DNA of 64,000 nt. Origin: Lunularia cruciata. Its lineage: Eukaryota > Streptophyta > Marchantiopsida > Lunulariales > Lunulariaceae. The notes under the pieces are model-generated. The model had not been told where the DNA came from. It searched no databases and saw nothing but the letters and a program-made list of their open reading frames with translations. Position numbers and translations under genes: made by a program. The stretch is taken from positions 2,108,001 through 2,172,000 of the forward strand of contig OX419760.1 in NCBI GenBank assembly GCA_948567375.1. The letters are read 5' to 3'. This document shows positions 1 to 64,000 of this stretch, one piece after another (position 1 is the first letter of the stretch; every line of letters begins with the position of its first letter).

Positions 1-574
1 TCTGTGTGTATGTGTCTGAGGGAAAGTCCAGCTCAATAATCTTAAAACAATGTTGTGGAATAGATCAAATTGATGCTTTGACAACCTTGCCGGTGGCCAA
101 GAGACGATTTCTCTCACTGGAGTTGAAATTGTGCTGACGAAAGAGCACCAACGGTCTAGGAATTGGGCGAGACTCACGAAATATTCTTGACTTGTATGTA
201 TCTTTCTCGTTTCTATGTTCAGTCGCGTAGCTGAAACGTGTTTATCATTTGCCGCCCTCACGGTTGACCACAGTTGTCAACACTTGTTAAGTTCATTTAT
301 CTCAAAGAGCAACTTGAACACTGAGTTATGAAGTTTATGATACACAATATCGTTTCCGAGCGCCCCCCCTCTCAAAACAAGGATATCTAATCTTGAGCGG
401 AACTTGAATTGTTCGATGTGGAATGATGATCCCGAAAGATTGTGTCATTGCTTTATATCCACTGGAAGAAAGGTGTGAGCTACATAATCAAGACTTGTTT
501 TAGGAAGCATTGGAAAGTGCCTTGTAAGCAATGAAGACTTCTCTGATTGAGTACTAACTTAAAGCAGCAACGTT
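1..574. other. Non-coding stretch, nothing recognised
   Basis: No open frame resembling a known protein is visible on either strand, and there is no obvious tandem repeat. A short C-run lies near 363-369. The sequence leads into a dispersed repeat that begins near 575. Confidence 0.4.
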
Positions 575-797
575 CACATACATAGTGACATGCAGGAACC
601 CAAGAACCAACTACTAGAACTATGTGTATAAGCTGGAGACTGGAATAAGCGGAAACTTTAAATCCTGTTCATATATTCCTATGTACTACGTTGTGATCCT
701 CGCTAGGTGGCCATGTTGTATTCCCGGGAGGCATGGTTCAAGTTCTCCATATCAACCATAAATATGTCAAAGATTCAGAAAGCATGCTAGAAATATC
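575..797 (+). repeat. Dispersed repeat R1, left part (interrupted copy)
   Basis: This stretch matches the reverse complement of about 22,855-23,060 closely. Shared strings include GGAGACTGGAATAAGC, GGTGGCCATGTTGT and TATGTCAAAGATTCAGAAAG. The continuation of the 22.7 kb copy is found at 13,466-13,590, so the 12.7 kb of retroelement sequence between them splits one R1 copy. The class of R1 is not recognised. Confidence 0.6.
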
Positions 798-822
798 TTA
801 ATATGATGAGAACCATGCTTCT

Positions 823-1463
823 TGTGTTGTGCGCATATACATCGTTACACAACATAGATTGTTGTCAACATCATACACTATAGAAGCACAACTCACATAT
901 CAGTCATACATAGGCTCTAAAGTGCCACAAGAATCAGATTGTTTACGATTCTGAATCCTCTCAACTCAGATCAGTACTTGATCTGTCACTCTATAAATTG
1001 CCAACAATTGTGCATTGATTACAGTCAAGCCATACCCACTCTAGCTAAGAGAATCCGGGTGACGCTCGGCCTGTGTCCACCATAGCCAAGAACTCGAAGG
1101 CTCAACATCATAGAAGTGACTCTCTGGAGCTGCACTTCAAAAGTATACCCTTGGACTCGAGCTAGGTCTGAAACCCTAATGGTCCCGCTGATGGCACACT
1201 CGACTGTGCAAACGGTGCAAAGTGACGGTGGGCCCCACCGTGAAGTCAGTACCCCGAACACAAAATTTGAACGTCGGAAAGTAATCTTTGAGAAACTACT
1301 GAAATAACTCTAACTACTATCACTGCAACTCCAATGTCCGAGCAATCTAGACGCAACACTACAAATGGCATGACAGCTGTCATGCGTATATACATCATTA
1401 CGCAACATACACTATAGAAGCACAACTCACACATAAGTCATACATAGGCTCTAAAGTGCCACA
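823..1463 (-). repeat. LTR-like block of methyltransferase gypsy element, copy 1
   Basis: This non-coding block recurs at 50,265-50,836 and partly at 60,030-60,498. It ends AAGTGCCACA, and is followed by a stretch that reads as a purine tract (AGGAGGGCAAT) on the minus strand. That is the polypurine tract plus TG start expected at the 3' LTR of a minus-strand element. A block of about 116 bp (GCATATACATC ... GTGCCACA) occurs twice, at its left and right ends, so this is either two abutting LTRs or one LTR with an internal duplication. The exact left edge is not resolved. Confidence 0.55.
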
Positions 1464-1639
1464 ATTGCCCTCCTAGTTGGCAGTTAGGTCCCTCTAACTC
1501 CTGATAGCCATCTACTCCAAGTATATGGTGAACCCTATGATGGGCAAAGATCAGGATGCCGGGTGCTATGGAGCTCCATCGTTAGTCATATGTCTACAAT
1601 CTATACCATATAAAAAATGAACTAGCTATAGGTCAAGTA

Positions 1640-1932
1640 CATCTAGGACATAAACACTGTCCCTAAGGAACCACTGTGAGGAGAGGAGTCATACATGGCA
1701 TATGCCATCCTCTTGAACAATTATCACACACTAACATAGTAGTAGCTCCACTAGAAGAGCCACATAACATACACCTCAAGCCTACACGTACAAGTGCCAA
1801 GCTTGGGTCCATAGTACCATCAATGTTTGGGAGGTGGCATGGTGCACAATTGCGCACATGATCCTTCCAAACAACATCATCACGTCCTTCTAACACAAGG
1901 ACTCCAAATGGAAAAACCTCACGCACTCTCAA
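1640..1932 (-). pseudogene. PHD finger at the end of a gypsy polyprotein, copy 1
   Basis: This is the C-terminal module of the minus-strand Ty3/gypsy element and follows the integrase tail. The zinc ligands read CMLC, then CDNC, then H and C of GWHMPCM, then the terminal CPRC. PHD fingers usually bind histone H3 tails, so by inference it could steer integration or bind chromatin, as chromodomains do in chromoviruses. A stop replaces a codon just before the last Cys pair and the conserved Trp is lost, so this copy is decayed. Two further copies lie at 51.0 and 51.5 kb. Confidence 0.75.
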
Positions 1933-2760
1933 GATAGTGCGGCCTGTCGAAACATCAAGTGTCGTTGGTGCTGTTTGCTGTAGATATACATAGTCTCATG
2001 GATGAAATCAAGGAATATAGGGTCTATAACATCCTCCTTGAATGGTAGCATAGTGTAAAGTATCTCTATGCTGAGCAATCGCCAAGTTCTCAAAGGCCAT
2101 CAGCATCACTCTCCGAAAGATCTCTTCCCATTGAGAACATGCGCTCATCCATACATTGGGGTCATCCAAGTCCAAAACTATAGTAGCATCTTGACGAATG
2201 GCTACATGTAAATCTGGATCTTGTCTATAGAGTAGAAAGTACAAAGAGAAGGATGCTAAGGAGGCTTGATGGCTGAACCGATAGCCCATGGCCAACCAAG
2301 GTAACTAGGGATCCCAATCTCCCAAGTGGCCTCTCTAAAAGTATGGTTTGCAGAATCTTCTCTTCACCGTCTGAACCACTCTCTATGCTAAGCCATCTGC
2401 CTCAGGGTGATCTTGGGATGTAGTACAATGATCAATCAAAGCCTTGTCACACAAGACCTGAAACTCCCCCAAGAACTCTATACTCTAATCAGTCAAAACC
2501 TCAATTGGTGCACCAAAATGACTAAGAACTCAATCCAAGAACGAGTAAGCTGTCCCTTCACTAGACTTGTGAGGAAGTGCCACCAACTCAATCCACTTGG
2601 AGAAATGCTCCACCATCACCAAAACATACCGATGATGTCTCATAGTCAATGGTCAAGGTCCAACAAAGTCCAAACTCCAATGGTAACTCAATCCCATGAG
2701 AGGTAATGGGTGTAATTGTGGCGTAGGAGCATTGAATGATACTCTAACTCGGTCTCAAAC
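1933..2760 (-). pseudogene. Ty3/gypsy integrase remnant, copy 1
   Basis: The integrase of the methyltransferase-bearing gypsy element is recognisable by alignment to the fuller copy at 51.9-52.6 kb. The C-terminal part (LAIAQHRDTLHYATI) and the core are present, but stops and frameshifts break it, for example between 2296 and 2400. It joins the PHD finger downstream and the zinc-binding and RNase H part upstream. It is not expected to be active. Confidence 0.75.
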
Positions 2761-3620
2761 CACACATTTTGCAACAAGCTGCTATACCTTGATCTGCATA
2801 CCGCACCACCAATAATGACTTTGGAGTAAGCTATATGTATGCTTTACTCCAAAATGTCCTAGCTCCGCATGAGCATGACGGACCAATTGTGGTCTTTGAG
2901 ATGGAAGTGGTACTACTCACACTCTACCATCCTCCCATACATGCAAAAGGTGTCTGCCCCCCAATCTGAACCATTTGGCTTGCTGAAGAACATGGTCTCT
3001 CTCCTTGGCCCCAACTGTGCCACCCACAACACCAGTGCAAAGATAGTCCATCACTAAGACATCATCATGAATGTCTCGCTATATTGTACCAATATCTTCA
3101 CTCTTTGGATCTAGGACCTCAATAACTCATCATGTACGCACTAAGAGAGATACCACCAAAGCCTCTAAAAATATACACAAAAAGGCCGATGCATGTCAAC
3201 CTGGCACCATCTCCTCATTTGTCTCACCATGCCAACGTGCTCCGTCTGATCCTGCTGGCTGGGATATGGGTTTCTACTCAACCCATCTGCATCACTGTTC
3301 ACCACTCCAGGTTTGTGAACAACCATGAAATCATACTCCTATAAAATAAGAGCACATCATGAAAGCTTCCCTGAAAGCTTGTCAAACTCCATCAACCACT
3401 TCAATGGTTGATGATTAGTGATGAGAGTGAAGGGGTTACCAAATAGGTAACATTGAAAATGTGCTACTGCCCAAACTTCTTCCAAGCACTCTCCCTCATA
3501 TGAACTATACTTTGCCTCTGCTGAATTGTTGGAGCAACTAGCATAGGCCACCACAAACTCCTTCCCCTCATCATCATGCTGGGTGAGCACCGCTCCAAGC
3601 CCCAACATACTCCAATCAGT
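2761..3620 (-). pseudogene. Ty3/gypsy RNase H and integrase zinc-domain remnant, copy 1
   Basis: The minus strand at 3357-3608 reads through RNase H motifs (LGLGAVLTQHDDEGKEFVVA, YSSYEGEC, VAHFQCYLFGNPFTLI, TNHQPLKWLME). Sequence down to about 2760 corresponds to the linker and HHCC region that is intact at 52,680-53,414. Stops and frameshifts interrupt the frame. In TDHQP, an RNase H hallmark, Asp has become Asn, which fits a C-to-T change on the opposite strand. Confidence 0.75.
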
Positions 3621-4500
3621 ATGAACCTGAAATGGTCATCCTCTGATCAGTCTCCTCAAAATAGGAACAGATGTCAACCTCTCCTTGAGCTCTACAAAAG
3701 CTCTCTCTTGCTCATCTCCCCAACACCACTCCTATATAAGCTTGGTCAGCTTCGTCAAGACCTTAGCAATGGCACTAAATCCTCTAACATAGCGACAATA
3801 GAAGTTTGCCAACCCAAGGAATGCTCACAATCTACTCACATTCATAGGCCGAGGAATACGTGCAATAGCCTCCACCTTGGTCTGCTGAACACCAAGTCCT
3901 CCAAGGTAGATAGTGTGACCCAAATACTCAACCTGCTCATGGAAGAACCTACACTTCCCAATATGTAATTTGAGTCCATGAGATCTCAACCTCTCAAACA
4001 CCTCCAACAATTGTCTCTCATGCTCCTCCGCAGTAGTGCTATAGACCAAAATGTCATCAATATAACACCGAGCAAAATCCAATCCAGCTAGGATCCTATC
4101 CATGACCCTCTGGAACTCAGCAAGAGCATTCTTTAACCCAAATGGTAAGAACCTCCACTGATATAACACATCCTTACCGTGAGGATCAATAGCCCAAAAT
4201 GATATCTTGGACTTATCCTCCTCCCTGATCGGCAACTGATGATATCCCGCTCAAAGATCCAAAGTAGTGAAGACCTTTGCATGCCCAATCGTATCAAAAA
4301 TCTCCTTTGGTGTAGGCATGGCATACCAATCAGCCCTGGTCTGTCAATTGATAGGACGGTAATCTCCACACATCCGCCTATCTGAGTAGTTGCCATACAT
4401 ATCCTTCTTGGCTTGTATCATTGTTGCTGATGCATACTCTCCATGTGAAATCTCCACCAAACCAACCTCAAAAAGGTCACTACTATGGCTTTGAATCAAT
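3621..4500 (-). pseudogene. Ty3/gypsy reverse transcriptase remnant, copy 1
   Basis: The frame at 3825-4235 contains the polymerase core: WRFLPFGLKNALAEFQRVMD, then the catalytic box CYIDDILVYS, then the thumb (KCRFFHEQVEYLGHTIYLGG). Upstream blocks occur in a second frame at 4133-4396. At least one frameshift and several stops are present. RT lies directly after the methyltransferase region in element orientation. Confidence 0.85.
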
Positions 4501-4633
4501 GTACTCTCCATCTCACTATATTGATAAGGACATCAGAAAACTAGTGTATCGCTAGTTAGCTCAATCTGTATATTAGGTCCCTTCAGAGCACCCAAATCCT
4601 TCATATTGAAGACAAAAAAACTTGTGTGGCTCC

Positions 4634-5060
4634 TCAAGAACCTCCAAACCCTCCATCTTTCCTCTCTAGTAAGCTTGGGTCCAAGATCTGGCTCCCAAGT
4701 ATCCTATGTAATTGTAGTAGGAGTGGAAGATATATTGATTGGCTGCTACCCTTGGGAGCAATAGTGTCATGCCCTCGACCATTAGAGGTCCCAACCTCTG
4801 TGTGAAAAACTCCCTCCACTTTGGCTGCAAGTTCCACACATCCTCTAGCTGCATCCCAAGTGGACCAAGAGTGTAATCCAAGTAGCCCACGCTCACTTGG
4901 ATGGACTCCAAGTAGACCACTCTCCCTAGTAGCTACTGGCTGTGTCCCAAGAATACCATGTCTATCACCCCCAACATATGCTTGAATTGTCTCAATAGGC
5001 ACAAGGCTCACAAGTGTCCGAGTGGTGATGCCTATCAAGCGCATCCTACGCTGCTCTGCC
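4634..5060 (-). pseudogene. Spacer between methyltransferase and RT of gypsy element, copy 1
   Basis: One open minus-strand frame runs from about 5212 down to 4634. Its N-terminal third is the end of the methyltransferase. The rest is a linker of about 130 residues that I cannot assign (RRMRLIGITTRTLVSLVPI, then a Gly/Thr-rich part). A counterpart of this linker, in broken frames, exists at 54.5-54.95 kb, so it belongs to the element and not to host sequence. Confidence 0.5.
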
Positions 5061-5069
5061 AAGCCAAGG

Positions 5070-6050
5070 CTCACTATCCAGGTCAAACAATTCAGGTCCA
5101 TAGCCTGACCTAACACCTGATACCTGGATGCCTTTGACACTACTGGAACAACAGTAATACCGGTGCAAAAACCCATTGCCTGCTCTCTCTCATTAGTGTT
5201 GGGCTCCACCAACTACTATAACTATGAGTCCCAAACAAGTCAAGGTCCTCCCTCTCAAAAAGAATGAGAGCCTAGGAAACTCATGAGTGTGGGAAATGCA
5301 GCTCTAGGCTATCCAACTAGGTTCACCATTGCCATAGATGACCTATCAGCCACTACCACTGTCTCAGATTGACGCCCAACATCCAAGATATCATCAACAA
5401 GGATGTGGTCAAGTTGCTAAATCCCATCATAAGCACGCTGTAGAACCTCTCTGGGTAAGAGGTTTGTCCACCAAAGACAAAGACAATGAGCCCGTGATCC
5501 CACTCTGGCTACATCTAACAATACAGCAAGTCCCATCCAAGAATGGACTTGATGTGTACTCGCCACCACTTTGGTGCGAGAATCACCCATCAAAGGAACG
5601 TTCTCCAAAAAGTAAGCTGGAAGAACAGATTGATGAACCTAGAGATGTTATAATATCCGTAACATCTCCCAAAACACACTAGAAAGAGGATCTTGAAGAC
5701 CCAAACCTCGGCCAACACGTGTATGTCCCTAACATGGCCATCCAAAAATCACCAAGTGAATAGGTCTATATCTCTCTAGATCATGCACCCCTACTAAGGA
5801 AATGTTTGCTAGTAGGACCTTATGGTAACCTTTGATTGCTGACATTGGTAATAACTCCGGATACCAATAGGCCAAGTGTGCCACATGATGTAGAGAGACT
5901 CGCCTAGTAGTCTCATCTCTCTCTACATACAAGTACCTTTGTACTCGTATACCCGCATGTAATATTGGAGTAGTCCGATGCTAATCCCACCAAAAAACTC
6001 CAATAGACATATCTCCTCTATTGCATATTGCCAAGCAATGAGTGTGGTAT
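5070..6050 (-). pseudogene. C5-cytosine DNA methyltransferase domain (DNMT3-like) in gypsy element, copy 1, decayed
   Basis: Read on the minus strand the motifs come in order: I (LEFFGGISIG, FGG codons 5986-5994), AGIRVQRYLYVERDE, the catalytic loop GWPC followed by a stop where PCQ is expected (5729-5737), VI (ENVPL, ENV at 5597-5605), VIII (DVARVGSRAHCLCLWWTNL), IX (NEREQAMGF) and X (RYQVLGQAMDLN). C5-methyltransferases move a methyl group from S-adenosylmethionine to cytosine. The order is not circularly permuted, unlike plant DRM proteins, and the spacing resembles DNMT3. Several stops and at least two frameshifts mark it as dead. The element breaks off at 6138, where the chromovirus LTR begins. 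Confidence 0.8.
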
Positions 6051-6138
6051 CCAGAGGTGTCAAAGTAATCAACTCTAGAGGCTCATCCTCACACTCATCT
6101 CTTGATGGTACGAAGGCTCCACTCCAAGCCTGCTGCAC

Positions 6139-6835
6139 TGTAATACCAAGAGCTAGCCATATGATCTAGATGTGAAATTCGGTTTGGTAACATCTAGAAT
6201 GATGTTATACATGATGGTCAAAATAGATCAGATAGAAGTATCACCAAAAGAATAATTCTACTAATAGGGCAGAAACCAAAATAGACCTGAGAATCTTAGA
6301 ACCAATAGTTAGACATATGATTTAAAGGTGAGAATTGGTTTGGTAACATCTGGAAGGATGTTACACATGATGGACTAAACAGATCAGAAAGAGGTATCAC
6401 CAAAAGGAGACTTCTACTAATAGAGTAGGAACCAAAATATGCCTGAAATCTTTGAAGGCAATTTTGGAGGCCTAAACGGATGAATTAGGCCTCAAAAATG
6501 TGCAAATCCCCCCCCTCTCCAATTAAGGGATGGCTGGCTTTCCCTCCCCCCTACTTTGTCTTGTTGAGAGCTTTCCAACGGTACCTTACTCACATGATTA
6601 TGAGATTCCTACATGAAGATTCCTAAAAGATTCCCTCCGGTCAAAGCTTGTTTGACCAACTAGATAGGACCTAGACCAGACATGTCACCCATCCAAGTAA
6701 GTAATCCAAGGGTGGAGCTTCCTTGGAGGAGATCCTCTTTGTCTATATAATAAAGAGAAGGTGCTCCTTTGGGGCATCGAATGTTTGAGTGTGCAATCAG
6801 TGTTTTCTCTCTTCTCTTGTCCTCGGAGTATTACA
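6139..6835 (+). repeat. 5' LTR of plus-strand chromovirus
   Basis: A 697 bp direct repeat of 11,963-12,706. Its ends are TGTAATAC and GTATTACA, which form a perfect terminal inverted repeat. A TATA-like TATATAA lies at 6744-6750. Compared with the 3' LTR it lacks about 48 bp near 6718. It is followed after one base by a primer-binding site. Confidence 0.92.
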
Positions 6836-6836
6836 A

Positions 6837-6848
6837 TGGTATCAGAGC
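6837..6848 (+). promoter_or_regulatory. Primer-binding site (initiator Met tRNA)
   Basis: TGGTATCAGAGC lies one base after the 5' LTR. This is the standard complement to the 3' end of plant initiator Met tRNA that primes minus-strand DNA synthesis in many plant LTR retrotransposons. The same string occurs at 62,460-62,471. Confidence 0.9.
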
Positions 6849-6966
6849 AAGTATTTTAGTCCAAGAGAGTGGATCACCCCTCTTGGAATAGCACAAGCTA
6901 CTAAAACTGAGTAATTTGAGGTGGAGAACATAGAGTAGTTGCTAGAATTAGGAAGGACTTTAGAGA

Positions 6967-7407
6967 GTGGATGGGATGGATGCACCGAGAGGCCAATTTC
7001 TTGCACCTAGCTTTCCATTCTCAAACCCATTTCACATCAAGGTTATGTACATCCAACGTGAGCAGATGAGGGTATCGCTAGTTTATCACTTTGGTGCAGA
7101 ATTCATGGATAGAGTGATGAACTCACCAAACCCGGTGATTCTACCTGTGGTGATATATGACAGAGAGTGGGATTTGAAAATCTACATTCTATTATGATAA
7201 TATGGATATGAATGTCCCAAATCCTCTCCCTTTCAACCCTTAAGTAGAAATCCGTTATGTGGTGAGACCGAAAGTGATGTTTAGAGATTTTGTGGTTAGG
7301 AATTTTGGTGAGGAGTATTATCAACGAGTGATAGCTTCTAAGGTCCCAATGGTAGTTCCGATAGTTCGTGCGCTTTCCAGAGTGATTATATTGACTCTGT
7401 ATTGAAG
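6967..7407 (+). pseudogene. Leader ORF between PBS and gag with a duplicated ~55-residue module; no known function
   Basis: A frame starting at 6967 encodes a module with PFSNPFHIKV, then YHFGAEFMDRV, then PVILPVV. A second frame from 7208 to about 7407 encodes a diverged version with PLPFNP, RNFGEEYYQRV and PMVVPIV. The two align at P-F-N-P, F-G-x-E-[FY], R-V, S and P-x-x-x-P-[IV]-V, so the region is an internal duplication. A frame change separates them and one stop lies in the second. A similar protein is encoded just after the PBS of the other plus-strand element at 62,481-62,665, which argues for a lineage-specific coding region. I do not recognise the family. Confidence 0.5.
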
Positions 7408-7420
7408 TAGACATTAGCAA

Positions 7421-8520
7421 TTGAGTGTTGCAGGAACCATGGATCCGCAATTGCAAGAGTTGGTGCAAGGAATGCAAGGGATGTTGAATGAATTTCAAGA
7501 GATTAAGATGACCATGGAGACATTACAAAGTCAAGTGCAGATCCTTAGGAACGATCAAGGCATGCAAGAAGAAGAGCCGTCTCAAAACCCCGTATCTGCG
7601 ACTAAAGTACTTGGAAAGGCACCCGTGCCTATGAACCCTATCAACAATGAAGCCACATTGCTACTCTGGATGAAGAAGACCTGCAACATTGAGCCTTACA
7701 AGGGGCAACGTACGATGGGAGCAATGGAAAATTGGATCTCGAGAATGAATTGATATTTCCGATTGTTCTCAACAGAGATCACAAAGCATGCTGCAAGCGT
7801 GTTTGCATAGGGATACTTGACCGATAAAGCCCTCACATGGTATGATGCTTGGGAATGATCCATGCTGGCAGAGAGAAGGGAGGTCACATGGATATTAATG
7901 CATGAAGGACTACTGAAGTATTTCCAATCGGTGGATTCTGTGCAGATGGCTCAAACCCGACTATGGGGATTGAGACAGAAGAATAGCGTACAAGAGTATG
8001 TGGAGGCATTTATGGATCTACAAGTCACCATTACCAACATGAGTCCAGCAGAGGTTCTCGACAATTTCAAACAAGGGTTGAAAGAGTGGATTTGCCAAGA
8101 AGTCATGGTGCAAAATCCTCGCATGGTATTTGAAGCCATTGCTTGTGTGTAGAGAATAGTAGGAGCATTAGGTGGAGGTGAAGGAGTAGTTCCACCTCAA
8201 CATTATAGGGCAGAAATGCCACACATGGGTGGACCAGTACCAATGGAATTGGGCAACCTTTGATTCCGAGATCAAGGAGCACGACAGCTTCAAGGGGAGC
8301 AAGGACGGGTAGAAGAACAAAGAGATGGAGTCCCATGAGGAGAAGAGACTCAAGGAGAACAACGCCGTTGTTACAATTGTGGCCGTATTAGGCTTATATC
8401 TACCAACTATCGCACTCGTTTCCCTAGAGGCCCTCGGCCTTCGTACAGGCGATCTTTGAACAACATGGAGAGGTACATTGAAGAGGAGGAGGTGGAAATC
8501 ACTTCGGAAAACAAAGATCA
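7421..8520 (+). pseudogene. Chromovirus gag, decayed
   Basis: The start is near MDPQLQELVQGMQGML, a coiled-coil-like N-terminus. The Retrotrans_gag core follows in another frame (LLKYFQSVDSVQMAQTRLW, then SVQEYVEAFMDLQVTI, then GLKEWICQEVMVQNP). A zinc knuckle at about 8373-8410 begins CYNCG, but the expected His and last Cys are Leu and Tyr, so it cannot bind zinc normally. Stops at about 7750, 7858 and 8150 break the frame. Gag would form the cytoplasmic virus-like particle. Confidence 0.8.
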
Positions 8521-8592
8521 CCAGTAAATGTACCTTGTGGACTTATTGGCTTAATAAGGAAGCAGAGAATCGAGGGAAGGAAGAAGAACAAT

Positions 8593-9135
8593 GTGCAAAG
8601 ATCCCGAAAGGCAACCTTACAATTGATTGTCGTGAATGGAATCCTAGAAGGTAATCAAGTGAGAGTATTAATAGATCCGAGAGCAATAGAGAATTTCTTG
8701 TCTTGCTCTGTTGCAATAAGATTGGGAATGGATCTAGAGAGAGATGGAAGTGAAGAAGTAGAGTTACCAAATGGGCAAACAAAGAGGATTGAATCATTAC
8801 CTAGACGGGTAACCCTCTCCGTAGGAGAATATCAGGAAGCAATTGAGTGGCGAGTGATACAATTAGCTCGTTATGATGCAATTTTAGGCATGCCATGGAT
8901 GGAGCAGGACAACCCTATGGTGGATTGGAGGAAGAAAGTAGTGAGAACCCACCAATGGTCAATCATTGGGGTTAAAGAAAAATCACACAAGCAGAAATTG
9001 CCTATATATGTTGTAGGGATGGCAACTATCTGTAAGACCGATAGATGTTTTATGGGCCTAATAAGAGAAGTCCAGAGTGCACAACTTGATGGACAAATTC
9101 TTGAGAAATTGAAGGATGTGGTGGATGAGGTTTAA
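8593..9135 (+). pseudogene. Chromovirus aspartic protease region, inactivated
   Basis: An open frame of 180 codons covers the protease fold: LIVVNGILEGNQVRVLID at the start and AILGMPWMEQDNP at the end, the usual ILGMPWL motif. The active-site triad, normally Asp-Ser/Thr-Gly, reads Asp-Pro-Arg (LIDPRAIENF), so the enzyme would be inactive. It lies between gag and RT, as expected for Ty3/gypsy. Confidence 0.8.
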
Positions 9136-10060
9136 GATGTCTTTCCCAATGATCTACCCTCAGGATTACCACCAAAAAGGCGAGTAGATCACAAAATAAA
9201 GACACTCTTGGGGAAGACACCTCCTTGTAAGGCCCCATATCGCCTATCACCTCATGAGTTGGAGGAGTGTAAGACTCAAATTGAGGAGATGCTATAGAAA
9301 GGGTTCATCCAACCTAGCATATCACCATATGGGGCCCCTGTTTTGTTTGTGAAGAAAAAGGATGGTGCAATGCGCATGTGCATTGACTATCAGGGTCTCA
9401 ATCAGCAAATAGTGAAGAACAAATACCCATTACCTCACATGGATGACCTGTTTGATCAACTCCATGGAACAAGATACTTCACCAAATTGAACTTGCGGAG
9501 CGGTTACAATCAAATCCGAATTGCAGAGGAAGATGTGTACAAAACTGCCTTTTGAACCAAGTATGGCCACTTTGAGTATCTTGTGATGCCTTTTGGCCTC
9601 ACCAATGCACCTGCCACTTTCATGAATCTAATGAATGACATATTTTGTCCATACTTGGATAAGTTTGTTATCGTCTTCTTGGATGATATCTTAGTATATA
9701 GTAGCACGATGACAGAACACAAACAACATCTACGAGAGGTCCTCAAGATCCTAAGATAGAATCAGTTGTACGCAAAATTCTCAAAGTGTGAGTTTGGCAA
9801 GTCTGAAGTAGACTACTTAGAGCATAGAGTAAGTGCAAAGGGCATTCAAGTATTGACAGATAAAATAGAGATCATTCAAAAATGGAGTGCACCAGAAGAT
9901 CAGACTCAACTTAAGAGCTTCTTGGGGTTGACAGGATTCTATCGTAGATTTGTCAAGGACTTCTCCAAGGTTGCACAGCCTTTAACGGCACTACTTGGCA
10001 AGAGGAAGAAGTGGACATGGGGAACTCCACAAGAGTTGGCCTTTCAAGAATTGAAGGCCG
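9136..10060 (+). pseudogene. Chromovirus reverse transcriptase, decayed
   Basis: The fingers and palm read [55 protein letters not shown] and the catalytic FLDDILVYS. The thumb ([10 protein letters not shown]) and connection ([20 protein letters not shown]) follow. In-frame stops occur at about 9295 (TAG for CAG), 9553 (TGA for CGA) and 9757 (TAG). Without them the frame is continuous, so decay is by point mutation more than by indels. Confidence 0.92.
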
Positions 10061-10600
10061 CCTTGCTACATGCACCAATCTTGAAGTGGTATGACCCAAA
10101 ACGTCCAATCAAGTTGGCTATAGATGCATCAGGCGTAGCAATAGGAGCAGTCCTACAACAAGAATGGCATGACGGATGGCATCCAATTGCATATTTCTCT
10201 CAAAAGTTGTTACCGGTAGAGCGCAACTACCACACCACAGAACGAGAAGAGCTGGCCATCGTTCTAGCAACCAAGCATTGGAAGCACTACCTGGGCGAGA
10301 AGGCATTTGTAATAGAGACAGACCACAAACCTCTAGTCTACCTCAAGACACAGAAGGATCTATCTCGTCACCAAATTTGGTGGGCAGAGTGGCGACAACG
10401 CTTCAACATGACAATCACCTAGGTGGAAGGTAAGAAGCAACTTGTAGGTGCCTTCACCCGCATGCCAATGGCCAACAACTTGGTGGTAAAGGTTAAGATT
10501 AACCCTAAATTTTGGCCAGAGATTCTAGCTGCTACAAAAACTGATCCACAGATTGTAGAAGTGCAATCATCCAAAGGTGTCACCAGCACCTAAGTACTCA
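10061..10600 (+). pseudogene. Chromovirus RNase H
   Basis: The region reads through [40 protein letters not shown] and [13 protein letters not shown], the standard gypsy RNase H motifs with the catalytic Asp, Glu and Asp residues retained. Stops at about 10,420 and 10,591 end the frame. It would degrade the RNA strand during reverse transcription. Confidence 0.9.
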
Positions 10601-11740
10601 CTTTTTGGGATGGCAGATTATGGATCCCAAATGTCCCAAAATTATGCACCACCATTCTAGCGGAATGTCATGATTGGGCCATTGCAGCTCATGTCGGAGT
10701 GGACAAGACCTTGGATGCAATCAAGTGCCATTACTATTGGCCCAAGATGAGCAACAATGTGATGGACTAGGTGTGTAGCTGCCTACTTTGTCAATAGAAC
10801 AAAGCTTCTAATCAAGCTCCTGCATGGCTCCTTCAACATCTCCCCACTCCTACCCAACATTGGGAACAAGTGAGTATGGATCTCGTTTGTGAATTACCCA
10901 AGACCACCTCAAGGTTTGACTCCATCGTGGACTTTGTGGACCGGCTCAGCAAAATGATTCATGGACGCCCTACCACCAAGGAGGTGACCGCTCCACAACT
11001 AGCTCAATTATACTTAGGTGCAGTCTTTGCTCACCATGGCTGGTCTAGAGTACTCATCACCAATAGAGGCACCCAATTCACTAGTTTGTTTTGGCAAATA
11101 CTCTTTGGTTTCTTCAAAACCAAGTTGGCCATGTCCACAACTTACCACCCACAAACAAATGGCCAAACAGAGCGGGCTAATCGCACGATTGAAGATATGT
11201 TACGCGGCTTCACCTTAGAAGAGCAAGAGAGGTGGGACACCCTACTCTCGTTGGTGGAATTCACTTACAACAATTCAGTGAATGCATCCAACCAAGTCAC
11301 TCTATTATTCCTCATGTATAGTGAGCATCCCTTCACACCTTCTAGCTTGATGCAGATCCATCCAATGGCTACCAAGGTCGATGCAGTCAACACATTTGTT
11401 TCTAGAATCCAACAAGGTGTGGAGAGCACCAAGCACAAATTACAGATTGCACAAAATTAACAGCAGTATGCTGATGCACACCGTAGGCACATGGAGTTCA
11501 ATGTTGGGGATCAAGTGTGGCTATCGACAACCAACCTCACATTAGTTGGACCTCGTAAGCTCAGACCTCATTTTACTGGGCCTTTCTCGATTCTTCGTCG
11601 CATCGGCGCTGTGGCCTATCAACTTGAGCTACCACCACACATGAAGATCCATCCAGTGTTCCATGTCTCCTTATTACGAAAATATGCTCCCCGATCAGGC
11701 CAAGGTCATTCCACACAAGACATTCGACCTTGTCCGACAC
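10601..11740 (+). pseudogene. Chromovirus integrase, decayed
   Basis: The HHCC zinc domain is visible (H and H of ECHDWAIAAHVG, C..C of CSCLLCQ) with a stop between its parts. The DDE core has Asp in SMDLVCELP and Glu in NGQTERANRTIEDML. The second Asp of the usual SDRGTQF is Asn here (ITNRGTQFTS), consistent with a G-to-A change and loss of catalysis. The GPY/F-type tail is LRPHFTGPFSILRRIG, followed by HPVFHVSLLRKY. Confidence 0.92.
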
Positions 11741-11949
11741 TCATTGATAACATAGAGGAATATGAAGTGGAGCGGATTCTCCAAAAACGCATGCGTGGTA
11801 CTCGCCATCCATGGGTGGAATATCTAGTACAATGGAAAGGTTACCCCTTCTATGAAGCAACTTGGGAGCCCGCTGCCAATTTGGCACATGCACTAGTGTT
11901 GGTGCAAGCATTTGAGCAACAATTGCACAACGAGGACGTTGCATCTTAA
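11741..11949 (+). pseudogene. Chromodomain at the C-terminus of the integrase
   Basis: The residues EEYEVERILQKR, then VEYLVQWKGYPFYEATWEPA, form a canonical chromodomain (aromatic residues Y, W and W in expected places). This marks the element as a chromovirus, a Ty3/gypsy lineage whose chromodomain binds modified histone tails and guides insertion. The frame is open to a TAA at 11,947-11,949. The two other gypsy copies in this window have a PHD finger in the same place. Confidence 0.92.
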
Positions 11950-11962
11950 AAGGAGGGAGGTT
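11949..11962 (+). promoter_or_regulatory. Polypurine tract of chromovirus
   Basis: The purine run AAAAGGAGGGAGG, followed by TT, lies directly before the 3' LTR. This is where plus-strand DNA synthesis is primed. Confidence 0.85.
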
Positions 11963-12706
11963 TGTAATACCAAGAGCTAGCCATATGATCTAGATGTGAA
12001 ATTTGGTTTGGTAACATCTAGAATGATGTTATACATGATGGTCAAAATAGATCAGATAGAAGTATCACCAAAAGAGTATTTCTACTAATAGGGCAGAAAT
12101 TGAAATAGACTTGAGAACCTTAGAACCAATAGCTAGACATATGATTTAAAGGTGAGAATTTTTTTGGTAACATCTGGAAGGATGTTACACAAGATGGACT
12201 AAACAAATCAGAAAGAGGTATCACCAAAAGAGGACTTCTACTAATAGAGTAGGAACCGAAATATGCTTGAAATCTTTGAAGGCAATTTCGCAAGCCTAAA
12301 TGGATGAATTAGACCTCAAAAATGTGCAAATTCCCCCCCCTCTCCAATGGATGGAAGGCTGGCTTTCCCTCCCCCCTACTTTGTCTCGTTGAGAGCTTTC
12401 CAACGATACCTTACTCACATGATTCTGAGATTCCTATAGGAAGATTCCCTAAATGATTCCCTCCTGTCAAAGCTTGTGTGACCAACCAGATAGAACCTAG
12501 ACCAGACATGTCACCCATCCAAGTAAGTAATCCAAGGGTGGAGCTTGTTGACATGTCACCTATCTGTGTCCCTAATCATATGGTGGAGTTTCCTTGGAGG
12601 AAATCCTCTTTGTCTCTATAATAAAGAGAAGGTGCTCCTTTGGGGCATCAAATGTTTGAGTGTGCAATCTGTGCTTTCTCTCTTCTCTTGTCCTCGGAGT
12701 ATTACA
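11963..12706 (+). repeat. 3' LTR of plus-strand chromovirus
   Basis: A 744 bp repeat of the 5' LTR with scattered substitutions. It carries about 48 extra bases (GCTTGTTGACATGTCACCTA and onward, around 12,543-12,590) absent from the 5' LTR. The ends are TGTAATAC and GTATTACA. The five bases after it (CTCTT) do not match the five before the 5' LTR (TGCAC), so no target-site duplication is visible. Confidence 0.92.
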
Positions 12707-13090
12707 CTCTTGCATAGCCCTTAGCAGAAACCTCCTAGTAGTAGAATGCTTGATTCTCTCCTTCTTGTTGGACTCAAGCTCATCTATATCATGAGCTTCT
12801 AATGCCAATCTAAACAATCATAACTGTCTAGGATACACTTCACATCCAAAGCCCAGGCTTTGTAATTAGTGTTTCCTAGTTTCTCTAGCTCTCTGAGTTC
12901 TCCTATCAACCCCAATGGTGACTATGGGCCCATAACCTGATGAGAACCATGCTTCCTACTCTTTGAAGTGGAAGGTCTACCACTCCCTCTTATCTCTGAT
13001 GTATCAGACATCACTACTGCAATACTAGACCTCTCTCTTTGTATCATAGCTCACAAGCATCAAATAGGTTCTCTCATGCGGCACTAGTAG
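12707..13090 (-). pseudogene. Ty1/copia gag fragment
   Basis: The minus strand reads ELEKLGNTNYKAWALDVK and continues ILDSYDCLD, the typical N-terminal copia gag block (L-x-G-x-N-Y-x-x-W). Stops interrupt it. It is cut off at the chromovirus LTR. The region further right, to about 13,465, may be its LTR or leader. Confidence 0.65.
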
Positions 13091-13195
13091 CTTCCAATAC
13101 TGAGATGATGGTATGCAACTAAGGATTTCACAAAATGCAAGGAAGAGGTGTTTATCACCCTTGTTGAAGAACTAATTGAAACAAGAACAGAAATC

Positions 13196-13307
13196 ACTCT
13201 TATAAACACTTAAGCAAACCCTAGGGGGTTGCTTTGCTTAACCCTAATTAGACTCTTATAAACACTTAAGCAAACCCTAAGGGGTTGCTTTGCTTAACTC
13301 TAATTAG
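13196..13307 (+). repeat. 56-bp tandem duplication with an inner palindrome
   Basis: Units 13,196-13,251 and 13,252-13,307 differ at two positions. Each contains AAGCAAACCCTAGGGGGTTG and adjoining bases, a near-perfect inverted repeat (AAGCAA ... TTGCTT) that could form a hairpin. It lies in the presumed copia LTR or leader. Confidence 0.85.
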
Positions 13308-13465
13308 GGTTGCGCTCCTCTTTACCTTAAGTAGAAGACATTTAGTAGAGTTTCTAGAGGATTCTAACAAAACCTTAAAAAACAAAAGAAGTCACTAAAC
13401 TAGCGATTAACTAAACTAACATAATATTTACAATCTATATTTGTGAATACTACTCAGAGCACCAT

Positions 13466-13590
13466 TTGTCAAAGATTCGGACAGCATACTAGACATTTCC
13501 CAATTATTCATATAGATCATACTCCGTGCAGATATCTGTTTGATATCTCCAAGTGTATCTGATCACGAGTGGATAGACGGATGAACGCCC
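13466..13590 (+). repeat. Dispersed repeat R1, right part (interrupted copy)
   Basis: GTGCAGATATCTG, TTTGATATCTCCAAGTG and GAGTGGATAGAC match the reverse complement of about 22,720-22,830. The stretch GTCAAAGATTC, followed by AGCAT and CTAGA, also echoes 767-797, so a short piece occurs on both sides of the nested elements. Confidence 0.55.
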
Positions 13591-14157
13591 GGTTTAGTTT
13601 TAGAAAAGTTAAAGTCGAGCCTGCATTTCCTGTAAAGCGTGGCCTGCCAAGAAAGATCCTGTTTGATAGGCGTTTTCATCAGGTAACTTTGCCTATAGTG
13701 CAAGATGAACTGATTCAGTGGATTTACAGAGCAAAGGATGACCCGCAGTAGATTGTAATTAGAGAATGACATGAACAGGGCGTACTGTATCTTATTCGAT
13801 CATCAGGGGTCGCGTGACCAGGACTGCAAGTTGTTATACAGTATGAATAAGCTTTAGTCACACTCTTTGTTACACTACAGTGGAAGACCGCCCGGTTTAG
13901 CATTAGAAAAATTAAAGTCGAGCCTGCATTCCCTGTAAAGCGTGGCCTGCCAAGAAAGATCCTCTTTGACAGGCATTTTTGCAAGATGAAGCGATTCAGT
14001 GGATTTACAGAGCAAAGGATGACTTGCAGTAGATTGTAGTTAGATAATGACATGAGCAGGGCGAACTGTATCTTATTCGATCATCAGGGGTCGCATGACC
14101 AGGACTGCAAGTTGTGACACACTGAATAAGCTTTAGTCACACTCGTCGTCACTCTAC
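13587..14157 (+). repeat. ~300-bp imperfect tandem repeat, two units
   Basis: Units of about 13,587-13,886 and 13,888-14,157 share long stretches, e.g. AAAGTCGAGCCTGCAT, CGTGGCCTGCCAAGAAAG, GATTCAGTGGATTTACAGAG and TTATTCGATCATCAGGGGTC. The second has about 30 bp deleted after GGCATTTTT. No convincing coding frame is seen. Confidence 0.85.
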
Positions 14158-15300
14158 ATTTCATATGTCACCCATGCGTTACACACATATCCTGTCAATG
14201 CATGGTGTTACGATTGAGATTACCGTAAGAAAATGTACTACAAATTTTTCTCATTCCCATGCTATTGGGAGCTTAGCCCCCTTTTACCTTTTAGGTTTTA
14301 TCTTTATACGGCTCGAGGCTTGATGGGGTCTGCATCCTTCTCGTTATCCTAAGCGTGTCGCTTTTGATTCTCATTTCCTCAAGCGGATCTGAAATAATGT
14401 TCACATCACATTCTTGAGCAGAGGAGGGAGGAGAGAGGCAGGCAGGATGTAAGAGCGTACCTGTTGCGTGAACTCACATGAATTTCATTATCACCACAAG
14501 TTCCAGAATGAACAGACTTTGAATCGTACCATGACTAACGCTTGTGCAGATATAAATCATGGTAGGATCCAGAAGAGGTTGAGATTTTGCTCGAATTCTT
14601 GGGGACGAATCTGTATGCTGTTAAATTGAGCGCTACCAATAGCTGCTAACGTTTACTTCATCAGTTTCAGAACTTTGTATGTGTATCGTATCAAGCTCCG
14701 TCGTGTCCTGAACAACCTTCATCTGCTACCAGAGCTCTGCGCAAACTCAGATCTTTGTGACTCCTGAAATTATTTTACAATTCACTCTGTGTGTGATGGG
14801 CAATTCGCAACTAGGATATTACTCGCCTGGCATCTCGTGTCATCTCGTGTGAAGCGAATCATCTCGGAATCAATCAAAAACTTTCCCGTCATAAGAGTAC
14901 CACTGGAGGATGTGCCCGATTGACGTTTCTTTACCATCTTTGCATGTTCCTCTGTACTCTGGTCACAAGCAAAGTGCAGCAGTTTTTGTGCGATATACTG
15001 TGAGGTCGATGAAAATGAAAAGTGCAGCCATTATAGCTGTGTGTTTGACATTGGAGAGTCGCGGCAATGAATCTGTGTTTGTACAAAGCACCCCGAGTTC
15101 GAAGTCTTTGATTCACACTTGGACTGGGGTTGGTCCTCAGAAACCGCCCACCGCTGCCTAAATGATGTTAAGGGATCCACGATGTACGATAAATGACATA
15201 GTGAGCAAACCATTTACCATTCTACCGTTAGTGTGTATATGCATATACAACCAGGCCCAATTGCAGCTTATTTTTCAGATCTTGTATGCTGCTATGATAA
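14158..15300. other. Non-coding stretch, no gene recognised
   Basis: There is no recognisable protein or RNA gene. Short open frames near 14,910-15,160 on both strands have no family features. An AAAT-rich run (AAATAAATAAATGAATAAAT) occurs near 15,314-15,340. Confidence 0.35.
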
Positions 15301-15409
15301 AAGTCCATGTTAAAATAAATAAATAAATGAATAAATAAAACCAACCCTCTCTCCTTCCCTTAGGGAGGGGAGGAAAGGGTACAAGGCACAAGCAAGTGCA
15401 AATAGAACA

Positions 15410-15850
15410 AAGAATATCAAGTCTAAAAAACTCACTCGGTCATAGATAAAGTGGATGAAAGTATCTTAGGGGAAAAGGCATGCAGTCAACAACTCCAAAG
15501 TAACTAAACAACAATGAATATAAAGTCTAAAAAACTCACTCGGTCATAGATAAAGTGCCTGAAAGTATTTTAGTGGAAAAAGGATGCAGTCAACAAAATC
15601 CAAAGTAACTAAAGAGAGTAGTTTATTTATAAAAAAAAAAGGTGTACAAGCTCCAATAAAACTAAAGAGAGGGTAGTTTAAGTGCATGAACGGTGTAAAG
15701 GTACAGTTTTGGTAAAGGTACATCGATATAGTGCATGAAGGTATCTTGGGGGATAATGCATGCAATCAATAAACTAAAGAGAGAGAGAGAGGAGTTTGTT
15801 CTTGAAAGACTCCGTACAAGCTCCAAAGAAACTAAAGAGAGGGTAGTTTA
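15410..15850 (+). repeat. Imperfect tandem repeat, ~110-bp units
   Basis: The phrases AAAAAACTCACTCGGTCATA, ATGAAAGTATCTTAG, GCATGCAGTCAACAA and AACTAAAGAGAG recur three to four times with divergence. The best-matched pair starts at about 15,420 and 15,530. The later units are degraded and mixed with short GA runs. Confidence 0.7.
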
Positions 15851-16680
15851 TTCTTGAACGTCGTCTGTGGTATCGATCTTCTAATGGTATGTATGGTTAG
15901 TATTTCAAGACAAATCCGATGACAATACACGGTCCTTTACGGTGAACAGAAGGCTGAAGGCAACACATGAGTGCGGATGCCGTTGCGCACCATGCCAGTA
16001 CAATGCGTTCTACGAGTCATGATCAGCCCTGCGAGTCTTCAGGAGACAGAGAAGATTCATTAGTGGAGAAAGCATTTCAAGACCTTAAGCTTACACTCAA
16101 TCTTACCTGTGATAAGCGGATTCAGAAACTTGTAAGAGCCGGGAGGTAATACATTCACAAAAGCTCAGCTTAGAGAAACAGATGCTAATCTTATTGACTG
16201 CTAGACAGGCTTTCACTTACTAGTTTTCGAGAACTACTAGACTGTGGGGTTCTTCAAGACGATCAAGGTGTACTCCATGCGTAGTAGAGGTGATACCTCA
16301 AATGTGATAACACCACTGTCCACTGCCTGAATTCTCTAGTCTAATTTAAAACTACCAATAGCGAAGAGATCAAAGTGCAGTGTGAGGACATGTCCAAACG
16401 ACTCTCAATGTGCCTGAAGATGATTAAGCAAAATCAAATTCCATCATATATCGCATTTAGGTGCTTGATTTGCTTGCATGATGTGACTGATAGTGTCCAG
16501 ATTATTTCGAAGTGTCAAACAAGAGGTGGAGATACCAAAGTTCACCAATGGTAGCGCGACACTTAGTCCTGTTCCAACATATATAGGAAGAGAAAAATAT
16601 ACAAGTGAAGTTGTGTATTGGGTCTCGCTTCACTATACATTCAACAAAAAAAATGGTGACTGAAGAAATAAACTTGCCCG
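15851..16680. other. Non-coding stretch, one unassigned small frame
   Basis: An ATG-initiated frame of 60 codons at 15,967-16,149 (plus) is not like any family I know and has no supporting context. Nothing else is recognised. Confidence 0.3.
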
Positions 16681-16689
16681 CCGCACACT

Positions 16690-16900
16690 AGCTGTTAGGA
16701 ATATTAGCTTGTGACTCTCTTCTCAAGCTTAAGTGAATATCTTTGATGCCCAAATGAGATTTGAAATATTCAAATGTATCTTTAGTCAAAGCTTTGGTGA
16801 AAAAATCAACAACTTGCGGATCCATACTAATATAATGCATATCTATTTCTCCGGCAAATACCCTCTCTCTAATAAATATAGTGTATTAAACACCTCCTCT
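16690..16900 (-). pseudogene. Ty1/copia RNase H C-terminal fragment
   Basis: The minus strand reads EIDMHYISMDPQVVDFFTKA, then LTKDTFEYFKSHLGIKDIHL, the characteristic end of copia RNase H (normally ...ADIFTKAL...F...LG). Upstream sequence soon becomes uninterpretable. It is an isolated fragment unconnected with the gag piece at 12.7 kb. Confidence 0.8.
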
Positions 16901-17439
16901 CCAAGAAACAAATATAGTCAGTCACTTGATGTAAAGAAAGATTCTATATAGCGAATTGAACCTTTTTGCAGCTTTCTACACTGTAGGTTTCATTAAAAGC
17001 AATCTATCAATCACCTAGATAGCTATCTTGGAACCCTAGACCTATGGTCTATATCAGAGTACGCCTTCCCACCCAGTGACCCATCCGGGAAGGATGCAAA
17101 CTCTACTATAGTGCTCAGATTCTCAATCTGAAGCTGCAAGCAATTTGGATTGGATCAGTATTGATTGGGACGTAGTTTTTAATCTTTCCAGTGTAAAAGA
17201 CACGAGACCAAAAACAGGGAATGTAGCTTTTTATAGTGTGTTCTTGCTTTCTCGTGTTTGGAGAAGGCTTCTTGTGCTCATATCTCGCCTCTCTTTTCGT
17301 ATCCTGGTTCGATTTTGGGATATTACCTTATGGTAAACTTCCTCGCTGCTGAGATTTATAGCTCTGTGGATGGAGACTACAGTTTGGATGTGAAAGAGAG
17401 ATAGAAGATGGGTATGGTTGAGTTGTAAGGGAGAGCTGG
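16901..17439. other. Upstream region of the P450 pseudogene
   Basis: No other gene is recognised. The membrane-anchor part of the P450 has no clear ATG: the open frame runs back only to a stop at 17,419-17,421. Confidence 0.3.
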
Positions 17440-19532
17440 GGAGGACAGCAACTTGCTTGGGGAGTTTCTGAGGCATTGTTTCTGGGGATTTTACTGGTAG
17501 TGAGCTTCAGTGTTTGGACACATAGGAGCAGAAAACGGATCCGACTACCGCCTGGGCCTCCGGGATGGCCGGTGCTTGGCCATCTTCCGAGTCTGGGCAC
17601 TATGCCTCATCATTCACTGATCAGAATGTCGGAGAAGTATGGGCTATCATCAGCATAAGGCTCGGTACAAGGCGTGCAGTTGTGGTTTCTTCCATGACTT
17701 CCCTGCAAAAGACATTTTTATAACTCAAGATCATATGCTTGGTACTCGTCCGAGAACCATCAACGGGGAAGTGTTCCTTTACAATTGCCAGGATCTTGGG
17801 CTTTCGCCAACTAATGATCGTTGGCGTCTGATGCATAAGATTGTTGACATGGAGATCCTCAGCCGTAAACGCATGAACCAATACGAGGTATGACAATTGT
17901 TACTTCCAAGCACATGCGTATGCTAGCAATTCAGACTGCCTTAGAACAGAGTTATAACAAGCTTCATGAAATTACTTGATATTTAAATATGACAATAGAA
18001 CCGGAGAAATTCGCGACGACAATTCTCAAGAATGGAAGTTCTGCGGCGGCGTTATATGATTCCTGTTCGTCCAAACCAAATCTAGCTCACCAATAGATGT
18101 CTTCAAGATATCTGTGTGGGGAATGCTTCCATAGTATACAACTCGGTATGCGTCGAAATACAAGCCTAGGAACTTCTCGTTATCCATCACCTTTAACCAG
18201 CTCGTTGGCAGATTAGTGAACTCCGAACGATTGCAACTAACTTAGTATAATTGTGGTGTATGTCATCAGGGCGTCAGAAAAGAAGAAGTTCTGGCCACAA
18301 TAATGTATTTGCAAGAAGCTGGTAGAAGAGGGCAGCTAGTTGAACTAGATCGGGAAATACAACGGTTGTCATAAGATTACATGAGTTTACTTCTGTTTAG
18401 CAAGCGTTATTTTGGCTACAAGATAAATTCCAGGAACCACAGAGGTAAGTTGAAGAACTTGGAACATTTGTCAACTGAATGGTGTTCCATATTTGGATCC
18501 TTCATTGTTGGAGAATACCCACCCTGTCTCCGTACGCTGGACATAGGTGGTTTTGAGGCACAGCTAGTACAATTGAGGGAAGAATTCGGCCAGTTTCTGA
18601 GTCCAATCATTGAAGAGCGTCGGCAGAAACCAGAGGCCGAGATCAAAAACTTCTTGGAGGTGCTTTTGACATTGCAACGTGAGAAGGTCGGTGACGGGTT
18701 TCCCAGTGACCAGATTAAAGGCTCTTCTGCATGTGAGTTGCTTTACCTTTGAGACCTTTGCTCTTGCCCTTGTCGCCGTAGAATTGCGCATGTAGTTATA
18801 CATGCTATTTGTTCATTCAGCAGAAATATATATTGTTCACTAGTACTGGTATGCTAGGATTGCCATGTATAAATCTTCAATGGTTAACGCTTCTTCCTGA
18901 TTGATGCAGAACATGCTCATTCGTGCTACCGAAACCTCAGCAAACTCAACAATCTGGGGGTTAGCTCAGGTGATGCGGCATCCAGAGATACGGCAGAAAA
19001 TCGTCTTGACGAGCTTGACGTTGTCGTGGAGAAAGAGAGGCTGGTGGAAGAATCTGATCTAGATGACCTCAAGTACCTGAAAGCAGTGGTAAAAGAAACG
19101 TTTAGAATGCATCCGGTGGTACCCTTGGGACTTCCGCGAGAGGCGATGCAGGATATTCAAGTACCTGGATACAACATTTCAAAAAGAACTAGGGTACTTA
19201 TCAACATATACGGGATAGGTCCCGATCCGAGGGTCTGGAAGGATCCCAACACTTTGATCCGACAGATTTTGGAAACCCAGAACTTGGATGCGCACGGACA
19301 ACACATGGAACTTTTGGCATTTGGCTCCGGTCGAAGAATTTGTGTTGGAACGGAGTCAGGAAGAGGTATTGTGGAAATCACACTTGCTCAAATTCTTCAT
19401 ACCTGCGTACTAGCCCTTCCACCAGGGATGGAGGTGGGTCTCGAGGAGGGAGTGGGAATGACGCTTCCGAAAGCAAATCCGCTTCAAGTTTTGGTGGCCT
19501 CGCGCTTAAAACCAGAAGTATATACCCTCTGA
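17422..19532 (+). pseudogene. A-type (clan 71) cytochrome P450 pseudogene
   Basis: Exon 1 (to about 17,887) encodes a hydrophobic anchor, then LPPGPPGWPVLGHLPSLG, then TRPRTINGEVFLYNCQDLG. Exon 2 begins near 18,269 (VRKEEVLATIMYL) and runs to about 18,733 with FGSFIVGEYPPCLRTLDIGG. Exon 3, from 18,910, holds the I-helix (LIRATETSANSTIWGLAQVM), the ExxR motif (KETFRMHP) and the haem loop FGSGRRICVG. The overall pattern is closest to CYP703/CYP78-like plant enzymes. It is broken: single-base frameshifts at about 17,643, 17,690 and 18,995, an in-frame TAA at about 18,371, and loss of the PERF-type motif before the haem loop (LIRQILE). Haem-thiolate Cys is present. Functional P450s of this type are ER-anchored mono-oxygenases. 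Confidence 0.88.
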
Positions 19533-19539
19533 AGGGTCT

Positions 19540-20010
19540 AAACCTATAGACCCTCAAGCCATGGATATTGCCTTGATCTTTACAGTTCCACCACAAGGCT
19601 TGGAGGTAACGGCCAGCCCCTTCTGGTTCATACTTAGTGCTGAATGCCTACATCTCTTTTAAACACACCTGAATGAACCAATGGCCATGGAAATCACCGC
19701 AATTGCCTTCATGTACAAGGCCCTCTGCATAAGAGGTTCTCTCCAGACCTTTATGGTTTTCCTAGAATTTGGACAGGTTCGTTTCCACATTACATTCCTG
19801 TGTCCATCCCAGGACAGGACTCTAATCGGGATCACGAGAACTTGTACAAATATATGCTTTTGTATCTTTTCAGTGAAACGACAACATTTGAATTATCAAT
19901 CGTTTAATATGAATTGAAGTTGGTATAGACATTTGCAGCACTCGAGCTCATGCCAATAGTTATCCACATTATCACGAATGCTCGTACATAAATCCTCAGC
20001 AACCCGTGTT
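19540..20010. other. Non-coding stretch downstream of the P450 pseudogene
   Basis: No protein family is recognised. A 78-codon plus-strand frame at 19,681-19,917 lacks family features. Confidence 0.3.
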
Positions 20011-20014
20011 ATCT

Positions 20015-20292
20015 ACATAAAGGAGTGAAAAGACAGCAGAAGCCATTCTCTAAAAGGAGAGTCCGTAACTACTGAGGACAGAACCGACGCAGACTACGCA
20101 CATGCAAATCTAAGTAACTGAGCGCATGCAAGTGTAAGCAATTAGGAATTAACTCCAAACACGAGCAAATGTACGCTGTGCGGACTTGATAAATCAATCC
20201 ATTCCATAAACGATGAAAACTACATCCAAAATGAAGAGCGATACAAAGCATTAACCAAAGAAGAAATCATTCCAAAGCAATGCGAAAACAAT
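20015..20292 (+). repeat. SINE-like repeat, diverged copy
   Basis: The start AGCAGAAGCCATTCTC matches the head of the other copies loosely. The body shares GCACATGCAAATCTAAG exactly with the copy at 29.3 kb, as well as CATTCCATAA and the 3' part CATTCCAAAGCAATGCGAAA. No target duplication was identified. Confidence 0.5.
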
Positions 20293-20342
20293 GGTACCGA
20301 ACAGTAAGTGATGTGTTATGTATTCAGGACACACACGAGAGA

Positions 20343-20345
<3 letters not shown>

Positions 20346-20397
<52 letters not shown>
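20346..20397 (+). repeat. (AG)n microsatellite
   Basis: 52 bp of uninterrupted AG dinucleotide. Confidence 0.98.
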
Positions 20398-20400
<3 letters not shown>

Positions 20401-20440
20401 TCAGGTGATAATGTGCAGGATGCATATTTTTATTTCATAT

Positions 20441-20930
20441 TAAACTGTGCATTGGCAAAAAGTCAACGAGGAGTTTGCACCGAGAATAAAAATATGCATC
20501 CTGCAATTTGATTTCAATCAACATATGTACTCGTAAACTGACCCCTCAAGTTTTTTGTGTATTAATAAGTCTTAGACCTGTCTAGCTGCAGTGGGAATAT
20601 TTCATGCAAGTTGCATATCCTATCGAGGAATTGTCACATGCTCAAGGCGTAGCGATGGCGATCAGATCCACTAGTACTGGTACTAGCGTTAACTTGGGAA
20701 AGCTGCCACAGCTGTACACGGTGACCTTGAACAATCGCAGGTTTCTGGGTGGGTCAAGAAACTTCATGCTTCATACATGAGTCTTGTTACCGATGTTCGA
20801 TGCATCTCTATACTGAATAAATCGTAAGTGACTGTGACCAGTTTACGAGTACATATGTTGATTATAATCAAATTGCAGGATGCATTCTCGGTGCAAACTC
20901 CTCGTTGGCTTTTTGCCAATGCACAGTTTA
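20441..20930. repeat. Fold-back repeat: ~95-bp inverted arms around a ~298-bp spacer
   Basis: The left arm 20,441-20,540 and the right arm 20,839-20,930 are reverse complements with few mismatches; shared pieces include ACTGTGCATTGGCAAAAAG, CAACGAGGAGTTTGCACC and ACATATGTACTCGTAAACTG. The left arm has about 8 extra bases (TAAAAATA). A shorter inverted pair (TGCAGGATGCATATTTTTAT) at 20,414-20,435 and 20,485-20,506 overlaps the left arm. The structure resembles a MITE or foldback element, or an RNA hairpin locus. No protein is encoded. Confidence 0.85.
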
Positions 20931-21159
20931 CAGTTCAAAAGAACAGATTATGCCCGTGGGCTTCAGACATAGGCTTATATACACTGATCTATCAATAGTA
21001 CGTGTATCGTTTCAGTGTCAATGTGTAGGGCCCGTGCATATCTTGGACCCAGTTTAAAGAGATGGATATAGACAGGACTCACAAGGTAAGATCTGGGCCC
21101 GCTCTTGGCACATTGAATGGATGCGAACCAGGCAAGAATGGTGAAGATCTGCAAGTTTG

Positions 21160-22520
21160 CGCTTTACACAAGATAGATGGTGAGGCAGGTGCAGGACGGA
21201 TTATTTCCCAACTCCTCTAGGTGTGTGGTAGGAGTAAATTTGCCATCGCCAGGGTTCCACAAGATAGACGTAGATTTGAGTTCCATCTGAACTGAATTTG
21301 GTGTTTTCGAGTACGATTGCCAACTCGTCCTCTTCCAGTGTATCAAGGGCCTCGCTCTCCCAAACCTGCGATAATTCCAGCAAATTCGACTCCAGGTGAG
21401 CTCGCATACCCTGGTCATGAGAATGTAAGTACCTCTGTCATCATAATCTCTCTCCTCAAAAGCTACCGTTGTGGAGACCATCATAGCTGTAGAATCACCT
21501 GTTAAAAAAGGTTTTACAGGAGACGTACATGCTCTGGCCATTGTAGTAGGAATTTCCTATGAAGCTGTATCTATGCTCTACAAGTACATCATGCGACACC
21601 TGGATCATTTCCGATCCTCCGTTGTGGACGTTGTACTTTATGAGTGACAGATGAGGATGGTGGTACATGTCTTCGTGCTGCCTCCTATCGTGATGCTCAT
21701 CGCATAAGGCGTATGAGAAATGACGATACATGAGGATGTAAAAGCAGCATCCATTGGAAAGGGGAGTTAGTGCTTACATGAAGAATTAGTTTGCTCATCG
21801 ATAGCTGTATACAGTGCGACACGCCTTTCCAACCACAAGTTGGTTTTGGAATTGTAATACTGAACGTTGAGGACTAGAGGAAGTGGCAATGTTGTTGATT
21901 CCCAGCTGCGCGATCGGAGCACATTAAATTATTGACCAGAAAAATCTTGTATCCCTCCGGATCAGCTTGGAAATTGAAGGCATCTCCACATGTGCTGATG
22001 ACTGAATGTGGAAATGGTAAAGTATGCATACGGAGACTCGGAGAGGTAGGGATATGTTTTAGTTTTCCAGCGATGGGGTTTACAACGAAGATTAGACAAG
22101 CAGTTGAAAGCTCCATAATCTTGCACAAGAGTACGCCTCCAACAAGTGTACCTGGACTGGAAAGTGTTCGGACGAAAGGAGGAACTGCGGCCTCAGACCT
22201 TCATACTCCCGAGGCGAATGGACGAATATCCACTTTGCATCATCTTCGACTGATTCCATCGTAACATACGATTTTGCCATCATTTATGAAATTGGACAAA
22301 ACGTTGGCGATTTTCCAAACATAGAAGACACCAGCTCTTGGGAGTTTTCCGAGCGCTCATCAGATCCTCCGGAAAGCTTTGAACGCCATGCGCTGGAGAG
22401 ACATAGAGCTCTCAGAATAGCTAGAAATCCGAATCTTGCAATGATCATTTCCACCAACTCTTCTGAAAACTCTGTCGGAAGTACCCAGTTGGGTGAGCCT
22501 TTGCTGTAGTTCCTTGCCAT
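21160..22520 (-). pseudogene. F-box/kelch-type protein, apparently decayed
   Basis: An ATG at 22,518-22,520 in good context (ACCATGG on the minus strand) opens a frame with a degenerate F-box (NWVLPTEFSEELVEMIIARF, then LRALCLSSAWRSKL). Later pieces in other frames resemble the kelch-like part of plant F-box proteins: LIFVVNPIAGKLKHIP and QADPEGYKIFLVNN, then LLELSQVWESEAL. F-box proteins are substrate adaptors of SCF ubiquitin ligases. A TAA near 22,284 and at least two frameshifts interrupt it. An intron-containing working gene is less likely because the breaks lack clear splice sites. Confidence 0.5.
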
Positions 22521-22719
22521 GGTACCAAGATCTCCGACGAATGGATGAAGTCTGGAAGAACTTGCTTTTGTCAATGGAAAATGTCCAATCGTTCAACGGA
22601 CTGCAGGGGAACTATAATTCGCATTCCCGGCGGAACAAAAGAACTGGCTTTCACCACACGTGCACAACGGTTATTCTTAGATTATGAAGTTCTTTCTTCT
22701 GTCATCTTCCCATGGTGTC

Positions 22720-23060
22720 ATGGAGAGTTGCGTTCGTACTGCGTCGTTCAGTTTGGTCTATCCACCCACTCATGAGGAGTTACGCCTGGATATATCAATC
22801 AGATATCTGCACTGAGAACCATGCTGTGAGTATTGAGCTATAACTCGTGTTCTTTCTGAATCTTTGACATATTTACGAATGATACAGAGAACTTCGCAGA
22901 CTTAAATCATGCCTCCACCAGGTACACAACATGGCCACCCAGCTAGGATCAGCACACAGTACAGATAAATCTATTAACAGGATACAAAATTTAAGCTTAT
23001 TCCAGTCTCCAATTTATACAGAGTTCTAACAGGTGGTACTTGGTCCCATCCTTCCTATGT
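22720..23060 (-). repeat. Dispersed repeat R1, uninterrupted copy
   Basis: Its reverse complement runs continuously through sequence that is found at 575-797 and then at 13,466-13,590. It is cut on its right by a SINE-like repeat that starts near 23,062. Confidence 0.6.
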
Positions 23061-23061
23061 A

Positions 23062-23542
23062 TATTGGTATACGAGAACAGAAGCCGTTCCCAGAACGGGT
23101 TATCCAGAACTCATGAAGTGTAAATGATCGATAAGCAATATGTACATGAATCACAATGCTAGAGTAGTGTGAAATCCCTAAGGTAGAATGCATTGAATGT
23201 AAACCTGCAACAAAAACATAACTGAAACAAATTGAGTAACCAATGGCATACGGCTAGAGTCGGGTAGGACACGAGAGGGCGAAGCAGGAAGCAGTCAAAG
23301 AGCGCAGGCTAAAATACTAGGGAGGGAATTAGCTGGGGAATGGAGGAGTGGAACAAAACAAGAGTTCTCGGATGCTGTTTCTGCAGAAACGGGTCAAAGT
23401 GTTAAAAGATAACGAGAGCGAAGCGTACGAGGACAGGATATAGAGTATATCATAACCAGCGCTATGGACGCTAAACAGCTAAGGGCGCTATGGATGTTGG
23501 AGTCCTGAGACGCTAAGCAGCTAAGGGAAGCAGAAGCGTCCT

Positions 23543-23545
<3 letters not shown>
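23062..23545 (+). repeat. SINE-like repeat copy, ending at a TA microsatellite
   Basis: The head ATTGGTATACGAGAACAGAA, then GCCGTTC and GAACGGGTTATCCAGAAC, matches 32,429 onward. The body shares AGGGAGGGAATTAGCTGGGG, AACGAGAGCGAAGCG, GACAGGATATA and GAGTCCTGAGACGCTAA with that copy. The 3' end abuts (TA)n. No coding capacity is seen. Confidence 0.75.

Positions 23546-23601
<56 letters not shown>
23546..23601 (+). repeat. (TA)n microsatellite
   Basis: 56 bp of TA repeat directly following the SINE-like copy. Confidence 0.98.
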
Positions 23602-23604
<3 letters not shown>

Positions 23605-24451
23605 GTTGCCCTCAATACTCCTTTACGGGGCAACTTCATTGCTTACAAGGCACGTCCCAATGCTTACGAAAACAAATATTGATTTGAGTAGCTCACGCCT
23701 TTCTTCCTGTGGGTATATCCTATGAGTATGGACCAATGAAACATTCTAAGACTTCCAACAGGGTCGCAAACAATTTGTTAGCTGCTCAAGACTATATATC
23801 CCTTTGTTGAGAAAAAAATCAGTCTGTGTTAGGAGTTTGTGATGAGTTGCATCAGGATGGCAGGGAGATGTGTGTTGAACTGCGCATCTAGCATATCTAA
23901 TGCTAATGAGTTGCTAGCCACAATACAATATTATCGACCCCTGATCCAATCATGAACCTTTGTTTTCTTTGCTTGCCTTCGGCCCAAGACGGCGTCAGAG
24001 ACAGTAAATTGAAATAAGACTCTTATTAGATGTATAAGAAACTTACCATTCGCAAGATTCATTGTATGGTAGGGCTGATTCTATACTATCTAGAGTTGCC
24101 AATACATTCAACGAAATAATTACAATTCAAACTCACGGATCAGAATAAGCTCGAGCACAATCATGTGAGAGAAGATGCACAGTCCGCTCCAAGCATTGCC
24201 AAATCAAAATCAAATTCGAGTGGAGGTTCGACTTCATACGATTCAAATTACAAGATATCTTACACGAATAAATTTCCGGAATCTCCTCTGTCTCTGGCAA
24301 ATTGCAACACATTCTCCCAAAAGTGGTGTCCTGACCTGAATCGACGATTCCATCAACTCCTGAACTTCGATTTCGGTAGGGTCACCGGTTTTTGATCTCA
24401 CTGAGCACTTATCTCGCAGATATACACCTGTTCTATACTTACGCACATGAT
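23602..24451. other. Intergenic stretch downstream of the ankyrin gene
   Basis: No gene is recognised. It includes the presumed 3' untranslated region of the minus-strand ankyrin gene. Confidence 0.35.
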
Positions 24452-25051
24452 CTAGGCCCGACTCGCCGCCCACAATGTAAGAAAGTCGACCATCTCATCT
24501 CCTCCCCATTCTTGCGCATAATCAAACGCTGTGCCTTTGTCCAAGCTTTCTGCATGAAGATCAGCACCGGAATCGAGAAGCGTTCTAGCTATGTCGATAT
24601 TGCCTTTCAAACAAGCCATCTGCAGAGGAGTGTTCCCACTATCGTTCCTTACTTCTATGTTTGCACCAGCTTTTATCAGACTCTGGACGACCGCGTTATG
24701 CCCATAGAAGCAAGCTAAATGGAGCGCAGTCCACCCTGCCCTGTTAGCACTGGGAGAATCAACATTCACCACGTTCCCCCCCAGCAACTCGTCTACAACC
24801 TTCAGGTTCCCTCCTTTCGCTGCATCTTTGAGAATCTCATTTTGATCGAAGTGATCTATACTAGTACAGCACCTGACCTGTCCAGCCGCTTTAACTGGCT
24901 TCGAAGATTTTGCTAGTTTACCTTTGAGATTTAGACTCTGCGAAAACCGAACGACTATAGTGGAAGAACTCGCAAGCTTGCAGTGAGGCGACGACGATGC
25001 GACAATGGTCGTGGCTAATCCGCTATGCGCAGCAATCACTTGGGTTGCCAT
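24452..25051 (-). CDS. Ankyrin-repeat protein with likely plastid transit peptide
   Basis: This is a complete single-exon frame of 199 residues. The ATG is in strong context (GGCCATGGCA). Residues 1 to about 60 are rich in Ser, Ala and Lys with no acidic residues and end at QVRCC, which looks like a chloroplast transit peptide with a VRC-type cleavage site. Residues about 70-199 form three to four ankyrin repeats, clearest at 106-138 (GWTALHLACFYGHNAVVQSL) and 139-171 (GNTPLQMACLKGNIDIARTL). Ankyrin repeats mediate protein binding; the partner cannot be told from sequence. The frame is undamaged, unlike most frames in this window. Plastid location is inferred from composition. Confidence 0.88.
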   Translation of the reverse strand: MATQVIAAHSGLATTIVASSSPHCKLASSSTIVVRFSQSLNLKGKLAKSSKPVKAAGQVRCCTSIDHFDQNEILKDAAKGGNLKVVDELLGGNVVNVDSPSANRAGWTALHLACFYGHNAVVQSLIKAGANIEVRNDSGNTPLQMACLKGNIDIARTLLDSGADLHAESLDKGTAFDYAQEWGGDEMVDFLTLWAASRA

Positions 25052-27154
25052 GGCCTGCGCTGGATTCTACCTCAGCTCGCGTTAACACGGATTCGACTCG
25101 TGGAGAACGAAACAATCTCACTTTCAGTCTGGAGGTCTGCAGAGAATCTTCCTTCCTGAATTCTTCATTACAGTGCTCGCTGTTCCTCAGGCGAGTGTGA
25201 GCTCTTCCACTGTAACGCTCATGCTGCACTTTGGACTGAATTCAAAGCTCCATCTTATCCATAACCGGTGGCAGACGTCCTTCCTGAACTATTTACAGTA
25301 ATTAGTCACTCCAGCATCTCTGTTGACTACTTGTGCTCTCCTCCTGGAAGTCGGAGCTGCTCATATAAAGACAACCCACTAATCAAAGACTTAGCGAATT
25401 GCAAGATCTAGACTCTATTGTAGTGGCAGGTTCAACTGTATGCTAACTTCGTTACTACGCCCGATGAGATTCTCTACCACTGAGGCAGCAAATCATTGCT
25501 TAAAGATTTATGTTCTGATTTGTAATGCATCAATATTGATCAAGATAATTCAGAACAGTGCCGCAGATGGATGTTGGGTGTAATGATGTGTTTGTGGGTT
25601 GTTCTCTACGAGCTTATAGGCCACAGCAGTTCTATTTCCTTTGCTCTGGTTACTCGTAGCTTATTTTATGAGATTTATCCAACATACATATGAACAACCA
25701 CATGTGAAACCATAGTCTCTCGTACAAGTGAAGGGGTATGTATGTTACTATAGACCTACAGTAGTGACAAAACAGGAGGAACCCATGAGAGACAAAGATT
25801 CAGATGTTAGGAGGTTAAGATATTCAAGCCTCCAAGGAAAGGGTGGTTGACGTATTGTCACTCCTCTAAGGGAACCCTGGTTGGTATGGACGATACAGTT
25901 TGTCCTTGAAGGGATAGCTGAATCATCGGAATGCAGTCAAGTAGAACTGTTATGGTACGTGGAATAATATGCCCAGGTAGGTACCTTCTGTAGCATTCAG
26001 CAACTTGTATGAACATAGCAATCTATACAAGGTGAAATCTGCCACAAGACCAGCCAGCCTACTACTATGGACTATACTTAAGCTCTTGGTGGAGTTCAGC
26101 AAGACACCCCGTGATTATAAATATATTGTTTCTTTCTTTTCTCGTATGGCGGTTCCAGGCGAGTATTCTTCAATATCGTAACTTCTTGGTCGTATTCTTC
26201 CTTATAATGAATAAATTTCCTTTCTTCACCGACTTTCACTGTTAAAATCATGAATTAAGGCTACGACTTGCTGGGGTGGGACATAGAGAGGTTCAAGATT
26301 TCGTGCGCAACACGCTCTTATGAACACGTGAGGTTGATCTTATCCTTCTCTTCCGAGACAGCGTGCCTGCACACCAGCAAGAAACGTGAGGTAGAGTTTA
26401 TTGGAGTTTAACAGGGGCCTCTGTAAACCTTTATGTAGATTTTCATAGAAGTGTGGTGTTTCAATCTTACTGTGTTGTTTACACGATTTAGAACGGGTAC
26501 ACATTAGAAGTGGGATACTAGAAGTCGGTCGCGTGTTATCCATTCGGTTTGGGAAGGTTCTACTGAGCAGTTATTAAGGTGGCTGCTGCTTTACCCCTTG
26601 TTATACCTTTGATTGCCCACGATCAGGGTAACTATTATAATTGTTGTTGACTGCTGCCGAAACTTTTCCCACCACCAATATTGCGCCAGTGTTGGCCCAC
26701 GTTTGCCAATGTTTAAGGTTTGTATTTTGCATTTGTGGCAAATATGCCACAATCCAGTTGAAAAGTGTCCACTTCCACGCACACTTCCACATGGTCTTGA
26801 AATTGTTTTGTGTTTTAACAGTGTTTTGTGTTTTGATATTTGACAGTAGTTTTCATTGATTGTTTGAGTAGTTTGAAAATGAATGAAAATTCTTGTGAGA
26901 AACCATATTTTGGACATACCATCTGTCGATAATCCCACCTATTCACGAAGGAAGAAATCACCGCCCCAATTCTAGACAAAGAGTCAAGAAAAGCCTGTCT
27001 TTTGGGGGAAGATCAAGCAAAGTGCGGTGTGTGCTTGCCCAGTTGCAGCAGTTCAGACGAATCTGAGTACATGACTCTGCTTCCTTATTTACATTATGTT
27101 GAAGCGCCTCATGATCAAGAAAAGCAGCAAATTCTTTCAGATTTCGCGCAGTAA
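25052..27154. other. Intergenic region between the ankyrin and ABCC genes
   Basis: No protein-coding signal is seen. It must hold the ankyrin promoter (minus strand) and the 3' untranslated region of the ABCC gene. A TTTATATGA box on the minus strand near 25,357-25,366 is a weak TATA candidate about 300 bp upstream of the ankyrin ATG. Confidence 0.35.
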
Positions 27155-39601
<12,447 letters not shown>

Positions 39602-39895
39602 CTGTTAATCGAGAAGGATCTAGTGTCAGAGTTGCGAGAGGCAAAACCTTTGTTACGGCCCCTCTCCTCCCACTGAGAGAGCAAAATACACGCGCTAGAA
39701 GAGTATCGAGTTCAGATACAAAACTTTGTTAGTCGAATGCAAGTAAACAGAGATAATAGTCTCAAGGTCTTTCCTGGCATCAAAAACCGTGGGGGACAGG
39801 GGCTCAAAAGCCAGAAACAGTAAAACTGTAAGACTGGCACTGGAGACTTTTTATTTGATTAAGATGAACAGCTACTATCTAAAAGTGAAACTTAC

Positions 39896-40120
39896 CAATG
39901 GGACTACCCTCGGAGTGCCTCCTTCTTCAGCCTGCAGGAGAGGTTCTTCCTGCAGATCCTCGTCCTCATCTCTCCTGTTCCACGAAAGTGTTGCGACCTT
40001 TTGAGCCCTGATCAAAGTAGAGAACTGCTTGAAGGAAACAAAGTACCCCGACAAAGACGAGCGGCAAATCCCATCTAATTCTTCACAGGAGCGCTTTCTC
40101 CCGCAAGAATTCTCTTTCAC
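39896..40120 (-). CDS. Candidate N-terminal exon of the ABCC gene
   Basis: An open frame ending DEDLQEEPLLQAEEGGTPRV, followed by VPL and a clean donor (CATTG|GTAAGT), joins in phase to exon 39,347-39,601. Acidic EEPLL segments precede TMD1 in many ABCC proteins. The 5' border is uncertain: an acceptor (GATCAG) lies at about 40,009. The TMD0 exons that should precede it were not identified; 40,221-40,466 is open but not convincing. Confidence 0.5.
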
Positions 40121-43100
40121 AAGAATCTTTCACAAACTCTTTCACAAGAATTTCTTGTATGGTTACGGAAATGCAATTACCTTCCCAAGAAGGACTCTAC
40201 GGATCGTCCGTTTTGAGCTCTCATTTTGAAGGATAGCTGCTCTCTCTCAAAATTCCTGATGGACTTGTCGAGAAAAGAATTCCCCTGTTTGGTCCAAATA
40301 AAGGGGTTGTAAATATGTCAAATACACGTAGGTAACCAGCGTCACTGCGAGCCTGACGATGGATCTCAAGACTGTATGAACAGGATGCTAACATTCTAGT
40401 GGAGTCCAAAATTGAGCTGAGGAAATCAAGTCCCACGTTCAAATCAACTTTGGAACAGAATTGCAAGAACTTGCCGCCTTTGCCAGTGCATCTCCGGCAA
40501 CATTGTGATGCTCATATGATTGTATGATATGTGGCAAGGAACAACAACTCAAATATCTCGAGTTAATCACAGAGGACTTTCGTCTTCAACGGAAACTCCT
40601 CAATCAAAGACCAGATGGCGGGCATGGAGGGTGAACCTCATCATAACCAACCTGTATCCTGAGTGTACGTGTAATGTGATGGGGCGGTATATCGCATGCG
40701 CACGCTAAGGAAACTCAACAATTTGAATTCAAGTGGTCTACGAAGCGGACTTGGTGTTACGCTTTGTTTGTACTGTGAAGAAGAACTATCTGAATTATGA
40801 TTTTCTGTATGCTTGTTCGCATGCTTCAAGCATACCTCTGTCTCCTGTCGTAATTTACTCGAACAAATTGCGTACAAGTAGCATACAACTTACCCTTGCA
40901 GTCAGCGAGTATCACCCATTACAACGATTAAAATAGGCAAGCTCTATTGAAGTCCATGGGCACAGTTTGAGTGAGTAGGACAACGGATGAGCTCTCCCAG
41001 CAGTTCATATAAACGCATCTGGGCGACAGATAACACGAAAGAATGTTGCTCGTTGTTCGAACTGCGGTGAAGACCTCATATTTCTGAGCTAATTCTTCTT
41101 GTTTGAATTTGATGACAATGCACTGAGAATGAACCGTCAGATGTCAGATTGGAGTCCGTCCCATCGAATCCTCGGGATCAAGACTCAAACCGAGAAACAC
41201 GAGTACCGAGACCTTCTCACATCTTACAACTTTCGTGATCTCTTTGAGACTCAACCACATATTACAGGTGTGGAGGTTCTACAGGCTGGGGTGCAGCAAC
41301 TAACTCCAAAACTCTCTGTTCTTCCATTCATGGCCCGATTTAGACCAGGGCTGATTTGCTCAGCCTAGAGTAACCACCTACCACGGGCAAATTTGAATCC
41401 ATGTACAAAATGGAAGAAAACATCACCACTGGTGAAGAATTTGTTATTAGTGCCCTCTTCGTCCTCCATTCCCCTTTGTAATTCCACGTGCCGAGGGTAT
41501 ATATGGCTTCTCTATCTCTCCTGGTCAGCCAAGTGTATCGGTATACCTGAAACATGGCGTATTGGGCTTCTAAATTGTTTCCCTGTTTATGGCCGAACTC
41601 TTCTACTGTTCAAACTCGCGTAAATTTATCGTTCCTACTGTTCACTCATCCTATCTTAGAAGTACTTACTCCCTTCGTCCTAAACCATTACCACAAGAAG
41701 TTGCGAACTTTATGTCACTGTGATAACAAGCCTTGGTAGTCGATCATCGGCGAAGTCCACTTGTTTCTTGCCCCGCCATTCCTTACGGAGATTTTAAAAT
41801 GACGTCCGGACAATCCTCCGGGCATACCGCTCCATCAAGACAGCTGTCCGTAGTTGTTCAAGTGCTAAAATATATGTGAAAGGTATAAACAACCTCAACT
41901 CCAGTCACTCTGCTAAGTATTCCCAAAAGCTCCTGTGATACGGTCTCGATAACACAACCCGTTCTGCCTACTCCGCAATTTATTGGTCTAATCTACTCAG
42001 AAGCTCGTCATCGGTCCATTTCGCGAACTTCTTCCACCTTCACCATCGAAGTTGGGCTTGTACATTGAAGAGATACTGTGACAATCTGATCAATAATCCT
42101 TAATTAACCCGGGCTTATCAGCACAAATCCGAAAGGGTGTTCTTCTCGAAGTCACTGAGGAAATGTCGAACCCTTCAAGCGACATACCTGCTTCACTATT
42201 CTGCCCAAATTAATCTAAGGAATTGTTAATGCATTCTCACTCGTTAACGGAAAGTCAAAGCATACATGAAGGTCTGTAAGTACATAACCAGCAGGGTTAA
42301 GACTTTATGTCTAGGGTAACCATCCTGTAACCAACAGCTTGGTAGTTTGGCATAGTTCAGAGCAGACATCTCTCTTCTTGTGATCCAACTGGAACGAATC
42401 CAAAGTGATCAAGTAGATGGTGAATATCTGAACCTACTCCCACCAAGTTTCCGGAGATCTTGGCAATTCATCCACTCCACGCATATTTAGCGGTGTGGCA
42501 GGCGCACTTACTGTGAAGCGGCTAGTGAAGGAAAACAAACAGTACTTCAGTCTCTCCTGTCGTAGTGTTTGTCAAATTACCTACTCATCCTGAACGCAAA
42601 CGAACTTTCGTCGTTCTCTCCGGATATGCGGCATCGTTACGTGAGCTTCTGGGCATGGCATGCAACGACTTCGATGGTCTGAGAAGGAATCAAACTTTGC
42701 AGTCTCGACCTTATCTTGCTGGGTTCCATGTGATGTCAGCTAAACCTCCGCATCCTGCTCTCGGTATCGGCATTTACTTCAAAGATACAATTAAGGTAAA
42801 AATTACGTTACTTTAGGATTCCAGAAGTATTAGCCGCATGGCTGAACCGTGTGTAGTGAACCTGAAACTACAACGTAAGTCGCGAATGTTTGTGCCATTG
42901 TCTTCATAACTTGAAGCTAAGGCCCGAGCAGCAGTTTAGGTTAGGGTTTAACCTCCCTGTGCATGCTTCACAAGGAGGTAAATCTACAGTAGGCTCGACA
43001 GCTTTAACGAGAAGAAAACGATATCATTCTTTACTGGACGGGCAGTTCAGTCATCCTTTCTGTTTCAGGAGTGTAAGATTTGAGAGCCTCGAGGGTTTAT

Positions 43101-44595
43101 AACCGAATCCGTTGCCCAGCAAGTTGGTAGCAAGGTCTTACACTGCTTAACAGCTCGATGGTCCAAGAACCGAAGCTGCAAAGTCCGACATTCGTAAACA
43201 ATATTTTACTTGCGTATGCGAACTCTCGGGGGCATCAACAAACGGAGATAAGACTGGCAGCATGGGACAATAAACTGACATTGAACAGAATAAGAGACGA
43301 ATTTGATCATAAGTGGTTGGCACCTGATGCAGAACTGAAGTTCCAAAAAGTATACCATATATGTCTTCGGAGTGGCTCCTAAAAGCAGAACAATGAGACA
43401 AGCTTACACTAACACGAGTTAATCTCAACAGGAGGATGGAGTTGCTTCCAGAATCCTCATTGCCAAAATGGCTCTAGAGTTCGTGACTAATGCCCGCGCT
43501 TTATAGACACACAACACATACTGGACTGGCAGAGTCGCTCTTCAATCAAGTGGTACAAATGTCTCTAGGCACGAGAACACAATCAAAGTTTAACTTTGTG
43601 CTGGCTTTCAGCTATCTGGGGCTCTGGATCGCCTGCTGCAGTGCTCTCCAGTTATAGCACCGTCAGAGATTAAAACAAAATAGAATCCTTGCAACACCGT
43701 AACAATATTAAGAGCTGAGAAAAGCTACCGAAAGCGAAAAAGGACCACACTTTTGACAGCAGTGAAGCCATGTCGCTGCATCCTCAAGTTACAGTCCCTG
43801 TACCAGCAAACTTTCAACATCTAGTAACCCAATCATATTACAAATGAAGCCGGAGACTAGAGTTGTGCAAAGAGCAACCGCACAATGACACCAACATTAG
43901 CAAGCGAAACCACCCCTAACAGTGCCTTGTCTTAAAATCCCAGAGCGGGCTACTGCGGGGATGTACAACGAAACGGCAGTTGTACTAGGCTTCCGCATAG
44001 TACTCCGTCCAATTTCGTTAAGAGTTAGTGCTTAAGCGAGCAGAAGACTACTATTCAAAATACTATGGAGAACGAACGTCCAATGTTTGCTTGTGTTCAT
44101 CATCCTTGAGTGGGTTCCTTTGACTGTGCACATGCATTACGGATTTTTAAGATGAGATGAAGATAACTCTCACTAGAATCATGCATGATTGGTTCAAGAA
44201 TGAATAAGCGTGCATAAGAAGAACGCAGCAATAGTTACTTTACGGACAAGCGTTAGAAGGGCTTTATTTCAAAAAGGATCCTTAGACCAGATGCCAAAAG
44301 TCTTCGGCAGTTCCACATCAAGAAATTTCGAGCATGCATCGGTCCCAAAGGCTTTAAGACCGTGGCGTACACAAAGACGTCACAAATCAGAATCCGTTTC
44401 TTAAAGCCATGCCTACAGGCTAAACATGACATAAAAACATAAAAATTTGAAGGACAATCTAAATTTCTCACCAAAGCCCAGTAACGCTTGTACACGTCAC
44501 AGTGGGGCATACACACTACATCGTCTATATGTTACAATGAACTGATCGCAAGCGCGCCACCTTTGTTAGCACTCTCTAAGGAACGAGCAAAACAC
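40121..44595. other. Long region upstream of the ABCC gene, no gene confirmed
   Basis: It probably includes the ABCC promoter and the N-terminal TMD0 exons, which I could not identify. A frame around 40,450-40,540 (minus) reads HHNVAGDALAKAAS, like the end of an RNase H domain, but is too short to assign. Frames at 41.1, 42.6 and 43.2 kb lack recognisable features. Confidence 0.35.
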
Positions 44596-46550
44596 CTAAG
44601 AACTTACTAAAAGGTCGTCTAAATACAAGTTTAGAAGATATCGGCCAGTGGATTGAACATCCAATCTCTTCTGGCTCGGTTGATACTTTCCCCTCCGTAG
44701 TTGGTATCGGTATGTCACCCCTGAAACAATGTACGGCTCGCCCTTTACAACCACGGTCTCTCCACACTGAGTATTCTGTGGGAGAGAAATACCAGGTTAG
44801 CGAGAGTGAAATCATGTCAAGAGAATGAAATAGGAATGCATCTCTTTACTTTACTAGCGATTGAATTCAGTCGTATAACATCTAACTATTGAGGCTACAA
44901 CAGGCATAGGATGATGTGTAAGGTGAAGTAAGTATGCAAGTAGTTTGCAAGTAGCTTTAATATGAGCGGAAAGCTAAGCAAACCTTCTGCGTTCCATGAA
45001 CGAGATAGCAAGACATCCCTCGTGGTAAAGTGTTCCTTGGACAAAGGAAACTTGAGTTAAGGCAGAGAGGTGAGATAACCCATCTACGTTCGAGGACTAA
45101 GATGACAAAAGACATACCTCGTGAAAGTATGTTCCTTGGTGATGGATATAATTTTACTTGGTTTCACATACAAGCCAGCTAACCTCAAAACTAACCCATT
45201 TAACACGTGATTGGACAATTCATAACAATATTCCTACTATAGTAGGGCACTACTGGTTGAACGTGATCCAGCCCACTTTCAGCAAAAGGTCGACAGAGTT
45301 AGTAACTAGAGAGCCCTATGGCCACATCAGTTCCTAGACAGACAAGAACAGTTCATTAGACGGACTGACAATCGCATACAGTGTGCCTGCAAGCAGACAC
45401 GGCATTTGCTTCTCTGCAATCTTGTCCTCTAGAATGCGTATACAGCAAAGGACATCCACAAGTCCGACAAGGGCATGAACTTACCGGAGGAAAATACTGT
45501 ACTCCTAATTGCTTCGGGGGTGGAGTGATAACAGTCACATGGTAAGGCAAATTTTCCTTGTCTCCTTTCTCCCTTCTCCGGCAGATAACTCTCAAAAATT
45601 TTGGCTGCAAAAATACAAGGAAGCAAAGCTGGTTCTGGTAAAAAATTCTTCATGAACCGACGTCTTACATAGTGGTCCTGAAGAAAGCAAATATCACGTA
45701 AAACATCTAAGATCGCTCACGGTCGAAATCGGCTCATCAGAGGAGCTAACATGAATTCTTTTTAGATTAGCAACAATTGATAGCGATCTAGTCATGAACA
45801 TGTAAAGAATAAGTTAGTGTATGACAAAATTGGGCACGTCTTTAGCAGGTAACATTCCCAAGTGGAACCCTCATGTCCATGACCTCCTTCCAGATCATGC
45901 TTCCAGATCATCTCTAGATTATGTTTTCTGAAACTACCGAAGCCGAGTTGGTTAGGTATGGCTTGACTCTCTTAACATTGGGACAAGAAGGCGAAGCAGA
46001 TAAGCTTTCTCGCGCCAAGTCTTCTTGAGTGTCTGTCTGGCCATCAAAAATTAGCCTTGGTGCCCTGTGGTATGCAGTTCTTGGGTGGTAAGCCGGAGGT
46101 CCTGGAACACTCTGCAGGCCTTTTAACTTCACTCGGGCATGTGGAGGAAGTCTGGAAGTTAGGGAGACACACAACACTCCGAAACACAGAAGCTAAATTT
46201 CGTAGTGGGTTGCAAATACTCCTCGGCGATACCTGAGTTCGATGGGCCACACCTTTAAGAGTGGATTTGTCAACCAAAAATGGATGACGACTTCCATGTA
46301 TGCGTGAAGATGGATTGACAAGCTGACCGGAATTGGCTACAAATGCTCAGAAAGACATAGTAACAACCTTACATGAAATTGGAATCTCATTCAACATCGT
46401 CCAATTACTTCCATATATTTCATGACGCTCAACTGCATAAGGACGATAAGGTGAGGGAGTCAAAGCAGAAACCGTGGGACGGATGGTAGAGACTAAGTTA
46501 CTCCCATCAGTTCCACGATTAGCTGCTCCCATCTGTCCCCCGGTTGTCAT
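44596..46550 (-). CDS. Conserved plant protein of unknown function, multi-exon
   Basis: The last exon, 44,596-44,775, encodes NTQCGETVVVKGEPYIVSGV, then TYRYQLRRGKYQPSQKRLDV, then QSTGRYLLNLYLDDLL and a TAG stop. The preceding exon 45,485-45,604 encodes YHVTVITPPPKQLGVQYFPP. The two join in phase with GT/AG borders. I recognise this C-terminal block as conserved across land plants with no assigned function; the name is not recalled. Upstream, 45,938 to about 46,165 (RLPPHARVKLKGLQSVPGPP) and 46,363-46,550, starting MTTGGQMGAANRG, are candidate exons, with another possible at about 46,215-46,300. The phase between these N-terminal exons is not resolved. Undamaged C-terminal exons suggest a working gene. 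Confidence 0.7.
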
Positions 46551-46559
46551 TCCTATCCA

Positions 46560-47380
46560 GTGATATCGTCGCTAGCATTAGAGACCCCTTCCACTCGCAT
46601 CGATGACAAACTAGATCAAACAGGGGAAAGAGTCATACAGAGGAGGACGCTTCAGTTGAAGATATCGCTGGTGATGCACTGCTCAGGGAAAAGCTCGAAG
46701 AAGAGCAGAATCTCCGAGCTTGATGCCAAGAGCTGCAAATGGCCATTGACTGCCTAAGCTGATTCGTCAAAGTACTCCCACTTCAATTCCCGAGTGCTGT
46801 AACGCGTCTCGATCCCTTATTCTTCCCACCTCCTCCTCATGCTCTCCGAACTCCACGTTCTAAACCCCTTCCTGATTCTATTCCTACTTTCACCTCAGTT
46901 CATCGCTCGGTGCACTGCCCCTGCACTCGTGGTGAGAAAAGAATCTGAAAAGATCTCGGAACCTTGCGAGAGTTGAATTATGGAGTGATGAAGGGGAGAA
47001 TCCCGATGTGGTCCGATCTCAGACTAACTACTGGTGGGTCCAAAGCCACATGTCCAGAAACCCGAACTCCTCTCTCTTGTACACAACTTTATTGAAGTCC
47101 CCGCAAATCTTTATCTCAATGGAGAGTACATTGATGGCAGAGTACTTTGTATGCCGCAAGATGAGAACGATGGACGGGATGCTTAAGGTTATGAATCAAT
47201 GAAATGGCTAACCACACAACGTGTTGATGTGTTACTCGGAGGTACTTAGCAGGATTCTCTCGAGGGGAGACGAGAGACTATGGATAGGTACTCCTTTTAA
47301 GATACTTTCAAGATGCCTTATTCAAAGTAGTATTGCTCAATGACTATAGCAGGCAAAGTCTGAAAATCATATGCACATAG
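46560..47380. other. Intergenic, upstream of the conserved unknown gene
   Basis: Likely promoter region of the minus-strand gene. Small plus-strand frames at 46,560 and 47,008 show no family features. Confidence 0.3.
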
Positions 47381-50236
47381 TTCAATATCTTGATATATTT
47401 GGAAAGTGTAATGTTCATCTTTCATATCTCATTTGACCTATAAAATAAATTTTGGGATGGGATGGCCAGTTCTCAATTTCATAGCTCGTAAATATTTCGT
47501 CCCTTTTTTAGGAAATCAGATACAATCGTTTGTTTATTTGTCTCTATTCCGATAAAATGATACATCCTGTATATGTACCTGAAGGATCAAGATCACATTT
47601 GAAAAATATGCATATTATGGTTGGTGTTGATTTAGCCTTGGATCGAACCTTAGCCAACCAAAGGTGATGTTGTAGTTGGAAATATAATACGTCTAAATGG
47701 GTTTTAATAATTTAAGGGAGCCCTGTCAGGAGATACCTTCACTCAATCTTGTGATAGTTTTTTCTTTAATCTCAAGAATTAAATTTTCTTTCTCTACCTT
47801 TACTTTAATGCTCAAATTGAACTTAGAAATAGAACGGAGCCTCTATATGTTTCATTTGGCTTTCTAGACTAATAATTTGCGTATGTATACACCGTAAACT
47901 ATTTGAATGTGAGAATTTGAGTTGAATTGAGGAAAAGCTTTTCCGAGTAATCGAGCTACAGTCATGAACTACCTACATTATGTTCATAATCGATTTGTTT
48001 TAATGCTATCCAAGTTGTTATAGTGTCTCCCGACCGGTTCCCTATTTTATTTCAATGTTGCATTGTCATACTAAGGATCCTCGACAATGTCCTGTTTGCT
48101 TACATAGAGATATTACAGTTCTATATATTTAGATTTCAATCCTACAAGGTTAACGATTTTTCATTTCTTGACAGGATTGGACTATTCTGATCAAGTTGTT
48201 CATAAAGTAGTCAAGATCTTCACTCAAATCCTAAAAGGGCAAACATTTTCCACCTATTGGTAGGATTGAAATATTTTATCAAAATGTTCTATAGTAGTTA
48301 AGATCTTTCTCCAATCTTAAAAGGTCAAACATTCTTCATTTATTGACCGGATTGGATTATTTTCTGATCAAGTTGTTCTTAAAGTTCTCCGGTTTTGGTA
48401 AAAGTATATTAGGTAGTCTAAAATAATTCATCCAATTTTTGATACTAGAAAGTACTCAAAATTACAAGTTGGTAATTTCATCTACTATTTAGAATTTAAG
48501 TATCTTTCAAGACCTTTTTTCAAAACTTAATGATCTAATAAAATAACTTTGTAACTTTCCTCTTAATTAGAGAAATCAAAATATGAGGGAACTTAACTAA
48601 AGATTATATCACTTTGTTCATCAATAAGTTAAAGCTCCTTTTCTATACAAAGAAAATTTTAGCTTATCTTACATATATATATATATATATAGAGAGAGAT
48701 AAAATTAAAATTCCTTTTTCATCTTCTAACATGCAAATATGCTCTATTTAGTCCTTGGGTCTTTTCTTCTTGTTTTCTTTACTTTCTTCTTAGATTTTGG
48801 TTTTCTATAAAGAGTACACCCACTCCACTTAGTCATGGTTTATATATTTATATATTTTTCATGATATGGCATGATATTCACAAAAAAAATATTCATATTT
48901 GTTGATATTAAAAGCTCACTAATTCATCTTTGATATTCAATTTGTTAGTTCATACACATATATCCAACTTTTATTTTGAGATAGAACTTTCAAATAATAA
49001 GAAAAATCCTTAGCATATTATACAAAATTTCATGAATTATATTTTATAAGTCTATGTCTTTAGCAAAACTTCTGAAAATTCTTTTAGATGATTTAATTTG
49101 ATAAATTATAATATCCCAATAACCATTCAAACTAAGTTCCTTTTGAGATTTGATTGCGCTCCAGAAAAACAAGTTAGATAAGGTCTACAAGTTTTATGGT
49201 ACATTGCTTTATACCTGTGTTATAGTAATACTTATCATCCCTTTTTACCATTTGAATTATTATGTGTTTACTATATTATATTATTTATTGCATGATAAGA
49301 ACAAGAAAGAATGTACAAGTAAGAATATACAGTCTTCCTCCATTAATTTATACCTTGGGTAAATAGGTAATCCTATAAGTTAATGGAGATTGTGAATTAG
49401 TGGAATCCCCCCTTAACTTATAAGTTATGGACTATAAGTTAACGATTTAACAGAAGGAGAATGTAAAACCTTATGGGTACTCACGACAACCTGGTATTGA
49501 CAATAACCTTGGAGGGAAGACTTATAAACCCTTTTCAATACTTACAATACCATATAATCATCCATGCAATCACCAAGATGTCACGTTATTGTCCTCTTAT
49601 AGCCAAGCGGCCAAGTAAGATCAAAGAGAAAAGAGAAAGAGAAATGCAATAGGGGTTTTAGAAAAAGTTTTATGAAGCTCTATATATTTTCATATAGATT
49701 ATTATGAAGTGTTGAATAAATCGGTCAGGGGTGCCGGCGGGAGGAAGAAAGAGTCCCACTACGGAGTTCCAGCCAAGTTCCTTATTATTAGCAAACTCCA
49801 TAAGAGGTGGTTTGTAGAAATTAAGGGATATGGATTTTTTTGTTGTCACACCGTAATGCATTAATTACATATTAGGGTTAATAAAGTGCTTGGTGTAGAG
49901 TGAATCTCATCTGCACCGGTTGCCACCCAATGTAATGTGTTAATTTAGTAATGTGTTAATTTATGATTAAATGGGGTTTTGCTCATTGTTGCTTGTCGCT
50001 GTTCGTTGTTGCTCGTCTTTGCTCGTAGTCATGCAATAGCGCCCATAGCTGCTGGTTAGCACCTGAAGTTGCTCATTGTTGATGGTAGTCGCTTGTTGCC
50101 GCTAGTAGCCACTTGATAGTGCTAGTTGATTTTGCATCCACATGTGAGACTGTATTGCAATCAGGTTCTTGATCTCCTTTTGCTAAATTTTCATTGCACT
50201 TTTGGAGTAAAATTCCTTGACCTCTAATTAATTTCT
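47381..50236. other. AT-rich non-coding tract with short repeats
   Basis: Base composition shifts sharply to AT from about 47.4 kb. Three imperfect units of 86-89 bp begin GGATTG at 48,174, 48,263 and 48,349 (shared AAGATCTT, TCAAATCCTAAAAGG-like and GATCAAGTTGTTC strings). (AT)9(AG)4 lies at 48,673-48,699. The palindrome AACTTATAAGTT occurs near 49,417. A GCT/GTT-rich low-complexity run occupies 49,978-50,110. No gene is seen. Confidence 0.6.
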
Positions 50237-50264
50237 TGGTTGCCGCAAGACGGTGCAAATCATG

Positions 50265-50836
50265 TGTCATGTGTATATACATCGCTACACAACATACATC
50301 GTTGTCAACATCATACACTATAGAAGCACAACTCACACATAAGTCATACATAGTCAGTTGGGCACTGATTACAGTCAAGCCACACCCACTCAAGCATAGA
50401 GAATCTAGGTGACGCTTGCCGGCCTCTGTCCACCATAGCCAGGAACTCAAAGGCTCAACATCAGAGAAGTGAGCTCTCTAGAGCTGCACTTCAAAAGTAT
50501 ACCCCCTGGACTCAAGCTAGGTCTGAACTCTAACGGTCCCGCTAATGGCACACTTGACGGTGCAAACGGTGCAAAGTGACGGTGGGCCTCACCGTGAAGT
50601 CAATACCCCAAACACGAAATCTGACCGTCGGAAAGTAGTATTTGAGGAATTGCTAAAATAACTCTAACTACTATCACTGCAACTCCAGTGTCCGAGCAAT
50701 CTAGATGCGACACTACAAATGGCGTGATAGCTGTCGTGTGTATATACATTGCTACACAACATACATCGCTGTCAACATCATACACTATAGAAGCACAACT
50801 CACACATAAGTCATACATAGACTCTAAAGTGCCACA
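50265..50836 (-). repeat. LTR-like block of methyltransferase gypsy element, copy 2 (element 3' side)
   Basis: It matches 823-1463. The inner part (GGGCACTGATTACAGTCAAG ... GACACTACAAATGGCGTGA) recurs at 60,110-60,498 at the other end of the element. It ends AAGTGCCACA. As in copy 1 the GTGTATATACAT ... CATACATAG block occurs at both its ends. Confidence 0.6.
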
Positions 50837-51003
50837 ATTGCCCCTAGCTTCCGTTTAGGTCCCTCTAACTCCAGATAGCCATCTACTCCAAGTATATGGT
50901 ATACCCTATAATGGGCAAAGATCAGGAGGCCGGGTGCTATGGAGCCCCATCGTTAGTCACTTGTTTGCAATCTATACCATATAAAGAATGAACTAGCTAT
51001 AGG

Positions 51004-51438
51004 TCAAGTACATCTAGGACATAACCACTGTCCCTGAGGAACCACCGTGAAGGGAGGAGTCATATATGCCATATGCCATCCTCTTGAACAACTATCACAC
51101 ACTAACATAGTAGCAGCTCTACCAGAAGAGCCACATAACATACACCTCAAGCCTGCACGTACAAGTGCGAAGCTTGGGTCCATAGTACCATCAATGTTTG
51201 GGAGGTGGCATGGCGCACAATTGCGCACATGATCCTTCCAAACAACACCATCATGTCCTTCCAACACAAGGACTCTAGATGGCAAACTCTCATGCACTCT
51301 GAGGATAGTGCAACATGTCAAAACATCAAGTGTCGTTGGAGCTGTCTGCTGTAGATATACATAGTCTCTTGGATGAAATTGACAAATTGAGGGTCTTTGA
51401 GGGCAAAGATCAGGAGGCTGGGTGCTATGGAGCCCCAT
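51004..51438 (-). pseudogene. PHD finger, outer (distal) unit, all zinc ligands intact
   Basis: The residues VWKDHVRNCAPCHLPNIDGT lead into the PHD finger: CMLC, then VCDSC, then GWHMAC, then GQWLCPRC, giving all eight C4HC3 ligands and the conserved Trp. The frame ends CPRCT and TGA. The module would bind histone H3 tails if it behaves like other PHD fingers. It is separated from the integrase by the duplicated unit, so it is not in frame with it. Confidence 0.82.
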
Positions 51439-51515
51439 CGTTAGTCGCCTGTCTGCAATCTATACCATATAAAGAATGAACTAGCTATAGGTCAAGTACA
51501 TCTAGGACATAACCA

Positions 51516-51888
51516 CTATCCCTGAGGAACCACCGTGAAGGGAGGAGTCATACATGCCATATGCCATCCTCTTGAACAACTATCACACACTAACATAGTA
51601 GCAGCTCTACCAAAAGAGCCACATAACATACACCTCAAGCCTGCACGTACAAGTGCGAAGCTTGGGTCCATAGTACTATCAATGTTTGGGAGGTGGCATG
51701 GCGCACAATTGCGCACATGATCCTTCCAAACAACACCATCATGTCCTTCCAACACAAGGACTCTAGATGGCAAACTCTCATGCACTCTCAAGATAGTGCA
51801 GCCTGTCAAAACATCAAGTGTCGTTGGGGCTGTTTGCTATAGATATACATAGTCTCTTGGATGAAATCGACGAATTGAGGGTCTTTAA
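51516..51888 (-). pseudogene. PHD finger, inner unit joined to integrase tail, one stop
   Basis: Same domain as the outer unit. A TAG replaces the Gln before the conserved Trp (PQG, stop, WLCPRC), so the last Cys pair would not be made. This unit is contiguous with the integrase. Confidence 0.82.
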
Positions 51889-52660
51889 CCTCCTCCTCGA
51901 ATGGTAGCATAGTGTAAAGTATCTCTATGCTGAGCAATTGCCAAGTTCTCAAAGGCCATTGGCATCACTCTCTGAAAGATCTCTGCCCGCTGAGAACATG
52001 CACTTTTCTATACATCTGGGTCATCTAAGTCCAAAACTACAATAACATCTCAATGAATAGCTGCAGGTAAATTTGGATCTCGTCCATAGAGTATAAAGTA
52101 TGAAGAGAAGGATGCTAAGGAGGATTGTTGGCTGAACCGATAGCCCATGGCCAACCAAGGCAATTGGAGATCCCAATCTCCCAAGTGGTCTCTAATCAAA
52201 CCATACTTTTGCAATCCTCTCTTCACCGTCTGAACCACTCTCTCTGCTAAGCCATCTGCCTCAAGGTGATCTTGAGATGTAGTATGATGATCAATCAAAG
52301 CCTTGTCACACAAGACCTAAAACTCTCCCAAGAACTCTATACCCTGATCAGTCAAAACCTCAATTGGTGCACCCAAATGACTAAGAACTTGATCCAAGAA
52401 CGAGTAAGTTGTCCCTTCACTAGACTTGTCAAGAAGTGCCACCAACTCAATCCACTTGGAGAAGTGCTCCACCATCACCAAAACATACCGATGATGTCTC
52501 ATAGTCAATAATAAAGGTCCAACAAAGTCCAAACTCCAATGGTATTCTAATCCCATGATAGGTAATGGGTGTAACTGTGGCGTAGGAGCATTGAATGATG
52601 CTCTAACTCAATCACAAACCACACATCTGGCAACAAACTATTGTACCTCGGTTTGCATTC
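51889..52660 (-). pseudogene. Ty3/gypsy integrase, copy 2
   Basis: The DDE core is visible: first Asp in EYHWSLDFVGPL, second Asp in EVLTDQGIEFLGEF, Glu in HLEADGLAERVVQTV. The C-terminal part reads PWLAMGYRFSQQSSLASF and continues SYFILYGRDPNLPA. Breaks lie at about 52,045 and 52,315. Integrase inserts element DNA into the host genome. Confidence 0.88.
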
Positions 52661-53640
52661 CGTGCCACCAATAATGACTCTAGAGTAAGCTATATGTACG
52701 CTTTACTCCAAAATGTCCTAGCTCCTCATGAGCATGACGAACTAACTGTGGTCTTTGAGATGGAAGTGGTACTACTTGTACTCGACCATCCTCCCATACA
52801 CGCAAAAAGTGTTTGCCCTCCAATCTGAACCGTCTGGCTTGCTGAAGAACACGGTCTCTCTCCTTGGCCCCAACATTGCCACCCACAACACCAGTGCGAA
52901 GATAGTCCATCACTAAGACATCATCATGAATATCTTGCTGAACTATACCAATATCTTCACTCTCTGGATCTGTGACCTCAATAACTCCTCCTGTATGTGT
53001 TGAGAGAGATACCACCAAAGCCTCAAAAAATATACATAGAAAGGTAGATGCATGCCAACTTGGCACCATCTCCTCATCTGTCTCACCATGCCAATGTGCT
53101 CCAGTCTGATCCTGCTGGCTGGGACATGGGTTTCTACTCAACCCATCTGCATCACGGTTCACCTCTCCAGGTCTGTGAACAACCTTGAAATCATACTCTT
53201 GTAAAATCAAAGCCCATCGTGCAAGCTTCCCTGAAAGCTTGTTGGACTCCATCAACCACTTCAGTGGCTGATGATCAGTGATGAGAGTGAAGGGGTTACC
53301 AAATAGGTAACATCGGAAATGTGCTACTGCCCAAACTGTTGCCAAGCACTCTCCCTCATATGAACTATACTTTGCCTCTGCTGAATTGTTGGAGCAACTA
53401 GCATAGGCCACCAAAAACTCCTTCCTCTCATCATCATGCTAAGTGAGCACTGCTCCAAGCCCCAACATACTCCAATTAGTATGAACCTGAAATGGTCGTC
53501 CTTTGATTGGTCTCTTCAAAATAGGAGCAGATATCAACCTCTCCTTGAGCTCTATAAAAGCTCTCTCCTGCTCGTCTCCCCAACACCACTCCTATGTTAG
53601 CTTGGTCAGCTTTGTCAAGGCCTTGGCAATGGCACTAAAT
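52661..53640 (-). pseudogene. Ty3/gypsy RNase H and integrase zinc domain, copy 2
   Basis: An open frame of 244 codons (52,680-53,414) includes AKYSSYEGECLATVWAVAHF, TDHQPLKWLMES, VVHRPGEVNRDADGLSRNPC and the start of the HHCC domain (HAHEELGHFGVKRTYSLL). The first RNase H Asp lies upstream in a different frame. This is the best-preserved part of the element. Confidence 0.9.
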
Positions 53641-54504
53641 CCTCTAACATAGCAGCAATAGAAGTTCGCCAACCCAAGGAATGCTTGCACTCTGCTCACA
53701 TCCATAGGCCAAGAAATACGTGCAATAGCCTCCACCTAGGTCTGCTGAACACCAAGTCCTTTGGGGTAGATAGTGTGACCAAAATACTCAACCTACTCTT
53801 GGAAGAACCTACATTTCCCAAGATGTAATTTGAGTCCATGAGATCTCAACCTCTCAAACACTTCCAACAACTATCTCTCATGCTCCTTCACAATAGTACT
53901 ATAAACCAAAATATCATCAATATAGCACCAAGCAAAATCCAATCCAGCTAGGATCCTATCCATGACCCTCTAGAACTCAACAGGAGTGTTCTTTAACCCA
54001 AATGGTAAGAACCTCCACTGATATAACACATCCTTGTCGTGAGGATCAATAGCCCAAAATGTTGTCTTGGACTTATCCTCCTCTCTGATCGGCACTGATG
54101 ATATCCCGCTTGAAGATCCAAAGTACTGAAGACCTTTGCATGCCCAATCACATCAAAAAACTCCTCCGGTGTAGGCATGGCATACCAATCAGCCCTGGTC
54201 TGACGGTTGATAGGACGGTTGATAGGTAATCTCCACATATCCGCCTATCCATGTAGTTGCCATGCATATCCTTCTTGGCCAGCATCACTATCGTTGATGC
54301 ATACTCTCCATGTGAAATCTCCACTAAACCAACCTCAAAAAGGTCACTATTGCGGCTCTGAATCAATGTCTTCTCCATGTCACTATAACGATAAGGACGT
54401 TGGAAAACTGGTGTATTGCTAGTGAGATCAATCCGTATACCATGTCCCTTTAGAGCACCCAAATCCTTCATACTGAAGGCAAAACAACTCGTGTGGCTCC
54501 TCAA
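53641..54504 (-). pseudogene. Ty3/gypsy reverse transcriptase, copy 2
   Basis: The frame at 54,148-54,504 reads FAFSMKDLGALKGHGIRIDL, FQRPYRYSDMEKTLIQ and GLVEISHGEYASTIVMLAKK, which is the RT N-terminal part. After frameshifts the minus strand reads GYHQCRSE, the FLPFGLKNTPVEFxRVMDR-like block, and CYIDDILVYS at about 53,900-53,930. The catalytic Asp pair is intact. Confidence 0.88.
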
Positions 54505-54944
54505 GAACCTCCAAACCCTCCGTCTTTCCTTCCTAGTAAGCTTGGGTCCAAGATCTGGCTTCCAAGTATCCTTTGTAACTGTAGTAGGAGTAGAAGACGT
54601 ACTAACTGGCTGCTACACTGGGCCCTTGTGAGCAATAGTGTCATGCTCCCGACCACTAGAGGTCCCAACCTCTGTGTGAAAAACTCCCTCCACTCTGGCT
54701 GCAAGCTCCATGTCCTCTAGCTGCATCCCATGTGGACCAAGGGTGTAATCCAAGTAGCCTATGCTCACCAGGATGGACTCCAAGTAGACCACTCTCCCTA
54801 GTAGCTACTGGATGTGTCCCAAGAATACTATGTCCACTCGGTCCATCACCTCCAACATGTGCCTAAATCGTTTAGATAGGCACAGGGCTCACAAGTGTCC
54901 GAGTGGTGATGCCTACCAAGTGCATCCTACGCTGCTCTGCCAAG
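54505..54944 (-). pseudogene. Linker between methyltransferase and RT, copy 2
   Basis: It corresponds to the linker at 4634-5060 in copy 1. No domain is recognised. Frameshifts and stops are present. Confidence 0.45.
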
Positions 54945-55925
54945 CCAAGGCTCACAATCCAGGTCAAAAAATTTAGGTCCGTAGCCTGACCTAACACCTG
55001 ATGCCTAGACGCCTCTAACACTGCTGGATTTATGGTAATACCGGTGCAAAAACCCATCCCCGCTCTCTCTCATCACCGTTGGGCTCCACCAACTGCTGTA
55101 ACTGTGAGTCCCAAACAAGTCCAAGTCCTCCCTCTTGAAAAGCATGAGAGCCTAGGAAACTCATGAGTGTGGGAAATGCGGCTCTAGGCTGTCCAACTAG
55201 GTTCACCACTGCCATAGGTGACCTATCAGCCTTTACCACTGTCTGAGATTGACGCCCAACATCCAAATATCATCAACAAGGATGTGGTCAAGTCGCTAAA
55301 TCCCATCATAAGCATGATGTAAACCTCTCTAGGTAAGAGGTTCGTCCACCAAAGACAAAGAAGATGAGCCCATGATCCCACTCTACCTGCATCTAACAAT
55401 ACAGCAGGTCCCATCCAAGAATGGATTTGATGTGTACTCGCCACCACTCTGGTGTGAGAATAACCCATCAAAGGAACGTTCTCTAAAAGGTAAGCTAGAG
55501 AAACAGACTGATGAACTTGGAGATGTTGTAATACCCGTAACATCTCCCAAAACACACCAGAACAAGGATCTTGAAGACCCAAACCACAGCCCGCACGTGT
55601 ATGTCCTTGACATGGCCATCCAAAAATCACCAAGTGAATGAGCCCATTTCTCTCTAGGTCATGCACCCCCAATAAGGAAATGTCTATTGGTAGGGCCTTC
55701 TGGTAACCTCTAACTGCTGACATTGGTAATAACTCCGGATATCGATAGGCCAAGTGTGCCACATGATGGAGAGAGACTCGCCTAGCAGTCTCATCTCTCT
55801 CTACATAAAAGTACCTCTATACTTGTATACCCGCCTGTAACACCGTAGCTAGTCTGGTGCTAATCCCACCAAACAACTCCAATAGACATATCTCCTCTAC
55901 TGGATACTGCCAAGCAATGAGTGTG
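54945..55925 (-). pseudogene. C5-cytosine DNA methyltransferase (DNMT3-like) inside a Ty3/gypsy element, copy 2
   Basis: All main C5-methyltransferase motifs occur in canonical order: I (CLLELFGGISTRLA; FGG codons 55,865-55,873), II (AGIQV, RYFYVERDE), IV (LVIFGWPCQGHTRAG; PCQ codons 55,607-55,615), VI (AYLLENVPLM; ENV codons 55,475-55,483), VIII (AVLLDAGRVGSWAH, LWWTNLLP), then a recognition-type region with PRAAFPTLMSF and GLVWDS, IX (NGDERERG) and X (HQVLGQATDLNFLTW). The Pro-Cys catalytic pair is intact. FPTLM...WD...GF...LGQA and the AxxV-x-AH-R-x-R-like motif VIII point to DNMT3 over DNMT1/CMT. Plant DRM is excluded by order because DRM is circularly permuted. The long frame 55,226-55,762 is open; a TAG near 55,830 and frameshifts near 55,060 and 55,260 break the rest. 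It lies between protease and RT. Confidence 0.87.
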
Positions 55926-56440
55926 GTATCCAGAGGTGTCAAAGCAATTGCCTCTGGAGGCTCATCCTCACACTCATCTCCTAATGGTACGAAGGCTCCA
56001 CTTCAAGCCTACTGCACCAACTGATTTGCATGCTGCTACAATGCCTCCTCTGAACTCCACAATGGAACATCCAAAGTGGATGGAACAATCCCACTCTTAC
56101 TCCAAAGCTGAGTGATCTCCTCTGGTACTGGAGTATCGCATTGGCATTCCCCTCCAACAAGTCACCAGGCCAAGTAACTGCACCACTGAAAGCTAAAACT
56201 AAGCTGCCATGGTCCTGAACTGTAGTGAGCCAAGACTGCCACTACTAAAGCGTACTGGTAGGCAACATACCCGTCCCTCACCAGACTGCCAACCAGGTCT
56301 ATAAGAGGCTGTCTCCTCCCAATAGTCAATGCTAAAACCCATGGGGTATAACACTGCTCCCCCAACTAGACATCATATGACTCAGCTATTATCGCAATAG
56401 CCTGAGCTCTCACCACCGGGCTATCAGTCGAATGACCAGG
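55926..56440 (-). pseudogene. Region between protease and methyltransferase, copy 2
   Basis: Minus-strand text such as GLVEISxG-unrelated CQCDTPVPEEITQLW and AFVPLGDECEDEPPEAIALT leads into methyltransferase motif I. It may be a tether or N-terminal extension of the methyltransferase. No domain is recognised. A stop-broken frame at 56,162-56,365 is also unassigned. Confidence 0.4.
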
Positions 56441-56640
56441 CTGAACCTAGAGAACAAGCTCCCCACGTGTGATGTACTATGTCGAACCACCACCTAGAGA
56501 TGTCTGGATATGAAATAGACACCTCTCCACATCGGTCTTCCGTAACTCCAAACCAACAACTGCAGCCTTCCCCAACATAAGAGGTTGCGCACCAGAGTCT
56601 AACAAGACTCTCTATGGTGTATAGAACTTCCCTAAAGGTC
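56441..56640 (-). pseudogene. Gypsy aspartic protease, copy 2
   Basis: VLLDSGAQPLMLGKAAV carries the Asp-Ser-Gly active site, followed by GLELRKTDVERCLFHIQTS. The active site is kept, while nearby stops (TAG at about 56,610) break the frame. Confidence 0.7.
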
Positions 56641-58630
56641 CCACCAAATGGAAAATCCCCCTCTAGTTATCCAATAGGACAACACTAGGTGTGAACCATG
56701 ATCTCTCAAAGGCCTATCTAGCTAGCAACTCCTCCAATCTAGCCGTTGCTGCTTGCCATAAACCACTGGTCGCTGAATGAATCCCATGCTCCTCAACCAA
56801 GTTAGCTCCACTCTCAACCACCTCTGCCCTAGTAGTAAGAACCACATCATCCTTACTCTCACAAAGTGTGGTAGCCAACCGGAACACTGGGGTTGGGTCA
56901 ACTCCCAATGTAAACATGTCATTGACCAAAAACAAAGGACGCCACATAATCAGCTGAGCCGCCCCCGCTAGACTCAGTCTGTGTAGTAGTAGGTGGTTGA
57001 CTAGCAAGTAGTCCATCATGCACTCCATCACTACCTACCACACCTACACTAGGACGTCTAGGAACCATGGATGTTGTCTGCAATGCCTCAGATAGCGTGA
57101 AAGACTGGGGAAGTCTGACCTGTCTCCCAACCTCTCCTCTCTATGGGTCCAACTCCACTAATGCTCCTCTAGGCTCTGGAGCACGTACTGCACTCCTAGT
57201 CACTACTGCAGATGCATCCACCTGTGCTGCTCCGCGCATGAAATCCAAAGCATCTTTGTCACCAGTATATGAGTTGGAAGCCTCAGCACCCGAATCTAAT
57301 CTCCTTCGAGCAATAGCCATACTAGCCAATCTCTGCTCCAACTGCTCAATCCGAGTAGCCATAGTTATGTCAGAAGTAAGGGCAGGTACTACACCCCTAC
57401 TAGGTGTAGATCCTCTACCACCACCTCTACCACCTCGTCCTCCATGAACTAGAGCTCCTCTACTACCTGCCATAGCAGCCCCACCACTCCGTAACTCCGG
57501 GTGTAGGTCAAAACACCGGTCACTAGTGTGACCAAATTTGTGGTAGTGCTCATACTACCTCTATGCTGGCTGTGATGCACCGAAGGGATCAAGTCCGCTG
57601 CCTTGAGTACACTCTCTCCTATGGTGAGGTCCACCACAAGTCCAACAAGCAACACTACCACTCATTGGCTGCTGCTGACCCAAAAATGAAGGTAATGGTC
57701 TAACTACAATAGGCCCTCCACTCGCTCCATAGGATCTGGGCTGTCCACCTTGTCCTCAAAAACCAACTGGGCGTGGTGCACTCTGCTGCACTCTAGAAGA
57801 AGTCACAGCCATGGATGAGGTCTCCCTACCAAATCCAAATGTCACCACTCTCTCCTCCACCATGTTGAGCTCAATACGCTGAGCCAAACCAAAGACCATT
57901 GCCAAAGTAGGCAAAGTAGCCTACAATAACGTAGCATCACAAACTCTATGTCGTAACTCCTTGTCTAGTATCCCATACCAAAACTAGACTGCTTGGGCCT
58001 CAATAACTCCCTAAGTGAAACTGATCAGCAGCCTCATGCGAGTGTATGCCTTGCATAGGCTCTCTCCAGCCTTCCATTGGAACTCCTGCAAGCTCCTCAC
58101 CTTGTCAGTCCGCACTCCTTGGTAATTCTGCTTCAAAAACAAGAAGAACTCCACCATGGGGTTAAACCTTGGTACCACACCACCTCATGCAGCGGTACCT
58201 CCACTCATAGTAGCACTATCTCCAACTAGTGCACCTCCACTAGCTCCACTAACACTACTTGAGCTAGAACTCGTAGGTACAGCCAATCTACTCTTGGCCA
58301 CCAAACCTGAAGTGATAGGGACATAGTTCGGAGACCAATACTGTCTCTATAACTTGATCTCCTCCAAATGAGCTCTCTCAAACTCATGGTAGTCAGCCAT
58401 TGGCGGATCCTCCAGATGCTGAAACAACCCCTTCCATGCCATGAAGGATGTAAACAAAGTCGGGTTCCGTATCTGCTGCAGATCACACCAACTATCAAAC
58501 TCTTGGATGAAGTCATCCAACTCAATGGTACCCATTGTACTAGAGTAACGCCTAGGGCCTTTGGAGGCCCCATAAATCTAGTCCATGTCCCACAACAACG
58601 GTGCAGACACACCAAGTGCACTCTCAACTA
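56641..58630 (-). pseudogene. Gypsy gag with zinc knuckle, copy 2
   Basis: From right to left: an N-terminal part (MGTIELDDFIQEFDSWCDLQ, then FTSFMAWKGLFQHLEDPP), the gag core (KVRSLQEFQWKAGESLCKAY), a CCHC zinc knuckle (CWTCGGPHHRREC, about 57,615-57,655), an RGG-type Gly/Arg-rich segment (GGRGGRGGGRG), a coiled-coil-like RIEQLEQRLASMAIARRR, and a spacer to the protease. Many stops, mostly TAG, interrupt it. The RGG segment would bind RNA by analogy. Confidence 0.75.
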
Positions 58631-60029
58631 AATCAACTCCTGTGTCAAACTCCAACTCAAAGTCAATCTCTTCCCTTACTGGGACCTGAGATACATGCTG
58701 ATACCGAGTGCCACTCTGAGTAAACTCACCACATACTGCAGGGCTATCTCCTCTGGAATCCCCAAAGAACTCAATCGTGACCAAGTAACCGCAACAGCAA
58801 ACTCAAACCACCAACTGCACCCGCAAGTCGCAACCGCAAGTGCCCCACCAAGTGCCAATACCAACTAAGCATCACCCACTAATGTAACTCTAATCGAGAT
58901 AACTACACTAGGGGAAAGGGCAACCTGTAACCTGCCATCATAACACACACTCTCACGGTGTGCAGGTCATCACTTCTTGCCTCACCGGAGAAAAAAAAGA
59001 TAATTTGACTGGTCATCATTCCAGCCTCACTATCGAGAGCACACCAGAGCACCAATGCTCAAAAGTTAGGGCACCTCACACAAATGTGGTGCACAAACAG
59101 GAAGTAGAGAATGGAGGGGGTCCAATCACAAGAAATCTAAACAAAAACCTTCCATCTCATAACACAACACGAGATTGACTCTATCACCATTTGGCATTTG
59201 ACATAAGAGAAGTTTGTATCTAAATCCTAAGCTACCAAGATCACCAAGAATAGGATCAAACTGCCTCTCCTAGCCAAAGCTACATGTGTATAGATAATAG
59301 TGACATAGTCACTAGGAGAACAAGTGAGGGTGAACCAATTGACTAGGGCACCAATCTAGGAATAAGAGATCTAAGGGTCAAACCCTATTGCGCACTATCT
59401 AGTAGGAAAGGCAGATTTTGCCAACCAATGACCAAGATCTACTCTAAACTAGTTAGCCTCACGCTTGTTGGCCCTTCTAGGCCTTCATAGCCTCTCATAG
59501 CCCACAGCCATATGCCTTGAAGCCTCTAAACACCCAAATGAGGCCTTTCTTCTTGCCACTTTGAACCTCCTCCAAACTTGCGAAACTCCTCCAAATCTGG
59601 CCAAAATCTGATATAAAATGCAGCTAAAATCTGACGTAAACCCTAAAGTTGGCTGACTGCCAAATCCCCCGCTAACTTTCTACTCAAGCTAAATTGAAAA
59701 CACGAGTTTCTCCAAATCAAAAATTCATGAGAATAGCTTCACAACTCCACCTTCAATTTGACTTTCTGAGCCCAACTTGCAACAAATTGGTCTTGCCTTC
59801 ACCTCTTGAGCTCAAAATCACAACCACTACTCAAAATTTTCTCCTTCTTTGCTCAAAATTTGGCCAGTGCTTCCGCACACTGTCTGCCTTATTGCCAAAT
59901 TTGCATCAATTGAACGAGCTTTTGCACACTAGGGAAAAGTTGAACTTGAATTGAGCTACCAACGATCCACCGAGCTTGGAGATACCACCGACACTCAAAG
60001 TTCCTGCACTCGATTTCCCCCCTGACTTC
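58631..60029 (-). other. 5' leader of the methyltransferase gypsy element
   Basis: There is no clear coding signal between gag and the right LTR-like block. The frames at 58,960 and 59,694 (plus) are not convincing. I did not find a standard initiator-Met primer-binding site. Confidence 0.4.
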
Positions 60030-60498
60030 ACTTCTTTGATGTAATCAAATTGTTTATCACTCTCAACTCAACTCAACTCAACTCAGATTAGTACTTGATT
60101 TGTCACTTTATAATTTGCCAACAATTGGGCACTGATTACAATCAAGCCACACCCACTCAAGCATAGAGAATCCAGGTGACACTCACCGGCCTCTGTCCAC
60201 CATAGCCAAGAACTTGAAGGTTCAATATCAGAGAAGTGAGCTCTCTGGAGCTGCACTTTGAAAGTATACCCCCTGGACTTGAGCTAGGTCTGAACCCTAA
60301 TGGTCCCGCTGACGGCACACTTGATGGTGCAAACAGTGCAAAGTGATGGTGGGCCCCACCGTGAAGTCAGTACCCCAAACACAAAATCTGACTCTCGGAA
60401 AGTAGTCTCTGAGGAATTGCTGAAATAACTCTAACTACTTTCACTGCAACTCTAGTGTCCGAGCAATCTAGATGCGACACTACAAATGGCGTGACACA
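60030..60498 (-). repeat. LTR-like block of methyltransferase gypsy element, copy 2 (element 5' side, truncated)
   Basis: It matches 930-1375 and 50,359-50,735, including TGGTCCCGCTGACGGCACAC and GACACTACAAATGGCGTGAC. It contains (CTCAA)5 at about 60,061-60,087. Homology stops at 60,498, so the GTATATACAT ... GTGCCACA end seen in the other copies is missing here. Confidence 0.6.
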
Positions 60499-62047
60499 TG
60501 TTCCATAACTCATGCTATCTCCCTTGCCGCACTAATCTATGGAAGTGAACCACCATACCAATGCAAAACCACACAACCCACCGGTTTTGTTTATTGATAG
60601 GAGAATTTGCACATAGCATTTGCATTTGTAGATGATGAATTTGAATATTTGAAAGCGGCATTTGGGGTCAGCCAAAAAACTTCATAAATCCCACTCTAAG
60701 AATCACCCACCAAAAAAACATGGCAACTCTCTTAAGAAGCCACATCATCTCTTTTGAAAATAATTTATTTACTACGGCAGTCCTAAACATTTTTATATAA
60801 TGCTTGATTTTATAAATGAATGCAAATTGCATATGATATACCGTAAATTTTTTTACAAAGTGTTCATTTATTAGCACCTCATCTCCTTACAAAGTTCACT
60901 CAAAATAGTTCCGAAGTATGTTATTTATCTCATAGACATCCGTCAAAACTATTTTTGAGACTCCCTAATGCATGCCTATGGAAAAAGCTTTTCTTAAACT
61001 TTAGAATTTCCTCCCTTACCATCCACAAGAGTTCTAATTGTTTGATACTTTATCAAAGCATCACCCATTTGACATACAATAGGTACAATATCCTTAAACT
61101 CCATCCAACCCTATATCCTGTACTTGGTGAAATAAGTCTATGCTCTCAATTACAAAATAAAGCAATTTGCCTTGAGTACTTATTCAAAAGACTTAAAAAT
61201 CAAATGAAATATCAAAGATTATGCTATTGGTCTCCACTTCTTGTATTTAGCTTGCACAAATAAGATTGCTTTTGTTTTGTATTACTATAGTCACATATTA
61301 TGGAGAATATTCTCAAGGAGCAAAAGGTCAAATGAATATCAACATTATGGCTATAGAATTTAATAGAGTCCATCTTGTTCCACAAAGAATAGTAAACAAC
61401 TTTGATGGAAAACATTGTCTATTGACAAAGATGAGAAATAAATGAAGGCTGCAAAAAGACTGTAGAGCTTGCTGTAGCTTAAAAGAATTCCGTGGCTTGG
61501 GTGTGTCAAGATACATGCACAACATTCCAATTTCAAGTTGCAAAAAAGTATCCACTCCTAATAATTATGATTTTGTTATTTGGTGATCAAGCAATTATAA
61601 GTTCTATTCTTTGATGACCGGAAGAAGATTTCTTGCTATTAGACATGATTTTGATGTAGAGCAAAGTGATGAAAAATGGCTTGGGGTGTGTAAAGAAATC
61701 TATGACACTCCAATTTCAAATTGCAAGAAAGCATCAACTCTTAGGAATTATGAACTTTGTTATTTGATGACGGGGAGAAGATCTTTTACTGTTCAAAGAA
61801 GATTAGGCGTATAGTAAAGCAATAAAAAATGACAAGCAATTGTTGTAGCCTATGAGTGCAATAATGTATAAAATTAAGTGTTTATTGCTTCTTAAAATTC
61901 ATATTTGATTGCAAATTTTTATATGTGGCTAGCTATATTGGTGGGTCATGATTCAAGAAAACATGAGCAGAATTGTGTCATGTTATCTTACAAAACCCAT
62001 TTTGGAAAGCATACTTATAGTTGAAGCATTGTTGAAAGAATGCACAT
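60499..62047. other. AT-rich non-coding tract with an imperfect direct repeat
   Basis: Similar composition to 47.4-49.9 kb. CCAATTTCAAGTTGCAAAAA and the following ~55 bp at about 61,527 recur at about 61,709 with changes, and GATGACCGGAAGAAGATTT at 61,612 recurs at 61,768. No gene is recognised. Confidence 0.5.
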
Positions 62048-62458
62048 TGTAATAGTATGGAGTTTAGCGATGTAGTTAGTAAGGCTAACAAAGTAGAGAA
62101 TAAACCAAATTAGCCTAAAATATTCCAAAAGCATCTAGAAAGCTTCTTGGGAAGCTTCCTGACTAGTTAACTTGTGCTCAAAGCAGGTAGCTTCTAGAAG
62201 TTTCTAATTAGCTTAACTTGCATGCCAAGTATGCAGCTTCTAGAAAGAAGCTTCTTGAGAAGCTTCCTAGTTAACTTGGCTTGCACTCTAAGAAAATGGC
62301 TCAAGGAAGCTTCTTGAGAAGCTTCTCAAAGGCCTTGTATGCTATCTATAAATACCAAAGCCAAAGCTCATGCTAGGCATTCAGATTTTTTACTCATTCA
62401 AGTGTCCCAATATGAGTTTCCATTCTCCTATTTCTCTCCTTGGTCTTGGTCTTTTACA
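62048..62458 (+). repeat. 5' LTR of a third gypsy element
   Basis: It starts TGTAATAG and ends CTTTTACA, giving matching terminal inverted bases, and is followed after one base by a primer-binding site. It is about 411 bp. It contains three GAAGCTTC-type palindrome clusters and a TATA box. The partner 3' LTR lies outside the window. Confidence 0.72.
62137..62354 (+). promoter_or_regulatory. LTR promoter: GAAGCTTC palindrome clusters and TATA box
   Basis: The clusters are AAAGCTTCTTGGGAAGCTTC (62,139-62,158), AGAAGCTTCTTGAGAAGCTT (62,246 on) and GGAAGCTTCTTGAGAAGCTT (62,305 on). They contain alternating GAA and TTC blocks like heat-shock elements, though the spacing is not perfect. TATAAATA follows at 62,347-62,354, so transcription probably starts near 62,380. 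Confidence 0.5.
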
Positions 62459-62459
62459 T

Positions 62460-62471
62460 TGGTATCAGAGC
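62460..62471 (+). promoter_or_regulatory. Primer-binding site (initiator Met tRNA)
   Basis: TGGTATCAGAGC, identical to the site at 6837-6848. Confidence 0.9.
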
Positions 62472-62480
62472 AAGAATGGG

Positions 62481-62665
62481 ATGGATGGAATTTATAGACC
62501 ACCAAATCCACTTCTGCCAAACTATTGGGATTTTCATGTCCAGATATTATCCAAGCATCGTTTCACACAATTCATCACCTCGCACTTTGGGTAGGATTTT
62601 CTATATATGATCACCGTGTCTAAGGAACCCTTGATACTTTTGGTTGTAACTTATGGAGAATGGTG
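62481..62665 (+). pseudogene. Leader ORF between PBS and gag, relative of the one at 6967
   Basis: The frame MDGIYRPPNPLLPNYWDFHV, then FITSHFG, and after a frameshift SKEPLILLVVTYGEWW, follows the module seen at 6967-7197 (MDAPRGQ..., FHIKV, YHFG, SPNPVILPVVIYDREWD). Position after the PBS is the same in both elements. Function unknown. Confidence 0.45.
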
Positions 62666-62719
62666 GACTTGCTGCATCTATGTGTTAATCACTTAGATAA
62701 AGTGAGAGTAGTGGGATAG

Positions 62720-63600
62720 AATAGTAGCTATGGCAACAATATCGGACGTTATCCTTGCGATGCAACAACAACAGTAAGGTGCTCAACAAAATTGAGCACC
62801 TTACTTGATTGATGGATGAACAAGATCAACAACAGCAAGAACAAATAGAGAGAGCGCCAATTTGAGATGGAGAAGATTGCATTCAATTTCTAGAACCCAA
62901 GGTATTTGAAGGCAAGAATTTTCCAAGCACAGTGGAGAATTTTATGTTTGACTACTAAAGTTACTTTGAAGCCACCAATCTTCAAGGTGAATGGAAATAG
63001 ATTCTCTTGGCCTCTAGCAAATTAGATGGTGTGGCAAAACTTTGGTGGCAATGTTGAGTGGAGCGAGCTGAACGACAGATTGTTGCACCAATTTTGACAT
63101 GGGTAGAGTTCAAGGATGCAATATTGGGTCGGTTTCAAACTATAAATGCCACCTGTGCCGCATGAGATAAATTGGCAGAGTTGAAGCAAGTTGGCTCAAT
63201 AAGGAGCTACATCACATAGATTCAAAACATCATCATGCAGATTCTAGATATACAAGAAATTGAAGTTCTAGATCGATTTGTGTGGGGATAGAAGTCACGA
63301 ACTAAATTGGAAGTGACCATGAGGGATCACAAAATGTAGAAGAAGCCATGCAATTGGCTGAGCGCTTTGATTCCTTGGTTGCGATAACTTGGTCTTGACC
63401 TCGACTTACACAAGGCCTACCAGTACACTATGCACGGGTGGAAGAACCGGCACCAATGGAGATCAATGCTATCCAACGGAGACCACTTGGTATAGTGGAT
63501 GGAGAAAGATTGCAACAAAATGGAGGTTGTTTTTATTTTGCCAAGTTAGACATCACATTGCTGAATGCCCACTTAGGAATGGGTGACCTTGACAAGTTGC
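62720..63600 (+). pseudogene. Gypsy gag of the third element, decayed
   Basis: The gag core reads EPKVFEGKNFPSTVENFMFD, then ASSKLDGVAKLWWQC, then WVEFKDAILGRFQTINA and LAELKQVGSIRSYIT. A zinc-knuckle remnant occurs at about 63,525-63,580 (C, H and C of QVRHHIAECPL in one frame, CFYFA in another). Stops at about 62,957, 63,000, 63,057, 63,165, 63,218 and 63,290 break it. Confidence 0.75.
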
Positions 63601-63699
63601 CCAGATGGAGATTGTGGAACAGAATGATCAGGGAAATGAGGAATCCCAATAGGAGATTCCGAGCCGCTTATTGGGAGCTTGATTAGTTCTAATGGGATT

Positions 63700-64000
63700 G
63701 AATGCTCCACTTATGCAAGTTTGCTTCACTTGCAAGGTACAATATCTAATAAGGATTGTAGGATTTAAGTTGATTCTGGAAGTTCAGCGAATTGCATGTC
63801 TATGCAAGTAGCAAAGGAATTGGGTATTCCTATCAAGCCAATGTTTGGAAATAGTTTGATGATGGCGGATGGTAGAAAGGGTTCTGCATTCCGCACCTCA
63901 CATCCTATTACCTTCAAGATTGGGAAGGAGTATTTGGAGTGTATGAGGTTTGTAGTAGCACCTCTACACTATGATATCATTCTGGATCTACCTTGGCTTG
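63700..64000 (+). pseudogene. Gypsy protease of the third element, cut by window edge
   Basis: VDSGSSANCMSMQVAKELGI contains the Asp-Ser-Gly active site and is followed by MADGRKGS and by YDIILDLPWL, the usual ILGMPWL-like end. A TAA lies just before it (CRI, stop, VDSG). The element continues beyond the window. Confidence 0.75.

What the first reader, a model, noticed from the sequence alone, without database searches (positions are those of the whole stretch)
54945..55925. Retrotransposon carrying a DNMT3-like cytosine methyltransferase between protease and RT
Seen: motifs I, IV (PCQ), VI (ENV), VIII, IX and X in order on the minus strand, flanked by a DSGA protease and a YIDD reverse transcriptase. 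Known: C5-methyltransferases captured by retrotransposons have been reported in the charophyte alga Klebsormidium and in dinoflagellates. Inferred: the enzyme could methylate the element's own DNA copies, or new insertion sites, tying the element's silencing or persistence to a self-encoded writer. A land-plant element of this type with a PHD finger is not one I know of.
Basis: partly seen in the sequence, partly recalled or inferred. Interest (0 to 1): 0.92.

Follow-up and report, generated by a model that had tools for sequence, protein, structure and literature searches.

The report
Jumping gene carrying a DNA methylator
The window holds a decayed copy of an abundant plant retrotransposon that carries, as a lasting part of itself, an enzyme of the kind cells use to mark and silence DNA, perhaps made in excess of the copying enzyme by means of a leaky stop signal.

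Summary
At about 54.9-55.9 kb (minus strand) lies a frame-broken DNMT3-type cytosine methyltransferase (MTase) between protease and reverse transcriptase (RT) of a Ty3/Gypsy LTR element with a C-terminal PHD finger. It is no chance insertion: the own genome (566 Mb) holds at least 1,146 copies of the MTase/RT junction, and 17 of 20 copies picked by their RT carry the MTase at the expected spot. Relatives occur in Marchantia, Calypogeia, Sphagnum, Closterium, Klebsormidium, Monoraphidium and metagenomes. New here, as far as my searches reach: (1) land-plant members; (2) an in-frame UAG-CARYYA stop between MTase and RT, seen in DNA of two lineages, which would put the MTase with Gag-protease in excess of RT; (3) a PHD finger after the integrase; (4) a second architecture, RT-RNaseH-MTase-integrase-PHD. 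MTase and RT distances correlate, so the MTase travels with the element. The window copy has decayed by C-to-T at CG and CHG, so it was methylated. The kind is known (KnitGypsy-Dnmt3, de Mendoza 2018); this is a new variant. Enzyme activity, readthrough and purpose (self-methylation of cDNA is my best guess) are untested.

The parts
54930..55905 (-). DNMT3-type C5 cytosine methyltransferase domain, frame-broken in this copy
   Evidence: PF00145 on open piece 55229-55816, E 4.1e-5; motif positions; fold of the Calypogeia relative P0002 matches DNMT3A/B; outer limits are my reading
54613..54615 (-). in-frame TAG followed by CAGCCA (fits UAG-CARYYA, the plant-virus leaky-stop context; consensus recalled)
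   Evidence: 35 of 36 readable distinct copies have TAG; genome-wide TAG in 1,109 of 1,146 junctions with exact flanks
56582..56605 (-). aspartic protease motif LLDSGAQP
57606..57647 (-). Gag CCHC-like zinc knuckle (CWTCGGPHHRREC)
   Evidence: motif reading only, no Pfam hit above cut-off (Retrotrans_gag E 0.054 in copy L025)
53796..54612 (-). reverse transcriptase, broken over several frames; YIDDI at 53910-53924
   Evidence: reading of the pieces; no Pfam hit on the piece tried here; RVT_1 5.8e-32 in open copy L027
53193..53435 (-). RNase H (RT_RNaseH PF17917)
   Evidence: E 2.1e-26
52320..52763 (-). integrase: zinc-binding H2C2 and rve core
   Evidence: PF17921 7.9e-5 (just under its cut-off, 23.1 against 25.5 bits) and PF00665 1e-9
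51010..51144 (-). PHD finger at the C-terminus of the integrase polyprotein
   Evidence: PF00628 4.1e-9; same place in open copy L027 (7.4e-10)
51498..51632 (-). second PHD finger, from a 486-bp tandem duplication (50913-51398 / 51401-51886, 96.5%)
   Evidence: position by the 488-base offset from the first; motif read within 51561-51707
60122..60494 (-). 5' LTR (matched part)
   Evidence: 91.2% identical to 50355-50727; exact LTR ends not settled
50355..50727 (-). 3' LTR (matched part)
1005..6138 (-). second, broken copy of the same element in the window
   Evidence: 89% identical to 51401-56017 and 88% to 50355-51396; MTase recognised there, motif IV lost, 11 stops in the domain

Best explanation
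A Ty3/Gypsy LTR retrotransposon lineage carries a DNMT3-type cytosine methyltransferase as a lasting part of its machinery. Shown from sequence: the order Gag-protease-MTase, in-frame UAG-CARYYA stop, RT-RNaseH-integrase-PHD; presence of the MTase in most copies examined; retention of catalytic residues across distant relatives; co-inheritance with RT; CG/CHG deamination of the window's old copy. Inferred: most ribosomes stop at the UAG and make Gag-protease-MTase, a minority read through and add RT-integrase-PHD, so the MTase is packed into the particle in Gag-like amounts. It then methylates the new double-stranded cDNA before integration, while the PHD finger, in the place where chromoviruses carry a chromodomain, tethers the integrase to a histone H3 state. 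The new copy enters already marked, so host maintenance enzymes keep it quiet: low damage to the host, protection of the cDNA, long persistence.
Against: KnitGypsy-Dnmt3, the nearest tested relative, gave no methylation in yeast; the authors call it inconclusive. Within-genome selection on the MTase is weak: dN/dS 0.38 over 15 open copies against 0.19 for RT-RNaseH over 8; 0.48 (bootstrap 0.35-0.60) over 10 RT-picked open copies, overlapping a neutral simulation at 0.82 (0.48-1.21). Integrase (6 copies, 0.98), Gag-PR (4 copies, 1.04) and the tail between MTase and stop (20 copies, 0.80) gave ratios near 1. The Pro of motif IV is Glu in 25 of 115 rows. CG/CHG decay is what host MET1/CMT enzymes would give any plant transposon; I ran no control on elements without MTase, and looked at one decayed copy only. 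The stop is lacking in relatives with one ORF (K. nitens P0154, Closterium P0133, architecture B), so high MTase dosage is not needed for the element type. No RNA structure beyond chance after the UAG in copy L027 (z 0.65), though L086 has one (z -3.96). 3 of 20 RT-picked copies showed no MTase at the exact spot.
Confidence: 0.5

Rival explanations
1. The MTase acts on RNA (element RNA or primer tRNA) or serves as a nucleic-acid-binding part of the particle, with no DNA methylation.
For: Position on the Gag side of the stop suits an RNA-handling role; DNA methylation by the related K. nitens enzyme was not seen in yeast.
Confidence: 0.15
2. The MTase is a counter-measure or public good: it methylates competing transposons or DNA viruses, or host promoters, rather than the element itself.
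For: Proposed for accessory domains of retrotransposons in general (PMC6338049, passages seen).
Against: No link to any other target seen here; co-inheritance with RT fits a role in the element's own cycle at least as well.
Confidence: 0.12
3. The MTase is a catalytically dead or neutral passenger spread by the success of the element.
For: Weak dN/dS signal within the genome; 24 of 39 distinct copies have stops in the domain.
Against: Catalytic Cys in 113 of 115 and Glu in 115 of 115 aligned rows over relatives down to about 30-40% identity; a passenger would have lost them.
Confidence: 0.1
4. The stop between MTase and RT is not recoded: RT is made from a separate transcript or by reinitiation, or the copies that share it are one dead lineage.
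For: No direct translation data; the own-genome copies share recent ancestry, so their agreement counts for little.
Against: Same frame on both sides, UAG-CARYYA in two lineages with different surrounding peptides; further predicted ORF1 proteins of the same clade end at matching places, e.g. ...ALSATK; by my count 21 of the 150 RT places listed have the same 1037-aa open frame as L027, whose frame starts after the TAG, one of them with a TAG inside.
Confidence: 0.13

Closest known systems
KnitGypsy-Dnmt3 of Klebsormidium nitens (de Mendoza et al. 2018, PMC5890265)
   Same: Gypsy element with a DNMT3-type MTase in Pol; a K. nitens protein of this kind (P0154, KFL_009030040) has PR-MTase-RT-RNaseH-INT in the same order and its MTase and RT align in the same trees. 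That P0154 is the published element is my inference from species and domains.
   Different: K. nitens P0154 has MTase and RT in one ORF, ours has the UAG between them; the paper describes DIRS-like repeats, ours has direct terminal repeats and no inverted pair of 60 bases or more; the paper's text has no mention of PHD; P0154 is cut off before the place of a PHD.
SymbioDIRS-Dnmt3 and SymbioLINE-Dnmt of dinoflagellates (same paper)
   Same: Retroelement-borne DNMT; SymbioDIRS MTases shown to methylate CG in yeast (section 10 read).
   Different: DIRS and LINE elements with tyrosine recombinase or endonuclease, reported as independent acquisitions (section 6; passages of section 9).
Chromoviruses (Ty3/Gypsy with chromodomain after the integrase; recalled)
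   Same: Chromatin-reader module at the integrase C-terminus.
   Different: PHD finger instead of chromodomain; no chromodomain hit in ORF2 of L027 or L030.
TMV-type leaky UAG (UAG-CARYYA)
   Same: Same stop and hexamer; both sides in frame.
   Different: Here it separates Gag-protease-MTase from RT. The consensus is recalled; only the title of Skuzeski et al. 1991 was seen, in a reference list, and three papers searched for the motif did not hold it.
Animal DNMT3A/B
   Same: Catalytic fold and motifs.
   Different: PCQ in ours, PCN in the DNMT3A row; no PWWP or ADD found by Pfam; the PHD is encoded far away behind the integrase.

Membership tests
DNMT3-type C5 cytosine methyltransferases | C5-MTase motifs I, IV (PC), VI (ENV), VIII region and X in the linear, unrearranged order | tested here: met
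DNMT3-type C5 cytosine methyltransferases | closer to DNMT3 than to other C5-MTases with solved structures | tested here: met
   best PDB hits are DNMT3A/B by sequence and fold; DRM2 only E 0.016, HaeIII 0.063
DNMT3-type C5 cytosine methyltransferases | falls with plant/algal DNMT3 rather than DRM in a tree that holds host genes | not tested
   the host DNMT search did not complete; only a DNMT3A fragment was used as outgroup
DNMT3-type C5 cytosine methyltransferases | methylates DNA de novo | not testable with these tools
   needs enzyme assay
Ty3/Gypsy LTR retrotransposons | LTRs and PR-RT-RNaseH-INT order | tested here: met
KnitGypsy-Dnmt3 | DNMT3-type MTase between protease and RT of a Gypsy element | tested here: met
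KnitGypsy-Dnmt3 | MTase and RT in one Pol ORF | tested here: not met
   in-frame TAG between them
KnitGypsy-Dnmt3 | DIRS-like repeat structure (as the paper's Fig. 4 legend says) | tested here: not met
   direct terminal repeats in the window and L024; no inverted pair of 60 bases or more in 48-64 kb
Chromoviruses | chromodomain after the integrase | tested here: not met
   PHD there instead
UAG-CARYYA readthrough | in-frame UAG followed by CARYYA, both sides open | tested here: met
UAG-CARYYA readthrough | measured readthrough | not testable with these tools
   needs reporter or ribosome profiling

The most novel reading that the evidence does not exclude
An ancient green-lineage clan of retrotransposons writes its own epigenetic state: a DNMT3-type writer made in Gag-like dosage through a leaky stop methylates the cDNA inside the particle, and a PHD-tipped integrase chooses the chromatin in which to place it, a rebuilt writer-reader pair analogous to the ADD and MTase parts of DNMT3, so that each insertion is born silenced. 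With at least 1,146 junction copies it may have shaped the methylome of its bryophyte host.
Probability: 0.3. Interest if true: 0.92.

Novelty: new variant of a known kind. Interest (0 to 1): 0.75.

Why it matters
Retrotransposons normally lose from DNA methylation, so an element that keeps a methyltransferase over deep evolutionary time poses a direct question about why. [quoted passage not shown] proteins annotated from Marchantia polymorpha, Calypogeia fissa and two Sphagnum species speak against that for bryophytes. Marchantia and Sphagnum are workable laboratory plants, so activity, readthrough and methylation of copies could be tested there.

Tried and rejected
Chance insertion of a MTase into one copy: rejected. 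Phage or bacterial origin of this MTase: the IMG/VR scan gave 29 loci at 28-48% identity over short stretches, and the genome scan gave L086 plus 4 Streptomyces loci at 31-35%; among their open frames over 200 aa none had a 250-aa match to the MTase profile, so none is in the tree. A stimulatory RNA structure after the UAG: none in L027, one in L086. Exact LTR ends and target-site duplication: looked at, not settled. Host DNMT genes: the PF00145 search of the own genome did not complete, so the donor of the MTase is open. Root of the MTase tree: the DNMT3A fragment sits on a very long branch (2.91), so 'architecture A is older' is tentative. The tree holds 67 rows that I chose; the Sphagnum row P0015 was meant for it but had been left out for its short MTase match. 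A first FastTree of 115 rows grouped B at 0.85, with two A rows as its sister; the integrase tree was poorly resolved and split B. Literature: ten searches (listings only, except the papers named) showed no report of such elements in bryophytes, nor of a PHD finger behind an integrase together with a MTase; subscription papers are not held. Host identity: a bryophyte, most likely a liverwort with eight large chromosomes, is my inference from contig sizes and nearest relatives; not tested.

Full report
What is there. Read as separate open pieces, the piece 55229-55816 matches PF00145 (4.1e-5), and downstream pieces match RNase H, integrase and a PHD finger; three shorter MTase pieces, one RT piece and two pieces upstream of the protease had no hit. 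This copy is dead: its MTase runs over three frames and its matched LTR parts are 91% identical. A second broken copy lies at 1,005-6,138.

It is a family, not an accident. The own genome (565.8 Mb, 74 contigs; the window is on contig 10) gave 150 scored MTase places from 11,044 first-look candidates and 150 RT places from 42,382; both are capped, so lower bounds. An exact pattern for the MTase-RT junction with a free codon occurs 1,146 times, 0 times reversed.

Anatomy from natural open copies. L025 has an open frame of 1,432 aa ending after the MTase; L027 has 1,037 aa after it with RVT_1 (5.8e-32), RNase H (3.1e-36), H2C2 and rve integrase, and a PHD finger (7.4e-10) at the very end; L030, also long, lacks the PHD match. 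The two frames are the same frame, divided by one codon. Of 39 distinct copies (including the two in the window), the junction could be read in 36; three were dropped for more than 8 mismatches (L004, L010, the second window copy). 35 of 36 have TAG, one AAG; the next six bases are CAGCCA in 34 and CAACCA in 2. Genome-wide TAG stands in 1,109 of 1,146 exact-flank junctions; among the 100 places listed I count 97 TAG, 3 TAA and no sense codon. Because the copies are close kin, this alone does not show constraint.

The stop is older than these copies. A contig labelled as a cyanobacterial MAG (L086, CADCWO010000201.1) is in fact a retroelement, 46% identical over its best segment to the Calypogeia relative P0002. 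It has Gag-protease-MTase ending at TAG CAATCA, and in the same frame RT-RNaseH-integrase and a PHD-like end. The peptides around the stop differ (ALSATK*QSPAV against APKGPV*QPVST) but UAG-CARYYA holds in both; the consensus is recalled, the title of the source paper was seen in a reference list. In the MTase tree L086, our copies and 17 database proteins form one group of 20 rows (SH-aLRT 98). None of those 17 proteins runs on into RT, and several end at matching places; a few may be cut by contig ends (P0013, P0017). Outside the group K. nitens P0154, Closterium P0133, P0067, P0068 and others have MTase and RT in one ORF, though some rows there, such as P0066 and P0137, also lack RT. Some annotated Marchantia and Sphagnum gene models run across the stop; I take these for intron predictions, untested.

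How wide and how old. One search found 65 relatives, among them Marchantia, Calypogeia, Sphagnum troendelagicum and S. fallax, and Monoraphidium; one search found 83, with Closterium and a weak Haematococcus match; one search found 392 (120 listed), with many Closterium and one Klebsormidium nitens protein, P0154. The 90 listed from P0155 on cover only 10-22% of the query and I did not use them. Two architectures appear: A, MTase before RT; B, RT-RNaseH-MTase-integrase-PHD. B is one group in the MTase tree (21 rows, 99) and in the RT-RNaseH tree (37 rows, 95); the integrase tree was poorly resolved and split B. MTase and RT distances correlate at 0.79 over 55 proteins, none of 2000 permutations as high. 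So the MTase has been inherited with the element, with one move inside the polyprotein or an exchange. Where at least 230 residues follow the integrase, a PHD is found in 34 of 35 B, 6 of 12 A and 10 of 10 MTase-INT fragments. In the PDB, the PHD is nearest to CHD4, KMT2D, MLL3, PHF12 and KDM5-type fingers; that several of these read unmodified H3K4 is recalled.

Selection and methylation. dN/dS among 15 open MTase copies is 0.38, protease region 0.39 (20), RT-RNaseH 0.19 (8), PHD region 0.44 (6), tail before the stop 0.80 (20), integrase 0.98 (6) and Gag-PR 1.04 (4), the last two at small dS; only stop-free copies that aligned without gaps entered. For 10 RT-picked open copies it is 0.48 (0.35-0.60), overlapping a neutral simulation at 0.82 (0.48-1.21). 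Within the genome the signal is therefore weak; conservation between distant relatives is the better evidence. The window copy differs from three younger copies by C>T at 25% of CG and 20% of CHG sites against 4% of CHH and 2.5-2.8% T>C: this old copy has been methylated in CG and CHG. This does not tell which enzyme did it, and no MTase-free element was used as control.

What is known. De Mendoza et al. 2018 (PMC5890265: abstract, sections 6, 10, 11 and passages read) described DNMT3 in K. nitens Gypsy and dinoflagellate DIRS elements, showed de novo CG methylation in yeast for the DIRS enzymes and an inconclusive negative for K. nitens. A 2025 study (PMC12344493, passages) repeats the streptophyte and dinoflagellate cases. 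A 2019 article (PMC6338049, passages) says methylase-bearing transposons are absent from land plants. Ten literature searches showed no report for bryophytes.

Verdict. A new variant of a known kind: the first case I can find in land plants, in very high copy number, with a leaky-stop-like arrangement that puts the methyltransferase on the Gag side, and with a PHD reader on the integrase.

Noticed in passing
L086 (CADCWO010000201.1): A contig filed under an uncultured Synechococcales cyanobacterium MAG is a Gypsy retroelement with MTase and PHD, surely eukaryotic; its end repeats its start, as a circularly assembled LTR element would. Probable contamination of the MAG.
   Followed up: partly
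window 50913-51886: 486-bp tandem duplication (96.5%) of the integrase tail with the PHD finger in the window's copy.
   Followed up: no
window 52000-57000 against L025, L027, L028: Strong C-to-T decay at CG and CHG but little at CHH, a genomic trace of past CG and CHG methylation.
   Followed up: partly
P0105, P0133, P0134, P0137, P0138: Several Closterium relatives (P0133, P0134, P0137, P0138) list a zinc knuckle (PF00098); P0105, which runs well past the integrase, shows no PHD, so the reader module may have been lost in Closterium. The others end too early to tell.
   Followed up: no
P0110: An architecture-B element lists both a chromodomain (PF00385) and a PHD finger among its precomputed domains.
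   Followed up: no
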